Positions 1-64,000 of a stretch of 64,000 nucleotides of DNA are shown one piece after another. Both the position numbers and the translations under genes were made by a program. The notes below the pieces were generated by a model, which was not told the origin of the DNA, did no database searches, and worked only from the letters and a program-made list of their open reading frames with translations. Source of the DNA: Polynucleobacter rarus (lineage in GTDB: Bacteria; Pseudomonadota; Gammaproteobacteria; Burkholderiales; Burkholderiaceae); contig NZ_NTGB01000001.1 in NCBI RefSeq assembly GCF_003072505.1, positions 570,820-634,819 of the forward strand. The letters run 5' to 3'. Position 1 is the stretch's first letter. Each line of letters starts with the position of its first letter.

Positions 1-149
1 TGAGGTGCAATTTCAGTTATTTTACGGATGAGCTCATCCGTCTTTTCTTTAGATCGATTGGCTAAGTAAAGATTGCAATTGCGCTTTGCAAGTTCAATCG
101 CAGTTTCCCAGCCGATGCCAGAGGTGGTGCCAGTAATTAAAATGTTCAT
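1..149 (-). CDS. SDR-family oxidoreductase, N-terminal part (runs off window)
   Basis: The minus strand reads from an ATG at 149 to the window edge without a stop. It begins MNILITGTTSGIG, the glycine-rich TGxxxGxG nucleotide-binding loop of classical short-chain dehydrogenases, followed by the first Rossmann helix and an NRS segment that would contact NAD(P). A GGAG ribosome site lies just upstream. Only 49 codons are visible, so the catalytic Tyr-x-x-x-Lys and the substrate cannot be assessed. Confidence 0.75.
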   Translation of the reverse strand, partial: MNILITGTTSGIGWETAIELAKRNCNLYLANRSKEKTDELIRKITEIAP

Positions 150-192
150 AGCTAATCTCCTATTTTTTTATCAGTTATTTTTATGTAATTCT

Positions 193-1692
193 TCAGGTTA
201 TATCGTGGGGATCAAGAAGTTGGTATTGGAAAGTATTGTCAGTAAACGCATAGCAAGCTTTTAATTTCCCCCAAAGCTTTTGAAAGTCAGAATAGTCAAA
301 GCTAGCAGTCCAGTTCCATGCCCGAGTCATTGATCTTACAAACGGAGTAGGGTCATTATTTTGGGACAAAGCTTTAAGAGGTAGTAAGTAATCTTCCCGA
401 TATCCCGTTGGAATAATGATACGACAAACGGATGATTGGGTTAAGTAAGCATTCATGGTCAGGCGTGCCGTTCTTCCGTTTCCATCCATGAAGGGATGAA
501 CCTCAGTAACGATAAACATGGCCATGAGGGCACGCGCAAATGGATCCTCAAGTAAGGCAATACGTTTGAATCCTTCTCTCAGTGTTCCTTTTACTAATTC
601 GGGATGAACAAAGATAGTATTGCCAGCCTGATTAGCTTGCTCTTTCCATTCTCCAGGATTTTTATCAGGTCTACTCGAAAGGATTTTGTAGTTACATTGT
701 TGTAACCATACCAAGAAATCATCTTCATTACTTGGCGGCTGTGATCGAAATGGTTGGTCCAAGATGGCTCTGAATGTTCCAAGTACATCATGAGAGTCTT
801 CATTACGCTTAGGGATCATTTTTCCATCAAAAATAATTTCTGATGCTTCTTCCACTGTAAAGGTTGTCCCTTCAATATAGTTAGAAAAATAAGATTCAAA
901 GAAAGCAAAATTGAGTCCACTCACGCCATTTTTAGCAGGATCAGTAATCATCGGGAAAGGTTTTCTCAAAGCGGAGAATAAGGTGTCAAATATCTCTACG
1001 CGGTCTGGATCGTAAGGTCTACCTGCAGCTCTCGCAACCGCATCTACCGCACTAAGTGCTCGACCTTTACCAGTTTGCATTAAGGCAGAAATAATGGTGT
1101 TTAAAGTTTTAAACTGTGCCTCAAATCCTAGTTCGCTCGCGATGAATTTGGCATCGTCACGAAGTGCATTGAGTTTATGTTCCCCACGAATCGTGCACAG
1201 TTTACTTAGGTGAGACTCAACCCAACTTCGACCCATCGTCCTATTTTCTGAATATTTACCTGAGTATAAATTCTCTAAAAGTCTCCTTGCCTCAGAAGAG
1301 ACAAATAGTTTTCCGTAAGGTATGTCATTCATCGAAGCAGCATGATGTTGGATAGCTGGTGCTCCAGACAAAATATTTAAAGTAAGGCCTGGTAGTTGCA
1401 AAGTACGAACGCGCTTGCCTTTGACTAAATAGATGTTGCCTTGTTCATCTGGCATGCCTAATTGTGCTGAACGATAGGCGACTACTGCATTTGGATAAAG
1501 ATACTCAGCAATCTGGCGCCAAGCAGACCTTACGATTTGCTCAATGGGGTTTATCAAATCACTAGTGTAAATACCGCTATGAATCTTGCGCAAACTCCCC
1601 GCTTTAGCCAATCGAGCGATGCGCTGAGCGTTTGTTTTATCTTCGGCTGAACTAAAAAGTAGGAGAGGAAGGTTGTCGATAAAAGTGTTCAT
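193..1692 (-). CDS. Fic-domain protein with AbiEi-like N-terminal region
   Basis: This 499-residue protein carries the Fic motif HPFMDGNGRTAR at residues 399-410, with catalytic His399 and the anion-binding GNGR loop, so it probably transfers AMP or another nucleotide to a protein target. SNYIEG at 270-275 matches the inhibitory (S/T)xxxE(G/N) motif placed N-terminal to the Fic fold, suggesting a self-inhibited class II enzyme. Residues 1-140 resemble winged-helix AbiEi-type antitoxin/regulator proteins (RIARLAKAGSLRKIHSGIY), which is unusual in a Fic protein. It lies upstream of the SDR gene on the same strand. The target is unknown. The Fic call is firm; the AbiEi-like assignment is from memory of the family. 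Confidence 0.85.
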   Translation of the reverse strand: MNTFIDNLPLLLFSSAEDKTNAQRIARLAKAGSLRKIHSGIYTSDLINPIEQIVRSAWRQIAEYLYPNAVVAYRSAQLGMPDEQGNIYLVKGKRVRTLQLPGLTLNILSGAPAIQHHAASMNDIPYGKLFVSSEARRLLENLYSGKYSENRTMGRSWVESHLSKLCTIRGEHKLNALRDDAKFIASELGFEAQFKTLNTIISALMQTGKGRALSAVDAVARAAGRPYDPDRVEIFDTLFSALRKPFPMITDPAKNGVSGLNFAFFESYFSNYIEGTTFTVEEASEIIFDGKMIPKRNEDSHDVLGTFRAILDQPFRSQPPSNEDDFLVWLQQCNYKILSSRPDKNPGEWKEQANQAGNTIFVHPELVKGTLREGFKRIALLEDPFARALMAMFIVTEVHPFMDGNGRTARLTMNAYLTQSSVCRIIIPTGYREDYLLPLKALSQNNDPTPFVRSMTRAWNWTASFDYSDFQKLWGKLKACYAFTDNTFQYQLLDPHDIT

Positions 1693-1817
1693 AAACTCAT
1701 TATTTAGCCAATTTTGTAGATAATAATGCTTTTATTTTGCATTAATGTCGATAAAAATGCACTTTTATTTAAAATTCGGGTATTTTCTTTACAGGCTTAT
1801 GGCTTTAAAACGTGAGA

Positions 1818-2729
1818 TTAAAACCCGAACTTTTGTTGCAATGGGCCGCGGTGCTCGTGAACGCACACAATTGAATAATCGGTTTTCAAGCCTTTTTCCG
1901 AAATGAATTGGGTACGCCTTAAATCGACATTCAGAACATCTCCTTTGCCAAAACGCTCTATACCATTATTAATTTCTTGAATAAACTCTGAGTCGGCAAT
2001 TTCACCAAAAAATGAACAAGTCCCATCATTAAAGCGCCACTTATTTTGGTCTTTAAAAGCAGCAGACTCAATCTGCAACAAAATATTCTCCATGATGATG
2101 TCAGAAATAATCTCCTCAGACTCTGTGAATTCGAAGCAAGACATATCTTCCTTTTCAATCACCTCTGATGTTTTACCATCTTTACCGGATGCAAAAAGAT
2201 GAATACCATCTCGCTCGAGTGGTTTAACTACAAGAGCGAGTTCCTTTCTAACAAGGCGGCTTTGATAGAGTTTTCCAGTAATGAAATCAACTGCAAATGT
2301 CTCCGAGAAATTACTTTCAATCACCTCAAAAATATACTGGTTATCAGATATTTGAATCGATGTTGGCTTACGTCCTCGTAACCACTTCAGTAATCCAATC
2401 AGCCCATAACCGCTGCCACCAATTAGACCGATAGCTTCCAGAATGGCCATTAGATTTGAGAAGGCAGAAGAATGAGGTCCAGATAGTATTGCAACAATCT
2501 GATCTGTAATTCCTTGGATCGCAATTAAATTGACACCAAAGGAACCTCCTTTAAAGTTACCTTGTACATGGACCTTTACACTACCAGAATCTGGAAAGGC
2601 TACTTTATTTGCCTCTTCAAGCATGTTGGATAAAGCCATTAATGCAGGGGCTAGTTCCCTCACATCCATTTGATGATTTTCTAAAGCGGGACCATCATAT
2701 TTTATGGTGAAGTGAACAGTATTAGTCAT
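1818..2729 (-). CDS. hypothetical protein with central hydrophobic Gly-rich segment
   Basis: About 303 residues starting MTNTVHFTIKYDGPALE. The ATG at 2729 was preferred to a GTG at 2762. The N-terminal third is a mixed alpha/beta region (LAPALMALSNMLEEANKV), followed by a hydrophobic glycine-rich segment near residues 95-125 (AILEAIGLIGGSGYGLIGLL) that could be one or two membrane-associated helices, then a long soluble C-terminal part. It is separated from the Fic gene by about 125 bases. I do not recognise a family and assign no function. Confidence 0.6.
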   Translation of the reverse strand: MTNTVHFTIKYDGPALENHQMDVRELAPALMALSNMLEEANKVAFPDSGSVKVHVQGNFKGGSFGVNLIAIQGITDQIVAILSGPHSSAFSNLMAILEAIGLIGGSGYGLIGLLKWLRGRKPTSIQISDNQYIFEVIESNFSETFAVDFITGKLYQSRLVRKELALVVKPLERDGIHLFASGKDGKTSEVIEKEDMSCFEFTESEEIISDIIMENILLQIESAAFKDQNKWRFNDGTCSFFGEIADSEFIQEINNGIERFGKGDVLNVDLRRTQFISEKGLKTDYSIVCVHEHRGPLQQKFGF

Positions 2730-2908
2730 AGAATTTATTCTACGTGAAGAGAAGATTAGCACTAGTTTTTTTCATTTATTAGCACAATAAATCTAGGTGT
2801 ATTTGCGACTGATTGTTTAAAAAAATCAGGGTAATTACTAAAAATAAGAATGTTGATTTGGTTCCTATGTTAAATTTAAAAATAATATAAAAAACAACGG
2901 AGACATCA

Positions 2909-3898
2909 ATGAATCAATCTTGCTATGCAATGATTGTTACTCGCATCGGAGAACCTGATGTGATGCAAGCGCAGGCTATGGCAATGCCTGTTCCTAAAAG
3001 TCATGAGGCACTCATTGAACAAACTGCAGTAGGTGTCAATTTCGTCGATATTTACTTAAGAGCTGGTCAAGCGCACTCTCATAATCCTGAGCCACCATTT
3101 GTCACCGGTGTGAATGCTGTTGGTATTGTCAAAGAAGTCGGAAGTGCTGTGACCGAAGTAAAAGTTGGAGACCGAGTTACTTATACCAATGCAGGAGTTG
3201 GTACCTATTGTTCTCATGTGGCTGTGGCTGCAGATCGCTTAGTCCTAGTCCCAAGTAATATCTCCGATGAAAGGTGTGCCGCAGGTTTTGTGAGAGTGAT
3301 GACGGCGCAATATCTTCTGAAACAAATGCGTCCATTATTGCCTGGAGATAAGGTATTGATTCATGCGGGGGCAGGTGGTGCTGGACAAGTTCTAGTGCAG
3401 TGGGCGAAGAGGATGGGACTCGAGGTATTTGCTACTGCAGGCTCTGATGAAAAAGTAAATTTCGTGAAAGAACTCGGTGCCGATCATGTTATTAACTACC
3501 GTACACAAGATTTTGCTAAAGAGGTAGAAAAGCTTACACAAGGTAAAGGCGTAAAAGTTGTTTTTGAATCCGTGGGTAAAGATACCTTCATGGGATCTTT
3601 AGACTGCCTTGAGCCAAAGGGCCTCGTGATTAACTTTGGAACTGCATCAGGACAAGTCGAGAACTTTGCTTTGCAAGACTTGCACTCTAAATCTCTCTGG
3701 ATTTGTCGGCCGACTCTGAGAACCTATATTGCTGATAAAAAAGATTTACAAGCCATGGCCAAAGAATCATTTGAGATCTTGGGTGATGAAAGTTTTCGAC
3801 TAGATATCGAAGCTGTCCTACCATTAAAAGAGGCGCCTAAAGCCCATACGATGATTGAAAGTCGTTTAACCAAAGGTGCAATAGTTTTAATTCCATAA
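2909..3898 (+). CDS. NADPH:quinone oxidoreductase-type MDR protein
   Basis: 329 residues of the zinc-independent medium-chain dehydrogenase/reductase family. The N-terminal GroES-like domain contains GVNFVDIYLRAG, typical of quinone oxidoreductases. The Rossmann domain carries the nucleotide-binding AGAGGAGQVLVQWAK and the downstream ELGADHVINYR. No zinc-ligand cysteine cluster is present. It probably reduces a quinone or enone with NADPH. It opens a plus-strand cluster with a VOC protein 13 bases downstream and a Bug transporter protein after that, suggesting a role in breakdown of an organic acid or aromatic; the substrate is unknown. Confidence 0.88.
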   Translation: MNQSCYAMIVTRIGEPDVMQAQAMAMPVPKSHEALIEQTAVGVNFVDIYLRAGQAHSHNPEPPFVTGVNAVGIVKEVGSAVTEVKVGDRVTYTNAGVGTYCSHVAVAADRLVLVPSNISDERCAAGFVRVMTAQYLLKQMRPLLPGDKVLIHAGAGGAGQVLVQWAKRMGLEVFATAGSDEKVNFVKELGADHVINYRTQDFAKEVEKLTQGKGVKVVFESVGKDTFMGSLDCLEPKGLVINFGTASGQVENFALQDLHSKSLWICRPTLRTYIADKKDLQAMAKESFEILGDESFRLDIEAVLPLKEAPKAHTMIESRLTKGAIVLIP

Positions 3899-3911
3899 AT
3901 TGGATTCGATC

Positions 3912-4328
3912 ATGACAATGCTACATCTCTCCATCCCCATCAACCATATTGAAAACACGCTATTCTTTTATGAAAAGCTTCTCGGCTGTCGAGCGACGAA
4001 GATTGCATCTGACCGCATTGACTTTGATTTTTTTGAGCATCATCTAGTTGCACAACTTTCCATTGAGGAGTCAGCACATCAAAGCATCTCGATTGGGACT
4101 TTACCGAACCGGTATCCACTAAGACATTTTGGTGTGATTGTAGATAAGTCGAGGTACAACACAATCCTCAATAATCTTCTTGCTAATAATGTTCACTTTG
4201 CGATGCCTCACCAAACCATCTTTAACGATACTCCTAGAGAACAAGATGTCTTCTTAGTCTTTGATCCCTCAGGTAACGCCCTTGAAGTTAAAGGAATTGA
4301 TAATCCTCAAGCTGTATTTTCCCAATAA
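3912..4328 (+). CDS. VOC-family (glyoxalase/dioxygenase fold) protein
   Basis: About 138 residues from ATG 3912; a TTG lies 12 bases upstream. The sequence shows the paired beta-alpha-beta-beta-beta modules of the vicinal oxygen chelate fold: LHLSIPINHIENTLFFYEKLL, then HFGVIVD and the closing FDPSGNALEVKG, with candidate metal ligands His near the start of each half and Glu near the end. VOC proteins act as glyoxalases, dioxygenases, epimerases or resistance proteins, so the reaction cannot be given. It sits tightly between the oxidoreductase and the Bug gene, probably in one transcript. Confidence 0.8.
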   Translation: MTMLHLSIPINHIENTLFFYEKLLGCRATKIASDRIDFDFFEHHLVAQLSIEESAHQSISIGTLPNRYPLRHFGVIVDKSRYNTILNNLLANNVHFAMPHQTIFNDTPREQDVFLVFDPSGNALEVKGIDNPQAVFSQ

Positions 4329-4339
4329 TAAGGAATGAA

Positions 4340-5329
4340 ATGTTGCCAAGCCTTTTGAACCAATTTCTAAAAAAATCACTGATTGTCTTGAGTTGGGTAG
4401 CATTTGCCACGGCATCAACTCTATCCTTTGCTCAATATCCCGAAAAGCCGATTCGGATGATAGTTGGCTATGCACCTGGCGGTGCTGCAGATAACTTGAT
4501 TAGACCAGTCTCTGACCGTTTGTCTAAGTTACTTGGTCAATCCGTTGTAATGGAATATCACCCAGGTGCTGGGGGTGTAATTGCAGCGGATATTCTCTCT
4601 AGAGCGCCAGCAGACGGTTATACCCTGCATATTACTGATTCAGGTCCAATGACAATTGTGCCAAAAATGAAAAAAACATCGTATAACCCAATGACTGACT
4701 TTTCCCCCATTGCGATGGTTGGTATTGGTGGCACATTGATGGTTACCCCTGCGAATTCTCCGGCTACGAATTTAAAAACACTTATCGAGCTCATGAAAGA
4801 TAAATCCAAGCCTTGGAGTTATGGTACCTCTGGTATTGGTGGAGTAGGGCATTTGGCAGCAGAGCAATTTCAATTAGCCAGTGGCGTGAAAATGACACAT
4901 GTTCCTTATAAAGGAGGAGCTCCTGCCATTGTTGAGTTGATTGGTGGCCATGTACCTTTGTTATTTTCTTCCCTTGGCGCAGCCGCTCCTCACGTACTTA
5001 GTGGACGGATTAAGCCACTTGCCGTTACTTCCCTTAAACGTAGCTCGATGTTTCCAGATGTACCGACTTTAGCCGAATCGGGTTATCCAAACTTTGATGC
5101 CAGTATTTGGTTTGGGATTGTTGGCCCAGCAAAAATGCCACAGCCAATTATTGATAAATTAACTACTGCTTTTAATACGGTGCTGCAAGATCCTGCAGTT
5201 CAAGAGTCAATTCGTAAAGAAGGTTACGATCAAATTTCTTTAACCCCAACACAAATGCAAGCGCAGATTAATCAAGATTTAGAGCGTTGGGGTAAGGTCA
5301 TTAAGTCGGCTAATATTACTTATGATTGA
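4340..5329 (+). CDS. Bug/TctC-family periplasmic solute-binding protein 1
   Basis: 329 residues with a Sec signal peptide (hydrophobic stretch, cleavage near SFA-QYP) and the family opening YPEKPIRMIVGYAPGGAADN, followed by VVMEYHPGAGGVIAA and HVPYKGGAPA, hallmarks of tripartite tricarboxylate transporter binding proteins. Such proteins bind small carboxylates in the periplasm and hand them to TctAB-type permeases or act as sensors. No permease is nearby. A GGA ribosome site precedes the ATG at 4340, 11 bases after the VOC gene. The ligand is unknown. Confidence 0.92.
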   Translation: MLPSLLNQFLKKSLIVLSWVAFATASTLSFAQYPEKPIRMIVGYAPGGAADNLIRPVSDRLSKLLGQSVVMEYHPGAGGVIAADILSRAPADGYTLHITDSGPMTIVPKMKKTSYNPMTDFSPIAMVGIGGTLMVTPANSPATNLKTLIELMKDKSKPWSYGTSGIGGVGHLAAEQFQLASGVKMTHVPYKGGAPAIVELIGGHVPLLFSSLGAAAPHVLSGRIKPLAVTSLKRSSMFPDVPTLAESGYPNFDASIWFGIVGPAKMPQPIIDKLTTAFNTVLQDPAVQESIRKEGYDQISLTPTQMQAQINQDLERWGKVIKSANITYD

Positions 5330-5341
5330 TGGTTTGAACCA

Positions 5342-5584
5342 TTAAGCTGCTCCGCCATATGCGATGGCATTTAATACGCGTCTTACCTCATCCGCCCCGA
5401 TATCATTATCTAACAATGAGAGCGGAGTATTGCCGAGCGTCATGTGGTTTTTTAGCATCCAGCTTTGGGTTTTTTCTGGTGTCCCGAATACCTCTTCTGC
5501 TTCCGCTTCAATGACAGCGATTCTCTCTAAACGCTCTCTCTCAGAAGAAGATAACGCTGATCTAGCTTTTAGCTTTCTACTCAT
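5342..5584 (-). CDS. orphan MbcA/ParS/Xre-type antitoxin toxin-binding domain
   Basis: 80 residues. The C-terminal half, with AEEVFGTPEKTQSWML, NTPLSLLDNDIGADEVRRVL and the IAYGGAA end, matches the DUF2384 toxin-binding domain of Xre/ParS antitoxins that pair with RES-domain toxins. The usual N-terminal helix-turn-helix is absent: only a short basic, Ser/Arg-rich lead is present. The gene converges on the Bug gene, and no RES toxin lies next to it. It may be a decayed antitoxin or a solitary one acting against a toxin elsewhere. Confidence 0.7.
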   Translation of the reverse strand: MSRKLKARSALSSSERERLERIAVIEAEAEEVFGTPEKTQSWMLKNHMTLGNTPLSLLDNDIGADEVRRVLNAIAYGGAA

Positions 5585-5792
5585 GAAATTACTTAAATTT
5601 TATTTGAATTTTACTAACATACCATATCAAATAAAAAAGCTCTAAAGAATGATTCCGAATTGATATTAACCTTATCTAACAAGTGGGATATCTAATAAAG
5701 TAAGTGTTTGTACTGAGTTGAAACATATTGACTTCACCTCTAGCTATCTTTAAGATTCGAACATTCGAATGAATTTTATTAAAGAGGCAAAT

Positions 5793-6692
5793 ATGTTTGA
5801 AGTCAAAAAACTAGGTCGTCATTTAGGTGCTGAAATCTCCGGTTTGGATTTATCGAAACCGATTGATGAAGAAACTTTCCAAGCATTTTCTAAGGCTTTT
5901 TTTGAAAATGAAGTGGTCGTAATTAAAAATCAAAACATCACACCCCAACAGCACATTGATTTTACGAAACGCTTTGGTATCTTAGAGGCTCACGTCAGAA
6001 AAGAGAGCCGCCATGGTGGTCATGATGAAATATTTGTTTTATCCAATATTGAAGGTGCAGATGGTAAGCCAATTGGCGCGATTGATGCAGGGCGTTTTTG
6101 GCATAGTGACTTATCTTACAAAGAACATCCCAGTATGCTCTCCGCCCTCTATTCTGTGGAGATTCCAGTACGTGAGGATGGAGTAGTCCTAGGCGATACG
6201 CACTATGCAAGTACAACGGCTGCTTATGACGCACTACCAGAGGCCATGAAAAAACGTTTAGAAAATCTTCAATCGGTACATAGCTACGCCTTTTATCGCA
6301 ATAAAAATCGTCAAGCCCAAAAAGAAGAAGCTTTATCTGGTGGCAGAGTGATTGAAGAGAAAGAACTCTCTGAAGAGCAATTAAAAACGGTGCCAGATGT
6401 GGCTTCACCGATTGTCAGAACGCATCCAGTGACTGGTCGAAAAGGTTTGTTTGTGAATGAGGCCCATACTTCACATATCGTTGGAGTCTCTGAAGCAGAG
6501 AGTAAAGAAATCCTCGAGGAACTCTATCAACATATCGTGCAGGAAGAATTTCGATTTAAGCATACTTGGGGTGTAGGTGATTTATTGATGTGGGATAACT
6601 GTGCTGCTCAGCATAAAGCTACCTTTGATTATCGCTTGCCACTGCGTCGTTTAATGTACCGTACCACGGTGCGTGGCACGGTTCCGTTTTAA
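5793..6692 (+). CDS. TauD/TfdA-family Fe(II)/2-oxoglutarate dioxygenase
   Basis: About 299 residues. ATG 5793 is chosen because GAGG precedes it; an upstream in-frame ATG at 5769 lacks a site. It begins FEVKKLGRHLGAEISGLDLS, typical of the TauD/TfdA family, has the HxD metal pair in FWHSDLSY and the distal His in WDNCAAQHKATFDYR, with the following Arg likely binding 2-oxoglutarate. These enzymes hydroxylate taurine, aryloxyacetates or related acids; the substrate is not resolved. It is followed by a DUF4286-like gene and a second Bug protein, then a GntR regulator, probably one operon. Confidence 0.9.
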   Translation: MFEVKKLGRHLGAEISGLDLSKPIDEETFQAFSKAFFENEVVVIKNQNITPQQHIDFTKRFGILEAHVRKESRHGGHDEIFVLSNIEGADGKPIGAIDAGRFWHSDLSYKEHPSMLSALYSVEIPVREDGVVLGDTHYASTTAAYDALPEAMKKRLENLQSVHSYAFYRNKNRQAQKEEALSGGRVIEEKELSEEQLKTVPDVASPIVRTHPVTGRKGLFVNEAHTSHIVGVSEAESKEILEELYQHIVQEEFRFKHTWGVGDLLMWDNCAAQHKATFDYRLPLRRLMYRTTVRGTVPF

Positions 6693-6701
6693 GGAATTCT
6701 C

Positions 6702-7259
6702 ATGTTCATACAAGCGAATTGGTGGGAGTTTGCTGAGGCGTCTGCTCCTCATGCGAGCGAGAAGATTGCTCAGTTCATGATGGAGCAGTATGGCAATTTA
6801 GAGGGATCTACTTTTTATCAACATAAAGAGATCCCAAGCAACTTCATCAGTTGGCACGAGTCTTCAGTTCAACCGACTCCTTTGGGTTCAAAGGTAGGAG
6901 AAATTGAAGCGAGTTTTACGGCAGAATTAAAGTGTGATGTCGGTGATGCCAATAAAAGTTCACAGTGGCTCTATATCGTTCATACGGATATTCCGGCAGA
7001 TATTGTTGATGAATACAATCATTGGAATGACGAAGAACATCTACCACGTTTAGTAACGGTACCAGGAGTAAACCGAGCAAGAAGATTTATCTGCACAGGT
7101 CAAAGCCCACGTTATTTAACGGCATATAGCTTGGATGATCCTAATGCCTTTGAATCTCCCGCAGGACTGATTGCTAGAAAAACGCCGTGGACCGCCAAAA
7201 TGCGCTCACTATTTTTTAATACACGACGCACGATGGCAAAAAAATATGAGATCTCTTAA
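6702..7259 (+). CDS. DUF4286-like / dimeric alpha-beta barrel protein
   Basis: 185 residues. The C-terminal half carries YNHWNDEEHLPRLVTVPGVN followed by RARRF, the signature of small ferredoxin-fold (dimeric alpha/beta barrel) proteins such as DUF4286 often found with catabolic genes. The N-terminal half is less conserved. It starts nine bases after the dioxygenase stop and overlaps the next Bug gene by 14 bases, so it is part of the same operon. Related barrels act as isomerases, cyclases or monooxygenases; no reaction is assigned. Confidence 0.65.
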   Translation: MFIQANWWEFAEASAPHASEKIAQFMMEQYGNLEGSTFYQHKEIPSNFISWHESSVQPTPLGSKVGEIEASFTAELKCDVGDANKSSQWLYIVHTDIPADIVDEYNHWNDEEHLPRLVTVPGVNRARRFICTGQSPRYLTAYSLDDPNAFESPAGLIARKTPWTAKMRSLFFNTRRTMAKKYEIS

Positions 7260-8226
7260 GTTCTTGTTAGAGCCCCGTTATTGGCTTGCCTGTGTAGTCG
7301 TCTTTTTTACAATTCAATCGGCTCAAGCAGCTTATCCAGAAAAGCAAATTACACTAGTCATTCCATTTGCACCAGGTGGTGCGAATGACACCTTAGGGCG
7401 GATTATTGCGCAGGCCCTTTCTGTTGAGCTCAAGCAAACCGTCATTGTCGAAAACAGGGCTGGTGCTGGGACAACCATTGGTGCAGAGTATGTTGCTAAT
7501 ACAAAACCTGATGGCTATACCTTGCTTTTAGTTTCTGCAGCCCACGTTATCAGTAGTTCAATTTATACCAAGTTACGCTTTGATCCTGTAAAAAGCTTTA
7601 CGCCCATTACACAACTCACGAAATCTGCTTACGTACTAGTAACGAATAAAGACTCATCGATTAAATCAGTACAGGACTTGTTAGCAATAGCCAGTAAGCA
7701 ACCCAATAAAATGACCTATGCTTCCTCAGGAATTGGTAGTGCACCACATTTAGCTGGCGCCTTGCTCGGCTCTAGGGGTGGGGTTGACTTAGTCCATGTA
7801 CCTTACAAAGGCGGTGGTCCTGCACTATTGGATGTGATGCGCGGCGATGTGGATGTTTATTTTGCCAGTCAATCTACCGCTTTACCTTATATCCAAAGTG
7901 ATAAAGTACGTGCGCTAGGTATTTCAACGGATGTACGAAGCCCAGCATTACCCAATACCCCAACGATCAAAGAGTCAGGCGTACCTAGCTTTGAACTCTC
8001 AGGTTGGTATGGCCTCGTTGGCCCAGGTCAACTACCTGCTTCGATTGTGCAAGTCTTAAATGATGCCATCAAGAAGATACTCGCTAGAGAAGATATCCAA
8101 GCGACACTAGCCAAACATGGCGAACAAGCTTATTCCAGTAAGGCAGAGGTATTTGGACAATTTCTAAGTCTTGAGCAGAAGAAGTATCAAGAAATTATTC
8201 AAATCGCTAAAATCGAAAAAGAGTAA
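7246..8226 (+). CDS. Bug/TctC-family periplasmic solute-binding protein 2
   Basis: About 326 residues from ATG 7246, inside the end of the previous gene. This start gives a proper signal peptide (MRSLKFLLEPRYWLACVVVF, ending QSAQA-AYPEK). The mature protein has ITLVIPFAPGGANDTLGRI, VENRAGAGTTIGAEYV and VHVPYKGGGPALL, all Bug-family marks. It probably binds the substrate used by the adjacent dioxygenase, but this is inference from position only. Confidence 0.9.
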   Translation: MRSLKFLLEPRYWLACVVVFFTIQSAQAAYPEKQITLVIPFAPGGANDTLGRIIAQALSVELKQTVIVENRAGAGTTIGAEYVANTKPDGYTLLLVSAAHVISSSIYTKLRFDPVKSFTPITQLTKSAYVLVTNKDSSIKSVQDLLAIASKQPNKMTYASSGIGSAPHLAGALLGSRGGVDLVHVPYKGGGPALLDVMRGDVDVYFASQSTALPYIQSDKVRALGISTDVRSPALPNTPTIKESGVPSFELSGWYGLVGPGQLPASIVQVLNDAIKKILAREDIQATLAKHGEQAYSSKAEVFGQFLSLEQKKYQEIIQIAKIEKE

Positions 8227-8243
8227 CTGCTAAGTACTTGCTC

Positions 8244-8978
8244 ATGATCAATCAATTTCAAAAACCCCGCTACATCCTCTTAGCTGAATCCATCATTGAA
8301 TTGATTCAAAGCGATTATTTCCCGATTGATTCTTTATTACCGACAGAACCAGAACTGTGTAAAAAATTTAATGTCAGTCGATATACCTTAAGAGAGTCGA
8401 TGAAGTTGCTGCGGGAAATGGGCTTAATTGAAAGTCGGCAAGGCTTTGGGATTACTATTTTATCGAAAGAGCGTAAAAATCAATACCAAATGAAAATGGA
8501 CGCTATTCCTGATTTATGGGAATTTGTAGAAAACAGCCAATTAAAGATTGTGAATAAAGGAAAAATTTTTGCTGGTGAGGCGCTCGCGAATATTCCGAAT
8601 AGTCAAAACAATGATGAGTGGATTGTGGTTGAGGCGACTCGTGCCATCGATAGTCTTACTCCCATTGCTTGGAAGCATATCTATATTAAGCCTCAATACA
8701 AGAGCATCATTAAGAAATTAGGTAAAGAAAAAGTACCGATTTACTCCATGATTGAGAAAGAGTTTGGTATTCAAACCATACGTGTTCAACAAGAGATGAG
8801 TGCCTTAACTATTCCTAATTCGGCAGCAGAGAGTCTACGATTAGAAAAGAACTCGATTGGCTTTCAGATCACAAGATACTACTTTGATCAGCTTGATCAA
8901 GTATTTGTTGTGACTGTCTCTATTTATCCGCCCAATCGATTTAATTACAAAACTGAGTTAGTGCTTAGTAATTCCTAA
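8244..8978 (+). CDS. GntR/HutC-family transcriptional regulator
   Basis: About 244 residues from ATG 8244. Residues 10-75 form a GntR winged helix (LLPTEPELCKKFNVSRYTLR, then the LREMGLIESRQGFG wing). Residues from about 90 form a UTRA ligand-binding domain ending ITRYYFDQLDQVFVVTVSIY. HutC-type regulators usually repress catabolic operons and respond to a pathway metabolite. Its position at the end of the dioxygenase-Bug cluster suggests local control of that cluster. Confidence 0.88.
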   Translation: MINQFQKPRYILLAESIIELIQSDYFPIDSLLPTEPELCKKFNVSRYTLRESMKLLREMGLIESRQGFGITILSKERKNQYQMKMDAIPDLWEFVENSQLKIVNKGKIFAGEALANIPNSQNNDEWIVVEATRAIDSLTPIAWKHIYIKPQYKSIIKKLGKEKVPIYSMIEKEFGIQTIRVQQEMSALTIPNSAAESLRLEKNSIGFQITRYYFDQLDQVFVVTVSIYPPNRFNYKTELVLSNS

Positions 8979-9065
8979 ATTTATCGATTCATTTCCCATA
9001 CTCGATAAAGTGACTAAATCTAAAAATTTTGTAGTTTTGATATTTTTAAAGCATACTATTAACGC

Positions 9066-9095
9066 TTGACAACCATTAACGTTGAACGTTACTAT
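9066..9095 (+). promoter_or_regulatory. higBA promoter with embedded palindromic operator
   Basis: A -35 TTGACA (9066-9071) and a -10-like TACTAT (9090-9095) are separated by 18 bases. The spacer holds a perfect inverted repeat TAACGT-TGA-ACGTTA (9077-9091), the expected place for HigA autorepression. Transcription from this -10 would begin at or next to the higB ATG (9101), so the message may be leaderless. Confidence 0.65.
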
Positions 9096-9100
9096 ATTTT

Positions 9101-9382
9101 ATGTCGATAATAAGTTTCAAATGCCAAGATACTCAAAAACTTTTTCAAGGAAACCGGGTTCGTCGATGGATTGCAATTGAACGACCTGCCCTAAGAAAGT
9201 TAGAACAGTTGGACTGGTCTTTAGTCATAGATGACTTACGAGTTCCACCAGGTAATAGACTGGAAGCATTGAAGGGGTCTCGAAAAGGTCAGTACAGTAT
9301 TCGGATTAATGATCAATGGCGAGTTTGTTTTATATGGACAATTCATGGGCCAAAAAACGTAGAAATTGTTGATTATCATTGA
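9101..9382 (+). CDS. higB: HigB-like RelE-superfamily toxin
   Basis: 93 residues with the compact RelE/HigB fold: the LEALKGSRKGQYSIRINDQW strand-turn region and RVCFIWTIHGPKNVEIVDYH at the end, typical of HigB ribosome-dependent mRNA interferases. It lies directly upstream of the HigA-type antitoxin, the toxin-first order usual for HigBA. The start is the ATG at 9101 just after a strong -10, with no ribosome site. The toxin appears intact. Confidence 0.88.
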   Translation: MSIISFKCQDTQKLFQGNRVRRWIAIERPALRKLEQLDWSLVIDDLRVPPGNRLEALKGSRKGQYSIRINDQWRVCFIWTIHGPKNVEIVDYH

Positions 9383-9393
9383 AAGGATTGAAG

Positions 9394-9693
9394 ATGAGAA
9401 AAGTTGCCCCCGTCTCACCTGGTGAGATGTTAGAAGAAGAGTTTTTAAAACCTTTAGGTTTGACTAAGTACAGGTTGGCAAAAGATATTGGGGTACCACC
9501 TCAGCGTATTGGTGATATTGTTGCTGGAAAACGTTCTATAACAGCTGATACTGATTTACGTCTTTGTAAGTACTTTGGTTTAAGTGATGGCTGGTGGCTA
9601 AGAGGTCAGGCCAATTACGATACTGCGATTACCCGTGAGAATTTAAGTGAGGTATTAAAAAAGATAGAGCCATGTCATTTGATGGCTGCATAG
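9394..9693 (+). CDS. higA: HigA-like Xre antitoxin
   Basis: About 99 residues from ATG 9394, preceded by AAAGGA. The HTH region SPGEMLEEEFLKPLGLTKYR, then LAKDIGVPPQRIGDIVAGKR and the LGLSDG-like FGLSDGWWLRGQANYD segment are characteristic of the HigA/VapI group. It would neutralise HigB and repress the pair through the palindrome at 9077-9091. The gene ends in TAG, which shows that TAG is an ordinary stop in this genome. Confidence 0.9.
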   Translation: MRKVAPVSPGEMLEEEFLKPLGLTKYRLAKDIGVPPQRIGDIVAGKRSITADTDLRLCKYFGLSDGWWLRGQANYDTAITRENLSEVLKKIEPCHLMAA

Positions 9694-9754
9694 TCAGTTG
9701 TTTTATCAAAGGACCACTCTTATCTACAAATATTAATGTAGCCACCAATTCCCC

Positions 9755-9877
9755 TAAAAAAATGGCTCCACTATGGGAGCCATTACTAAATTAATAGACA
9801 GACCCTAGGATCGGCAACGTTTACACCGTGCTTACGACGCCTTGTGGGTATCGCGATTTGCCTAGGATTTACCCGTC
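9755..9877 (-). ncRNA. candidate small RNA with promoter and terminator
   Basis: On the minus strand a perfect TATAAT (9889-9884) precedes about 120 bases without an ORF and ends in an intrinsic terminator: AATGGCTCC/GGAGCCATT stem (9784-9761) followed by seven Ts (9762-9756). The body begins near AGAC (about 9878) and contains two copies of CCTAGG flanked by GGCAA and TTGCC, and AGAC/GTCT near the ends, so it can fold into a long closing helix. Downstream lies the opposite-strand higA, so it is free-standing rather than a leader. I do not recognise the family; it does not resemble 4.5S or tmRNA. Confidence 0.55.
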
Positions 9878-9970
9878 TAAATAATTATACACATGACACG
9901 TTTTTACCAAACTAAAAATTGTATTCATTTTCTACAGGCTAGTTTTTATCCAACTTGTTTTATTCCTGAA

Positions 9971-11659
9971 TTAATCCAAAGTTTCTAATTTAACAATCGA
10001 TGCACCGTGATTACTACCAATCCACAAAACTGGTTTAGTTTGTGTGTTATCGACAAACACGCGACGAATGTTCGTCGGCCTTGGTAATTCATATTCAGTG
10101 AACTGATCGTTCTTAGTATTTAATCTTGCCACACGATCCGTTGTCATGGAGCCTGTCCAAGCAAATTGGTCCTTATCTAAAGTGACATCATAGGGGGCTG
10201 AATACGGAGTAGGCACCAGCCATTCTTTCATTTCACCAGTCTTAGTATCGAGCATACCAATCTTGTGGCCACGGTACTGTCCTACCCACAAACGGTCTTG
10301 TGGATCCATCGAGCCTCTGCGAGGGGATGCTTCTTTGGTTGGGAAGCTGTAAAAGGTAACCTTACCCGTTTTAGCATCAATTCGACCAATCTCTTGTTGA
10401 CGGAAATCCGTAAAGTAGCAATTGTTTTGCGAGTCACTAATGACATCGTAAATGTTGTGTTGGAGTTTCGAACCTTTAAAAGGTGCCCAGGTCTCAATTG
10501 CTCCAGTTTTCAGATCAAAACGATGCACACCTGCAAAGCCACTATTTTGTGTCCATACCTTACCATCTACATGCTTATTCCAGGCGTCCACTTGATTGAG
10601 CTGGGTGGATGGTAGATTATCTTCAGGGGGTGGTGTGAAAAAGTGGAACTTCTCCGTTTTTTGATCAAACTCAGCAATCGATGCTTGATACATATTGCCA
10701 ATCCATAACTTATCATCACGGTCGTTACGAATGGCGAGTACTCCAACTGGATAATCCTTTTTTGAAATCCCAACTTCGTATTCTTTGATTTGACCTGTCA
10801 CCGGATCCATCTTTGCAATTTGTTGCTCGCCAAAGTTGGAATACCAAACGGTACCGGTTTTATCTAAAACCACATCATGCGGCTGAATCAGTGGTCTTGG
10901 TAACTGGTACTCGGTATAAATTACGTTAGTGGATGCGCCTTTTAAACGCGGGAAAGTTTTGAGTTCATAGTTCCAAGTTTGGCGATTATTGAGATTAATA
11001 CTGGCTAAAAAGTCGCCCATTTCCTTATAAATTCGCACACGGTCTTCACCTTGCTCTTCCATGACCCTTGCACCCTTACGTATTTGTGGCAGACCAGGCT
11101 TACTTTGATTTACATAAGATTGCATCCGAGGCAAAACGATTTTTAAGAACTCTTCAGAGCTGTATTTAGAGCCCACGACTCTTTGCAATGTGTGACAAGT
11201 TACACAGGTGAGTAAAGCTTTTTTCTCACGCTCAGAACCTGGCATACTCGCCATCCATTCGGCATTACTGAGCTGTGTTGAGATATCTTTGACTGTTTGT
11301 AAACTAATATCTTTGACGACGGTTGCCTTATCACTGACATTAATTTGTATTGGACTAGGTAATTCAAAGCCAGTCGCCTTGATGGTTAATTCATAATCAC
11401 CTGAGGAGATTTTTGAGCGCGGAAAAGCAAAATCACCTTTGGCATGGCTAACTACTGAGATGGTGATGGTTGAGTTCTTCTTTTTCGCACTAATCACGAC
11501 CCCTTCCATCAAACCTTCTTTACTAGAAGAAACCACACCTTTAATTGCGAAATCAGAAGGGGCAGCGGATGAAGTAGTATTTTGTGCGTTCGATATCACT
11601 GCAAAAGTACTGAGTAAAAATGCAAAAATCGCACCAATATGTAGGGTGGTTTTATTCAT
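9971..11659 (-). CDS. exported haem c / Vgb-like beta-propeller protein with carboxypeptidase-regulatory domain
   Basis: 562 residues with a signal peptide (cleavage near ISNAQ). Domains in order: a carboxypeptidase-regulatory-like beta-sandwich (about 35-120; AIKGVVSSSKEGLMEGVVIS), a single c-type haem site CVTCH (about 151-155), then a seven-bladed NHL/virginiamycin-B-lyase-like propeller (about 240-560) with repeated DPVTGQIKEYEV-type strands. Vgb-like propellers with haem modules occur as periplasmic redox or lyase proteins in proteobacteria. It has no adjacent partner gene on its strand, and the substrate is unknown. Confidence 0.8.
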   Translation of the reverse strand: MNKTTLHIGAIFAFLLSTFAVISNAQNTTSSAAPSDFAIKGVVSSSKEGLMEGVVISAKKKNSTITISVVSHAKGDFAFPRSKISSGDYELTIKATGFELPSPIQINVSDKATVVKDISLQTVKDISTQLSNAEWMASMPGSEREKKALLTCVTCHTLQRVVGSKYSSEEFLKIVLPRMQSYVNQSKPGLPQIRKGARVMEEQGEDRVRIYKEMGDFLASINLNNRQTWNYELKTFPRLKGASTNVIYTEYQLPRPLIQPHDVVLDKTGTVWYSNFGEQQIAKMDPVTGQIKEYEVGISKKDYPVGVLAIRNDRDDKLWIGNMYQASIAEFDQKTEKFHFFTPPPEDNLPSTQLNQVDAWNKHVDGKVWTQNSGFAGVHRFDLKTGAIETWAPFKGSKLQHNIYDVISDSQNNCYFTDFRQQEIGRIDAKTGKVTFYSFPTKEASPRRGSMDPQDRLWVGQYRGHKIGMLDTKTGEMKEWLVPTPYSAPYDVTLDKDQFAWTGSMTTDRVARLNTKNDQFTEYELPRPTNIRRVFVDNTQTKPVLWIGSNHGASIVKLETLD

Positions 11660-11871
11660 AGGGGTCTCTTTTGTAAGTTATTTTTTTTATCCTACTACTT
11701 TTTAACTTTTTTTGAAACTAGTTTTTATACTGAGATCATGCCAACTCGTGCATTTAAATACAAACTAATCCGCTCATTTAGTCGAATTTTTAATGGAAGT
11801 TAGCGTTAAAAATAAGATCAATTAATGCAGTAATTCGTAGTAATTTTTTTCAAGAATTTGCATCATTTTTA

Positions 11872-11900
11872 TTGAAATTTAGACTTACTTTCTTTATAAT
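11872..11900 (+). promoter_or_regulatory. strong sigma70-type promoter for structured RNA
   Basis: TTGAAA (11872-11877), a 17-base spacer and a perfect TATAAT (11895-11900). Transcription should begin near 11907, just before the AAGAGAG that opens the structured RNA. Confidence 0.7.
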
Positions 11901-11906
11901 AAAAAC

Positions 11907-12028
11907 ATCATTAAGAGAGTGGCGAAAGCCTCACCAACCTGCCTAAACCGGGCAAGGTGGTTGCGCAAAAGCGGATGTGACCTTCGGGTAACTAAACGGC
12001 AAGCTCTCTTTCTGAGGGCTTTTTTTTC
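11907..12028 (+). ncRNA. structured RNA with terminator, C4-antisense-like layout
   Basis: Between a strong promoter and a T-run lie about 120 bases with a multi-branched fold. AAGAGAG (11913-11919) can close on CTCTCTT (12004-12010). Inside are GGC-GAAA-GCC (11921-11930), a longer stem made from ACCaACCTGCC and GGCAaGGTGGT (about 11933-11962), and ACC-TTCG-GGT near 11980-11990. An intrinsic terminator, AGCTCTC/GAGGGCT (12002-12020) plus eight Ts, shares 12004-12008 with the closing stem, so the two are mutually exclusive. It is either an attenuating leader for the next gene or a separate sRNA; the layout recalls C4 antisense RNA, from memory. Confidence 0.6.
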
Positions 12029-12062
12029 GCCCATTTTTTCTTTAACAATTGAGGAGATTGAT

Positions 12063-12296
12063 ATGGCACGAATAGTGCAGGATGGCACCACGATTCCGGT
12101 GGAAGTGGTGTATGTGGGTGGTCGTTTTCAAGTTTGGAAATTACCTGATAAATATACGGTGTTTTACCAAACAATCAACATCGATATAACAGAGCCGGAA
12201 GCAAGTGAACTGGCCCAAGATATGGCAGAGTTAGAAGCAGAAGTTTTTGAGTCGAAGTGGATAGCAGTTTTTGATGCGTTTTTAGAAAGTTTGTAA
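12063..12296 (+). CDS. small hypothetical protein after the structured RNA
   Basis: About 77 residues from ATG 12063, preceded by TGAGGAG. It is acidic, with a short beta-rich start (MARIVQDGTTIPVEVVYVGG) and a helical Glu-rich C-terminal part (EASELAQDMAELEAEVFESK). No family is recognised. It is the first gene behind the promoter-RNA-terminator module and so may be made only on read-through. A piece of its 3' end recurs at 12844-12863, showing that it was once duplicated together with the next gene. Confidence 0.55.
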   Translation: MARIVQDGTTIPVEVVYVGGRFQVWKLPDKYTVFYQTINIDITEPEASELAQDMAELEAEVFESKWIAVFDAFLESL

Positions 12297-12398
12297 TACG
12301 TGATGGTTGGAAGGGCGGAGTTAGTCCAAATTGCTGAGCCTGCATCTTGCGAATCAGCTAAAGAGGAGAAAAAAATGAGAAATTGCAAAGTGGGTGAT
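12277..12398 (+). repeat. 122-bp leader repeat, copy 1
   Basis: This segment spans the last codons of the preceding gene, the intergenic leader and the first eight codons of the next gene. It matches 12844-12965 over the same length, differing mainly in the junction around 12294-12304 and at a few leader positions. The stretch from TTGCTGAGCCTGC to ATGAGAAATTG is identical in both copies. It includes a GCTGA/TCAGC stem and the AGAGGAG ribosome site. Confidence 0.85.
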
Positions 12399-12785
12399 TT
12401 AGCCGTAGTCGTCAAAGATACTGGCAAGATGGAAAATTTGGGTTTAATTGTGCGAGTACTTAATGACTGCGGACCTGTAAATTGGGTGGAAATTATTTGT
12501 GTTGAGGGTAAGCCTCCCGAACGCGTGGTCATGAATTTGAATTCTTGGCATGTAGAAGTTGTTTCTGATAACGGTCAAATCATTTATTTAGATGAAATTG
12601 AGGGTGTGCTTTATGGAGAGAGAACTGGTGATATTCCGGATGCCTTTCTACGAAGGTTGCCAGATTTATTTGAAGAGGATTACAAAGAAGGAAAAGTTTT
12701 GGATCTGCAAAACTTGCCGTTTGATCCTGCCATCGAGGCGGTAAGAGAGTCTTTTAAATTAACCGGCGATATTTTAGATATTTAA
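12375..12785 (+). CDS. small protein with SH3-like N-terminal segment, paralog 1
   Basis: About 136 residues from ATG 12375 behind AAAGAGGAG. The N-terminal part MRNCKVGDLAVVVKDTGKM plus ENLGLIVRVL looks like the small SH3-like domain proteins often seen in phage and accessory regions of beta- and gammaproteobacteria. The C-terminal half (DEIEGVLYGERTGDIPDAFL) is shared in pattern with the next paralog. Function unknown. Its leader is the one predicted to pair with the upstream structured RNA. Confidence 0.65.
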   Translation: MRNCKVGDLAVVVKDTGKMENLGLIVRVLNDCGPVNWVEIICVEGKPPERVVMNLNSWHVEVVSDNGQIIYLDEIEGVLYGERTGDIPDAFLRRLPDLFEEDYKEGKVLDLQNLPFDPAIEAVRESFKLTGDILDI

Positions 12786-12843
12786 TGTTTTATTTTTTAC
12801 CTAGATTGCAACTTCTAGCAAAAGTAGCTTGCAATCTTTGTTA

Positions 12844-12965
12844 CGTTTTTAGATAGTTTGTAATGAAGGATCGTTGGAAGGGCGGATTTATACCGAATTG
12901 CTGAGCCTGCATCTTGCGAATCAGCTAAAGAGGAGAAAAAAATGAGAAATTGTGAAGTGGGTGAT
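12844..12965 (+). repeat. 122-bp leader repeat, copy 2
   Basis: Second copy of 12277-12398. It retains a remnant of the 77-residue gene's 3' end (codons Phe-Leu-Asp-Ser-Leu-stop at 12848-12865) even though that gene is absent here, then the leader, ribosome site and first codons of the second paralog. This shows that the duplicated unit was gene-tail + leader + gene. Confidence 0.85.
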
Positions 12966-13298
12966 GTTGCCATCATTGTTGATGCGCATGGTAATACCGA
13001 AAATGTGGGTAAGGCAGTACTGATTGTGAGTGAATATGGCAATGTGATTGTCCATGAAAAAGAGGGGGATACTGGGGTTACTTTATTTGCTTGGCAGGTG
13101 GTACTGATATCTGATGAGTTGCTTAGTTACACCTTGGAGGACGTTGAGCTCATTGCAAAACAAAGTGGTATTGTGCCGGATGTTTACCTCAAAAAATTTT
13201 CAGAAGTAGTTAAGGATAGTGGCTATGATTTTGATGAATGGTTGCCCACTGATCCAAGGATCAATATCCAAACAAAACAAGGCCCAAAAAGTTCCTAG
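12942..13298 (+). CDS. small protein with SH3-like N-terminal segment, paralog 2
   Basis: 118 residues starting MRNCEVGDVAIIVDAHGNTE, then NVGKAVLIV, clearly paralogous to the gene 157 bases upstream. Both share the domain order (SH3-like N-terminus, then a SDELLSYTLEDVELIAKQSG / IVPDVYLKKF segment). The protein sequences have diverged far more than the leader DNA, which implies that the leader is under its own selection or was recently converted. Function unknown. Confidence 0.65.
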   Translation: MRNCEVGDVAIIVDAHGNTENVGKAVLIVSEYGNVIVHEKEGDTGVTLFAWQVVLISDELLSYTLEDVELIAKQSGIVPDVYLKKFSEVVKDSGYDFDEWLPTDPRINIQTKQGPKSS

Positions 13299-13346
13299 GC
13301 TAGTAAAACTAGCAGGATAAGAATCTAGGCAGTCAGGTTTAGATGA

Positions 13347-14459
13347 TCAGACTTCGACTGCCCAAGCATCGTAACCATACACCCAATCCGAATCAGTGCG
13401 TTGACTCATCCATTGATTTTTATGGGAGGTCAGTTGTACTTTAGAGGTTCGCTCTTTACGCAGGGCTTCAAACTCTTTAAAAGCGACTGGGATATCTTGC
13501 TCTTGCTCCAACACGCGGGTGAGAACAGCAGCGTCTTCAATCGCCATCGCTGCACCTTGTGCCATATAGGGCACCATCGGGTGACAAGCATCTCCCATTA
13601 AGACAACGCGTTGATCACACCAAGTAGGGAGAGGATCACGTTCACACAAAGACCACTTATGCACATCGGGGCAAGCGGCTAAGACACGTTGAACCTGTTC
13701 ATGAAAACCACTAAAAGCAGCTCGCAGTTCACCAAGATCGCCTTTGGCAGACCAGGACTCATTATTCCACTGCGGTTCAGGCACACTTGTTACAAAGTAG
13801 ATTTCATCTTTTTGGGGTGTGACGTAATAGATGACAATATGCCGATCAATTCCCCACCATTTGGTGCAGTCATCGATGGTATAGCCATTCATGAGCGATG
13901 CCGGAAAAGTCGTACGATAGGCCACTCTGCCAGTGAAGCGGGGTTGATCAGCCCCTAACATTTGTTCACGAATTCTGGAGTGGATTCCGTCTGCACCTAT
14001 TAGTGCATCGACCTCATTAGTACTGCCATCTTCGAAGTCTAACTTTACTGAATCACCTTGGTTAGTGTACTGCTTGAGTTTCTTTTGCAAATGAATCGAA
14101 TTAGGATCGACCTTTGATGTAATCGCCTCATGTAAATCTCCCCGATGTAATAAAAAATAGGGCGCTCCGTATTTCTCTTCATAAGCTGAACCTAGGGTGA
14201 GTTCATGCTTCATCGCCCCTGTATCCCATTCACGGTTACTCCACGTTTGAGGACAAAAAGCCGTGTTACGAAAGTGATCCTCTAAACCAATATCTCGTAA
14301 CACTTTGACAGCATTGGCACTTTGCTGAATACCAGCACCAACCCGTGCAAATTTGCTAGCTTGTTCAAATACAGAAACTTCAAAGCCTCTTTTTTGCAAT
14401 AGAGCAGCCAAAGTCATCCCACCAATTCCTGCGCCAATAATCCCGATACGATTTTTCAA
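13347..14459 (-). CDS. FAD-dependent aromatic-ring hydroxylase, NicC-like
   Basis: 370 residues with the FAD-binding GxGxxG (IIGAGIGGMTLAALLQKRGF), the DG motif (ALIGADGIHSRIRE) and the second FAD motif GDACHPMVPYMAQGAAMAIED. The C-terminal DSDWVYGYDAW and the KWWGIDRHIVIYY region resemble 6-hydroxynicotinate 3-monooxygenase (NicC) more than plain salicylate hydroxylase, judged from memory. It probably inserts one oxygen into a hydroxylated aromatic or pyridine acid using NAD(P)H. It shares a transcript with the Bug gene ending 9 bases upstream, which likely binds the substrate. Confidence 0.85.
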   Translation of the reverse strand: MKNRIGIIGAGIGGMTLAALLQKRGFEVSVFEQASKFARVGAGIQQSANAVKVLRDIGLEDHFRNTAFCPQTWSNREWDTGAMKHELTLGSAYEEKYGAPYFLLHRGDLHEAITSKVDPNSIHLQKKLKQYTNQGDSVKLDFEDGSTNEVDALIGADGIHSRIREQMLGADQPRFTGRVAYRTTFPASLMNGYTIDDCTKWWGIDRHIVIYYVTPQKDEIYFVTSVPEPQWNNESWSAKGDLGELRAAFSGFHEQVQRVLAACPDVHKWSLCERDPLPTWCDQRVVLMGDACHPMVPYMAQGAAMAIEDAAVLTRVLEQEQDIPVAFKEFEALRKERTSKVQLTSHKNQWMSQRTDSDWVYGYDAWAVEV

Positions 14460-14468
14460 AACTAATCC

Positions 14469-15443
14469 TTAATCAATTTTAATTTGTCCTAGTTTGACCA
14501 TTTCCGCCCATTTAGCAATTTCAGCACGGATAAAGGCACCATATTGTTGCGTTGTACTAGGTTGTGGCTCAGCCCCAATTTTCGCAAATTGCTCTTTGAC
14601 CTGCGGATCATTCAAAATCTGTACGATATCCGTATTTAATTTTTGGACAATCTCATTCGGCGTGCCTGCTTTGACAGAAATACCACCCCAAGAGTAAGCG
14701 TTGTAATTGGGTAAACCGACTTCTGTGAAATTCGGTAAATTGGGTAACTGAGCCAATCGACCGGAACTAGAAATTGCTAGAGGTTTTAGTTTGTTAGCCA
14801 AAATATGCTGCATCGAGGTTGGGGCGTCACTAAACATCATATCGACGTGCGCGCCCAGTAAATCTGCCATGGCTGGAGCACTACCTTTATAAGGGATGTC
14901 GCGGATATCAACTTTGGCTTGCATTTTAAACAGCTCACCCGCTAAATATGTGCCTCCACCATAACCAGAGTGGCCAAAAGTCAGTTTGCCTGGATTGTCT
15001 TTGGCGTATTTAATCAGCTCAGGAATATTCTTCGCGGGGAAGTTATTGTTCACCACTAGGATGATGGGGTAAACCGCAACTGAAGTCACTGGTAGAAAAT
15101 CTTTTTCGATGTTGTAGCTGAGATTATTTTTAAGACTTGGCAGGACCGTATGATGAATCACAGAGAAGAGTAGTGAGTAACCATCGGCTGGCAGACTCAT
15201 TGCGTATTCCGCAGAAATGACGCCATTCGCGCCCGTTTTGTTTTCGACAATCACTGTCTGACCCCACAGGTCACTCATTTTTTGCGAAACAATTCGAGCT
15301 GTTTGATCAATCGGTCCACCCGGTGCAAAGGGCACGATTAATTTAATCGGTTTATTAGGGTAGGGCTGTGCAAAAGACTGTGCAAAAGTGAGAGAAGAGA
15401 AAATGCCAAGGCATAGCAGTAAGAGCCATGAAATGCGTTTCAT
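14469..15443 (-). CDS. Bug/TctC-family periplasmic solute-binding protein 3
   Basis: 324 residues with a signal peptide (SWLLLLCLGIFSSLTFAQ) and the family marks YPNKPIKLIVPFAPGGPID, VENKTGANGVISAEYA and RDIPYKGSAPAMADLLGAHV. It precedes the NicC-like monooxygenase on the same strand with a 9-base gap, so the pair probably forms an uptake/oxidation unit for one aromatic acid. Confidence 0.92.
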   Translation of the reverse strand: MKRISWLLLLCLGIFSSLTFAQSFAQPYPNKPIKLIVPFAPGGPIDQTARIVSQKMSDLWGQTVIVENKTGANGVISAEYAMSLPADGYSLLFSVIHHTVLPSLKNNLSYNIEKDFLPVTSVAVYPIILVVNNNFPAKNIPELIKYAKDNPGKLTFGHSGYGGGTYLAGELFKMQAKVDIRDIPYKGSAPAMADLLGAHVDMMFSDAPTSMQHILANKLKPLAISSSGRLAQLPNLPNFTEVGLPNYNAYSWGGISVKAGTPNEIVQKLNTDIVQILNDPQVKEQFAKIGAEPQPSTTQQYGAFIRAEIAKWAEMVKLGQIKID

Positions 15444-15590
15444 GAGATTGTCTCCATCGTTTTTATAATTAATACTGAATATATTAACTCAAATTGTTAA
15501 TGCTTTAGTGCGTTTAGAGAATAGCTCTTGCTATGGTAATTGCTAATTCAAAAAAGAGATAAAGTCAGTTAGTGTGAATGTTCACTAATC

Positions 15591-17273
15591 ATGATGAAGA
15601 AGATATTCATGCTCAAATTTACCAAAATTGTATTTTTATTTCTTAGCCTTTCTTTAGTTGCTTGCAGCAGTCTTACCCAAGACGAATTGAATACTAGCGC
15701 TGATTTAGTGGTCATTAATGCCAAAGTCATCACTTTAGATGCGAGTAATCAGCAAGCCCAGGCAGTGGCAATACGTTCTGGTAAATTCATCAAGGTCGGC
15801 AGTAATAACGAGATTCAGGCACTCATCAATAAAGAGACAAAGATTATTGATGCGAAGGGTAAAACACTGATTCCAGGTTTAAACGACGCGCATATTCATA
15901 TGGTTAGAGCGGGGATGTACTGGAAGTATGAAGTGCGATTAGATGAAGCCACTTCTATCTCTGAAATCTTACAACTCATTGGTGAGCGCTCACAAAAGAC
16001 ACCTAAAGGGACTTGGATTCTGACGCTAGGTGGTTGGCATCCTAGTCAAATTAAAGAACGTCGCATGCCCACTCTCGAGGAATTAGACCGAGTAGCTCCG
16101 AATCATCCTGTCTATATTCAAGCTTTAAGAGATATGGGGCAAATGAACTCAGCTGCTATCAAAGCTAGCAAGATTACTGCAAATTCTGAATTACCCGGTG
16201 GCGTCACTATTGGTAAAGACGCTACAGGAAACTTTAATGGATTGATTAAAGGCTTCAACGGCCAAGTTTTAGCATTAAAAGCATTTCCAACACCTAGCTT
16301 TGAAGAAAAAGTGGCAGGCCTGCAATTAGTGATGCAGGATTTTAATCAGTCCGGACTTACCAGCGTCGGGGAGACTTTTGGTATTGGTGTCGATGAAGGA
16401 GATTATCAAGTCTTGTTTGAAGCTTGGCGACGCAAGAAGATGAGTCTGCGGGTTGGTTTACATTTTCCGACGATCAATCATGATGACGCAAAAAAATGGA
16501 TCAAGTCTGCCGCAAGTAGTGCAAGCGATGACATGCTGTTATTTAATGGCTTGGGCGAGGGAGTGTTAAATAGTGCGGGTGACGGCTACTTGCCAAAGGA
16601 ATTCCCAATTAATAACGAGGCGAAAGACGAACTCGCCAAGATAGTTGCTTTGGGAGCTGAAAATAAAATTAACTTTCAATTTCACGCGACTTTAGAAACG
16701 ACGATGAATGCCATGTTGGATTCATTAGAAAAAGTGCATCAAACTACACCGATCCGTGATTTGCGCATTACCTTTTTACATGCTGAGCAAATTACTCCTA
16801 GCATTATGGCGAGAATGAAAAAGCTGGGCATGGGCGTACAAATGCAAAATCGCCAATCGCTCGGGAGTGATTTGATGCAGGCTAACTGGGGTGCTCGCGC
16901 CGTTGATATTCCCCCGGTAAAAACCGTGTATCAAAGTGGCCTTCCCTTAGGCGGTGGTACAGACGGTACGACGTCATCTTCTTACCGACCGTTCATTTCG
17001 ATGCATTGGTTAATCTCTGGCAAAAATTGGCGCGGTGATATCGTGAGACCGACTGAGAAGTTGACTCGCGAAGAAGCCTTAAAGATGTATACCCAAGGTA
17101 GTGCTTGGTTTACTTGGGAAGAGAACAAGAAAGGCACGATCGCCAAGCATATGTTGGCAGATTTCTTGATACTAGATAAAGACTATTTCACTGTTCCTGA
17201 AGATGAGATTCGTTGGTTAAAGCCAGTCACGACGGTTGTTGGAGGTAATGTCGTTTTCCAAATGAAGGAATAA
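15591..17273 (+). CDS. lipoprotein amidohydrolase (YtcJ-like)
   Basis: 560 residues. The N-terminus has a lipoprotein signal with lipobox LVAC. The rest is a metal-dependent amidohydrolase of the YtcJ/imidazolonepropionase-like group: the beta-sandwich start (DLVVINAKVITLDASN), PGLNDAHIHMVRAG with the metal-binding HxH, later FHATLE and FLHAEQ His sites, and GGGTDGTTSSSYRP near the C-terminal metal Asp. Being lipid-anchored, it should act in the periplasm on amides or carbamates. The gene stands alone between divergent and convergent catabolic genes; its substrate is unknown. Confidence 0.85.
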   Translation: MMKKIFMLKFTKIVFLFLSLSLVACSSLTQDELNTSADLVVINAKVITLDASNQQAQAVAIRSGKFIKVGSNNEIQALINKETKIIDAKGKTLIPGLNDAHIHMVRAGMYWKYEVRLDEATSISEILQLIGERSQKTPKGTWILTLGGWHPSQIKERRMPTLEELDRVAPNHPVYIQALRDMGQMNSAAIKASKITANSELPGGVTIGKDATGNFNGLIKGFNGQVLALKAFPTPSFEEKVAGLQLVMQDFNQSGLTSVGETFGIGVDEGDYQVLFEAWRRKKMSLRVGLHFPTINHDDAKKWIKSAASSASDDMLLFNGLGEGVLNSAGDGYLPKEFPINNEAKDELAKIVALGAENKINFQFHATLETTMNAMLDSLEKVHQTTPIRDLRITFLHAEQITPSIMARMKKLGMGVQMQNRQSLGSDLMQANWGARAVDIPPVKTVYQSGLPLGGGTDGTTSSSYRPFISMHWLISGKNWRGDIVRPTEKLTREEALKMYTQGSAWFTWEENKKGTIAKHMLADFLILDKDYFTVPEDEIRWLKPVTTVVGGNVVFQMKE

Positions 17274-17292
17274 AAAATTGCTACAAAGAAAT

Positions 17293-17333
17293 AAGGGCCT
17301 CTATTCAGAAACGAGTTCTGAGTAGTGGCCCTT
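17293..17333. terminator. bidirectional terminator hairpin
   Basis: AAGGGCC (17293-17299) pairs with GGCCCTT (17327-17333), and the interior continues as TCAGAA/TTCTGA. It lies between the convergent amidohydrolase and BKACE genes and is flanked by A-rich and T-rich runs on the two strands. Confidence 0.75.
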
Positions 17334-17351
17334 GAAGTAATTTTTTACTAA

Positions 17352-18233
17352 TTAATTTTGAGGTTTGAGTTTGAGTATTTCTCTCGCATCATTAGAAGAA
17401 GCTAATTCACCACCTAAATCTTCCACAATGCGTTTAGCGCGCTCTACTTGCTGCGCATTGCTTTCGCATAAAACGCCTTTAGACATATAAATATTATCTT
17501 CTAGTCCAACACGTACACCGCCACCTAAGAGAAAAGATTGGGCAACGGTTGGGAAGGCAGCGCGACTAATACCAAAGGAAGCCCATTTCGCACCATGCGG
17601 TAATTGATTACGCATATACATCAGTGTCTGTGGATCTGAATTGAGGGCGTATTTCACACCCAATACAAAAGTGAATAGTCCTGGACCTTCTAGTGTGCCT
17701 TCTTTCATTAAATCTTTTGCTAGGTTTAAATCTCCTGTGTCAAAGATTTCTAATTCAGGCATTACCCCTGCGTCACGGATTACTTTTGCCATTACGCGCA
17801 CTGAAGCAGGCGTGTTCACAGCAATTTCATTGACTGTATTCATGGTGTTTAAATCTAAGGAACAAATATCTGGTTTTAAGGCCGTAATATGCTCAACCCT
17901 TCTGAGAGGATGACATAAGCTGGTACCTGGGGCAAAAATTTTCGGATCATCGGTTGACGGAACAAAGCGAGCACCAACGCCAGTCGTTAAATTAATCACG
18001 AGTTCACGATTACGCGCCTTAATTAAGTGCAGTACTTCTGCGTAGTGATCTAGTTCCATGGACGGTGTGCCTGTTTCTGGATGACGAACATGTAGATGGG
18101 CAACCGCCGCACCAGCATCCGCAGCTCTTAAGGCAGACTCGGCAATTTGGGCTGGGGTAATCGGCAGGTATGGTGTCATATCTGGTCTAGTCAAACTTCC
18201 AGTAATGGCACAGGTCAAAATAGTTTTACTCAT
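17352..18233 (-). CDS. BKACE-family beta-keto acid cleavage enzyme
   Basis: 293 residues of the DUF849/BKACE family: LTCAITGSLTRPDMTPYLPI, GAAVAHLHVRHPETG with the zinc-binding HxH, ELVINLTTG and the conserved SDP-like loop. Family members condense a beta-keto acid with acetyl-CoA and cleave it, the original case being 3-keto-5-aminohexanoate in lysine fermentation. Specificity varies widely, so the substrate here is open. It is divergent from a Bug gene with about 200 bases between them. Confidence 0.88.
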   Translation of the reverse strand: MSKTILTCAITGSLTRPDMTPYLPITPAQIAESALRAADAGAAVAHLHVRHPETGTPSMELDHYAEVLHLIKARNRELVINLTTGVGARFVPSTDDPKIFAPGTSLCHPLRRVEHITALKPDICSLDLNTMNTVNEIAVNTPASVRVMAKVIRDAGVMPELEIFDTGDLNLAKDLMKEGTLEGPGLFTFVLGVKYALNSDPQTLMYMRNQLPHGAKWASFGISRAAFPTVAQSFLLGGGVRVGLEDNIYMSKGVLCESNAQQVERAKRIVEDLGGELASSNDAREILKLKPQN

Positions 18234-18434
18234 GAAACGTCTCCTTTTTTATATTTAAATTTTGTCTATTATGAAGCCAAGTAATAGAAATTACAGTAGC
18301 GTCTTTATTGGGATATACCCTAGTGAGAGAATTTTTGGCACAAATTTCGATTAGACTATTTCTCGAGACAAAGCTGCTAAATAAGTAGCTAAATAAAATT
18401 TTTATAACGAAGATTGACATTGAAAGATTGCAAC

Positions 18435-19409
18435 ATGAGCAAATTTTTAAATGGATTTTTAAGTATTTTTCTTTTGTTTTCTAGCAACGCCTTCTCCCAA
18501 TCGAATACCGCTTATCCAAATAAACCGATTCGGATTATTGTTCCTTTCGCTGCCGGTGGAGCTGGTGATACCGCCGCGAGGGTTCTATCCCAAAAACTAG
18601 GTACGATTCTGAATCAATCTGTTTTAGTCGAAAATAAACCAGGAGCTGGTGCGCAGATTGGCACGCAGTTTGTAGCGAGTTCAGCACCGGATGGTTACAC
18701 AATCCTAGCCGGCTCCTCCGCTATTGTTGTGAATCCTGCTTTAAATGCCGCAACAGCCTCATATAATCCTGAAAAAGATTTTGCGCCGATTCTGATTGGT
18801 GCTACCCAGCCCATGGTCATCGTCGTGAATCAAGCATTGGGTGTGAAAAACTTTAATCAACTCAAAGAAATTGCGACGAAGCAAAAATTATCTTTTGCTT
18901 CAGCTGGCGCTGGAACACAACCCCATGTTGCTTGTGAGCGAATTTTTAATGGTCTATGGAAATTAAATATTCCTCACATTCCTTATAAGGGAATCTCCCC
19001 AGCAATTACTGGACTGGTTGGTGGGGAAGTGCCGATTTATTGTGGCGCTCCGGTGGGTGTAGCACAGTTTGTGAAGCAAGGTAAGTTACAAGTATTGCTA
19101 GTTACTAGCGAAGCACGCGTACCTAATTTCCCGGATGCTCCTACTGTCATGGAACTGGGATTACCCGAAATGAAAGATGATATTTGGCAAGGTTTTTTTG
19201 CACCAGCTAAAACGCCACCAGCCATTATTCAAAAATTAAACCTGGCTTTAAATCAAGCGCTGAAGTCTCCCGATGTGATCGAAAAGTTAGAACAAAATGA
19301 CTTTGTGATGCTCGGCGGCACACCGAAGCAAGCATCGGACTTTATTTCATCTGAGGTAGTACGTTGGGGGAAAATTGCAACCGAAGTGAGCAATTTACCA
19401 ATGCAGTAA
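18435..19409 (+). CDS. Bug/TctC-family periplasmic solute-binding protein 4
   Basis: About 324 residues from ATG 18435; a TTG 21 bases upstream would only lengthen the signal peptide. It contains YPNKPIRIIVPFAAGGAGDT, VENKPGAGAQIGTQFV and IPYKGISPAITGLVGGEV. It is followed after about 50 bases by an alpha/beta hydrolase and a further Bug gene, probably one transcript for uptake and hydrolysis of an ester or beta-keto compound. Confidence 0.92.
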   Translation: MSKFLNGFLSIFLLFSSNAFSQSNTAYPNKPIRIIVPFAAGGAGDTAARVLSQKLGTILNQSVLVENKPGAGAQIGTQFVASSAPDGYTILAGSSAIVVNPALNAATASYNPEKDFAPILIGATQPMVIVVNQALGVKNFNQLKEIATKQKLSFASAGAGTQPHVACERIFNGLWKLNIPHIPYKGISPAITGLVGGEVPIYCGAPVGVAQFVKQGKLQVLLVTSEARVPNFPDAPTVMELGLPEMKDDIWQGFFAPAKTPPAIIQKLNLALNQALKSPDVIEKLEQNDFVMLGGTPKQASDFISSEVVRWGKIATEVSNLPMQ

Positions 19410-19462
19410 ACAAAGAAGTAAATACAATAAATAAAAATTAAAAATAGCACGAAGGAGACAAG

Positions 19463-20383
19463 ATGTCCGCATTACAGGCAAGCGTAGAAGGCCAAACCCA
19501 CTGGGCTTTTAAAGAGGGGGTGAAGCTTTTTCTTTGGAATAAAAAACGCTTTGCAAATACGAGTTACCAAGGCACGATTCTATTTATTCATGGCTCCTCC
19601 TGGTGTTCCCAACCGACCTTTGATTTACATGTCGATGGCAGGCCTTGGTCATCCGTGATGGATTTTTTTGCATCGAAAGGTTATGACACTTGGTGTTTAG
19701 ATAATGAAGGCTATGGCAGGTCTGATAAGAGTCGTGACATAAACTTTGGGGTTGAAAATGGCGCGCAGGATATTGTGGCAGCGACTGACTATATTTTGAA
19801 GCAGGATGCGATTGAACAAGTATTGTTGTACGGTATTTCGTCCGGTGCCTTGAAGTCTGCTTTGTTTACGCAGTGGCATCCTGAGCGCGTTTCTCGTTTG
19901 GCCTTAGACGCTTTTGTCTGGACTGGTGAGGGTAGTCCAACTCTGGTTGAGCGCAGAAAAATGTTGCCGAATTTAGTCGGTGTAAATCGTCGACCTTTTA
20001 ACCGTGAAGTGATTCAAAGCGTATTTGATCGTGATCACCCAGGTACCGCAGATCAAAAGATGATTGATGCTTTTGCCACCGCCTCTTTAGAGCTCGATGA
20101 TTCTGTACCGACTGGCACTTATGTTGATATGTGTACCAAGCTACCCATGGTTGATCCATTAAAAGTAACGGTTCCTACCATTATGATGCGCGGTGAATAT
20201 GATGGGATTGCCGGTATCGATGATTTGATTGAGTTTTTTAGGCGCTTGCCAAATACCGATAAGCACTTTGCTGTAATGCCCGGCGTTGCTCATGCTAGTT
20301 TTCAGCAAACCAATTATTTATTGGTTTACGATGTGTTACTAGCTTTCTTTAGTCAAACTCCACCTGTGTTTTTAGCAAAATAA
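19463..20383 (+). CDS. alpha/beta-hydrolase fold protein
   Basis: 306 residues. The oxyanion-hole HGSSWCSQP, nucleophile elbow GISSG, acid in RGEYDGIAG and catalytic His in GVAHASF give a complete Ser-Asp-His triad. The long middle region (WTGEGSPTLVERRKMLPNLV) is a lid. It is probably a carboxylesterase or C-C bond hydrolase acting in the cytoplasm; no signal peptide is seen. The stop overlaps the start of the next Bug gene by one base (TAATG), so translation is coupled. Confidence 0.85.
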   Translation: MSALQASVEGQTHWAFKEGVKLFLWNKKRFANTSYQGTILFIHGSSWCSQPTFDLHVDGRPWSSVMDFFASKGYDTWCLDNEGYGRSDKSRDINFGVENGAQDIVAATDYILKQDAIEQVLLYGISSGALKSALFTQWHPERVSRLALDAFVWTGEGSPTLVERRKMLPNLVGVNRRPFNREVIQSVFDRDHPGTADQKMIDAFATASLELDDSVPTGTYVDMCTKLPMVDPLKVTVPTIMMRGEYDGIAGIDDLIEFFRRLPNTDKHFAVMPGVAHASFQQTNYLLVYDVLLAFFSQTPPVFLAK

Positions 20384-21381
20384 TGTGCTCTCAACGCAAA
20401 TCAGCCCAGTGGCTTTGTCCACTATTTTTAAGTCTTGGGTTAATGGCCTCGCAGTTATTGATAGCCCAATCGCAGGCTCAATCTGTTTATCCCAACAAAC
20501 CCATCAAAATTGTTGTGGGGTTTGCGCCGGGTAGCTCATCAGATGTGGCAGCCAGAGTCACGGGCGATAAACTAGGACAGGTAATAGGTCAATCAGTTAT
20601 CGTTGAAAATAAACCTGGCGGTAGTTCTGGCGTCGCTGCTAAAGCGGTTGCTTTGTTGCCGCCCGATGGTTATACCTTGTATTTAAGTACGGTTGCCAAT
20701 GTGATTAATACGGTAGCAAAGGGCGCTGCCGAAACAGATTTATCCAAAGATTTAACTGCTGTGAGTATGATTGGCAGTGTTCCTAATATTTTAGTGGTTC
20801 ATCCATCACTAAATGTGAATACACTCGGTGAGTTAATTCAGTTACTAAAGTCAAAGCCTAATGAAATTGCTTACGCCAGTGCTGGTAACGGCACTGCCCT
20901 ACATATGGCTGCGATGTTGTTTTCGATGATGGCTGATGTGAAAATGATTCATGTGCCGTATCAGGGTAGTAACGCGGCCATGGCAGATTTATTAGCCGGC
21001 AGAACCTCTGTCATGTTTGTCCCCGCCTCGACAGTAATGCAGCATGTTAATACGGGGAAATTAAAGGCTATTGCTTCCACAGGACTCAAAAGAAGCTCTA
21101 TCGCTAGTGAAATTCCAACTTTGAATGAACTAGGACTGACCGGATTTGAATCTACGGTATGGTTCGGTTTAATGAGCCCTAACGGAATATCAGAGTCGAT
21201 TGACGCCAATTTAAATAAGGCGATTGCACAAGCGATTCAGTCTCCTGAAGTGCAACAACAATTTAAAGCACAAGGAATTGAGACTTCGTATCTAAATAGT
21301 AAAGATTTCGCTGCTTATATCAAGTCAGAAAATGAGAAGTGGACGAAAGTGATCAAAAACTCCAATATTAAATTGTATTGA
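20383..21381 (+). CDS. Bug/TctC-family periplasmic solute-binding protein 5
   Basis: 332 residues, with a signal peptide ending near QSQAQS and then YPNKPIKIVVGFAPGSSSDV, VENKPGGSSGVAAKAV and IHVPYQGSNAAMADLLAGRT. The PYKG motif of the family is PYQG here. Its start codon overlaps the hydrolase stop, so it is produced with that enzyme. Confidence 0.92.
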   Translation: MCSQRKSAQWLCPLFLSLGLMASQLLIAQSQAQSVYPNKPIKIVVGFAPGSSSDVAARVTGDKLGQVIGQSVIVENKPGGSSGVAAKAVALLPPDGYTLYLSTVANVINTVAKGAAETDLSKDLTAVSMIGSVPNILVVHPSLNVNTLGELIQLLKSKPNEIAYASAGNGTALHMAAMLFSMMADVKMIHVPYQGSNAAMADLLAGRTSVMFVPASTVMQHVNTGKLKAIASTGLKRSSIASEIPTLNELGLTGFESTVWFGLMSPNGISESIDANLNKAIAQAIQSPEVQQQFKAQGIETSYLNSKDFAAYIKSENEKWTKVIKNSNIKLY

Positions 21382-21535
21382 GGAGCTAAGTTTTTTCTGA
21401 AACTTGTAATTGATCTCTCAGTTTGTTTGTATTGCAAGAACCTTGCTTAGAGTTTTGCCCTCATCTAGCAAGAAAAATTCCAAAAAATAATCGCACCTGT
21501 ATTAAACTCTTCAAATACAACTTTGGAGATAAGAA

Positions 21536-22522
21536 ATGTATAAACCATTTCAGAAAATCATTAAAACTAAATCAGTTCTCATCTTAGGACTTCTGTGCGG
21601 CTTAATTAGCCAGGCTGTATCTGCTCAAACAGATTGGCCAAAAGCGAAAAACGTCACGATTTATGTGGCTTTTGCTCCCGGCGCATTTACTGACGTCATT
21701 GCTAGGATTGTCGGTCAAGAACTTGCTAAAACTACAGGTGGTAATTTTGTGGTCGAAAACAAACCTGGTGCAGGCGGTAATATTGCTACCCAGTTTGTTA
21801 AAAGAGCGCCTGCCGACGGTTATTCCATCCTAGTTCATAGCGTTGCCTATGCGGTGAATCCCTCTCTATATACTAATGCGGGCTATGATGCGATTAAAGA
21901 CTTTGCACCTCTCGCACTCGGCCCACGTACACCTAATATTATTACGGTCAATCCAAAAGTGCCGGCCAAAGATTTAAAAGAATTGATTGAACTCGCTAAA
22001 AAAGAACCGATGAGCTACGCTTCTTCTGGGATTGGCACCACTACGCATTTATCCATGGAGCGTCTAAAGACTGCAGCCCACGTTGATATTACCCATGTGC
22101 CTTATCAACCAGCCCAAGCAGTTGGTGCAGCAGTAGCGGGTCATACTCAAATCTCTTCTACTTCGATGCCACCAGCTGTGCAGCAAATTAAGGCTGGTAA
22201 TGTGCGCGCAATTGCTGTCACGAGTTCGAAGCGCTCTTCCTTGTTACCAGACGTCCCAACTGTTGGTGAGTTTGGTTATAAAGATTTTGATGACTATACT
22301 TGGGTCGGATTTTTCGTGCCGGTTGGTACACCACCTGCGCTAGTCGATCAGATGAACGCTGCCATCAACCGTGCGATGGAAACACCAGAAGCGAAGGAAA
22401 AGTTTGTGCTCCAAGGGATGGAATCAACTAAAAATACTTCAGCACAATTTGGTACGTTCTTGCAAAGCGAAGTCAAAAAATGGGCTGGTGTAGTGGTGAG
22501 CTCCGGCGCTAAAGTAGAGTAA
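21536..22522 (+). CDS. Bug/TctC-family periplasmic solute-binding protein 6
   Basis: 328 residues, signal peptide then NVTIYVAFAPGAFTDVIARI, VENKPGAGGNIATQFV and THVPYQPAQAVGAAVAGHTQ. The PYQPAQAVGA segment is shared almost exactly with the Bug protein at 35716, so the two are a closely related pair within this window and may bind similar ligands. It has its own upstream spacer of about 150 bases and a terminator hairpin after it. Confidence 0.92.
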   Translation: MYKPFQKIIKTKSVLILGLLCGLISQAVSAQTDWPKAKNVTIYVAFAPGAFTDVIARIVGQELAKTTGGNFVVENKPGAGGNIATQFVKRAPADGYSILVHSVAYAVNPSLYTNAGYDAIKDFAPLALGPRTPNIITVNPKVPAKDLKELIELAKKEPMSYASSGIGTTTHLSMERLKTAAHVDITHVPYQPAQAVGAAVAGHTQISSTSMPPAVQQIKAGNVRAIAVTSSKRSSLLPDVPTVGEFGYKDFDDYTWVGFFVPVGTPPALVDQMNAAINRAMETPEAKEKFVLQGMESTKNTSAQFGTFLQSEVKKWAGVVVSSGAKVE

Positions 22523-22539
22523 TTAAGTTTGTTACGAAG

Positions 22540-22570
22540 TCAGTTCTTACTTGAATAAAGTAAGAACTGA
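22540..22570. terminator. perfect 13-bp bidirectional hairpin
   Basis: TCAGTTCTTACTT (22540-22552) pairs perfectly with AAGTAAGAACTGA (22558-22570) around a 5-base loop. It lies between the convergent Bug gene and the small membrane-protein gene. Confidence 0.75.
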
Positions 22571-22798
22571 TTATTTCTCACTTTGTTCGTACATCCGGTT
22601 CGTCCAATTCTTTTTCCAAAGATTGAACAGAATCGTGCCAGTCAGCAGCGCTGCCATATAAGTGGCAAATTCGGAAGTGCCTTTATTCTCAAGTGGCCAA
22701 ATCCAGTAGCCGAGTCCAAAGATCAACATAAAAAATAAGCCATGTGAGAGGTAGTGCTCGACTTTGAGGGCAAGTGATGCGTTTGGATTAGGTGTCAT
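22571..22798 (-). CDS. small two-helix membrane protein, unknown
   Basis: 75 residues with two probable membrane helices: HGLFFMLIFGLGYWIWPL (about 19-36) and YMAALLTGTILFNLW (about 47-61), joined by a short polar turn, and a charged C-terminal tail (KKNWTNRMYEQSEK). No family recognised. It converges on the Bug gene across the 13-bp hairpin. Confidence 0.6.
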   Translation of the reverse strand: MTPNPNASLALKVEHYLSHGLFFMLIFGLGYWIWPLENKGTSEFATYMAALLTGTILFNLWKKNWTNRMYEQSEK

Positions 22799-22984
22799 TT
22801 GGGTGTTTTTTGTTTAGATAATATCTTTTATAACAAATTTATTCAAAATATGCCAATCAATCCCCTAGTAAAAGTAGTCTTATTGGTGTTTATTTGAAAA
22901 CAGAGACGACTCCCCCCGTTTTCTGCGTATACTTTTGTTTTTAAATATCAGCTTATAGGCCTCATCCTATTTAAAATCATCGTT

Positions 22985-23896
22985 ATGTTCCAAAAAAATA
23001 AATACAGTCGAGTCCTTCGTACGAACTTCCTTGAAAAGTATCGATCTGAAGGCTTTGATTTTTATCACAGTACGCTTAAGAGCTCACTCTTTACCTTTAT
23101 TGGTAATTTTGTACTCATTTTCTTGAGCCTAAACGCAATCTTCGGTTTTTTATACTATCTCCAACCCAACTCGATTGCTGGGGTCGCGCAACATAATTTC
23201 TTAGATTGTTTTTTCTTTAGTGTCCAAACGATGGGGACGATTGGTTACGGGGCTTACACCCCCCAAACCATCTATGCACATATCCTAGTTACTATTGAAG
23301 TCATGATTGGCTTAGTGGGGATTGGTACTTTTGCGGCCTTAACTTTTGCGCGTATTTCATTACCGAGTGGTCGCTTAAAGTTTAGTGAGCAGTGCGTGAT
23401 TAATCTCGATGATGGGGAGCCAAAGCTCATGTTTCGGGTGGTACATCTCCGTAACAATATGATCATGAATGCCAAGATTAGCTTGCAAGTCTTGATGCCA
23501 ACCACTAACTCTCATGGCCAAATAGAAATTAACTTGATTGATCTGCCGCTAGAGAAGGATTTCTATCATGTCATGACTGCTAGTTGGGTGGTTAAACATC
23601 AGATTACTAAAGATAGTCCCATTTTTCATAAAACCCAAGAAGACTTTATCGCAGAAAATGCCTGTTTGATTGCGACGATTACCGGCATCGATGGCACGAT
23701 CTCTCAAAACGTCAACCATGTTTATTCGTATTTGCCGCAAGATATTTTGTGGGATATGCGCTTTAAAAGTGTGATTCAGCTGGATGAGCAGCAAGGCGCT
23801 CACGTGATTGATTTAAATTTAGTCAATGATCTTGAGGAGTCTTTTACAAAGCAGCCTGTTTTAAAAAAGATCTTCTCAGGTCTTATTAAAAAATGA
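22985..23896 (+). CDS. KirBac-type inward-rectifier potassium channel
   Basis: 303 residues: an N-terminal slide helix (FYHSTLKSSLFTF), outer helix about 35-60, pore helix and selectivity filter TIGYG at 85-89 (SVQTMGTIGYGAYTPQT), inner helix about 97-120 with a glycine hinge (GLVGIGTFAALTFARIS), and a cytoplasmic immunoglobulin-like domain (FRVVHLRNNMIMNAKISLQV). All features of KirBac are present, so it should form a K+ channel. The stop overlaps the next small gene by four bases. Confidence 0.9.
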   Translation: MFQKNKYSRVLRTNFLEKYRSEGFDFYHSTLKSSLFTFIGNFVLIFLSLNAIFGFLYYLQPNSIAGVAQHNFLDCFFFSVQTMGTIGYGAYTPQTIYAHILVTIEVMIGLVGIGTFAALTFARISLPSGRLKFSEQCVINLDDGEPKLMFRVVHLRNNMIMNAKISLQVLMPTTNSHGQIEINLIDLPLEKDFYHVMTASWVVKHQITKDSPIFHKTQEDFIAENACLIATITGIDGTISQNVNHVYSYLPQDILWDMRFKSVIQLDEQQGAHVIDLNLVNDLEESFTKQPVLKKIFSGLIKK

Positions 23897-24210
23897 AATC
23901 AGTTCCCCATTTATTGACGCTCTTAGATCCGAGTGGCAAACCCTTCTATGTCTATCACCGTAAAATCCCGAAAGATTTACAAGCGGCAGTAGGGCGGGAT
24001 GATTTAAAAATTTCTTTAGGATATTCGCTAGAGGAAGCAAAGGTTCGAATTAGTCATTTGAGTCAACAGCATAATTCTTTATTTAATCTTTTGCGCGATC
24101 CAAAGAAAGTCGGATTTGAAGAAGCAAGGGCCCTGTTGATTGCCCACCATGTTCAGTTTGAAGATGGCCTTCACAGTGGTAGTTCTAACAAAAGTGAAAA
24201 TAAAAAATGA
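23893..24210 (+). CDS. stand-alone integrase-type N-terminal (DUF6538-like) domain
   Basis: 105 residues. FYVYHRKIPKDLQAAVGRDD and LKISLGYSLEEAKVRISHLS have the pattern of the DUF6538 N-terminal segment of phage-type tyrosine recombinases (YYVRRRIPKDL...SLGT.. form). No SAM-like core-binding or catalytic domain follows, and the frame ends in a Ser/Lys-rich tail. It overlaps the potassium-channel gene by 4 bases, so translation is probably coupled. It may be an integrase remnant or a domesticated regulator. Confidence 0.55.
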   Translation: MKSVPHLLTLLDPSGKPFYVYHRKIPKDLQAAVGRDDLKISLGYSLEEAKVRISHLSQQHNSLFNLLRDPKKVGFEEARALLIAHHVQFEDGLHSGSSNKSENKK

Positions 24211-24340
24211 CTCCTTACGGGAGTCAATCGGTGATGCCCAAAGAAAAGATCACCAGAGTAGTTTTCAACCCCCTTGCATCACTGACACGGTTTGTTCCAC
24301 TAGTACACTCATGCCTAACTACTAGTTATCGGGATCCAAA
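24201..24340 (-). ncRNA. candidate small RNA ending in terminator
   Basis: On the minus strand a perfect hairpin TGACTCC/GGAGTCA (24226-24208) is followed by six Ts, a clear intrinsic terminator. Upstream of it lie ACTAGTA/TACTAGT (about 24325-24297), and a helix in which GTGATGC can pair with GCATCAC, in competition with an inner GGTGAT/ATCACC hairpin. A weak promoter (TTGCTT, 16-17 bases, AATAAT) ends near 24345. A 15-codon reading frame (from ATG near 24314) lies inside, so it could alternatively be a leader. It runs antisense to the end of the integrase-like gene. Family not recognised. Confidence 0.45.
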
Positions 24341-24444
24341 ATTTAATTATTCCGATTAATTTAGTTTAAGCAAAACGTCTTTTTAAAAAAATCAGACCTA
24401 TCTGAAACTACTGTCAGTAAAATCTGATTATTCACTCCTTTGAA

Positions 24445-25035
24445 ATGCAAACAATGCAAAACATCATCATTTTTTTTCATGGCTATGCCTCTAGTCCTAA
24501 AGCCGAAAAGTTTCAAAAACTTTTTGACAGGTTCGGACCAGAGCAAGTATTTGCTTTTGCGGCGGATCTGAATCCACAGATTGCACAAACTGAGGTGCTA
24601 GCGAATATTCAGAAGGTGATTGCAGCTAAACAAGCGAGTATCGAACAATCCAATGACGAATTAACTTCAGGTGCAAGTGCTATTCGGCTTATCTTAGTGG
24701 GTAGTTCGATGGGGTGTTGGTTAGCCTGTCGTCTGCTTGAAAAACTCCAGGTCGACTATCCCTGCGAACTCGTCTTAATTAATCCCTGTTTAGATCCTGC
24801 CGTGGTTCGCTCTGTCCATCCTGAGCATGCTGACTTGTTAGTGCAGTATCAAGCTATTAAGCCGCTGCCCAAAGCCCATTACTTCATTTCACGCTACGAT
24901 GAGGTGATTGATCATACTGAACTGATTGGGGCGCTACTGGGGAGTGAGGAAATCTCAATTTTTGAGAACTCAGACCATCGTTTTAATGGCCCGGAGTTCT
25001 CAAGTGTCATTCAGTATATCGAGAGATTCTTTTAA
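24445..25035 (+). CDS. YqiA/YcfP-family alpha/beta hydrolase
   Basis: 196 residues. IIIFFHGYASSPKAEKFQKL is the N-terminal oxyanion region of YqiA-type proteins; the nucleophile elbow is GSSMG, followed by CELVLINPCLDP. The acid is in ISRYDEVID and the His in ENSDHRF. The length matches the YqiA group, which includes acyl-CoA thioesterase/esterase members. An alternative ATG lies nine bases downstream. Confidence 0.8.
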   Translation: MQTMQNIIIFFHGYASSPKAEKFQKLFDRFGPEQVFAFAADLNPQIAQTEVLANIQKVIAAKQASIEQSNDELTSGASAIRLILVGSSMGCWLACRLLEKLQVDYPCELVLINPCLDPAVVRSVHPEHADLLVQYQAIKPLPKAHYFISRYDEVIDHTELIGALLGSEEISIFENSDHRFNGPEFSSVIQYIERFF

Positions 25036-25043
25036 AAGATTAC

Positions 25044-25778
25044 TTAATTGAGTGGTGCTAACATCGCACCTTTGATTTGATGACGAACCATGGACTCAGA
25101 TACAAATCCAGAGCGTTTCATTCTTTCTACAAAATCTAACATAAATGCCTGCGTTGCTGCAGAGGTAGATTTATGTACACCCATAGCTTGACGAATTTCC
25201 ATAAAGCGACCTGGTAACAAACGTAAGTTCGGGTTTTTAGTGATATCGGATTCTAATTGTTGCTTCACGCCCGCTGCAACTTCGTAATTTCCTTCGAGAA
25301 ACACATTAATGACCGTCGGTGAAGTTTCAGCACGAATGAGTTGGGCATTTTTAATTTCACGCGTGAGGTAGAGGTCATACGCACTATTTTTACCAACCAC
25401 AATGCGGTTCGGTGCTTTATCCACTTCTTCATTGGCTCTAAGTGCAGAGCTATTCTTTACTAAATAGGCACCTTCAATCACGATATAAGGAGAAGTAAAG
25501 TAAATTTCTTTGCCGCGCACAGGATCTACTGCAAAAAAACCAAAATCAGCATTTTTGTTGGAAACCGCTTCAACTGACTTACCAGCTGCTTCAAACACCA
25601 CGAGTTCGACTTCAGTATTGAGTTCTTTACCTAATTGATTCGATAAATCAATTGAAACACCGTAAGGGAGGGTCCCAACGCCGTCTCTCTTAGCCAAAAT
25701 GGGATTACCCACGTTAATCGATGCTCTGAGTTTGCCAGTAGGGGCTAAGTCTTTCAAAATCTCTTGTATATTTGCCAT
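25044..25778 (-). CDS. ABC-type amino-acid-binding fold (SBP_bac_3) protein without signal peptide
   Basis: 244 residues of the periplasmic binding-protein family 3: GKLRASINVGNPILA, PYGVSIDLSNQLGKEL, ADFGFFAVDPVRGKEIYFTS, GAYLVKN. It lacks a signal peptide, so it is predicted to remain in the cytoplasm, and there are no ABC permease or ATPase genes nearby. Cytoplasmic homologues of this type are known but of unclear role, possibly ligand sensors or enzymes. It converges on the hydrolase gene. Confidence 0.8.
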   Translation of the reverse strand: MANIQEILKDLAPTGKLRASINVGNPILAKRDGVGTLPYGVSIDLSNQLGKELNTEVELVVFEAAGKSVEAVSNKNADFGFFAVDPVRGKEIYFTSPYIVIEGAYLVKNSSALRANEEVDKAPNRIVVGKNSAYDLYLTREIKNAQLIRAETSPTVINVFLEGNYEVAAGVKQQLESDITKNPNLRLLPGRFMEIRQAMGVHKSTSAATQAFMLDFVERMKRSGFVSESMVRHQIKGAMLAPLN

Positions 25779-25912
25779 GATCGGGATCTCCTTATCGTTA
25801 TTAATTAATCTATTCTAATGAATATTTTTGATACCCCCAATTTTTTTCAATTGAAAACAGTTTCGGTTATTCTATTAAATTATAAGAATTTGATGATGAG
25901 ACACGCGTAATT

Positions 25913-26554
25913 ATGCAAGATACTTTTTTAGGCGATTCAAAATCAGTAGAGCACCACTCAGATAATGCTCGTCCTGAGAGTCCTAAAGCCCTTTTTTGGG
26001 CCTTGTCGATGCTCGCCCTGCAAGGTTTTGGTGGAGTTTTTCCGATTGCCCGTAGGGTGATCGTCGAAGAGCGGAAATGGCTAACGGATAAACAATTTTT
26101 AGAAGAGTGGGCGGTCGCTCAGGTCTTACCAGGTCCGAATATTGTGAATTTATCCGTGATGCTTGGTAATCGCTGGTTCGGTGGGTTAGGGGCCTTTTTA
26201 GCAGTATTAGGGATCTTTTTTTTCCCCTCTGTTGTTTTGATTCTCGTCGCCATCTTTTTTGAACATATTAAAGACCTACCTCTTGTGGCAGGAGCTCTAA
26301 AGGGTATGGGGGCAGTTTCTGCAGGTTTAATTGCGGGTTCTTCGATTAAATTAGCTACCGGTCTGAAGACCCATCCGATTTCCTTGTGGGGTGCTCTAGT
26401 CTTTTCCTTTTTTGCTTTTTTGGGTTTAGTGATTTTTCACTTTAAGTTAATTTCTTTACTTCTAACACTTGCTCCCTTAAGTATTTATTTAACCTATCGC
26501 CGTATTCGTGAGCTCCCTAGTAATCATCCAAATAATTCGGAGAATCAGCCATGA
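25913..26554 (+). CDS. chrA: chromate transporter, N-terminal-type subunit (CHR, short form)
   Basis: 213 residues with the CHR-domain motifs FGGVFPIARRVIVEERKWLT and AVAQVLPGPNIVNLSVMLG (PGPN), then four to five hydrophobic helices. It corresponds to one half of the usual double-domain ChrA. The second half is encoded by the next gene, with a four-base ATGA overlap, so the pair should form an antiparallel heterodimer for chromate or a similar oxyanion. Confidence 0.88.
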   Translation: MQDTFLGDSKSVEHHSDNARPESPKALFWALSMLALQGFGGVFPIARRVIVEERKWLTDKQFLEEWAVAQVLPGPNIVNLSVMLGNRWFGGLGAFLAVLGIFFFPSVVLILVAIFFEHIKDLPLVAGALKGMGAVSAGLIAGSSIKLATGLKTHPISLWGALVFSFFAFLGLVIFHFKLISLLLTLAPLSIYLTYRRIRELPSNHPNNSENQP

Positions 26555-27135
26555 GCTTCGGATTATCTGATTGGTTGAATACAGCCTGGCAATTTTTAAG
26601 TGTTTCTTTATTTGCGATTGGTGGCGCGATTGGTTTGCTCCCTGAAATGCATCGGTTTTTCGTGAATGACAACAGATATATTACCGAGGACCAATTTACG
26701 AACGGGATTGCTTTAGCTCAGGCTTCTCCGGGCCCGAATGCTTTAATGATGGCGATGCTTGGCTGGGGGTTTGGTGTAAATGCTACGCCCGTAGGTCAAT
26801 CAACCATCCCGTATGCTGTGATTGCTTTTGTCATGTCAATGATTTGTATCTTATTACCATCTTGTTTATTGAATTTTATGGCTACACGCTGGGTTCATAA
26901 AAACAGTGAGCGTCTTATTGTGATGGCCTTTAAAAAAGGCGTGGCACCAGTTGTGGTGGGAACGATGCTTGCCTCAAGTTGGATTATCGTCGCCCATGAT
27001 ATGAATATTCAGGTCTATTGGCCGACCTGGTTATTAGCTTTTGTCGCAGTCTTGTTAGTTGTATTTACCCGCTTACATATCCTTGCCTTACTTGGCATTG
27101 GTGCGCTGGTCGGTATGACCGGCTGGATTGCCTAG
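26551..27135 (+). CDS. chrA: chromate transporter, C-terminal-type subunit (CHR, short form)
   Basis: 194 residues, second member of the CHR pair: FAIGGAIGLLPEMHRFFV, TNGIALAQASPGPNALMMAM and five predicted helices. It overlaps the preceding CHR gene by four bases. Paired short CHR proteins are known to work together in chromate efflux; whether chromate is the true ligand here is not shown by sequence. The gene ends in TAG. Confidence 0.88.
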   Translation: MSFGLSDWLNTAWQFLSVSLFAIGGAIGLLPEMHRFFVNDNRYITEDQFTNGIALAQASPGPNALMMAMLGWGFGVNATPVGQSTIPYAVIAFVMSMICILLPSCLLNFMATRWVHKNSERLIVMAFKKGVAPVVVGTMLASSWIIVAHDMNIQVYWPTWLLAFVAVLLVVFTRLHILALLGIGALVGMTGWIA

Positions 27136-27256
27136 TTTTAGTTATTGGAATTCCCAATAATTCAATAAGGTTATGCCGATTTTATTGTTTGAATATTTGT
27201 TTTGGTCAGATATACTTTTATTTGATTAGTACAGTTTTAATTGTTAGGAGTTCAAA

Positions 27257-27574
27257 GTGCTTACCGAAACCATATTCAAACTTCCAGATAACTTGGTTGC
27301 TCGTGCTCATCAATATGCCCAAGAGCATCACACAACCCTAACCGCAATCATTAGAAAACATTTGGATACGGTGATTGCCGAAAAAAATGACCCTCTAATT
27401 GAATTTTCTCAAGGGGATATGACAAAGGAGGAAGCAATTGCAGAGCTAGGGCTTCGTGATTACTCTCAGTTATTGGTTGCACTTGGCGACGCAGATTTAC
27501 CACTCCCAGTTTTACCTGATAGTGTAATTGCAGAACAAGTGGCAATATTTACGCAGATTTGGAAAGAAACTTGA
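27257..27574 (+). CDS. ribbon-helix-helix-like antitoxin
   Basis: 105 residues from GTG 27257 behind AGGAG. The N-terminal LTETIFKLPDNLVARAHQYA and TTLTAIIRKHLDTVI fit a ribbon-helix-helix DNA-binding region, and the acidic C-terminal part (GDADLPLPVLPDSVIAEQVA) would bind the toxin. The stop overlaps, as TTGA, the start of a PIN-like toxin frame, the classic antitoxin-toxin arrangement. The toxin is broken, so the antitoxin is now unpaired locally. Confidence 0.65.
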   Translation: MLTETIFKLPDNLVARAHQYAQEHHTTLTAIIRKHLDTVIAEKNDPLIEFSQGDMTKEEAIAELGLRDYSQLLVALGDADLPLPVLPDSVIAEQVAIFTQIWKET

Positions 27575-28173
27575 AGCGTTGTTCCTTGATTATTCCTGAT
27601 GCGGGACCTATTAACAGTCTTTGGGTTGCTGATCAACTTTCTTTGTTATTAAAGTTAGATATGGCAATAATTCTATTTGACGCAATGTAGGATGAGTTAA
27701 CAAGTGATCCAGAAAATTGGCCCAAAGATTTTGAGGTGAAAAAATTTGTTGAAGGGAACATGCCTCCGTTTGTCATTGAAAGTACGGGTACCGGTGTTGA
27801 TGCTCGCAGCAAGCGCGCTCAAGGTGAAAAGTTAAGGAAAAATGTTGGTGACATAGCGATAGCGGACTTCATGTCTGACGGTATTGAAAAATACGTTTCA
27901 AAAAGTGATCCTGTAGTAATTCTTTATGAAGATAAAGATATATATCAGGTCCAATTTTTAAGGCGTCCACGTAACCTTCATTTACTTTCAACAGTTGGTT
28001 TGCTAAGAGGATTGGAATCAGTGAAACTAATTCCATCAGCTGACGAAATTATCAACGAAATGCTCAATCCAACAAGACCTGACAGAAGACCACGAGTTTT
28101 AACTGATCAGCCAATTGGTATCGATATTCCGGCGCAAGTCGGAAGTGTTTGGACTCCAATAAAACCTAAATAA
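27571..28173 (+). pseudogene. PIN-like toxin with in-frame amber stop
   Basis: One frame of 201 codons from TTG 27571 to 28173 is interrupted only by a TAG at 27688-27690. Before it: CSLIIPDAGPINSLWVADQL, with the PIN-type DAG; after it: DELTSDPENWPKDF, an acidic helix and IAIADFMSDGIEKY, with DKD acidic residues later. Homologous proteins usually read DA(V/M)YDEL here, so TAG replaces a Tyr codon. The downstream 145-codon piece is open from GTG 27736. Either the toxin is dead or the base is a sequencing error; TAG is used as a normal stop elsewhere. Confidence 0.65.
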
Positions 28174-28491
28174 TGTAAATAGATTTTTTTAATTTTATTA
28201 GAAATCGTTTGCTTGGGGATGTTACAAAAATAAATAAAGGATTAATTTTGTAGTCTAGTGGATAAACTCTCCACCTGTTATTACATTTGAGGTACTAAAT
28301 AAATAGCATTATTTAAAAATAGGGATCGAATAATTTAGTATCAATGGAGCAATTCTTAAATAGTATTTATGTTATGGGATTGGCCATATAGAAAATCTAT
28401 TCCAATATTCAATTCTCTCCATTTCAGGTCTTTTTTAAGGCTTAGATCCTCGAAGTTTAAACAGTTTTATCTTACTTTTTTGAAAAAGTAC
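28174..28491. other. intergenic stretch without recognised gene
   Basis: About 320 AT-rich bases between the broken toxin and the MarR promoter. A frame from 28369 runs into the MarR gene, but its upstream part lies across the operator and looks random. I see no RNA gene; a GTAGTCTAGTGG string vaguely like a tRNA D-arm has no matching acceptor stem. Confidence 0.5.
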
Positions 28492-28539
28492 TTGCATTTA
28501 GTCTGTATACGTACTAATATAGTACGCATACAGACTAAA
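28492..28539 (+). promoter_or_regulatory. MarR promoter inside an 18-bp-arm palindromic operator
   Basis: A -35 TTGCAT (28492-28497), 17 bases and -10 TAATAT (28515-28520) form the promoter. An inverted repeat with 18-base arms (28497-28514 and 28522-28539; only one mismatch) is centred on TAATATA, so the -10 lies exactly at the dyad axis. This is the natural operator of the MarR protein encoded 15 bases downstream and implies tight autorepression of the operon. Confidence 0.85.
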
Positions 28540-28554
28540 TGGATTAAAAAGAAG

Positions 28555-28971
28555 ATGACTTACCTATCTCTGATAAAAGAGTTGGCAACAACTTACCAAG
28601 CTTTTGAAAATTACTCTGCAACGCATGTCAGAGAAATGGGGCTCACGGCAACTCAGTTTGATATTTTGGCGACTCTTGGGAATCAGCCTCCTATGACCTG
28701 TAAAGAATTGGGCGATAAAACCTTAATACTGAAGGGCACGATGACTGGAGTACTCGAGAGGATGGAGGCAAAAGGTCTGATTGAAAAAATTCCAAATGAA
28801 GAGGACGGAAGAAGTTACAAAATTGGTCTGACTAAATTAGGGGAGAAGACCTTTAAAAAATGTTTTCCAGAGCATCTACAACATTTAGAAAAGGTATTTC
28901 AGCAATTAAATTCGCAACAAATCGAGCAAGCAGTAAGTGTATTAAAAACAGTAAAAGCAATTTTTAATTAA
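28555..28971 (+). CDS. MarR-family transcriptional regulator
   Basis: About 138 residues from ATG 28555, just after the operator. It contains the MarR winged helix: MGLTATQFDILATLGNQPPM, CKELGDKTLILKGTMTGVLE and RMEAKGLIEKIPNEEDGRS. It should repress itself and the following DoxX and flavodoxin genes, releasing DNA on binding a phenolic/quinone ligand or on oxidation, as in other MarR-DoxX-quinone-reductase sets. Confidence 0.92.
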   Translation: MTYLSLIKELATTYQAFENYSATHVREMGLTATQFDILATLGNQPPMTCKELGDKTLILKGTMTGVLERMEAKGLIEKIPNEEDGRSYKIGLTKLGEKTFKKCFPEHLQHLEKVFQQLNSQQIEQAVSVLKTVKAIFN

Positions 28972-28993
28972 ACAACAGAAAAGGAACTATCTC

Positions 28994-29404
28994 ATGAAAA
29001 CAGCGCAAAACTTATCGAATCTATTCGGCAGATTACTTATCGTGGCACTCTTCTTGCCTGCAGGCTTATCCAAGCTGATGAATTTTGAAGGGACACTAGG
29101 CTACTTTAACTCACTCGGTATGCCTGCACCTAGCTTGGCTTTGGTGATTGCCATCGTTGTGGAAATCTTAGGTGCTATTGCATTGATAGTGGGCTTCCAT
29201 ACTCGCCTCGTTGCTATCGTTCTCGCTATCTTTACTTTTGCTGCAACACTACTCGGACATGCATTCTGGGCAGCACCTGCTGAGCAAGCATTTGTGACGC
29301 AGTTACTCTTCTTTAAGAATATCGCGGTGATAGGTGGATTATTCGTGTTAGCTTCAAATGGTGCCGGTAAATTCAGTATCGATGGTCTTAAAGAACTGAA
29401 CTAA
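28994..29404 (+). CDS. DoxX-family membrane protein
   Basis: 136 residues with four hydrophobic helices and the DoxX pattern FGRLLIVALFLPAGLSKLMN, then NSLGMPAPSLALVIAIVVEI and GFHTRLVAIVLAIFTFAATL. DoxX-type proteins are small membrane partners in thiol or quinone stress responses. It is 22 bases after the MarR gene and 35 bases before a flavodoxin-like reductase, forming a three-gene operon. Confidence 0.9.
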   Translation: MKTAQNLSNLFGRLLIVALFLPAGLSKLMNFEGTLGYFNSLGMPAPSLALVIAIVVEILGAIALIVGFHTRLVAIVLAIFTFAATLLGHAFWAAPAEQAFVTQLLFFKNIAVIGGLFVLASNGAGKFSIDGLKELN

Positions 29405-29439
29405 TAGAACGAACTTCACAATAACTAAAGGAATTTAAA

Positions 29440-29997
29440 ATGACTAAAGTCGCAGTAGTATTTCATAGTGGTTATGGCCACACCCTAAAACAGGCCGAGG
29501 CAGTTGCTAAAGGAGCGAATGGTATATTAATTGGCATCGATGCGGAAGGTAATTTGACGGATGAGCAATGGGCTACTTTAAATGCAGCAGATGCCATCGT
29601 TTTTGGTTCTCCAACCTATATGGGAACAGTTAGTTGGCAATTTAAGAAATTTGCGGATGCAAGTTCTAAGCCATGGTTTACGCAGTTGTGGAAAGATAAA
29701 GTATTTGGTGGATTTACCAATTCAGCCACAATGAATGGTGATAAACACTCGACCATTCATTACTTCTTTACACTAGCGATGCAGCACTCAGGAGTTTGGA
29801 TTGGAACTGGTCTTATGCCTTCAAATTCCAAGGCTGCCAAGCGTGATGATGTAAATTATGTTGGCTCTTTTGCAGGCGCAATGATGCAGACTCCATCTGA
29901 TGCTAGTGCGGATGAAGTAAATGGTGGCGATCTTGAGACTGCAAGACTGTATGGTGAACGGATTGCGAAGTTTGCTACTGCAGTTACAAAACAGTAA
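29440..29997 (+). CDS. flavodoxin-family NAD(P)H:quinone reductase-like protein
   Basis: 185 residues with a flavodoxin FMN loop (VVFHSGYGHTLKQAEAVAKG), SPTYMGTVSWQFKKFAD over the FMN and FGGFTNSATMNGDKHST, similar to the WrbA group. It probably carries FMN and reduces quinones by two electrons, protecting the cell from quinone stress that the MarR senses. A TTCTAATC/GATTAGAA hairpin follows the stop at about 30043-30064. A decayed copy of this 3' end appears near 31110-31240. Confidence 0.88.
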   Translation: MTKVAVVFHSGYGHTLKQAEAVAKGANGILIGIDAEGNLTDEQWATLNAADAIVFGSPTYMGTVSWQFKKFADASSKPWFTQLWKDKVFGGFTNSATMNGDKHSTIHYFFTLAMQHSGVWIGTGLMPSNSKAAKRDDVNYVGSFAGAMMQTPSDASADEVNGGDLETARLYGERIAKFATAVTKQ

Positions 29998-30280
29998 AGT
30001 TAGTTTCAGTTTCAATATAGAAAAACCTTTGTAATCATCTTTCTAATCATGATGGATTAGAAATTCTTGACTGAAAATTGTTTTGTAATAACGGAACAAT
30101 TTTCACTATTCTATTTATTTCTGAAAAATGTATTGGCAATTTTTAAAAAATCTTTAAGCTAAGTACTGGATTCAAGTTATTGATATTTGAACGACACTAA
30201 TACCCATGGCGCGCTCTAAATTGAAGATGTAAATTTGGGTGTAAAAATAAATTAAGTTAATGAATTGAAGAAGGAATCTT

Positions 30281-30505
30281 ATGACAGTAATTGTCAGAAT
30301 CAATGATACGCTCTATAAGCAAGCAAAGGCCGAAGCTAAAGTCGAGCAGAGAACGATTGCAGGTCAAATTGAGCAGTGGGCATTGGTTGGACGTGCGGCG
30401 TTAGCTAAGCCGGATTTGCTTGTTACCTTTGTTGCTGAGTGTTTGGCTGCATTATCAGAATCGAATGAGAAACTACAACCATTCGTACTACGATGCAAAA
30501 ATTGA
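30281..30505 (+). CDS. ParD-like orphan antitoxin
   Basis: 74 residues. VRINDTLYKQAKAEAKVEQR, TIAGQIEQWALVGRAAL and KPDLLVTFV match the ParD-like antitoxin family (short ribbon-helix-helix proteins with the RxIAGQIE.W..LGR pattern). No toxin gene follows: the next 50 bases lead into a decayed BrnA gene on the other strand. It may be solitary. Confidence 0.7.
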   Translation: MTVIVRINDTLYKQAKAEAKVEQRTIAGQIEQWALVGRAALAKPDLLVTFVAECLAALSESNEKLQPFVLRCKN

Positions 30506-30554
30506 GGCGATTTATAAAAACTCAACTTTTATGAATCTAGATACAGTTGTTTTT

Positions 30555-30902
30555 TTAGGCCGCAGCTTTGCGTTTTAGTGAAATGAGGTTTCCGCTACTC
30601 ATCTTTTTACTTACCATTTCTACCGATGTTGATTCCTTTTTTACTTCACCTAATACTTGATTGATAAAAGTTTGCCAGCCTGGACCTTTAGACTTATAAA
30701 AAGCCAAGGTCTCACTGTCAATCCTTAAGGTAACTTGTTCCTAGGTGCTACTGCCTAGCGGTCTCCCTCGTCCTTTAACTAAAGTAGGTTTAATACGCTC
30801 CCACTCCTTGTTGGTAAATGGACGAGAATTTGGATCGGATTTTGCTGCTTTAGTAATTGCCACATCTTCTTTGGCACTCGGTCTAATTAATTTCATCTTC
30901 AT
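30555..30902 (-). pseudogene. BrnA-type antitoxin with in-frame amber stop
   Basis: The minus-strand frame from ATG 30902 gives MKMKLIRPSAKEDVAITKAA, SDPNSRPFTNKEWERIKPTL and KGRGRPLGSS, then TAG at 30743-30741, then EQVTLRIDSETLAFYKSKGP and GWQTFINQVLGEVKK. This is the complete BrnA layout (linker, VTLR(I/L)D, GPGWQTRIN), broken by one stop where Lys or Arg is expected. The usual BrnT toxin upstream is missing. Likely an inactivated remnant. Confidence 0.7.
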
Positions 30903-31358
30903 TATTACTGTAGCCACATTAAATAGGTGAAGCGATATGTAAATATAGTCAAAAGTTAAATTGAGTATGATTAAAAATTATCTAATAAATGAATGATTGT
31001 TATCCAATAAAACACCTGATATTTTTGAGATTATTCAATTAATTTTTATCCTGGTTTTTTATGAAATCCTTATTTGCCTGAGTAACGGTTTCAGATTAAC
31101 AATCCAAATGGAATCGGTGAGTAGATTACGAAGTTTGCTAACGCATCCTCAAATCTACAAAGTAAGCCTAAATTTAATAATGCAAATACCATTGCAGTTA
31201 TCTTCTTAATCATGATGATTGAGAAATTCCCGACTCATTCAAAAAGAAAGTACCTAGTTACTCCATATAGAATGATTTAATCAATTTTGAGTTGATATCA
31301 AGTTTTAAGGCAATGGAGTGATGTAAGATATTAGAACAAAAATATAAGAGAGACCAAG
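30903..31358. other. AT-rich spacer with decayed copy of flavodoxin 3' end
   Basis: This 456-base gap has no convincing gene. The stretch 31113-31240 resembles the end of the flavodoxin gene plus its downstream hairpin: GGTGAGTAGATTACGAAG matches GGTGAACGGATTGCGAAG at about 29952, and CTTAATCATGATGATTGAG matches the hairpin after the stop at about 30043. It appears to be an old, degenerate duplicate. The rest shows nothing. Confidence 0.4.
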
Positions 31359-32597
31359 ATGAATACCAATCAAAAAATACCATCACATTTAATGAATAAT
31401 TTTGATACTGAGCATAAAAGCCTCATTTATTCATATAAAAAATTTGATCCACAGTCAGTTAAAAGTACTGATTCAACGATTGTAAATATCTGTACTGAGG
31501 CAGTTGATTTAGATGGCATGCAAAAGGAAGCTTTTGTTTCTTCCTCTCGCAACAGTTCTGGATGGAGGCTACCTACTGACGAAAGTTTACATTTACGAGG
31601 TGCTGACGCTGCTCCTCAGCCCTTGGCGATTCATAATGCTTCGGTACAAATGTGTTTACTGGATCAACTCAAAAAGATTTTTAATGAAGAAGGAGTAAAG
31701 GCTGAGAGCATTGTTGTCAAAGTCGATACGTACTTCAATATTAAAGGCTCTTTCTTTCGAGGGGATATTAAGAGCTGTTTAAAGGATATTGTGGTTAGTT
31801 TTGAGATTGAAGCTTCTATCCATGAAGATCAATTAAAGCTTTGTATTGCAGAGGCATTAAGACGATCACCAACAATTCGAGCGATTCGCTATCCAATGCA
31901 AAATACTTTTTCAATTAAAGCGAATGGCAAGAAAATCGCCTTACCTTCTAAAATGCAATCTGGGCTAGAGCAAGTCGCTGATCCAATATCAAGAATCTCA
32001 GGATATCAACAGTTAAAGCCTTTGCATCATGAAGGAGATGTGATTTTAGAAAAAAAAGCAAAATCAACCATGGAGCCACCTAAGCCTGGAGAAATTCCAG
32101 TTGGCTTATTGCCAGAAATTGACCGTACTGTGCATATAAGGGGAATTGGTAAAGTCAAAAACGAGCATCAGAATGAAGTTCAAACAAGTTTTTATCATCC
32201 CCTTGGCAGTATTTTCCAATATGTGAGTGACTTACATGAGCAGGATGTGGCCGGTAATGAGGCCCCTTCAGCTCTTACATATCACGGCGCATCTTTAGCT
32301 TTTTGTTTTATGACGCAATTTCATCGATATGCTGATGTCAATAAAATTGATCTGAGTGCCTTAAGAATTGTGCAATTAACACCTTTTGATTTGGAGCTAA
32401 ATAATAATCAAAACTTGGTATTTGATACACATATTTTTGTTGATGGTGATTTTAGTGATGAAGTCGGCACAGATTTAGTTAAGATGGCACATCAAGTCTG
32501 TTTTTTGCATGCTGCTTTAGAGAGTAGTAACGAAATTCATTACTCAATACAGCTCAATCAACAAGAAATTGTTCATCAAAAAACGTTAACGAATTAA
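31359..32597 (+). CDS. two-domain OsmC-like protein A
   Basis: 412 residues holding two OsmC-like modules. Domain 1 (about 40-200) has LRGADAAPQPLAIHNASVQM with one Cys and AEALRRSPTIRAI at the place of the second active-site Cys. Domain 2 (about 260-400) has YHGASLAFCFMTQFHRYADV and MAHQVCFLHAAL, retaining both Cys of the Ohr/OsmC thiol peroxidase pair. It is paralogous to and convergent with the next gene. OsmC/Ohr proteins reduce organic hydroperoxides; tandem fusion with one degenerate half is unusual. The assignment to the superfamily is by motif only. Confidence 0.65.
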   Translation: MNTNQKIPSHLMNNFDTEHKSLIYSYKKFDPQSVKSTDSTIVNICTEAVDLDGMQKEAFVSSSRNSSGWRLPTDESLHLRGADAAPQPLAIHNASVQMCLLDQLKKIFNEEGVKAESIVVKVDTYFNIKGSFFRGDIKSCLKDIVVSFEIEASIHEDQLKLCIAEALRRSPTIRAIRYPMQNTFSIKANGKKIALPSKMQSGLEQVADPISRISGYQQLKPLHHEGDVILEKKAKSTMEPPKPGEIPVGLLPEIDRTVHIRGIGKVKNEHQNEVQTSFYHPLGSIFQYVSDLHEQDVAGNEAPSALTYHGASLAFCFMTQFHRYADVNKIDLSALRIVQLTPFDLELNNNQNLVFDTHIFVDGDFSDEVGTDLVKMAHQVCFLHAALESSNEIHYSIQLNQQEIVHQKTLTN

Positions 32598-32631
32598 GCA
32601 AATATAGTTGAAACTTTTTTATTGAATGTAG

Positions 32632-33765
32632 TTATCGAATATTCACAATCGGAATCAGCGCAGTAATAGCTGTTGCATGCAGATAACACGTGCGCTCTGA
32701 GACACTTAAAAGGGTTGTGCAGGTCGCGTCATCAGCTGTGCCATTGATAAATAAATGAGTATCTAAGGGACTAGCGACTGCATGTCCATTCTGAATCTGA
32801 TAAGAACTATCTTGCACGACTCTGAGACCTGCAATTGGCATCTTCATGTTTTCGATATAACGAGATAACTGCGTCATGAAACAAAAAGTGATACCAGCGC
32901 AAAGTAGGGTAAAACCAGAAGGATACTGGCGATTGGTTTCCAAGACAGAGACCTTGAAATTAAAATGGCTGGCTCCAGCAAGTTCTAGATACGTATCCAC
33001 ATCAATGGTAGATGCACCGGGAACCCATTTACTTTTGCCATGAATATTACGTAATACTTTGCCAGTAGGGCTAGCTGAGGCAAGAACCACTTCACCATCT
33101 ACCTTCGTTGTCAGCTTATGAATCGCATCATTGGTGACATAGCCTGCAGCAGGTGATGGGGCGGTCAGACGAACTTGGAAGGGATCTTCAATGTCATTTG
33201 CTGTGGAGTCATTTAAGTCAATCACAGTACGTCGTCGACCATTGGCATAGATTGCGAAGGTATTATGAAGTTGTTGATTTAAATAGCTGATTACGGCAGA
33301 TTTTTGCAAAGCCTCTTGTACTAGGTCATTAATTTGCGCACTTGACGCTGGACTTTGGATCGATACATTAATATCTGGCGGCTCTGAGTGGCCATGGCCA
33401 GTTCCTGAAACAAAAGAGCCAGTTAACCAGTAATGATTAATGACATTCAGCTCGATGGAGCTGATTTCAATTGCTTTATCTTTAGCTAGTTGCAAAATCC
33501 ACTGCATGATATCACCGTGCATCCCAGCATTAAAGTAGCCAAGTGGGAAAGGGGCTAAGTCACTACCTTTAAGATGACCACCTTCATCAGATGTAAAGCG
33601 CCATTCATCACCGGTGTTTGAACACGCAACGACAGCTTCTTTTTGGTGATGATGCAGTTGTCGTGCCTCAACATGAAAACTGTATAGTGAATCATTTGCA
33701 GAATGATTACCTTGCTTTGATAAAAAAGCTAAAGGAAAATTGATATCTTCTAAGCGATCTGACAT
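32632..33765 (-). CDS. two-domain OsmC-like protein B
   Basis: 377 residues with the same architecture as its convergent neighbour. Domain 1: LKGSDLAPFPLGYFNAGMHG, no Cys. Domain 2: SGFTLLCAGITFCFMTQLSR and LSVSERTCYLHATAI, with both candidate catalytic Cys. LHNTFAIYANGRRRTV parallels MQNTFSIKANGKKIAL in protein A, confirming common ancestry. It is divergent from the selenoprotein gene with about 150 bases between them. The predicted role is thiol-dependent peroxide or thiol chemistry; the true substrate is unknown. Confidence 0.65.
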   Translation of the reverse strand: MSDRLEDINFPLAFLSKQGNHSANDSLYSFHVEARQLHHHQKEAVVACSNTGDEWRFTSDEGGHLKGSDLAPFPLGYFNAGMHGDIMQWILQLAKDKAIEISSIELNVINHYWLTGSFVSGTGHGHSEPPDINVSIQSPASSAQINDLVQEALQKSAVISYLNQQLHNTFAIYANGRRRTVIDLNDSTANDIEDPFQVRLTAPSPAAGYVTNDAIHKLTTKVDGEVVLASASPTGKVLRNIHGKSKWVPGASTIDVDTYLELAGASHFNFKVSVLETNRQYPSGFTLLCAGITFCFMTQLSRYIENMKMPIAGLRVVQDSSYQIQNGHAVASPLDTHLFINGTADDATCTTLLSVSERTCYLHATAITALIPIVNIR

Positions 33766-33912
33766 GGTGTCTCCAGATTTATATTTATAAGTCGATTCTA
33801 CACAATATAAAAATCAATGCCATCCATTCAAAAAATGGTTACTATTAAATTAGATGATAAAAATTGATTTTGCACCTCATCCACAATATTTAAGAGATAG
33901 GAGAATATCGCT

Positions 33913-35151
33913 ATGGTAAGACTTGCTGATTTATCAGAAGCAGAACGTAAAATGCACTTAGACCGGGTGGCAACACTACCCGAATTTGCTGACCCAATCC
34001 TGAATCGTTGTAAACCTTTGAATCAAATGCGTATTGCCTTAATTACTACGGCAGGTATCCACACGCAACAAGATTTGCCTTTTGATACGATGGGATCGGG
34101 GATGGATTACCGCGTAATTCCAAACGATGTGACTGAAAAAAATCTCGTCATGAGCCATGCCTCAGTGAACTTTGATCGTACCGGTTTTCAGTCGGATGTG
34201 AATGTCGTGTTTCCCTTGCAAAGGATGCAAGAATTAGTTTCAGAGAAAGTGATTGGTTCATTAGCCAAATTTCATTACTCCTTTATGGGTGCCATTGCTC
34301 CAGTTACTAGATACAAAGATAAGGTGCAGGAATTAGTTGGCTTACTGAAACAAGATAAGGTTGACGCTGTTGTTCTAACTCCAGTTTGACCACTCTGCAC
34401 TTGCGCCGTGAGCGCAATCGGCTGGTATTTAGAAGCACAAGGAATCGCCACTGTTTCCATTAGTTTGATTCGTGAACACTCGGTCGCCTTAAAAGCGCCA
34501 AGAGCTTTATGGGTCCCGTTTATCCTAGGTCGCCCCTTAGGTGCACCCAACGAGCTAGCATTTCAACATCGTGTTTTAAAAGAGGCTTTAGATTTATTAC
34601 AAGAAACAAATTGGCCTGTATTAAAAGATTTTAATGAAGAAGCGCCTGCAGATGAACTGGGCTTTTATTCTGAAAATCTAGTCTGCCCAGTAAGCTTTCC
34701 GACTAAAACGGTGGAAGGTGATTTGCAAGCTCGCCTTTTAAATGAAATCGCACAGTTACAGGCTTGGTACTCTCTAGCGAAACAAGTCAAAGGGGGCACG
34801 ACTACGGGAATCACAGGTTGCACACCAGAGGAACTAGGATCTTTCATTGCATCCTGGTTGACTGATTCACCGAATCAGAGCCTAAAAAGTCTTTCTTACT
34901 TACCAGCAGCCATCTTGAAGCTAGCGACCGATGAGTTAAAAGCTTTTTATTACGAAGCAAAATCGGTTCAGCCAGGTAAGCATACTTTTATGAGTATTCA
35001 AGATTGGTTTTGGTTTGAAACGAGTGCGGGTGAAATTTTCCTACAATTAAAGGAGAAAGTATCTAATCTGGAGGATCCTACCTTTAAAGGCTTAGCAACT
35101 ACTAGTTTAGTACCAAGGGTGATTCAACAGCGCGTCGCTGTCTCAAAATAA
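33913..35151 (+). CDS. probable selenoprotein, GrdB/PrdB-like reductase family
   Basis: A single 412-residue reading if the TGA at 34387-34389 is read as selenocysteine (residue 159). The upstream half reads MRIALITTAGIHTQQDLPFD, with SHASVNFDRTGFQSDVNVVF. The site is VVLTPV-U-PLCTCAV (U-x-x-C-x-C), and the frame continues directly into SAIGWYLEAQGIATVSISLI and LWVPFILGRPLG. This is the pattern of the selenoprotein B glycine/betaine/sarcosine/D-proline reductase family, whose solitary members in aerobes have no known reaction. The start is ATG 33913 behind TAGGAGA. A SECIS-like hairpin follows the TGA. If Sec insertion is absent this would be two fragments. Confidence 0.78.
34387..34425 (+). 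promoter_or_regulatory. bacterial SECIS-like element after UGA
   Basis: Directly after the TGA (34387-34389) a perfect six-base stem TTGCGC (34401-34406) / GCGCAA (34412-34417) encloses the five-base loop CGTGA, whose second base is G. The loop begins 17 bases after the UGA, within the 16-37 base range known for bacterial SECIS elements. A lower helix CCA(C,T)/(G,G)TGG (34390-34394 with 34420-34425) extends the structure. This fits recognition by SelB. Confidence 0.7.
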
Positions 35152-35174
35152 ACTTTGTACCGGGGTTTTGGATT

Positions 35175-35207
35175 CCCAAAGGCTTAGTGAAGATCTAAGC
35201 CTTTGGG
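35175..35207. terminator. perfect 13-bp hairpin after selenoprotein gene
   Basis: CCCAAAGGCTTAG (35175-35187) pairs perfectly with CTAAGCCTTTGGG (35195-35207) around a 7-base loop, 23 bases after the stop codon. It lacks a strong T-run, so it may be a weak terminator or a 3' stabiliser. Confidence 0.5.
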
Positions 35208-35305
35208 GAAAGTCCTAAGTAGTATTTGTTTTAGTTTTGTATATATTGATAGATTATTCTCAATAAGATTCGTCAAAATGAATCATCCAAAAATCAGGAG
35301 ACCAG

Positions 35306-35698
35306 ATGACTGCCCCTTCAGTGACTAAGGCTGATATTTTGCAAGCTTGTAAAGACATGCTTTGCAAAGAACTCTATGTGGTATTTACAACGCCAACTAA
35401 TGGTATGGGCCCAGTCATGGAAAACTTGGAAAAGCATTTAGAGTTCCAAATTGCCCTAGAAAAATCAGGCGTGATGTTTGGCGCAGGACCATTTTTCGCT
35501 GAGAATGAATCGGATTGGAATGGTGAAGGCATGGTGATTATTCGGGCGAATTCTTTAGCCCATGCGCAGGAAATTGCTGCTAAAGATCCGATGCATCAAT
35601 GTGGCGCAAGGTCTTTTAAAGTCCGTCCTTGGTTACTTAATGAAGGATCGATTACGATTCAACTAAATTATTCTGACCGTTCACAAAAATTACTTTAA
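35306..35698 (+). CDS. YciI-family small protein
   Basis: 130 residues. KELYVVFTTPTNGMGPVMEN, then HLEFQIALEKSGVMFGAGPF and the AHAQEIAAKDPMHQCGARSF end fit the YciI ferredoxin-like fold with its conserved H and D(P) residues. Such proteins are linked to muconolactone-isomerase-like chemistry or act as small dimeric modules of catabolic operons. It precedes a Bug gene by 17 bases, in one transcript. Confidence 0.75.
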   Translation: MTAPSVTKADILQACKDMLCKELYVVFTTPTNGMGPVMENLEKHLEFQIALEKSGVMFGAGPFFAENESDWNGEGMVIIRANSLAHAQEIAAKDPMHQCGARSFKVRPWLLNEGSITIQLNYSDRSQKLL

Positions 35699-35715
35699 TT
35701 AATAAGGAATTTGAT

Positions 35716-36711
35716 ATGGCATTGCAATCAATAAAGTCCTCTTTCCAGAAAATTAAAATTTGGCAATCCCTTACCTTTGCGCTTTGTGCATTGATGAGCA
35801 GTTCGGCATTCGCACAAAGTGATTTTCCTAAACAAAAACCGATTACTTTTATTGTGGCAACTGGTCCTGGTAGTTCGACCGACTCCATTGCCCGCTTAGT
35901 TGCCGCGAAGTTGACTGAAACTTTAGGTTGGAATGTCGTAGTAGAAAACAAGTTAGGAGCCAGTGGCAACATTGCTTGCGTCTATGTAAAAAGATCCAAT
36001 CCGGATGGCTATTCGATTTTGGTTCATAGTGTGTCATTTGCGATCAATCCAAGTATTTATAAAAATGCTGGCTATGACGCGATTAATGATTTTGAACCTG
36101 TTGCATTAGGCGCAAGTTCACCGAATGTGATTGGTATCAATACTTCTTTACCCGTGAATAATCTAAAAGAGTTAGTGAATTACGGCAAAAAAGAAAAATT
36201 GAGTTACTCATCCTCTGGGATTGGTACAACCACTCATTTGACGATTGAGCGTTTTAAAAATATGACGAATTCTGACTTTGTGCATGCCCCTTATCAACCT
36301 GCGCAAGCAGTAGGTGCAACGGTTGCAGGTCACACACAAATCTCGAGTACCTCGATGCCACCAACCATTCCGTTCATTAAAGCGGGTAAATTAAAAGCCT
36401 TAGCGGTTACGAGTGCGCAGCGTTCAGCAGCACTTCCTGATGTGCCGACAATGGCAGAACAAGGGTTTCCGGAATTTGATGACACGACTTGGTTTGGTTT
36501 CTTTTCAGCTAGCAAAACACCACCTGATGTTTTGGCGAAGTTAAATGCTGAAATCAACCGCGCAATTGAGTCGAAAGATGTCAAAGAAAAACTCACTGGC
36601 TTAGGACTTGATACCAAATCTTTATCACCAAGTGAATTTAAACAATACGTTAAAGCAGAGGTCCCTAAATGGGCAAGAGCCGTCAAAGAGTCCGGTGCTA
36701 CCGCTGAATGA
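35716..36711 (+). CDS. Bug/TctC-family periplasmic solute-binding protein 7
   Basis: 331 residues; signal peptide ends near SAFAQS, then KPITFIVATGPGSSTDSIAR, VENKLGASGNIACVYV and VHAPYQPAQAVGATVAGHTQ. It is the closest in-window relative of the protein at 21536. It is in the same direction as the YciI-like gene and convergent with a GST-like gene. Confidence 0.92.
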   Translation: MALQSIKSSFQKIKIWQSLTFALCALMSSSAFAQSDFPKQKPITFIVATGPGSSTDSIARLVAAKLTETLGWNVVVENKLGASGNIACVYVKRSNPDGYSILVHSVSFAINPSIYKNAGYDAINDFEPVALGASSPNVIGINTSLPVNNLKELVNYGKKEKLSYSSSGIGTTTHLTIERFKNMTNSDFVHAPYQPAQAVGATVAGHTQISSTSMPPTIPFIKAGKLKALAVTSAQRSAALPDVPTMAEQGFPEFDDTTWFGFFSASKTPPDVLAKLNAEINRAIESKDVKEKLTGLGLDTKSLSPSEFKQYVKAEVPKWARAVKESGATAE

Positions 36712-36725
36712 AAATTAGTTGAGGA

Positions 36726-37496
36726 TTATTTTTTAGGCCTTAAGTAAGCCAGATGTGGATATTTTTCGGTAAGTAAAGAGCCAGGATAATAGGTTTTTTG
36801 AAACACTGGATGTGCTTGAATATTTTCTAACCAAGCACTGATCAGTGGTTTATCAGCCCAAGACTCACTGAGGTTAATATCTTCCATCCGCACAATCACT
36901 GGCATGACGGCGATATCTACGAGACTCAGCTTATCTCCCATGATCCAAGGGCCTTTGTTTTGCGTAATCCATTCGTTCATTCTGATGACTGTCCGGTTCA
37001 ATTTATCTAAGGCTTGATCCATTTCAGCTTTGGGAAAGCCGGTTCTGCCCATCGTGAGCAAAAACTCTTTACGTAGTGGTTTGGAATTCGCTAAGGCCAG
37101 AAAAGCTTCTTCTGTCATTTGCTGAAAATGAGGCAGGAATGCAAGGTTATAAGAGGGAACTCGAATCGCAGGTGCTGGAATTTCGTCGACATAACGCATC
37201 ATCCAGCGCATGAGTGCTTTTTTTTCTGGTTCTGGTGGAGTAAAACAAATTACATCATTCGCAACTTCATCGAGATATTCGATGATGACCGAAGAATCTA
37301 AGATCGTATGCCGATCATGAATTAATGCGGGAACGACTGCATTGGGATTGATTGCCAAATATTCTGGCTTTAATTGATCCCCAGAAAAGAGATCTAATTT
37401 ATGTTCTGTGAAAGATAAATTCTTAGCATTGAGAACAAAGCGAACGCGTTGACTACAAGTCGATTGCGGGGCATTGTATAGAGTAAATTCAGCCAT
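36726..37496 (-). CDS. glutathione S-transferase-like protein
   Basis: 256 residues. The thioredoxin-fold N-terminal domain reads LYNAPQSTCSQRVRFVLNAK with the catalytic-type Ser/Cys region, VPALIHD and DSSVIIEYLDEV (the conserved glutathione gamma-glutamyl site). The helical C-terminal domain contains WIMGDKLSLVDIAVMPVIVR, the N-capping motif of GSTs. It is probably cytosolic and may conjugate, isomerise or dehalogenate a substrate of the neighbouring catabolic genes. Confidence 0.88.
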   Translation of the reverse strand: MAEFTLYNAPQSTCSQRVRFVLNAKNLSFTEHKLDLFSGDQLKPEYLAINPNAVVPALIHDRHTILDSSVIIEYLDEVANDVICFTPPEPEKKALMRWMMRYVDEIPAPAIRVPSYNLAFLPHFQQMTEEAFLALANSKPLRKEFLLTMGRTGFPKAEMDQALDKLNRTVIRMNEWITQNKGPWIMGDKLSLVDIAVMPVIVRMEDINLSESWADKPLISAWLENIQAHPVFQKTYYPGSLLTEKYPHLAYLRPKK

Positions 37497-37636
37497 ATGT
37501 CTCCGGTGATTATTTTTTATGATATTTTATTTATTCTAGCTTAATAAATAATGATTTTAGTAGTCTTTCAATATTGGTAGGTAAGATGATTATTCTGCAA
37601 GCTTCCTTTTTCCATTTATTTTTATGAGGAGTGCAT

Positions 37637-38590
37637 TTGAAAGCAGCTGTCATTGTTGATAAAGAACTAGCGCCCATTTACGCAGACTTTAAAGATCCCG
37701 AGATTGCATTAGGTCACCATCTTGTTCGAGTGCAGGCGTCCTCAATCAGTCAAATTACGAAGGCAAGAGCCTCTGCATCACACTATAGTTCAGATAATGA
37801 GGTGCCGTTTGTTCCGGGATTTGATGGGGTAGGCACCTTAGAGGATGGCTCTAGAGTTTATTTTTTGCTGCCTCGTAATCCCTTTGGTGCGATGGCAGAA
37901 TATTGTTCTGTAGCACAAGAAAACTGCATAGTCATACCAGGTACATTGAGTTCTGAGGTTGCGGCAGCAATGGCAATTACTGGCATGTCCTCGTGGGCTG
38001 CTTTGGTTGAACAAGCACAAATGTGCGTGGGTGAGACCGTATTGGTTAATGGCGCGAATGGGATATCAGGAAGACTAGCAATTCAAATTGCAAAATATTT
38101 AGGTGCGGGAAAAATCATCGCGACAGCTAGACGTGCCAGCACCTTTGATGATTTGTATCAGCTCGGCGCAGATCAATGTATTGTGTTGTCTGAAAATATG
38201 AAGGAAACCGAAGCAGCTTTTTACGCCGAATTCAAAAAAGGGATCGATATTGTTCTAGATTATTTATGGGGCCCAAGCGCACTTTGCTTAATTAATCTGG
38301 CAGCAAAAAATAGTCCTGCAAACAAAGCTCTTCAATTTGTTCAGATTGGTTCAATTGGTGGCGCAACGATTCCATTCCCCGCATCGGCACTGCGTTCTAG
38401 TGGCTTAAGATTAATGGGTAGTGGTCTTGGTAGTCTTTCTATTGCCCAGATGTTAAATTCAGTACTTCAAGTCTTAACCCATGCACCCAGTGCAGATTTC
38501 AATGTAAAGGTAAATTCAATCCCTCTCGCTGAAGTTTCTCATGCTTGGAATACGACCTCTTCTGAGACTAGATCGGTAGTTATCATTTAA
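37637..38590 (+). CDS. quinone-oxidoreductase-type MDR protein
   Basis: About 317 residues. A TTG at 37637 is preferred because GAGGAG lies six bases upstream and it gives the family start MKAAVIV; a GTG six bases earlier is too close to the ribosome site. Motifs: VPGFDGVGTLEDGSRVYF, VNGANGISGRLAIQIAKYLG (nucleotide site) and KNSPANKALQFVQIGSIGGA. It belongs to the same MDR group as the gene at 2909 but is clearly different in sequence. It probably reduces an alkene or quinone with NADPH. Confidence 0.82.
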   Translation: MKAAVIVDKELAPIYADFKDPEIALGHHLVRVQASSISQITKARASASHYSSDNEVPFVPGFDGVGTLEDGSRVYFLLPRNPFGAMAEYCSVAQENCIVIPGTLSSEVAAAMAITGMSSWAALVEQAQMCVGETVLVNGANGISGRLAIQIAKYLGAGKIIATARRASTFDDLYQLGADQCIVLSENMKETEAAFYAEFKKGIDIVLDYLWGPSALCLINLAAKNSPANKALQFVQIGSIGGATIPFPASALRSSGLRLMGSGLGSLSIAQMLNSVLQVLTHAPSADFNVKVNSIPLAEVSHAWNTTSSETRSVVII

Positions 38591-38695
38591 AAGGATGGAT
38601 TGCTGACCACTGTGAATAGGGTTAGCTCTACTAGAGTAATGTTTTATTAACTGCTTTAATTGTGCAAATTTCTATTGTTGAAAGATCTAAAAACC

Positions 38696-40315
38696 ATGTT
38701 TGATATATTACAAAAAGAGAGAACAATCGCGGGTAAAGGTTTTAATCGTTGGTTAGTTCCTCCTGCCGCACTCGCAATTCATTTATGTATTGGCATGGCT
38801 TATGGATTCTCGGTTTTTTGGTTGCCATTGTCTAAAGCGATTGGAATTACTGAGTCGGTCAAGTGTGGTCCTGAGATTGGTTTTTTTCAAGAACTATTCG
38901 TGACCAATTGTGACTGGAAAGTCTCCACCTTGGGTTGGATGTATACCTTGTTTTTCGTATTTCTAGGCTCTGCCGCAGCGATTTGTGGCGGTTGGTTGGA
39001 GCGTGCCGGTCCGCGCAAGGCCGGTGTGGTTTCAGCTTTTTGCTGGTGCGGCGGTATGTTGTTCTCCGCCCTTGGTATTTATACCCACCAATTTTGGATG
39101 ATGCTTCTGGGTTCCGGTGTGATTGGTGGTATTGGTCTCGGTCTTGGCTACATCTCACCCGTGTCTACCTTAATTAAATGGTTCCCCGATCGTCGTGGTA
39201 TGGCAACAGGTATGGCGATTATGGGCTTTGGTGGTGGGGCTATGATTGGTTCACCTTTAGCAGCACTTTTAATGAAAAATTTTGCGACGCCAACAGATGT
39301 AGGTGTTGCCGCCACTTTTGTAGTCATGGGTCTTGGTTATTTTGTATTTATGATGTCCGGTGCTTTTGGTTATCGGTTGCCTGCTACTGGTTGGAAACCT
39401 GAGGGGTGGACGATGCCTGCGATGGTGGAATCCAACGCCATGATTACCAAGAAACATGTGCACGTCAAGAATGCTTTCAAAATCCCGCAGTTTTGGTTGG
39501 TTTGGATTGTCTTATGTATGAACGTTTCTGCTGGGATCGGCGTAATTGGGATGGCTTCACCGATGCTCCAAGAAATTTTTGGCGGATCTTTAATTGGTGT
39601 GACAGGGACATTAACTGCTGAGAATAAAACGGCGATTGCTGGCATAGCCGCAGGTTTTGCAGCGCTGCTAAGTTTATTTAATATTGGTGGACGTTTCTTT
39701 TGGGCTAGTATCTCTGATAAGTTAGGGCGCCGATTAACCTATTCGATCTTTTTCATCTTAGGCGGAATCTGCTACTTTAGTATTCCTTCGAGCGCACTAA
39801 GCCACAGTTTGTTTTTCTTCGTCGCAGCAGTCTGTATTATTTTAAGTATGTACGGCGGTGGCTTTGCGACTGTACCCGCTTATCTCGCAGACCTATTCGG
39901 TACGCAAATGGTTGGTGCAATTCATGGTCGACTTTTGACGGCTTGGGCAACAGCGGGAATCTTAGGGCCAGTAGTTGTGAACTACATGCGAGATTATCAA
40001 TTGAGTATCGGTATTCCAAAAGATCAGGTTTATAACCAAACCATGTACATTTTAGTTGGCATGCTCGCAATTGGTTTGATTGCGAACCTGTTCATTAAAC
40101 CCGTTGCGGATAAATGGTTCATGAGTGATGCCGAACTCGCTGAAGAAAAGCGTTTGGCTCATGAAAAGTCTGAAAAATCTGTCCTTGAAAGTAATTCGGC
40201 TGATACATCGCAAAGTTCTTCGCTAGTGGTGGTTTTAGCATGGACTGCGGTGGGTATACCTTTAGCTTGGGGTACTTATAAAACCATTGTTACTGTAGGC
40301 AAATTTTTTAATTAA
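38696..40315 (+). CDS. MFS transporter, oxalate/formate antiporter (OFA)-like
   Basis: About 539 residues from ATG 38696 with twelve predicted membrane helices. The N-terminal PPAALAIHLCIGMAYGFSVF, GIGLGLGYISPVSTLIKWFP and the RRGMATGMAIMGFGGGAMIG loop are typical of the OFA family, which exchanges oxalate or other carboxylates. There is an extended C-terminal cytoplasmic tail ending with one further hydrophobic stretch. The final 222 bases recur at 41998-42219, beyond an inserted Abi gene. Ligand unknown. Confidence 0.88.
   Translation: MFDILQKERTIAGKGFNRWLVPPAALAIHLCIGMAYGFSVFWLPLSKAIGITESVKCGPEIGFFQELFVTNCDWKVSTLGWMYTLFFVFLGSAAAICGGWLERAGPRKAGVVSAFCWCGGMLFSALGIYTHQFWMMLLGSGVIGGIGLGLGYISPVSTLIKWFPDRRGMATGMAIMGFGGGAMIGSPLAALLMKNFATPTDVGVAATFVVMGLGYFVFMMSGAFGYRLPATGWKPEGWTMPAMVESNAMITKKHVHVKNAFKIPQFWLVWIVLCMNVSAGIGVIGMASPMLQEIFGGSLIGVTGTLTAENKTAIAGIAAGFAALLSLFNIGGRFFWASISDKLGRRLTYSIFFILGGICYFSIPSSALSHSLFFFVAAVCIILSMYGGGFATVPAYLADLFGTQMVGAIHGRLLTAWATAGILGPVVVNYMRDYQLSIGIPKDQVYNQTMYILVGMLAIGLIANLFIKPVADKWFMSDAELAEEKRLAHEKSEKSVLESNSADTSQSSSLVVVLAWTAVGIPLAWGTYKTIVTVGKFFN
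40094..40315 (+). repeat. 222-bp direct repeat, copy 1 (MFS 3' end)
   Basis: The last 222 bases of the MFS gene match 41998-42219 with eight substitutions, no gaps, and identical end at the TAA. The flanks diverge at once on both sides. This is copy 1, inside the intact gene. Confidence 0.95.
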
Positions 40316-40725
40316 GTATTCAAACAATTGAATTTAAAGACTGTTGGAGATCTTTAAATCGTTTCTGGATAATAGTTTTTTTAGGGTTTTCATGACTGAT
40401 GAATAAAGTCTTAACTGATACTTCAGAAGAACTATACAAATAACGATGTAAAAAATTTAAATAAAAAGTCGTAAAGTAGGCGACCTTTCCTTACGAGAAG
40501 TTGAAAACTCAATCGGACAGAGTTTCCGTCACAGTGATCGTTTAATTCATTCTAGTAATGCAAGTTAAACATTCAGTCGAATTAAAGCTAATTATTTGAC
40601 TTTATTAAAAGTATTTAGCATCTATAAAGCAAATACGAAGTGGTATTCGAGAGCTTTCTAAAAAATCCTTAAGCTTTGTAATGGAATTAAATTTTCAAAA
40701 AAATGTACCAAGATAGAATAAAAAC
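40316..40725. other. intergenic stretch at start of inserted segment
   Basis: About 410 bases. Right after the MFS gene an ATTTAAAGA/TCTTTAAAT hairpin (about 40332-40358) with a ten-base loop may act as terminator. The remainder is AT-rich and holds no gene that I can support. It marks the left part of the segment lying between the direct repeats. Confidence 0.5.
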
Positions 40726-41766
40726 ATGAAAGATGGATACAAGAAACCTTGGTTAAATTATGAAGAGCAATTAGGCATTCTAATTAAAAGGGGATTGATT
40801 GTAGATGATAAATCTGTAGCTTTAAATTATCTGAAGCGAATAGGATATTATCGTTTAAGTGGGTATTGGTTTCCTTTTAGAAAGCGTTTAACTAAATTAG
40901 ATTTAAAAGAGAAAGCTTTAAAAAAATCAGCTATTACAAAATCTAATAATTTTGCTTCAGATGAATTTATAGAATCCTCAACTTTTAAAAATGCTGTAGA
41001 TTTATATGTTTTTGATAAGCGTCTTAGGATGCTTGCGATGGATGCTCTTGAGAGAATTGAAATTAGCATCAGAGTTGATATTTCTTATACACTTGGAAAG
41101 CTTAGCAAATTTGCATATTTAGAGAGTGCATTTTTACATCAAGAATTTACTCAAATTATTGATCCCAAAACTGGTCTTACAAAACATCATAAATGGCTTT
41201 CTAAAAATTCTTTATTAATCATGAGATCAAAAGAAGAATTTGTTAGACATAATCGTGAAAAATATGGTCTGCCTCTACCCATTTGGGTTGCTTGTGAAGT
41301 TTGGGATTTTGGAACACTTTCTACATTGTTTTCAGGAATTAGATCAGAGGAGCAGGATCAAATATCCATAAAGTATGGAATAAACAATGGAAGAGTTTTT
41401 GCAAGTTGGCTTCGTAGCTTAAATTACTTAAGAAATGTTTGCGCCCATCATGGTAGATTGTGGAATAGAAATATTGTCGAGCAACCAAAATTACCTTTTG
41501 AAAATGACACCGATTGGGCTTTATTCTTTAAGAGAAATCCACAATCTCAAGTTCGAAGTTATTTATTGTTTGTTATTATGCGACAGCTATTACTTTACAT
41601 AAACCCCAAATCAAGTTGGCCATCTCAAGTGGATGAACTTTTTAATAAATTCCCAGACTTATCCCACTTGGGCTTGAACTTGAAGGGAATGGGAATGATT
41701 GAGGAAGTAAATTGGAATTCTCTTTCTATGCCAAATAAAATAACCCCCAAGCAATCTCTCCATTAA
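40726..41766 (+). CDS. Abi_2-family (AbiD/AbiF-like) HEPN protein
   Basis: 346 residues. The N-terminal KPWLNYEEQLGILIKRGLIV and YLKRIGYYRLSGYWFPFRK are the signature of Abi_2 abortive-infection proteins, and LNYLRNVCAHHGRLWNR contains the RNxCAH (R-x4-H) motif of HEPN RNases. Family members block phage growth in lactococci by stopping infected cells. Its codon use is AT-rich compared with the MFS gene, consistent with transfer, and it sits between two copies of the MFS 3' end. Confidence 0.9.
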   Translation: MKDGYKKPWLNYEEQLGILIKRGLIVDDKSVALNYLKRIGYYRLSGYWFPFRKRLTKLDLKEKALKKSAITKSNNFASDEFIESSTFKNAVDLYVFDKRLRMLAMDALERIEISIRVDISYTLGKLSKFAYLESAFLHQEFTQIIDPKTGLTKHHKWLSKNSLLIMRSKEEFVRHNREKYGLPLPIWVACEVWDFGTLSTLFSGIRSEEQDQISIKYGINNGRVFASWLRSLNYLRNVCAHHGRLWNRNIVEQPKLPFENDTDWALFFKRNPQSQVRSYLLFVIMRQLLLYINPKSSWPSQVDELFNKFPDLSHLGLNLKGMGMIEEVNWNSLSMPNKITPKQSLH

Positions 41767-41997
41767 AAATGGTTTAATTGAAGGGGGCCGTGTTGGTTCT
41801 ATATTAACATTATTTTTTCTAGATACAACTTTTACACTTAGAAAATTTATGGATTTTACTATCTCAAGATATACACTAGTCATCTCGGAAAGTTAAATTA
41901 AAGCAATATAAGAAAGACATTAGATCTAGTAAAAACAAAGAAGTCTTCATTTAATATTATTTGGTAAAAACGAATATGTTGTGGACAAGTTCTGTCT

Positions 41998-42219
41998 ATT
42001 AAACCCGTTGCGGATAAATGGTTTATGAGTGATGCCGAACTTGCTGAAGAAAAGCATTTGGCTCATGACAAGTCTGAAAAATCTGTCCTTGAAAGTAATT
42101 CGACAGATACATCGCAAAGTTCTTCGCTAGTGGTGGTTTTAGCATGGACTGCGGTGGGTATTCCTTTAGCTTGGGGTACTTATAAAACCATTGTTACAGT
42201 AGGCAAATTTTTTAATTAA
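41998..42219 (+). repeat. 222-bp direct repeat, copy 2 (MFS 3'-end remnant)
   Basis: Second copy of 40094-40315 with eight substitutions. It keeps an open frame of 64 codons from ATG 42025 that reads the MFS tail (MSDAELAEEKHLAHDKSEKS), but this lacks all other transporter helices and is a remnant, not a gene. The region 41767-41997 before it holds nothing recognisable. Confidence 0.9.
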
Positions 42220-42328
42220 TGGGAAAACCATTAATCTTGAACTCTATAAGGGGTTTTTATTCTAAACTTAAAAATTAGTTGATTATTTGTTGTAATTTAG
42301 CAATAATATAGTTTATTTTTTAATAGAG

Positions 42329-43609
42329 ATGAAAATGCTGGTTGAATTCAGGGTAACGAACTTCAGGTCTTTCCGTGATGAGCAATGCCTTAGTTTTTGT
42401 GCTTCTGCTCATGACAAAGGGGAGGATGAAATTCACTGCATCGCTACGCAACACAGTGCAGCTCCAAAATTGGTGCGTTCAGCTGTGATTTATGGTGCTA
42501 ATGCGAGTGGAAAGAGTAATCTCATCTTTGCGTTGATGACAATGCAGCAAATGGTACTCAATTCCACACGCTTGCTAGAGCCCCAATACCGGGAGCTTTA
42601 CACTCCATTTCTGCTTGATCAAGAGTCACGTAAACAGCCAACGGCGTTCGAAGTCACGATCTTAATTGATGGTGTTCGCTATCAATATGGATTTCAGTAC
42701 GACGGCGAAAGAATTGTCGCCGAGTGGCTGCTTGTTTACAAGACAAGTAAGGCGCAACGATGGTTTGAGTATCACTATAACCATGAAACGGGAAAAAATG
42801 ACTGGGAACCTTTTTCGGTTCACTTTAAGGGAGAAAAGAAAGGGCAGGGTGAACTTTGGAAAGCAAGTACAGCTGTCCGTTCACTGTTCTTGACACAAGC
42901 TGCTCAATCTAATAGTCAACTTTTACAACCACTATTTAATTGGTTCGCAAACGATTTACTTGTGTTGCCCGCCCGCGCCGAATTCAATCTTCTTCCTACG
43001 CTACATCGACTTGAGGATCCCCAATATAAAAAATGGGTACTTGAACTAATGAACGCGGCTGACATTCACATTAGTGATATTAAGGTAGAAAATCGAAATA
43101 GCCAACAAGTTGAATTTAAACTTGAGTCTGGCAAACCGCCAGAGCTTCGCTCCTTTGAAGGTGAACTACCGGATGTGGCATTTTGTCATACTACCTCTGA
43201 TGGCATAGAGCAGTGGTTTGATCGCCGTTTTGAATCATTTGGTACTCTAAGATTACTTAGTTATGCAGCGCCGTTATTGGATGCAATTGAAAATGGAAAA
43301 CTACTCGTAGTAGATGAGTTCGATACTAGTCTGCATCCTCTGCTCACGCGATATATTTTGCATATGCTGCATAAGCCACACCTCTCAAAAAACGGGGCTC
43401 AACTTTGGATGACTACGCACGATACTTCTTTACTTGATCCTGAATTGCTGCGACGCGATCAAATTTGGTTTGTCGAAAAAAAGAACGATCAAACCTCTGA
43501 GCTATATTCATTACTCGAATTCAGTCCTCGCAAGAATGATGCTATTGAGCGCGGTTATTTGCAGGGTCGTTATGGGGCTGTGCCTTTCATCAGTGAGTTT
43601 TTATTTTGA
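42329..43609 (+). CDS. RloA-like AAA/ABC-type ATPase
   Basis: 426 residues starting MKMLVEFRVTNFRSFRDEQC, typical of the AAA_15/OLD-like group. The Walker A is YGANASGKSNLIFAL, the signature region precedes LLSYAAP, the Walker B is GKLLVVDEFDTSLHP with the following MTTHDTSLLD. The second ATG, six bases in, is an alternative start. It ends eight bases before a RloB-like gene. RloA-RloB pairs occur in defence islands and are thought to sense phage or foreign DNA, with the ATPase controlling the partner nuclease. Confidence 0.85.
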   Translation: MKMLVEFRVTNFRSFRDEQCLSFCASAHDKGEDEIHCIATQHSAAPKLVRSAVIYGANASGKSNLIFALMTMQQMVLNSTRLLEPQYRELYTPFLLDQESRKQPTAFEVTILIDGVRYQYGFQYDGERIVAEWLLVYKTSKAQRWFEYHYNHETGKNDWEPFSVHFKGEKKGQGELWKASTAVRSLFLTQAAQSNSQLLQPLFNWFANDLLVLPARAEFNLLPTLHRLEDPQYKKWVLELMNAADIHISDIKVENRNSQQVEFKLESGKPPELRSFEGELPDVAFCHTTSDGIEQWFDRRFESFGTLRLLSYAAPLLDAIENGKLLVVDEFDTSLHPLLTRYILHMLHKPHLSKNGAQLWMTTHDTSLLDPELLRRDQIWFVEKKNDQTSELYSLLEFSPRKNDAIERGYLQGRYGAVPFISEFLF

Positions 43610-43616
43610 GGATTTG

Positions 43617-44282
43617 ATGTCAGGCAACCAGAATAAAAATCAAAAACTAGTCAAAGCACGAATCAGTACTGAACGCAAGAACGTGTGCCGTCGCGAAAGA
43701 GGCTCGGCACTTTTGGTGTGCGAGGGAAAGTGTACCGAGCCATGTTATTTGCAGGGTCTACTTAGGTATCTAGAAATCTCGGCAGCAAGTGTTGAAATCA
43801 TTGAGGGGCAGACCAATAGCAATGCAATAGCCGTTGTCAAGCGAGCTCGTCAACGGTTTGAGCAAGTCCCAAGAGACCGTGTTTTTGCGCTAATCGACGC
43901 AGAACAGGCTGATTTAACCAAAGCGCTCAAACAATGCGAAAAACCACTCCAACACGAAAACAAGAAAAAGGAAATTCCTGAAATTCGGATTGAACCTATA
44001 TTAAGTTCGCCATGTTTTGAGGTTTGGCTACTCTTGCATTTCCGCTTTTCTGACCAACCGTTTCATAACTTTGCTAGCTTGCTGCCAGAGCTAGAGGTTA
44101 ATCTACCCAATTATCAAAAAAACGATCCTGCAATATTTTTAAAAGTGGGAGGAGGCGAAGGTTTGAAACGTGCGATCGTAAATACAGCCCGACTCAGAAA
44201 TGCCCTATGTGAAACTGGTGCAATCAATCCCTCTACAGATATGGACAAACTCGTTGAAGCGATGGTTGATATTCAAGCATAG
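43617..44282 (+). CDS. RloB-like TOPRIM-type protein
   Basis: About 221 residues from ATG 43617 with GAGG upstream. A basic N-terminal region is followed by ALLVCEGKCTEPCYLQGLLR (EGxxTE motif), VFALIDAEQADL (acidic metal motif) and ILSSPCFEVWLLLHFRF, the three conserved RloB segments, which resemble TOPRIM/OLD nuclease active sites. It forms a two-gene unit with the ATPase and probably delivers the toxic nuclease activity. It is a relative of, but not obviously the same as, PARIS AriB. Confidence 0.82.
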   Translation: MSGNQNKNQKLVKARISTERKNVCRRERGSALLVCEGKCTEPCYLQGLLRYLEISAASVEIIEGQTNSNAIAVVKRARQRFEQVPRDRVFALIDAEQADLTKALKQCEKPLQHENKKKEIPEIRIEPILSSPCFEVWLLLHFRFSDQPFHNFASLLPELEVNLPNYQKNDPAIFLKVGGGEGLKRAIVNTARLRNALCETGAINPSTDMDKLVEAMVDIQA

Positions 44283-44723
44283 CCATTTCTAAAACTAAAT
44301 AATTTTTATCCCGCCAAAAGTTCATTCTGAACATGTGAATTACAACCCTTCGCAATGGTTGACTCTTTTCGATCAAACCATCACTAGAGATTATAAGAAT
44401 ACTTTCAAGTTAATCGAACTAGACCCTACAGTGGACTTAGGGCGCTGAGATATGGAGTTCTGCATGGAGTCAGATAAACCAGGTAAGCTTATCCTTAAAG
44501 ACTTAATGAAATTACTGTTTGATAATGGCGAGCAAGAGATTTATCGTGGCATGCCTGATTCAGCACCCTAAAGCACAAACCGCACCAAAAACAATCATTA
44601 TCTGAACGTAATGGGTAAATGCATGAATGATGATGGTGCAATCCTTTCAAACACTGTTTGAAACTTGTTCAAAATGAATTATCAATTTTATTTGACCAAT
44701 TCATTGCTTTAGGAAAAAGAACT
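44283..44723 (+). other. intergenic stretch with possible gene remnant
   Basis: No intact gene. A frame from GTG 44335 reads VNYNPSQWLTLFDQTITRDY and NTFKLIELDPTVDLGR, meets TGA at 44446-44448 and continues in the same frame as DMEFCMESDKPGKLILKDLM to 44571. I do not recognise it; no Cys cluster or SECIS-like hairpin suggests recoding, so it is probably a decayed gene. A possible AGGA ribosome site for the next gene lies at about 44710. Confidence 0.3.
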
Positions 44724-46088
44724 ATGACCATCCACCGTCCTTTTGATCCAGATCAAGCGCTATTTAGCACTTCATGTAGTTGTGGCAAGCATGCCAGCGC
44801 ACTAGAGCATGATTTAGCTTCGCAAAAAATGGCAGCGGAAGACATTGGTAACAACTTTATTGAAGCAAGTTTAGTCAAAGCACTATTCCCGAGCGAAGTA
44901 AAAAGAAGAGCCTTCCTCAAAGCGGTCGGTTCTGGCAGTGCTTTAAGTGTTCTTAGTGGTTTCTTACCGATTGATGCAATTCAAGCAATGGCTCAGGAAA
45001 AAGGTCCCCTAGAAAAGAAAGATTTGAATATTGGCTTTATTCCAATTACGTGTGCAACGCCACTCATCATGGCAGAGCCATTAGGCTTTTACAGAAAACA
45101 AGGCCTCAACGTTTCTTTGATGAAGACCGCTGGTTGGGCTTTGATCAGGGATAAGATGATCAACAAGGAACTGGACGCTTCCCATTTTCTATCCCCTATG
45201 CCGCTTTCTATCTCCATGGGTTTAGGCTCTAATCCTTCGCCAATGAAGGTGGCAACAATCCAGAATATCAATGGCCAAGCTATTACCTTAGCAAATAAAC
45301 ATAAAGAAAATCGTGACCCAACTAAATGGCGTGGGATGAAGTTTGCGATTCCGTTTGAGTATTCGATGCATAACTTTTTGCTCAGATACTATTTAGCGCA
45401 ACATGGTTTAAATCCAGATAAAGATGTGCAACTGCGGGTGACCCCTCCTGCAGAGATGGTGGCTAATTTAAGAGCCGGCAATATTGATGGTTTCTTAGGG
45501 CCAGACCCTTTTAATCAACGTGCAGTGTATGACGAGGTAGGTTTTATTCATATTCTTTCTAAAGATATTTGGAACGGCCATCCGTGTTGTGCTTTTGGTA
45601 CTTCTGAGGAATTTATTAAACAAAATCCTAATACCTTTGCGGCGCTTTACAGGGCTGTGCTCAATGCTTCCACTATGGCAAGAGATCCGGTTAATCGTCC
45701 ATTGATTGCGAAAGTGATTTCTCCACAAAACTATATTAATCAACCAGAAGCCATTTTGATGCAAGTCTTGACAGGGAAATTTGCGGATGGTTTAGGCAAT
45801 GTCCAAAACGTGCCAGACCGAGTCGACTTTAATCCGATCCCTTGGTACACCATGGCAACTTGGATTCTGACGCAAATGCAACGCTGGGGTTATATAAAAG
45901 GTGATGTGAATTACAAAGACATCGCAGAAAAAATCTTCCTATTGACTGATGCTAAAAAATTTATGGGTGAAACCGGTATTACGATTCCACCTCAAGCGAA
46001 AACAGGCTATCAAAAAGTGAGCATTATGGGTAAAGAGTTTGATCCAATGCAACCGGCTGCTTACCTTAAATCATTTCCAACTATTTAA
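44724..46088 (+). CDS. NrtA/CmpA-like ABC-type binding protein with Tat signal
   Basis: About 454 residues from ATG 44724, behind AGGAA. An N-terminal stretch of about 70 residues carries a CSCGKHAS cluster and a Tat-type motif KRRAFLKAVGSGSALSVLSG. The mature part has IGFIPITCATPLIMAEPLGF, GLNVSLMKTAGWALIRDKMI and the IDGFLGPDPFNQRAV ligand region, matching nitrate/bicarbonate/sulfonate-type binding proteins (NrtA/CmpA/SsuA). No permease or ATPase accompanies it; it heads a cluster of sulfur- and electron-transfer proteins. Confidence 0.85.
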   Translation: MTIHRPFDPDQALFSTSCSCGKHASALEHDLASQKMAAEDIGNNFIEASLVKALFPSEVKRRAFLKAVGSGSALSVLSGFLPIDAIQAMAQEKGPLEKKDLNIGFIPITCATPLIMAEPLGFYRKQGLNVSLMKTAGWALIRDKMINKELDASHFLSPMPLSISMGLGSNPSPMKVATIQNINGQAITLANKHKENRDPTKWRGMKFAIPFEYSMHNFLLRYYLAQHGLNPDKDVQLRVTPPAEMVANLRAGNIDGFLGPDPFNQRAVYDEVGFIHILSKDIWNGHPCCAFGTSEEFIKQNPNTFAALYRAVLNASTMARDPVNRPLIAKVISPQNYINQPEAILMQVLTGKFADGLGNVQNVPDRVDFNPIPWYTMATWILTQMQRWGYIKGDVNYKDIAEKIFLLTDAKKFMGETGITIPPQAKTGYQKVSIMGKEFDPMQPAAYLKSFPTI

Positions 46089-46115
46089 TTTATTTACATT
46101 TTTCAGAGAGAACTT

Positions 46116-46652
46116 ATGACAACAGAAACTCAAGTTAATTTTTTACGTCCAATTGACCGCGAGGGTTTATTGAAATTCGCGGAAGCTGGTCGTGCCAATC
46201 CAGAACGTCGTGGAACTAATAAAGTTAAAACTGTGATGCAGGGTGTCTTTCGTTCATGGAGTTTTGTCGGTGTACATAATCCAGTCGTAGTAGATGAGCC
46301 ACCGCACCTCATGGGTGAGAATTCTGCACCTGCACCTGGTGAGATCGTTCTTTCAGCTCTAGGCGGGTGCCTAGGCGTTGGTATTACTGCCGTTGCCACC
46401 CTGCGTGAAGTCAAGCTATCGAAGTTAGAGATTCATCTAGAAGGTGATATTGGTAACTCTGCTGCCTGGGGAGCGGATGGTGCCGAGCGCACTCCAGAAC
46501 AAATGGGCTTTCAGGCGATTCGTGTGAAGGTTGATATCGAAGGGGATGCGACGAAAGAGGAATTAGATGACATCGTTACCCATGCTAATTATTTCTCACC
46601 CGTTGCGAACTCGATGCGTAATCCGATTGCTTTTGAAATTAGTACGATCTAA
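46116..46652 (+). CDS. OsmC-family protein
   Basis: 178 residues: VDEPPHLMGENSAPAPGEIV, then LSALGGCLGVGITAVATLRE with the first active-site-type Cys and HANYFSPVANSMRNP where the second Cys is replaced by Phe/Ser. It is thus a one-Cys OsmC member, possibly a thiol carrier or inactive. It is 28 bases after the NrtA-like gene and 22 bases before the acyl-CoA-dehydrogenase-like gene, in one operon. Confidence 0.85.
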   Translation: MTTETQVNFLRPIDREGLLKFAEAGRANPERRGTNKVKTVMQGVFRSWSFVGVHNPVVVDEPPHLMGENSAPAPGEIVLSALGGCLGVGITAVATLREVKLSKLEIHLEGDIGNSAAWGADGAERTPEQMGFQAIRVKVDIEGDATKEELDDIVTHANYFSPVANSMRNPIAFEISTI

Positions 46653-46673
46653 AACACAGAAGGAAGTCGACTC

Positions 46674-47837
46674 ATGGAATTGATCCTAGAACAACCTGCA
46701 GAGCAGTTATCAGGTAATGCCAAAAGAATTGAAATACTTGAAAAAGTAAAATCGATTGCACAAAAAGACTTAGCTTTAGTAGTAGATGCTTGCGACCAGG
46801 AAGGTTTTTATCCAGAGGCGGTTTTGAAAGCCTTAGGCTCAGCGGGCGCCTTTGGTGCGCATCTGGGGCTTGATCAAGAAGAGATGGATTTTGGCTTGGC
46901 AATTTCATGTATGGAAGAAGTATCACGTGTGTGCGGCGCTACGGGTTTTGTGGTGTGGTGTCACGATGTTTGCGGTGTATACATGCAGGCTTCTAAAAAC
47001 CCTGCACTCACAGGTGAAGCACTGCAAAAGCATGCCAAAGGGATTACACTTGGCGGCACCGGTATGTCCAATCCGATGAAAACCTTTTCTGGCATTGAAA
47101 CGATGATGCTAAAAGCGAAAAAAGTAGAAGGTGGATATTTAGTGAGTGGCACCTTGCCTTGGGTTAGTCATATTGGGCTCAAGCATTACTTTGGCACTGT
47201 GTGTGCGGTACTCAATGAACAAACAGGTGAGGTCGATCCTGATCATCAAATCATGTTTATTCTGCCTTGTGATAGAGAGGGCGTTACCCTAAAAGATTGT
47301 CCTTCTTTCTCTGCGATGGAAGGTACTTCCACCTACGGTTTACATCTAAAAGATGTCTTGATCACCACAGATGATCTCGTGGCAGATCCAGCAAAACCTT
47401 TCATTAAAAATATTAAGGCTTCCTTTATTTTGTTACAAACTGGCATGGGACTAGGCGTTGCTCAAGGTGCGATTGATTCCATGTGGGAAGTTGAATCCCA
47501 ACTCGGTAAAGTGAATCAGTTTTTGGAAGATCGTCCAGTTGCCTTGCAACACGAACTCGACGACCTCAGGAACCGAATCATGGTGCTGGCAAAAACACCT
47601 TATGAATCTTCTGACGAATATGTTTTGAAAGTATTGGATGTGCGTGCGCATGCTTCTGAAATCGCGCTACGCGCTGCGCAGTCTGCACTCTTACATCAAG
47701 GAGCGCGTGGTTATTTACTGAGTTCAGCAGTGCAACGTCGGGTGCGTGAGTCCCACTTTGTTGCCATCGTGACACCTGCTCTTAAACATCTGCGTTATGA
47801 AATGGCGAAGTTAAAAGGCCAACATTTTTTAAACTAA
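46674..47837 (+). CDS. acyl-CoA dehydrogenase-fold flavoprotein (possible monooxygenase)
   Basis: 387 residues with the acyl-CoA dehydrogenase domains: an alpha-helical start, EVSRVCGATGFVVWCHDVCG, beta domain GTLPWVSHIGLKHYFGTV and a helical C-terminus with LHQGARGYLLSSAVQRRVRE. The residues near the end differ from standard acyl-CoA dehydrogenases and resemble flavin-dependent monooxygenases of the DszC/SfnC type that desulfurise organosulfur compounds. The link to sulfur is inferred from the adjacent rhodanese, and no reductase of the usual NAD(P)H:FMN type is nearby. Confidence 0.8.
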   Translation: MELILEQPAEQLSGNAKRIEILEKVKSIAQKDLALVVDACDQEGFYPEAVLKALGSAGAFGAHLGLDQEEMDFGLAISCMEEVSRVCGATGFVVWCHDVCGVYMQASKNPALTGEALQKHAKGITLGGTGMSNPMKTFSGIETMMLKAKKVEGGYLVSGTLPWVSHIGLKHYFGTVCAVLNEQTGEVDPDHQIMFILPCDREGVTLKDCPSFSAMEGTSTYGLHLKDVLITTDDLVADPAKPFIKNIKASFILLQTGMGLGVAQGAIDSMWEVESQLGKVNQFLEDRPVALQHELDDLRNRIMVLAKTPYESSDEYVLKVLDVRAHASEIALRAAQSALLHQGARGYLLSSAVQRRVRESHFVAIVTPALKHLRYEMAKLKGQHFLN

Positions 47838-47853
47838 AGGCTAAAGCATAAAC

Positions 47854-49215
47854 ATGAACTCCGCTGTAACCGCAAGCAAGACTGACTGGCTAACTTATAT
47901 CTGTAAAGCCTGCGGACTCCTTTACAAGGAAGAGGACGGCGATCCTGATAGTGGTCTTGCGCCAGGAACTCGTTTTGAAGATATTCCGGAAGATTGGTTC
48001 TGTCCTTTATGTGGTGTGACCAAAGCTGACTTTGTGTTGCATGTAGTATTGGATAAAAAACAATTTACTAAGAATCAAAGTGCAGATCAGACTAACTTTT
48101 CAAGAAGTAACTATAGTGATGTCTTGATCATTGGTGCTGGCAAAGCGGGATGGGAAGTTGCAAAGGCAATCAGAGCGCAGAGTGATGATTTATCTATTTC
48201 GATAGTGACCGGTTGTAATGGAGAACTTTACGAAAAGCCTCAACTTTCGAACGCGCTGTTAAAAAAGATTCAGATGGATCGGATGGTGTTACAGACTGGT
48301 GAGCAAGCAGCGAAGCAACTTGGTGTGAAACTGTTTGCCTCTACTCATGCAGTTCATATCTCACATCATAATCAACAATTAAGAACGACCAAAGGGGTTT
48401 TTAAATATAAGTATTTAGTCATCGCTCATGGTGCTAAACCAATTCGTCATCCCCTTTTATCCGCCCAAGATTGTTGGCATGTAAATCACTTAAGTACCTA
48501 TCGTGAGTTACGTAAAACCCTCGACGGTAAAAAGTCCCAAATCGCTATCATTGGCGCAGGTCTCATTGGTTGTGAGTTAGCGAATGATTTGGCTTTAGCA
48601 GGGCATCAGATTGCTTTACTTGATGCAGCCCAAAGACCCCTGGCACACTTGATCCCAGAAGCCGCATCAGAAGCACTGATGAAGTCTTGGCAAGCATTAA
48701 ATATTCAATTTTACGGTGAGCAGCAAATTGAACAGATGTCTCACCAAGATGGTAAGAAAGTCTTATCGATGCAATCAGGCCTATCTCTAAAAGTGGATGA
48801 AATCGTGCTATGCATGGGTTTACAGCCCGATAGTTCACTGGCTAAGTCAGCGGGTATTGAATGGAATCAGGGTATCTCGGTAGACCCACAAACTTTAAAA
48901 ACGAATGTTGAGAATATCTTTGCCCTCGGAGATTGCATTAGCGTTGACGGTAAAGTGAGTCGGTATATCGAACCGATTCTACGACAAGCACAAGTGATTG
49001 CAAATCAGATTGCAGGTGATCAATCCATTGTGTTTACTACAAATACTTTACCGATCCGTATTAAAACTAGTTCCCTGCCAATGCGTCTTGAGGGCGTGAT
49101 TGAGAGACAAGGTGAGTGGCGTATTTCAAAAGCAAAAGCGGAGCAGTTCAACTCCAAATGGCAAATGGCTCAATGGTCAAAAAACCAAGTGAGTGCTTTA
49201 TTAGATTTAGGTTAG
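47854..49215 (+). CDS. rubredoxin fused to rubredoxin reductase-like FAD protein
   Basis: 453 residues. Residues 1-60 form a rubredoxin (YICKACGLLYKEEDGD and DWFCPLCGVTKADF, two CxxCG iron sites). Residues about 75-450 form an FAD/NAD(P) oxidoreductase (VLIIGAGKAGWEVAKAIRAQ, the second nucleotide site IAIIGAGLIGCELANDLALA and IFALGDCISVDG). The fusion delivers electrons from NAD(P)H to rubredoxin and onward, probably to the neighbouring oxygenase-like protein. Fusions of this order are seen in proteobacterial gene sets but are less common than separate AlkG and AlkT proteins. Confidence 0.9.
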   Translation: MNSAVTASKTDWLTYICKACGLLYKEEDGDPDSGLAPGTRFEDIPEDWFCPLCGVTKADFVLHVVLDKKQFTKNQSADQTNFSRSNYSDVLIIGAGKAGWEVAKAIRAQSDDLSISIVTGCNGELYEKPQLSNALLKKIQMDRMVLQTGEQAAKQLGVKLFASTHAVHISHHNQQLRTTKGVFKYKYLVIAHGAKPIRHPLLSAQDCWHVNHLSTYRELRKTLDGKKSQIAIIGAGLIGCELANDLALAGHQIALLDAAQRPLAHLIPEAASEALMKSWQALNIQFYGEQQIEQMSHQDGKKVLSMQSGLSLKVDEIVLCMGLQPDSSLAKSAGIEWNQGISVDPQTLKTNVENIFALGDCISVDGKVSRYIEPILRQAQVIANQIAGDQSIVFTTNTLPIRIKTSSLPMRLEGVIERQGEWRISKAKAEQFNSKWQMAQWSKNQVSALLDLG

Positions 49216-49249
49216 TTTATTTTTTTTTAATTTCAATAAGGGAAATCGT

Positions 49250-50113
49250 ATGGCAAACATGATGGCATTACCAATTTTAGTTTCTCCAGCAGATTTATCA
49301 ACACAAATGACTGAAGTCCCAATGGTCATTATTGACACGAGAGATGCGGATACTTATGCAGCTGAGCATATTCCAGGGGCCGTAAATCTGCGTGAAATCT
49401 TTACCTTTCTCGCAACTTCAACGACCGAAGGCTTACAAGATTTAAAAGAATCTTTCTCCAGTCAATTAGGTGCGATCGGTCTATCTGGCGAAGAAACCGC
49501 CGTATTTTATGAAGACTCCATGAACAGTGGCTATGGCCAATCTTGCCGTGGCTACTTTTTATTGACATGGTTAGGTTATCCGAAGATTCAGGTACTCAAT
49601 GGTGGCTTATCAGCATGGAAAGCTGCTGGTCTTGCTACTACTACTGAAGTGCCAACACCAACTCCAGCAGTATTTCCAATCAGTACTGCAGGCAGTGATG
49701 TGATGGTGACACTCGAAGATGTGAAACAAAAACTTGGCAGCCAAGCTGTTCTCATGGATGTAAGAGATGTAGATGAGTGGATCGGTGATAGTTCCTCCCC
49801 TTATGGCAAAGATTTTGCGCCAAGAAAAGGTCGCTTACCAGGTGCTAAATGGTTGGAGTGGTATCGTTTTATGAAGCCTTCAGGAACAGGTCCAGTATTT
49901 AAGAGCCCTGATGAAGTCAAAGCAGAATGTCAAACAGCTGGTATCAAATCTAGCGATGAAATCATTCTTTATTGCTTTAAAGGTGCAAGAGCTTCTAACA
50001 CCTACTTAGCCCTTAAACAAGCAGGTTTTGCGAACGTCAAGATGTATTTTGGTTCATGGAATGAGTGGTCAAGAGATCCAGCGTTACCGATTGAAACAGG
50101 TTTACCTGCTTAA
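49250..50113 (+). CDS. double-domain rhodanese (thiosulfate/3-mercaptopyruvate sulfurtransferase)
   Basis: 287 residues with two rhodanese domains: an inactive N-terminal one (VIIDTRDADTYAAEHIPGAV) and a catalytic C-terminal one (AVLMDVRDVDEWIGDSSSPY, then EIILYCFKGARASNTYLALK with active Cys in CFKGAR). It transfers sulfane sulfur to cyanide or protein thiols. It closes the NrtA-OsmC-flavoprotein-rubredoxin operon, supporting a role in handling sulfur set free by the cluster. A strong terminator follows. Confidence 0.9.
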   Translation: MANMMALPILVSPADLSTQMTEVPMVIIDTRDADTYAAEHIPGAVNLREIFTFLATSTTEGLQDLKESFSSQLGAIGLSGEETAVFYEDSMNSGYGQSCRGYFLLTWLGYPKIQVLNGGLSAWKAAGLATTTEVPTPTPAVFPISTAGSDVMVTLEDVKQKLGSQAVLMDVRDVDEWIGDSSSPYGKDFAPRKGRLPGAKWLEWYRFMKPSGTGPVFKSPDEVKAECQTAGIKSSDEIILYCFKGARASNTYLALKQAGFANVKMYFGSWNEWSRDPALPIETGLPA

Positions 50114-50171
50114 ATCAAACTAGTAAGCTAGAGCCGTGTTTTTACTTTAGGTTTACTTTTTTCATCCCAAC

Positions 50172-50214
50172 AAAAGCTCCCGTGTGAGACTCGTCTTGTC
50201 ATCGGGAGCTTTTT
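50172..50214 (+). terminator. intrinsic terminator after rhodanese operon
   Basis: AAAAGCTCCCG (50172-50182) pairs with CGGGAGCTTTT (50203-50213), with an inner GAGAC/GTCTT helix, and is followed by Ts. It ends the 44.7-50.1 kb operon on the plus strand. Confidence 0.85.
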
Positions 50215-50347
50215 ATTTGCCTAATAAGATATTGGCAAAAGACGATGTTGTCGAAATATTGTCATCTCTTAGCAGAACTAATTTAGGGTAAGATGGATTG
50301 CATTACAAAAATATTGTTCGATCATTCATTTCTAGGAATCGAAGCTC

Positions 50348-51736
50348 TTGTTCACCAGTTCTGTAGGATTTCAGACATTTCAATTTGATAGTCTTAAAGT
50401 GTTGCTTGCAAAAGCAACTCCCTTGCGCTCAGGTGATTGTCTCGCTGGCATTGCAGCTATTGGAGATACGGAAAGAGTCGCGGCACAGCTCGCTTTAGCT
50501 GATTTACCACTCAAACATTTCTTAAATGAAGCAGTGATCCCTTACGAAGACGATGAGGTGACGCGTTTGATTATTGATAGTCATGATCAAAGCGCCTTTC
50601 AATTGATTAGTCATTTAACCGTGGGTGATTTTAGAAATTGGCTTTTAGCGGATGAGACAAACGGAGATCTGATTGCCAGTGTTTCAAAAGGACTCACCCC
50701 TGAAATGGTCTCGGCTGTTTCTAAAATTATGCGTAACCAAGATTTGATTTTAGTCGCTCAAAAATGTGAAATTATCTCGCGGTTTAGAAATACGATTGGC
50801 TTACGAGGTCGACTCTCAACGCGCTTACAACCGAATCATTCGACGGATGATCCAATTGGCATCTCTGCTGCCATCATTGATGGTTTGATGTATGCCAGTG
50901 GTGATGCGGTGATTGGCATTAATCCTGCCACTGATAATACTGCCACGATCAGCTTACTGAATCATTTATTAGATGGGGTAATTAGTAAGTTTGAAATCCC
51001 CACACAATCTTGTGTTCTAACCCATATCACCAGTACTATTGCCGCCATTAACCAAGGAGCACCGGTTGACTTAGTGTTTCAATCAATTGCGGGAACACAG
51101 GCTGCAAATCAAGGTTTTGGCATTAATCTCGCTTTACTCAAAGAGGGACAGGACGCAGCCCTCTCCTTAAAAAGAGGAACAGTTGGACAGAATGTGATGT
51201 ACTTCGAAACCGGCCAGGGCAGTGCTTTATCGTCTAATTCTCATGCCTCGGTGGATCAACAGACCTGTGAGGTCAGAGCCTATGGAGTAGCTAGAGCTTT
51301 TGCGCCCTTGCTGGTCAATACCGTCGTTGGATTTATTGGTCCTGAATATTTATATGATGGAAAACAGATTATTCGAGCAGGATTAGAAGATCATTTTTGT
51401 GGAAAATTATTAGGCTTACCGATGGGCTGCGATATTTGTTATACGAATCACACCGAAGCCGATCAAAATGATGTGGATACACTCTTAACTTTGTTGTCGG
51501 TGGCTGGAGTCAATTACATCATGGGTGTAGCAGGCTCAGATGACATTATGCTGAATTACCAAACTACCTCTTTTCATGATGCTTTATATGCACGAAAAGT
51601 GTTAGGTTTAAAACCTGCACCGGAGTTTGAAGCTTGGTTAGAAAAAATGAGAATTGTTGATCCAACTAATACCACTCGATTGAATAAGCAAATCTCTGTT
51701 GGTTTGAGAGACATTTTGAAATTAAATGGAAAGTAA
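50348..51736 (+). CDS. eutB: ethanolamine ammonia-lyase, large subunit
   Basis: 462 residues, close to the usual EutB length. Start is TTG 50348 with AGGA upstream. Motifs include FDSLKVLLAKATPLRSGDCL, AGIAAIGDTERVAAQLALAD, FQSIAGTQAANQGFGINLAL and the metal/substrate region DQQTCEVRAYGVARAFAPLL. With EutC it splits ethanolamine into acetaldehyde and ammonia using adenosylcobalamin. There are no microcompartment shell, EutA reactivase or aldehyde dehydrogenase genes nearby, so it probably works in the cytosol, supplying nitrogen. Confidence 0.95.
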   Translation: MFTSSVGFQTFQFDSLKVLLAKATPLRSGDCLAGIAAIGDTERVAAQLALADLPLKHFLNEAVIPYEDDEVTRLIIDSHDQSAFQLISHLTVGDFRNWLLADETNGDLIASVSKGLTPEMVSAVSKIMRNQDLILVAQKCEIISRFRNTIGLRGRLSTRLQPNHSTDDPIGISAAIIDGLMYASGDAVIGINPATDNTATISLLNHLLDGVISKFEIPTQSCVLTHITSTIAAINQGAPVDLVFQSIAGTQAANQGFGINLALLKEGQDAALSLKRGTVGQNVMYFETGQGSALSSNSHASVDQQTCEVRAYGVARAFAPLLVNTVVGFIGPEYLYDGKQIIRAGLEDHFCGKLLGLPMGCDICYTNHTEADQNDVDTLLTLLSVAGVNYIMGVAGSDDIMLNYQTTSFHDALYARKVLGLKPAPEFEAWLEKMRIVDPTNTTRLNKQISVGLRDILKLNGK

Positions 51737-51745
51737 TCTGAAGCC

Positions 51746-52570
51746 ATGAGTACCTTCGATCCTTCTCAGGAGTCTAATGATATTGAAGCGATAGAGGATC
51801 CTCGTGCCCTCGTGCATCGGGATGATTGGCAGGATTTAAAGCAATTTACCAATGCCAGAATTGCGCTCGGTCGAGTAGGAACGAGTTTGCCAACACATGC
51901 TCAACTTGCCTTCCAGTTGGATCACGCGCTAGCTCGAGACGCTGTGCATTATCAAATGAACTTTACCCAATTTAAACAAGAATTAAGCCAGTTAAATTAC
52001 GATTTGTTGTCTGTGAAAAGTGCCGCAAAGGACCGCGTAACGTATTTACAAAGACCAGACTTTGGAAGAAAACTTAGTGAACAATCCAAGCTGGAGTTGG
52101 AGTCATTTATTGTCAACAATAATCAAACTTTTGATTTATTGATTGTGGTGGGAGACGGCCTATCTCCCTTAGCGATTGAAAAAAGAACGCAAGCTTTTTT
52201 AAAGGCATTTTTACCTTTAGTAGAATCAAAAGGTTTCAAAATAGCGCCGATTGTCATTGCTGAGCAAGCTAGAGTTGCTTTGGGTGATGAAATTGCCAGT
52301 ATCTTCAAAGCGAAGATGGTAGTGATCTTAATTGGTGAAAGACCTGGATTGAGTTCGCCGGATAGTTTGGGTATTTATATGACTTATGAGCCGAAAGTGG
52401 GCAACCTAGACTCCGGTCGAAATTGTATTTCTAATGTTCGACCTGAAGGTTTGCCAGATGAGCAGGCAGCACTCAAACTGTATTATCTTTTATGTAATGC
52501 TTTTGAAAAGCAATTGTCTGGCGTCCAGTTAAAAGACGAGAGTGTTCACTCTTTTACAAAAATTACTTAA
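51746..52570 (+). CDS. eutC: ethanolamine ammonia-lyase, small subunit
   Basis: 274 residues, beginning nine bases after eutB. It shows the cobalamin-binding region FTNARIALGRVGTSLPTHAQ, LLIVVGDGLSPLAIEKRTQA, VVILIGERPGLSSPDSLGIY and the C-terminal GNLDSGRNCISNVRPEGLPD. EutC binds the lower part of adenosylcobalamin and completes the enzyme with EutB. The gene ends converging on the Nudix gene with an eight-base overlap. Confidence 0.95.
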   Translation: MSTFDPSQESNDIEAIEDPRALVHRDDWQDLKQFTNARIALGRVGTSLPTHAQLAFQLDHALARDAVHYQMNFTQFKQELSQLNYDLLSVKSAAKDRVTYLQRPDFGRKLSEQSKLELESFIVNNNQTFDLLIVVGDGLSPLAIEKRTQAFLKAFLPLVESKGFKIAPIVIAEQARVALGDEIASIFKAKMVVILIGERPGLSSPDSLGIYMTYEPKVGNLDSGRNCISNVRPEGLPDEQAALKLYYLLCNAFEKQLSGVQLKDESVHSFTKIT

Positions 52571-53120
52571 TTGCTCGATATTTTTTGATGACCCGTGCCA
52601 GCCTTGTGGCAGTCAGATCATTCATTGCAAACCATTTGTTCTGCTCTAAATCCGACGCAGCGCGCAGTTCAACAGGATCTAATAAATAAGCAAAATCAAT
52701 ATGCCAATGTTCCGGTTCATTTTTAATGGGATTTGCTGGTATTAAATGCGCATCAATATCAATCGGTACAAGCGGATTGATATTCGTTGGTCTAGCCGTC
52801 GTATGCCATCCAGTTTCTTCTTCAATTTCACGCAGGGCAGTTTGTAGTGGGTTTTCTCCGGGGTCAACATGACCACCAGGTTGGAACCACTCTTTAATGT
52901 AGCGATGATGAATGAGTAACATTTCCTCACCTTGAATAACGAAGCCGCTACCGGTGATGTGACCGGGTAGGTTACTTCGTACAAAAGGATCCGTTGCAGT
53001 CGCAATAAATGCGCATAAAGGTTCTAGGACTACTTTTTCTGCAGGGTACTGCAAATAGTAAGCTTGTAAAAGTTTATCCATGGCTTCACCGGGAAAGGGC
53101 GTAGAAATAGCATCAGACAT
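52563..53120 (-). CDS. Nudix hydrolase
   Basis: 185 residues with the Nudix box GGHVDPGENPLQTALREIEE-E-TGW (the GX5EX7REUXEEXGU pattern) at about 80-103. It hydrolyses a nucleoside diphosphate linked to another group; substrate unknown. It overlaps the end of eutC on the other strand and lies downstream of the YgiQ-like gene, possibly co-transcribed with it. Confidence 0.88.
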   Translation of the reverse strand: MSDAISTPFPGEAMDKLLQAYYLQYPAEKVVLEPLCAFIATATDPFVRSNLPGHITGSGFVIQGEEMLLIHHRYIKEWFQPGGHVDPGENPLQTALREIEEETGWHTTARPTNINPLVPIDIDAHLIPANPIKNEPEHWHIDFAYLLDPVELRAASDLEQNKWFAMNDLTATRLARVIKKYRAIK

Positions 53121-53141
53121 GGGGAGCCTTTAATTCTTGGT

Positions 53142-55616
53142 TTATTTAATTTTTTTGCTAGGTCTAGTCGATCTTGGAGGCAAACCGGTATGCTGCGTCA
53201 AAATTTGACCTTTAACAGGAGAGTTTGTTCTTCCTACCGTGGTTCTTGCTGAGCTGGACCTAGTTGGATTGGCAGTCTTGCTGGCCAAACCAGGTCGTCC
53301 CTGACTTTTTATTCCAGGCCTTGCTGGTTTAGAACTAATGTTATTTTCAGGCAAAGTAAAGTCACGTGGATTATTCACGAGCTTGGTAGTCACTCTCGCT
53401 GGTACACGCGGATTAGCTGCTGAACTCACTGTACTGGCAGTAGAGGAGTTTTTACGTCTAGCACTTTGATAGCTACCATCCGTTTGCGGCTGATAGTTTG
53501 GAATGAGATGATGTTTTCCATTCCCAATTAAATCTGCCCGACCCATTTTTTTCAAAGCCTCACGTAGTAGCGGCCAATTATTGGCATCGTGATAACGTAA
53601 GAACGCTTTGTGCAGACGACGACGTTTTTCACCGCGCACAATATCAACCACTTCACTGTCTTTGGTGACTTTACGCAAAGGATTTTTACTCGTGTGATAC
53701 ATCGCTGTAGCGGTTGCCATCGGGGACGGATAAAAGGTTTGTACTTGATCGGCTCTAAAGCCATTTTTCTTGAGCCACATCGCGAGATGCATCATATCTT
53801 CATCACTGGTACCTGGATGGGCAGCAATAAAGTAGGGGATGAGATACTGTTCTTTACCGGCTTCTTTTGAGTATTTATCAAATAACTCTTTAAAGCGGTC
53901 ATAACTACCAATACCTGGTTTCATCATCTTTGATAGCGGGCCACCTTCGGTATGCTCCGGAGCAATCTTGAGATAACCACCAACGTGATGCGTGACGAGT
54001 TCTTTAATATAAGCTGGGGCTTTAACCGCCAAGTCATATCTTAAGCCTGAACTGATTAAAATCTTCTTCACACCTTTAAGGGTGCGGGCACGACGATAAA
54101 GCTGAATAAGTGGCGTGTGGTCGGTATTTAAATTAGGGCAGACATCTGGGTAAACGCAAGAAGGTTTACGGCAATGCGCCTCAATCTCTTTGGACTTACA
54201 AGCAATCCGGTACATGTTCGCTGTTGGTCCACCTAAGTCAGAAATGACACCAGTAAAACCAGGGACTTTATCCCGAATATCTTCAATCTCACGAATAATC
54301 GAATCAGAAGAGCGGTTCTGAATAATACGACCTTCATGTTCTGTAATTGAACAGAAAGTACAGCCACCAAAACAGCCACGCATAATATTGACTGAAAAAC
54401 GAATCATTTCCCATGCGGGAATTTTGGCATCGCCATAACTAGGGTGCGGTGCGCGAGCATAGGGTTGGTCAAAGACAAAGTCCATCTCTTCTGTCGTCAG
54501 CGGAATCGGTGGTGGATTCAACCAGACATCGCGCTTGGAGGGACCATCACCATGCTGTTGCACGAGAGCGCGTGCATTACCAGGATTGGTTTCTAAATGC
54601 AAAATACGACTTGCATGTGCGTATAGAACAGGATCTCTTTTAACTGCCTCATAACTCGGCAGACGAATTACAGTGGTATCTCTGGTTAAACGTTGTTTAG
54701 AAGATAAAGTAATCTGTACCGGCGTAAAAACAGGCTTGGTCATAGCAGGTGCTGGCGCTTCTGCATTAATACTACTGGCAAGATTAGCATCTTCCTTGGC
54801 GCAGGTTTCACCTTGCGCTGCTGCCTGTTCATCTGGCATTAAATACGGATTAATTGGCGGATCAATCTTACCGGGTTCATCCACCTCGGTAGAGTCAATT
54901 TCCAAATATCCTTTGGCTGAGCTTCTGCGAATAAAAGCAGTACCGCGAACGTCCGTAATATCACTAATCGCTTCACCATTCGCTAAACGATGGCTAATTT
55001 CAACTAAGGCTCTCTCTGCATTGCCATACAACAAAATATCCGCTTTAGCATCAACTAAAATCGAGCGACGAACTTTATCTTGCCAATAATCATAGTGAGC
55101 AATACGACGAAGAGAGGCTTCAATACCACCCATCACAATCGGCACACCTGGATAAGCCTCTTGGCAACGTTGAGCGTATACGAGAGAGCAACGATCAGGA
55201 CGTTTGCCACCCTCACCACCGGCTGTATAAGCGTCATCTCTGCGAATTTTATGATCGGCCGTATAGCCATTGATCATCGAATCCATATTGCCGGCAGTGA
55301 CTCCGAAATAGAGATTTGGCTCACCCAGAATTTTAAAAGGATCAGCGGACTGCCAAGCTGGTTGAGAAATAATCCCCACACGAAAACCTTGTGATTCGAG
55401 TAAACGACCAATAATAGCCATACCGAAGCTAGGGTGATCAACATATGCATCACCAGTAACGATGATGATGTCACAACTATCCCAACCTAGATCATCCATT
55501 TCTTTACGACTCATCGGAAAGAATGGGGCGCGACCATAACATTCTGCCCAGTATTTAGGGTAAGAATTCAGGGACGGTGCTGATGGTATTGAGAAAGGTA
55601 GTTTAGGATCGCCCAT
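53142..55616 (-). CDS. YgiQ-family radical SAM protein
   Basis: 824 residues. The N-terminal domain ([20 protein letters not shown], a cobalamin-binding-like fold) is followed by the radical SAM domain with [18 protein letters not shown], the CxxxCxxC [4Fe-4S] site, and by the family's C-terminal extension ([20 protein letters not shown]). The C-terminal tail of about 120 residues is Ser/Arg/Pro-rich and disordered. YgiQ (UPF0313) proteins are conserved but their reaction is unknown. Confidence 0.92.
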
Positions 55617-55756
55617 AATTAGTGCCCAATTGTAGGTTATTTCGGCAGACTTTGCTTGTTTTAAAGTGAGTTTAAGTTGTTATCTTCCTCTTTCCGAGGG
55701 ATAGTGATGTTTTTTCCATCAAGATTCAGCTGACAATACGCTGTCTAAAAAAATAA

Positions 55757-55784
55757 CATCCACAAGGTATAGACCGTGTGGATG
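55757..55784 (-). terminator. intrinsic terminator of lipoprotein gene
   Basis: On the minus strand CATCCACA pairs with TGTGGATG (55784-55757) with an inner GGT/ACC, followed by TTATTTTTTT. It ends the IscB relic-lipoprotein transcript, 33 bases after the lipoprotein stop. Confidence 0.85.
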
Positions 55785-55817
55785 CTGTTTTTGGAGTGAT
55801 TGATTATTACTGAGTAC

Positions 55818-56315
55818 TTAGCGAGGGGTATATCCAGGTGGCGGCGGTGGTGGATTCATCGGTACTGGAGCCTTGCTCTGTGGTTGACTTCTGTAACCAG
55901 GTATTTGATTCCCTTTGCTATACATACATTGTTGATAGGCAATGTCATAGCGACGTTGCACATCATCTGAAGATCTTGAGCCAGCACCTGAGCCAGCGAT
56001 CGCGCCACCGACCAGACCAATCCCTGCACCTGTAGCTGCAGATCTACCGCTGTCACCCATCAAGACACCAGCAACTGCACCGAGGGCTGCACCTACTGCG
56101 GCAGTTTTAGCTGTATCTGTTGCAGCAGATTTGTTTGGATCAGTACCCACTGAAGAATCTGCAAATTGACGACATTCATAATCTTCAAATCTGAAGACAT
56201 CAAAAGGTTTACCAGCGCCAGGCATTACTGCAACACTTGGCCCAGGTGGCTTTGTTGCGCAGGCAGTTAGTGTAGCAATTAATGCGATAGTCAAAATTGT
56301 TTTATTCATCATCAT
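55818..56315 (-). CDS. glycine-zipper lipoprotein
   Basis: 165 residues. A lipoprotein signal (LIATLTAC lipobox, mature from Cys19) precedes a segment with repeated GxxxG motifs, VGAALGAVAGVLMGDSGRSA and GAGIGLVGGAIAGSGAGSRS (about 72-112), typical of YMGG-type glycine-zipper outer-membrane proteins, and a proline-rich C-terminus. It probably sits in the outer membrane. Its ATG overlaps the stop of the IscB remnant, so the insertion lies right upstream of the gene; a GAGG ribosome site is inside the remnant's last codons. Confidence 0.85.
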   Translation of the reverse strand: MMMNKTILTIALIATLTACATKPPGPSVAVMPGAGKPFDVFRFEDYECRQFADSSVGTDPNKSAATDTAKTAAVGAALGAVAGVLMGDSGRSAATGAGIGLVGGAIAGSGAGSRSSDDVQRRYDIAYQQCMYSKGNQIPGYRSQPQSKAPVPMNPPPPPPGYTPR

Positions 56316-56671
56316 GCGCGAGATACCTCGGCATTCATGCCGGGGAGGGATAGCGCGGCTTGTTGTACAAGCCCCTTGTCTCGACTGAGTAAGCTATCTT
56401 GGTTGAACAAGTATCCATAGCCATCTGCGCGTTGAACTACCTTGCAGTATCGATACGATACACCTTGAATCACACCAGCGTTGGTGCTGTTGTTAAAACC
56501 ACCTGATTCCCGAATAGCCACCTTGCAGTTTTGAGCTAAACGATCGCGCACTCGAAGGACCATCGCATATAAACGATGGATGCCAGCACGATTGCGCTCT
56601 AGAAGTAATCTAGCCCGCTTTTCGGTGCAAGGCATTAAGACCTTACTGTGTTGATCCAGCACAAAAACCAT
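56312..56671 (-). pseudogene. internally deleted IscB: PLMP region fused to C-terminal segment
   Basis: 119 codons in one frame. Residues 1-42 (VFVLDQHSKVLMPCTEKRAR, then LLLERNRAGIHRLY) are the PLMP domain that opens IscB, ancestor of Cas9. Residues about 45-85 (KVAIRESGGFNNSTNAGVIQ, then GVSYRYCKVVQRADGYGY) match the C-terminal end of IscB. The RuvC, bridge-helix and HNH parts, some 300 residues, are absent, with the joint near VRDRLAQ and the frame kept. It has no nuclease activity. The end runs through a CTCGGCAT/ATGCCGGG hairpin into the lipoprotein start. Family recognition is from memory of IscB sequences. Confidence 0.72.
56328..56346. repeat. hairpin at 3' end of IscB relic (possible element end)
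   Basis: CTCGGCAT and ATGCCGGG pair (one G-T) with a two-base centre. Subterminal hairpins of this kind mark the right ends of IS200/IS605-type elements, of which IscB is a passenger. It may define the right end of the inserted element. Confidence 0.4.
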
Positions 56672-56855
56672 TCAAGTATCAAAATCCTCTTACGTTAATA
56701 ACACTACTTCGGTACTACTTAACCTTAAGGGTCTTGTTACGGCGTTTAATCTGTTTCAAAACAGTTCAAACACCTTCCCTTCGACAATGTCAGTAGTCAG
56801 CTCGTAGCGATACTTTGCTAGCGAAGTAATCGTTGGCAGTTTTACCTTTCTACTT
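56672..56855 (-). ncRNA. probable omega-RNA (HEARO-like) upstream of IscB relic
   Basis: The 185 bases before the IscB start, read on the minus strand, have no ORF and show repeated helices: CTGTTTTGAAACAG (near 56764-56751), GCTAGC, and a CCTTAAGG-containing hairpin. GTCGAAGGGAAGGTGTTTG (about 56787-56769) looks like the conserved core of IscB omega-RNA/HEARO RNA as I recall it. Position and direction directly 5' of the IscB frame are those expected. The exact 5' end (guide side) cannot be set by eye. Confidence 0.6.
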
Positions 56856-56876
56856 TAAAGCTTCCAATGATAATTT

Positions 56877-57242
56877 TCAATTAGGCCTTTGAGGCTGCGG
56901 TTGAGATGGAACTGTTTTCCACCCTTCAGCGCATTCTTTGACATAGGGATAATAGGTGTTTTTGCTTTCACAGAAATACCAATTATTCGACGCTTGAGCA
57001 GGTTGAATATATGTTGGAGCTTGTTCTTGAATAATTACTGGAGCAGGATTTGCTGGCACAGCTACAGGTCCATAATAAGGGTAAGGATAAATAGGGCCAT
57101 AGTAGGGGTAGGGACCTAAATTGACACCAATCCCAAAACGTGGACCCCAACCACCATGCCAGTGACCATAACCATATGCATTAGCATTACCAATTGAGAT
57201 AATGGTTACGAGGGATAGTATAAGTAGTTGTATTTTTTTCAT
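56877..57242 (-). CDS. secreted Gly/Pro/Tyr-rich hypothetical protein
   Basis: About 121 residues from ATG 57242, preceded by GGAG. Signal peptide ends near GNANA; the mature part is rich in Gly, Tyr and Pro (YGHWHGGWGPRFGIGVNLGP). It closes with the conserved WYFCESKNTYYPYVKECAEG segment, a two-Cys module found at the C-terminus of many small proteobacterial envelope proteins. Probably periplasmic or outer-membrane associated; function unknown. Confidence 0.78.
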   Translation of the reverse strand: MKKIQLLILSLVTIISIGNANAYGYGHWHGGWGPRFGIGVNLGPYPYYGPIYPYPYYGPVAVPANPAPVIIQEQAPTYIQPAQASNNWYFCESKNTYYPYVKECAEGWKTVPSQPQPQRPN

Positions 57243-57257
57243 TTGACTCCAATCCAT

Positions 57258-57629
57258 TGATGTTGTTCTTAAATTAAATCTTTAAACACTTTCTATTATG
57301 ACTACTCATCGTGCATATTACTTACGCAAAATTAAAAATATTTTTATTAATCGAATTTCGATCAGATAAAAAATACTTCTATCTCAATAACGCACACGTT
57401 AGGTAAAAAGAATACAACTTAAATGAAATTTATTTTTTATTTCTACTATCGAATAATTGAACTCTTTAGGAAATTGGTTAATAAATTAAAAGAGGTAAAA
57501 GAACAGAACGGTATATCGTCATTTACGACGAAAAGTCTCTTCAATCCGTCTAAATTGTTGGTCGCGAATTTCCCATGGAGAAAACTTAGGCTTAAAATTA
57601 CACTCTTAAAACCAGATTTAGCTTATCTG
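57258..57629. other. intergenic stretch, no supported gene
   Basis: A 70-codon frame at 57423-57635 begins MKFIFYFYYRIIELFRKLVN, but it has no good ribosome site, reads against the end of lexA and lacks any recognised domain, so I do not call it. No RNA gene is seen. Confidence 0.5.
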
Positions 57630-58298
57630 CTATAAACCGTTTGGCCGAATTAAACCAACGGCGAGACCCTCAATTGCAAAATCTACACCGGAGTTAACAA
57701 TAATCGGTTCAAAGTCTGGATTTTCAGCTATTAATTGAATTTGTGGACCTTGTGCCGTTTTTAGTTTGAGCCAACGTTTGACGGTGACTTCGTCTTCAAT
57801 TCTGGCTACGACGATATCGCCGTTGCGTGCTTCATGGGCTTTTTTTACAGCTAAGTAGTCGCCATCTAAGATGCCAGCATCGCGCATACTCATCCCACGG
57901 ACTTTGAGTAAGTAATCAGCTCCTTGTGAAAATAAAGAGGGATCAACTGGAATTTGTTTTTCAACATGTTCAACTGCTAGGATTGGCGAACCTGCTGCAA
58001 CACGACCAATTAAAGGGAGTGTCAACTGCGCAAAAGCTTGGGAGGGTAGTATTAATTGTTTTGCTGCTTTTCTGAGGTGCTCGGATAAACGGATGCCACG
58101 AGATGTACCGGGACTAAGTTCTAAATAACCTTTTTTAGCTAGGGCTTTTAAATGCTCTTCGGCGGCATTGGCAGAGGCAAAGCCAAATTGTTGGGCAATT
58201 TCAGAGCGAGTTGGCGGGGCTCCGAATTCACGAATTGAATCTTCCACCAACTTTAATATTTCAGCTTGCCTTGGGGTTAATTTAGGTAAATCACTCAT
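57630..58298 (-). CDS. lexA: LexA repressor, SOS regulator
   Basis: 222 residues: winged-helix [40 protein letters not shown], then the peptidase domain with the Ala-Gly cleavage site in [11 protein letters not shown], nucleophile Ser in [10 protein letters not shown] and general base Lys in VTVKRWLK. It represses SOS genes and cleaves itself when stimulated by RecA-ssDNA. A LexA-box-like site lies 33 bases upstream, consistent with autoregulation. Confidence 0.97.
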
Positions 58299-58330
58299 AA
58301 TAGGCGACTTTCTCTGTTGTTATATACATG

Positions 58331-58346
58331 GTGTCATTTTATACAG
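58331..58346 (-). promoter_or_regulatory. LexA-box-like operator for lexA
   Basis: Reading the minus strand from 58346, CTGT-N8-ACAC matches the proteobacterial LexA consensus CTGT-N8-ACAG at seven of eight fixed positions, with an A/T-rich centre. It lies 33-48 bases before the lexA start. Confidence 0.6.
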
Positions 58347-58467
58347 TTTTTCTAGTCAATGCAACAGTTTCACCTTGTTTTCTATGGAGATACCGTTTTT
58401 CCAGTTTAAAGTGAGTGCTGAGATATAAAATCAATAACCTAGAAGAGTGTGTTTTTGAGGTTGCTGG

Positions 58468-59505
58468 ATGGTCGAGGAGATAATAACGTTGAAAAATATT
58501 TTAATCATTGGCATGGGCGGCACGATTGCAGGTGTAGCCCCCAATCCTGATCTTGATCCTTTACATTACGCTGCAGGTCAACTGAGTATTGCGGACCTCT
58601 TAAAAAATAGCTTACCGATTCTACTCAGCGACCAAGTTCATTTAGAAACCTTACAACTCGCCAATATTAATAGTGCTGATTTAACTGAGGATTTACTGTC
58701 TGAACTTGGAGAAGCTGTTCGCCAAGCCCTTCAAAACCCCAATTGTGATGGCATCGTCATCACGCACGGTACGGATACAATCGAAGAGAGCGGTATCTTT
58801 TTGCATTTGGTCTGTTCCGAATTGGCAAGGAAGCTTTCCAAGGCGGTGGTATTAACCGGCGCTATGTTGCCATCGAATGCACCTTTCGCGGATGGGCCAC
58901 AAAATTTATCTAAGGCTGTAGAACTAGCGGCATTTTTAGGAGCTTCCTTGGAGCCTAGCCTTCAATTAGATGGTGGAGTTTACGGGACCTTTGCAGGTAA
59001 GGTGGTTTTCGCTAAAGATTACCTCAAAAGAAGCTCTAATCAAATCAATGCCCCAGTCATGGATAGTCCTAATTTAAGTTCTGAGTCAATGTCTATACCA
59101 ATAAAGAGCACTGAATTTGCTTTAGATTTTCCAAAAAAGGGCGAATCTTGGCCTTGGGTGGAGATACTAACAAGTCATTCAGGAGCTCGACCAGATTTAT
59201 TAAGGTGGCTAATCAATCAAGGAGTTGAGGGGGTTGTATTGGCTGGTACTGGGCAGGGTAATGTTCACCAAAATTTAATTGCGAGCATTTTAGAAGCAAA
59301 AGAGCAGAAGATTCCCATGATCAGAGCCTCTCGGACACTTTTGGGTGATATACGTCCAGAAGTGCCGGTCAGTGATCAATTTTTAGGCACAATTGCTGCC
59401 AGAAACTTCTCCCCAGCTAAAGCGAGAATTGCTTTGCAATTATTTCTCTATGCATGTCTGAGTAAGAAGGACTTGGATTTAGGGCAATTATTTGATACAA
59501 TCTAA
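58468..59505 (+). CDS. L-asparaginase
   Basis: 345 residues with both active-site Thr motifs: [16 protein letters not shown] near the start and [20 protein letters not shown] near 100, then [20 protein letters not shown] and GTGQGNVHQ. It converts asparagine to aspartate and ammonia. It lacks a signal peptide, so it is the cytoplasmic type. A 124-base spacer separates it from the ribosomal operon. Confidence 0.93.
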
Positions 59506-59629
59506 GGCTACCCTTTACGAAATGAGTTTTTTCTCTTTGAGTGAAGTTTTTAGTTGTCACCCTTGCTACACTGACAAGTCTCTTTTAAGGCTTGGACGCC
59601 CAGGTAGCTATTACCATAAGGAGTGTTTG

Positions 59630-59998
59630 ATGCGTCATTATGAAATCGTATTTATCGTCCATCCGGACCAAAGCGAGCAAGTGCCCGCGATGATTGATCG
59701 TTACAAAGCAACTTTAACTGCTGCTAACGGTAAAGTACATCGTGTTGAAGATTGGGGCCGTCGCCAAATGGCTTACCTAATCAACAAATTAGCCAAAGCC
59801 CATTATGTATGTATGAATATTGAGTGTGATCAGGCGACTTTGTCTGAGCTCGAGCATGCATTTAAATTTAACGACGCTGTTTTACGTCATTTGATTATTC
59901 AAATGAAAAAAGCTGAAACTGAACCTTCCATCATGATGAAAGAAGTTCAGCGTGAAGAATCTCGCAAAACTCAGCAAGTGGAGGCACCTGCTGCTTAA
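59630..59998 (+). CDS. rpsF: 30S ribosomal protein S6
   Basis: About 122 residues from ATG 59630 (AAGGAG upstream), beginning [20 protein letters not shown]. The S6 core continues with [20 protein letters not shown], and a C-terminal tail rich in Glu/Ala follows. It opens the rpsF-priB-rpsR-rplI-dnaB operon; its stop overlaps the priB start (TAATG). Confidence 0.97.
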
Positions 59999-60306
59999 TG
60001 ATTGACCCGAGTCTGAACATTAATTCTTTCAGATTAACAGCTCGCCTCAGTTCAAAAGAAGCTATTCGATATACACCAGCAGGACAAGCAGTATTGAAAT
60101 GTGAGTTACAACATTCCGGTACCGCCTTAGAAGCAAATATGGTGCGAAAAGTGGAAATGAGTTTGATGGCAATTGGAGTAGGACAAGTTGTAGAAGTTCT
60201 AGACCAATTAGAAATAGGGCAGTTAGTTGATGCAACAGGGTTTATGGCGCAGATGGGATTTAATCGTAAAGCACTTGTCTTTCATATAACTAACATTAAT
60301 ACTTAA
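59998..60306 (+). CDS. priB: primosomal replication protein N, PriB
   Basis: 102 residues with a single OB fold: INSFRLTARLSSKEAIRYTP, AGQAVLKCELQH and a C-terminal GFMAQMGFNRKALVFHITNI. It binds single-stranded DNA and helps PriA restart replication forks. Location between rpsF and rpsR is the standard place in beta- and gammaproteobacteria. Confidence 0.95.
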   Translation: MIDPSLNINSFRLTARLSSKEAIRYTPAGQAVLKCELQHSGTALEANMVRKVEMSLMAIGVGQVVEVLDQLEIGQLVDATGFMAQMGFNRKALVFHITNINT

Positions 60307-60323
60307 TACATTAAGGAAATATC

Positions 60324-60599
60324 ATGGCCTTTGGCAAAAAAAATGTAGATTTTAAGAAAAAGCCGGCACAAAACCCGCTGTTTAAGCGTAAGCGTTTTTG
60401 CCGTTTTACTGTAGCAAACGTTGATCAAATCGACTATAAAGATGTCGAAACATTAAAAGATTTCGTTGGCGAAAACGGTAAAATTACCCCAGCTCGTCTA
60501 ACTGGTACGAAAGCAAAGTATCAGCGTCAGTTAGATACAGCAATCAAGCGCGCACGTTTCTTAGCGTTCTTGCCGTTTACTGATCAACATAAAAACTAA
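60324..60599 (+). CDS. rpsR: 30S ribosomal protein S18
   Basis: 91 residues: [20 protein letters not shown], then the conserved [20 protein letters not shown] and [20 protein letters not shown]. Standard length and place in the operon, with AAGGAA upstream. Confidence 0.98.
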
Positions 60600-60613
60600 T
60601 TGGAGAAATATTC

Positions 60614-61066
60614 ATGCAAGTCATTCTTCTTGAAAAAGTAGCCAATTTAGGCAATCTAGGTGATGTAGTTCGTGTTAAAGATGGTTTTGCACGTAACTTC
60701 TTAATTCCACAACGTATGGCTCGTCGCGCTACTGAATCAGCGATTGCTGATTTCGAAGCACGTCGTGCAGAGTTAGAAAAAGTTGCTGCTGAAAAACTCG
60801 CACAGTCACAAGCTGTTGGTGAAAAATTAGCCGGTCAGATTATCGAAATCAGCCAAAAAGCTGGTGTTGATGGTCGTCTCTTCGGCTCAGTTACTAACCA
60901 CGATATTGCTGCAGTATTAATCAGCAAAGGTTTCACAATCGAAAAAGGTGCTGTTCGTCTTCCGAATGGTCCATTAAAAGCGGTTGGTGAATACCCAGTA
61001 GCGATTGCACTTCACACTGACGTCGTAGTTGAAGTCAACGTCAAGGTTATTGGCGCAGCTGCTTAA
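60614..61066 (+). CDS. rplI: 50S ribosomal protein L9
   Basis: 150 residues starting [20 protein letters not shown], then [20 protein letters not shown], the long connecting helix and the C-terminal domain ([20 protein letters not shown]). Usual length. It is followed after 30 bases by dnaB. Confidence 0.98.
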
Positions 61067-61096
61067 GTCTAAATCTTCAACTATTAAAGATTGAAG

Positions 61097-63988
61097 ATGC
61101 CAAGTACAGATCCCCTTCTACCTCAAACCCCCACGGGTGAGTTGGATCGGGCTGTACAAGGTCTAAAAATTCCCCCTCATTCAGTAGAAGCAGAGCAATC
61201 CGTACTCGGTGCTTTGTTACTTGATAATACTAGCTGGGACTTTGTCGCACCAATTCTTGGTGAAGTTGATTTTTATCGCACTGAACATGCAGTTATATTT
61301 CGCACGATTGGCAAACTCGTAAATGAAAACAAGCCAGCAGATGTGCTTACAGTCCATGAAGAACTCAAATCAACGGGTCTAGCCGAAAACTTTGGTATCA
61401 CTTATTTAAATCAACTGAGTAGCAATACGCCGAGCTCTGCGAACATCCGCGGCTATGCCCAGATTATTAGGGACCGTAGTATTTTGCGCCGTCTCATTCA
61501 GACTGCAGATAGTATTGCGAACTCCGCGTTTGATCCTGAAGGCAAAGCAGTACGTACCCTGCTCGATGAGGCAGAGACGAGAATCTTAGCCATTGGTGAA
61601 GTGGGTGGTAGCACTCGCGAATTCTTCGAGATGGAAGAATTAATGACTGAAGCTGTTGTACGTATTCAAGAACTACAAGCACGCAATGGAACGAACGAAA
61701 TTACGGGTGTGGCAACTGGCTTTATTGATTTAGATAAAAAAACCAGTGGTTTACAAAAAGGCGATTTGATCATTGTTGCTGGTCGTCCGAGTATGGGTAA
61801 AGCCCAACCACTCGATGCTCAGATTAAAACCTACAGCGGTTGGAAGCAGATGCAAGATGTAATGGTCGGCGATGCACTTGCCTCCATCGACGGTCAAGCA
61901 TCCTTTGTGACAGGTATTTATCCACAAGGGTTAAAAGAAATTTATCAAGTGGTTTTTTCTGATGGAAGAGCTACCCAATGTTGCGCTGAGCACTTGTGGA
62001 AAGTCTCTCATCCTGATTGGAGTGCTTCAAAAGTAATCTCTACAGTAGAGCTAGCAAATGCTTTAAAGCAAGATGACCAACCAAGTCAGTTCTCCATTGA
62101 TGCCATTACGGGTGATTTTGGTGTAACAAAACCCTTACCGATGGACCCTTGGTTATTCGGTGCTTTACTCGGCAGTATCGAAAGCATTGACGCTGACGAA
62201 ATTACTTTTAAAGACCTCAATGGGCTCTTTTTAGAAAAACTTCAAACTGAACTCACTCAAGAATTTCAGGACATCCTTACGACTTTTGCAATAGTAAAAA
62301 CAAATTCCGGTCAGTTGCGCTGGCGCAGAGTGTTGCCGAGTAGATTACTCGTCAACGGCCCATCGTTTACTACGCCATGTCCTATTACCGAGGCTTTCAG
62401 TCAGGTTGGTTTACAACTGGACTCCTATGCCCCCAACATTCCAAGCAATTATTTACTAGCGAAAAAGCCGGCTCGTACAGCACTTCTGCAGGGGCTCATG
62501 GCCAGTTTTGCAAACACCCAGGTTAATTCGTCTCAACAGCAATCACTGACTGTATTGTCAGCTTCATTTGCTAAAGATATTACTTCTCTAGTGAGGTCAT
62601 TAGGCGGGACTTGTGAGCTTACAAATCAAGTTATAGAGCCTTCATTACCTATCTATCAATTGCAAATTGATTTACCTGATGATAACCATACACCTGTAGT
62701 TACATTAGCGAAGATCGAAATGGTAAGAAGGGCGCAGGCTCAGTGTATTTCGGTTAGTCATCCCAGTAAAACCTATCTCACTGATGACTATGTAGTAACC
62801 CACAATACCTCTTTTGCGATGAATATCGCAGAGCACGTAGCAATTAAAGAAGGCTTGCCAGTTTTAGTATTTTCGATGGAGATGGGTGCTTCTCAGCTCG
62901 CAACCAGAATGCTCGGTTCAGTCGGTCGCGTTAATCAAGGACGATTAAAGACTGGTAATTTAAACGATGAGGAATGGAGTCGCTTTACCAATGCCATTGG
63001 CCTACTGAATAAAGCGCCAATGCTCATCGATGAGACGGGCTCTTTGAGTTCTCTTGAGTTGCGTGCTCGTGCTAGAAGAATGGCTCGTAAGTACGGCAAA
63101 GTCGGTTTAGTCGTGATTGACTATTTGCAATTAATGGCTGGTAAAGGTGGTACTTCAGGCGATAACCGTACAACCGAAATCTCTGAAATCTCTCGCTCGT
63201 TAAAGTCTCTAGCTAAAGAAATGGGCTGTCCGGTGATTGCTTTATCGCAGTTAAATCGTAGTTTAGAAAACCGCGAAAACAAGCGCCCGATTATGTCCGA
63301 TTTACGCGAGTGCGTCTCTGGTAACACCCAAGTAGTGCTCGCGGACGGAACGACCAGACCAATTCAAGAATTAGTCGGCACAACCCCAACTGTGATTGCG
63401 ATGGATGAACAACAGCAACTGCAAAGTGCGGTGAGTGATTGTGTTTGGTCAGTCGGAGTCAAGGCAGTGCAACGGCTTCAGACACAAAGTGGCCTAACCC
63501 TTACAGCAACCAAGAATCACCGTATTTATACCCAAAAAGGTTGGCAGACTGTTGCCGATATAACGATTGGTGATGCGGTTGCGATAGCAAAGCCAACCCT
63601 ATCTCTTGCACCGAATACTTCTAGCGGTATATCCTGGGATCCAATTGTTACCATGGAGGATGCTGGTGAAGAGGAAGTTTTTGATTTAACCGTACCTAGT
63701 CACGGCTCATGGTTAGCTGGTGGCATCGTTTGCCACAACTCTGGTGCGATTGAGCAGGATGCGGACGTGATTATTTTTATTTATCGTGATATTGTCTATC
63801 ACCCTGAGACGGACCGCCCCGGTGTCGCAGAAGTTATTATTGGTAAACAACGAAATGGCCCAATTGGTGTCGTCGAATTGTCTTGGCAGGGAGAGTTCAC
63901 TAAATTTGATAATCTAGCTCATGGTTACCAATCAAATCCTTTTACGGGTAATTCTGGTGGTTCTAGCTCCAACAATGTCCCTTTCTAA
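61097..63988 (+). CDS. dnaB: replicative DNA helicase DnaB containing two inteins
   Basis: A 963-residue precursor from ATG 61097; a TTG six bases upstream is less likely. Extein parts: N-terminal domain (PPHSVEAEQSVLGALLLDNT), linker, RecA-like ATPase with Walker A GRPSMGK|TSFAMN, Walker B LVVIDYLQLMAG and MSDLRE|SGAIEQDADVI. Intein 1 lies in the P-loop before Thr (residues 236-570); intein 2 lies before SGAIEQDAD (739-881). Splicing gives a normal 485-residue helicase, which unwinds DNA at the fork. Both inteins must be removed for activity. Confidence 0.96.
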   Translation: MPSTDPLLPQTPTGELDRAVQGLKIPPHSVEAEQSVLGALLLDNTSWDFVAPILGEVDFYRTEHAVIFRTIGKLVNENKPADVLTVHEELKSTGLAENFGITYLNQLSSNTPSSANIRGYAQIIRDRSILRRLIQTADSIANSAFDPEGKAVRTLLDEAETRILAIGEVGGSTREFFEMEELMTEAVVRIQELQARNGTNEITGVATGFIDLDKKTSGLQKGDLIIVAGRPSMGKAQPLDAQIKTYSGWKQMQDVMVGDALASIDGQASFVTGIYPQGLKEIYQVVFSDGRATQCCAEHLWKVSHPDWSASKVISTVELANALKQDDQPSQFSIDAITGDFGVTKPLPMDPWLFGALLGSIESIDADEITFKDLNGLFLEKLQTELTQEFQDILTTFAIVKTNSGQLRWRRVLPSRLLVNGPSFTTPCPITEAFSQVGLQLDSYAPNIPSNYLLAKKPARTALLQGLMASFANTQVNSSQQQSLTVLSASFAKDITSLVRSLGGTCELTNQVIEPSLPIYQLQIDLPDDNHTPVVTLAKIEMVRRAQAQCISVSHPSKTYLTDDYVVTHNTSFAMNIAEHVAIKEGLPVLVFSMEMGASQLATRMLGSVGRVNQGRLKTGNLNDEEWSRFTNAIGLLNKAPMLIDETGSLSSLELRARARRMARKYGKVGLVVIDYLQLMAGKGGTSGDNRTTEISEISRSLKSLAKEMGCPVIALSQLNRSLENRENKRPIMSDLRECVSGNTQVVLADGTTRPIQELVGTTPTVIAMDEQQQLQSAVSDCVWSVGVKAVQRLQTQSGLTLTATKNHRIYTQKGWQTVADITIGDAVAIAKPTLSLAPNTSSGISWDPIVTMEDAGEEEVFDLTVPSHGSWLAGGIVCHNSGAIEQDADVIIFIYRDIVYHPETDRPGVAEVIIGKQRNGPIGVVELSWQGEFTKFDNLAHGYQSNPFTGNSGGSSSNNVPF
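61802..62806 (+). mobile_element. class 3 intein in DnaB P-loop with degenerate LAGLIDADG endonuclease
   Basis: 335 residues, beginning Ala1-Gln-Pro-Leu and ending Thr333-His334-Asn335, followed by Thr as +1. Instead of Cys/Ser1 it has the WCT triplet that marks class 3 inteins: Trp66 in block B (CAEHLWKV), Cys315 in block F and Thr333 in block G. Between the splicing halves are LFGALLGSIESI (118-129) and TALLQGLMASFA (226-237), LAGLIDADG-type motifs in which the catalytic acidic residues are replaced by Ser or Ala, so the homing endonuclease should be dead. Residue numbers are within the intein. Confidence 0.9.
63311..63739 (+). mobile_element. class 1 mini-intein before the SGAIEQDAD motif of DnaB
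   Basis: 143 residues starting Cys1 (CVSGNTQVVLADGTT) and ending VCHN with Asn143, followed by Ser+1. Block B has TATKNHRIY with the TxxH motif and block F reads EEVFDLTVPSHGSWLAGGIV. The centre is short and has no endonuclease or DOD motif, so this is a natural mini-intein. It sits between Glu and Ser of the SDLRE-SGAIEQDAD loop, two residues before the position used by the Synechocystis DnaB intein as I recall it. Confidence 0.93.
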
Positions 63989-64000
63989 TCCTAATATCCC

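Follow-up and report, generated by a model that had tools for sequence, protein, structure and literature searches.

A probable stand-alone selenoprotein with a GrdB/PrdB-type catalytic domain in Polynucleobacter rarus and its relatives

Results

A 412-codon gene with one in-frame TGA

The window analysed here is a 64,000-nucleotide stretch of the Polynucleobacter rarus genome, and all unprefixed coordinates refer to it. On its forward strand, positions 33913-35151 form a single frame of 412 codons that contains one in-frame TGA, at 34387-34389, and closes with a TAA at 35149-35151. When the TGA is counted as a residue the product (P0001) is 412 aa long and the TGA is residue 159, in the context TPV-U-PLCTCAV. 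The first-pass annotation had placed two open segments, 33913-34389 and 34408-35151, in one frame; they do share it, their joined translation being the 412-aa protein, and the GTG at 34408 is merely the next start codon available past the TGA. The features of the locus are:

31359-32597, + strand: second two-domain OsmC-related protein, no in-frame TGA (NF041052, 122 bits, cut-off 95)
32632-33765, - strand: divergent neighbour, a two-domain OsmC-related protein, no in-frame TGA (NF041052, 116 bits, cut-off 95)
33913-35151, + strand: predicted stand-alone PrdB/GrdB-domain selenoprotein gene, 412 aa, one Sec codon (TGA shared by 80/80 related loci; dN/dS)
33997-34620, + strand: Rossmann-like GrdB/PrdB catalytic domain, about residues 29-236 (PF07355, TIGR04483, AlphaFold2 model)
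34387-34389, + strand: TGA as probable selenocysteine, residue 159, motif U-P-x-C-T (invariant in 58/58 aligned rows)
34401-34417, + strand: putative SECIS-type hairpin TTGCGC-CGTGA-GCGCAA (covariation across relatives)
34696-35148, + strand: all-helical C-terminal domain, residues 262-412 (AlphaFold2 model; invariant E278, W285 and P354)
35306-35698, + strand: YciI-related protein, downstream (PF03795; kept in loci L054 and L055)
35716-36711, + strand: TctC-type periplasmic receptor, downstream (PF03401)

A promoter and terminator scan gave results at or below chance. It missed a strong stem-loop at 35174-35208, downstream of the selenoprotein gene and ahead of the YciI gene, which may separate the two transcripts.

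The TGA is kept, and the protein conserved, on both sides

We scanned genome contigs with patterns taken from residues 80-87 and 118-125, both clear of the Sec site, and found 119 relatives, of which 80 loci (78 assemblies by accession prefix) were analysed and 39 left out. The first-pass annotation had left it to homologues to tell whether residue 159 is Cys or Sec: all 80 analysed loci have TGA there and none has Cys. Among 399 sampled genomes of the order, 21 gave matches (25 in all at E up to 1e-40, two of them partial), and each of the 25 contains one TGA. In a sample of 398 genomes of the phylum the sole full-length match was the window's own gene. Another 15 genomes matched (E up to 1e-10) over model positions 21-231 only; their frames are mostly 311-336 residues long and contain no stop, apart from two matches with TGA in a single genome (G198). 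The latter two (G198:C1:2204980-2205600 and 834681-835262) match model positions 30-230 with the TGA inside, one of them in a 311-aa frame, and are possibly a short Sec form of the family.

Sequence conservation in the alignment runs unbroken past the TGA. Compared with L054 and L055, dN/dS is about 0.05 before the TGA and about 0.1 after it, indicating purifying selection on the downstream part as well; for L056 and L057, dS was saturated in 3 of 4 comparisons. The protein alignment holds P0001 and 57 of the 80 loci (58 rows), near-copies, partial sequences and frames with an extra TGA near the end having been omitted. Residues invariant in all 58 rows include the Sec position, P160, C162, T163, H82, H121, C258, E278, W285 and P354. 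The vicinal cysteines that had earlier seemed conserved are so only in part: C162 belongs to the invariant set, but position 164 is C in just 29 rows, R in 27 and S in 2.

Among 36 congeners, 19 have a shorter protein of about 320 residues (L006-L024) that matches residues 27-232 only and has Cys (NCPICHQ) in both sequences read. Across the 37 genomes of the genus examined, this protein and the Sec gene never occur in one genome. In a tree of 58 rows (35 of the 58 alignment rows, the 19 shorter congener proteins and four GrdB-type proteins from a Burkholderiales assembly, G460, with no PrdB row), the family forms one group (99/93) apart from both the congener proteins and the GrdB-type proteins, with long branches meeting. 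Second copies of the Sec gene are found in tandem in L097 (11235-12482) and as two per genome in G557, G607, G747 and G825. The absence of a Cys form from the sampled relatives suggests a chemistry that sulfur cannot do well.

A hairpin that covaries across relatives

Downstream of the TGA the strands of a 6-bp stem, TTGCGC (34401-34406) and GCGCAA (34412-34417), enclose the 5-base loop CGTGA (34407-34411). Stem and loop are as first described; the 17-base spacing given for the stem is that of the loop, which starts 18 nt after the TGA (17 between), whereas the stem starts 12 nt after it (11 between). On its own, the 48-base segment from the TGA onward folds with a z of -0.79 and 35 of 200 shuffles are as stable; since this is unremarkable, the window by itself would not prove Sec. 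An Rfam scan of 33500-35500 returned six chance-level hits, none of them at the TGA.

The comparison across relatives is more telling. In 72 distinct hairpins 86.5% of cells are paired, a value that none of 500 shuffles reaches (at most 83.3%), and two-sided compensatory changes occupy 38 cells, where the shuffles average 7.6 and never exceed 25 and slid controls give 1 to 10; these shuffles ignore the relatedness of the sequences. Relative to synonymous recodings the mean z is -0.93, with 75/81 hairpins folding below the mean of their recodings (z below zero) and 13/81 below -1.5. Coding constraints (A-V codons; P-x-C-T-x-A-V) also fix the loop G and some of the stem.

Selenocysteine machinery in the carrier genomes

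In the host genome (G000, 99.99% complete at 3.16 Mb), selA (562 bits) and selB (439 bits) cluster with a tRNA-Sec (71 bits), and selD (421 bits) lies at a separate site, so that all four genes named beforehand as the ones to look for are present; ARAGORN classes the tRNA as SeC and gives TCA as its anticodon. Across 61 genomes (the host and 60 relatives), selB scored over its cut-off in 5/5 carriers of the TGA gene and in 7/56 non-carriers (Fisher p 1.3e-4, phylogeny ignored). In a wider set of 51 carrier genomes, made up of the host and those of 50 of the 80 loci, selA exceeded its cut-off in 45; incomplete draft assemblies may account for the other six. Linkage to sel genes was found in 1 of the 80 loci, many of which have short flanks: in L071 (G038:C5:68988-75519) about 2 kb separate the Sec gene from selA-selB-tRNA-Sec.

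The case for Sec beyond chance comes from the relatives, which keep the TGA, stay conserved downstream of it and have a covarying hairpin; residue 159 is very probably decoded as selenocysteine. The earlier call of a probable selenoprotein is borne out by the sel genes and by the TGA in 80/80 loci and 25/25 order-level matches. That the TGA is instead a true stop, left by a pseudogene, a sequencing error or a split into two genes, would suit the unremarkable hairpin of the window, but we rejected it as extremely improbable given the identical TGA throughout those loci and matches, the purifying selection 3' of it and the intact Sec machinery.

We also searched for other selenoproteins. Four genomes (G009, G032, G041 and G452) have a Sec FdhA, and none was found in the host, G003, G015 and G038, the latter three being drafts. 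G009 and G032 have selB and lack the TGA gene, so 4 of the 6 tested carriers are without Sec FdhA. In the host no TGA was found in selD or in eight OsmC_like_Se matches; among the three families searched, the TGA gene is so far the only selenoprotein found there.

A catalytic domain of the GrdB/PrdB type fused to a helical domain

The N-terminal half matches PF07355 (Pfam GRDB) over residues 29-156 with 45.5 bits, above the gathering cut-off of 22. The best NCBIfam match, TIGR04483 (PrdB), covers residues 33-232 with 120.4 bits and stays far under its equivalog cut-off of 300. The GrdB-type models score 52-58 bits, with cut-offs of 65-800; TIGR01917 (GrdB) gives 52 bits, its equivalog cut-off being 602.2. 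The initial description of the gene as GrdB/PrdB-like therefore holds for the catalytic domain and for that domain only.

In the AlphaFold2 model (pLDDT 89.6 for the whole protein) the N-terminal domain is Rossmann-like and the C-terminal domain is helical and separate from it; modelled alone, the latter has seven helices (pLDDT 93.4). Residues 262-412 lie outside every listed stretch of the Pfam and NCBIfam matches. We found no solved relative by sequence, and Foldseek at E 0.001 gave no match for the whole model or for the C-terminal domain. The best fold matches have Z 7.8 (rmsd 3.8, 143 aligned) for the whole model and Z 4.9 (rmsd 4.9, 104 aligned) for the C-terminal domain, the VIA-align rows of the whole model being mostly common Rossmann-type arrangements with Z under 8. 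GrdB or PrdB entries, which the database may hold, do not appear in the fold-match lists.

The reductase partners are missing from nearly all carriers

Glycine and proline reductases need a pyruvoyl protein (GrdE, PrdA), which in the known members of the family binds the amine substrate as a Schiff base, and glycine reductase also needs GrdA. The pyruvoyl partner was searched with PF09338, which presumably covers PrdA as well as GrdE, rather than with PrdA's own model, and GrdA with PF04723. Both are absent from 50 of the 51 carrier genomes, mostly drafts, the host being one of the 50. The remaining genome, G460, has five copies of PF09338 and one of PF04723; since it scores for both, the searches work, and it serves as an internal positive control.

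G460, the genome of L075 (see also L146-L149), encodes Sec-containing GrdB-type proteins in addition to the four that we read, and a GrdA whose gene contains a TGA. Provided the bin is free of contamination, this genome has several glycine-reductase-like complexes.

The survey name for such genes, proline reductase PrdB, would make ours a true subunit of D-proline (or glycine, betaine or sarcosine) reductase. PrdB is indeed the best curated relative by score and the UxxC motif is as listed for PrdB. We nevertheless rejected a glycine or proline reductase as very improbable, with the partners absent and the model scores below cut-off; in addition, the protein has 412 aa with an extra domain against 238 positions in the PrdB model, and the four GrdB-type proteins of G460 group apart in the tree. 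Because the required partner is nearly always missing, the name of the reaction is not carried over to this subfamily.

Genomic neighbourhood

The gene had been noted as a solitary member beside OsmC-like genes, and both upstream neighbours do match the OsmC-related (seleno)protein model. The Sec gene and its divergent OsmC-related neighbour are paired likewise in L055 but not in L054, where another gene lies upstream. The YciI gene downstream is common to L054 and L055, with a weaker match beside L092. A further OsmC-like protein (GGCLGVG), without TGA, lies at 46119-46652 of the window. Elsewhere, a Sec-containing OsmC gene (ULLTQ) lies directly downstream in 7 of the 80 loci (L076, L077, L078, L079, L080, L082 and L096); as these are betaproteobacterial by title and several are close kin, they represent few independent events. 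An OsmC_like_Se match over cut-off and with TGA is present in 12 of the 51 carrier genomes, and thioesterase-like (4HBT) proteins are found downstream in six related loci.

No neighbour is conserved across the family. We surveyed 81 of the 132 nearest neighbours, with frames chosen by length alone, some of them spurious; they match 100 Pfam families, the commonest in just 3 of the 81, and a conserved gene cluster was accordingly rejected as a clue to the substrate. Such mixed neighbours indicate neither substrate nor partner. TctC genes lie near many loci (21 by clustering, 25 by phmmer with the window included); since TctC-type receptors are numerous in such bacteria, we give this proximity no weight.

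Discussion

We propose that the locus encodes a Sec-decoded selenoenzyme of 412 residues that works without a partner and uses its fused domain as substrate site, an explanation that we consider probable as a whole. SelB and tRNA-Sec would decode the TGA with the help of the hairpin just 3' of it; comparative sequence evidence strongly supports this predicted Sec decoding. The Rossmann-like N-terminal domain would carry the GrdB/PrdB site, with Sec159 as the putative nucleophile and, judging from the UxxC pattern, Cys162 as the likely resolving thiol. The fused helical domain would hold the substrate in place of the pyruvoyl protein: the enzyme presumably works alone, because that partner was not found and the helical domain is fused, the case for its absence coming mostly from draft assemblies. 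The selenolate would then attack a small electrophile, most likely an activated C-X bond, or else a peroxide or disulfide. Once the leaving group had departed, Cys162 would resolve the selenium adduct, and cellular thiols would return it to the reduced state. To judge from adjacency, some betaproteobacteria probably transcribe the gene together with that of an OsmC-like selenoprotein, which would serve the same process. As to the class of substrate, cleavage of a C-X bond is a first guess that falls somewhat short of probable, with peroxide or disulfide reduction ranked second.

The alternative that survives best is a thiol peroxidase or other detoxifying redox enzyme, paired with OsmC-like proteins, rather than a catabolic C-X reductase. 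OsmC/Ohr proteins reduce organic hydroperoxides, and this idea would fit the two OsmC-related genes upstream in the window, the Sec-containing OsmC gene directly downstream in seven loci, and the GST and AhpC/TSA domains in 3 and 2 of the 81 scattered neighbours. The catalytic domain, however, comes from a reductive-cleavage family and not from a peroxidase family, and the OsmC link is limited to a few loci with betaproteobacterial titles, the other neighbours being acyl-CoA, hydrolase and transport genes. We thus regard a detoxifying enzyme as rather unlikely, and prefer the partner-free selenoenzyme with reductive cleavage as its first candidate reaction.

Comparison with known systems

D-proline reductase PrdB (TIGR04483) shares a homologous catalytic domain, over residues 33-232, and the UxxC motif; our gene differs from it in lacking a PF09338-type partner, in its length (412 aa against a model of 238 positions) and in its score of 120 against a cut-off of 300. 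GrdB, GrdF and GrdH of glycine, betaine and sarcosine reductase have a homologous Sec-bearing domain (52-58 bits), but no GrdE-type partner or GrdA was found for our protein, its fused C-terminal domain lies outside those models, and its motif is UxxCT, as opposed to the UxxCxxC described for Grd proteins in the available text of PMC13188914. A precedent for a leaving group other than an amine is FarB of fluoroacetate dehalorespiration, a GrdB-type Sec protein that the available part of PMC10838667 proposes to attack the carbon-fluorine bond; it is proposed there to act with a GrdE-type partner, FarE, in an anaerobic reaction of a rumen bacterium from another phylum. The OsmC-related (seleno)protein NF041052 belongs to a different family and is a candidate partner, not a homologue, with Sec forms directly downstream in the seven loci and TGA-less relatives upstream in the window.

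Some relatives appear to be marine: L105 by its title (Tara Red Sea), and L108, L122, L132 and L133 by project or clade names. Two marine surveys, in the portions available, list 42 UxxC 'PrdB' genes in Sargasso Sea data (PMC1088965) and 235 in Global Ocean Sampling data (PMC2398784), among the most abundant selenoprotein families in both, and both also list OsmC-like UxxT selenoproteins. These 'PrdB' proteins likewise have Sec in UxxC, and a GRDB-type domain is named in the available text of PMC2398784. Such selenoproteins are therefore not new to databases, having been listed since 2005. Likening them by description and not by sequence, we infer that many marine 'PrdB' selenoproteins belong to the present subfamily. 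The surveys call theirs proline reductase and, in those portions, mention neither loss of the partner nor a fused domain; the marine class has carried that name since 2005, yet the partner is missing in 50 of 51 carrier genomes.

In the literature searched, which was thin in subscription journals and preprints, we found no paper assigning the subfamily a function and no earlier mention of the absent partner, the fused domain, the missing Cys forms in samples, the OsmC pairing or Sec decoding without a Sec FdhA. A more far-reaching reading, less likely than not, is that this may be a widespread, essentially Cys-form-less selenoenzyme family of oxic waters (a habitat taken from record names), with partner-free reductive cleavage and a fused helical domain that our searches matched to no known fold, and that in some lineages, including the host's, it might have replaced formate dehydrogenase as the keeper of Sec decoding. 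In the 2006 set, as the available part of PMC1794560 describes it, every Sec-decoding member of the Alpha- and Betaproteobacteria had a single selenoprotein gene, a neighbouring fdhA. P. rarus and three relatives, in which no Sec FdhA was found, depart from this fdhA-only pattern, and such carriers make it testable what keeps Sec decoding alive.
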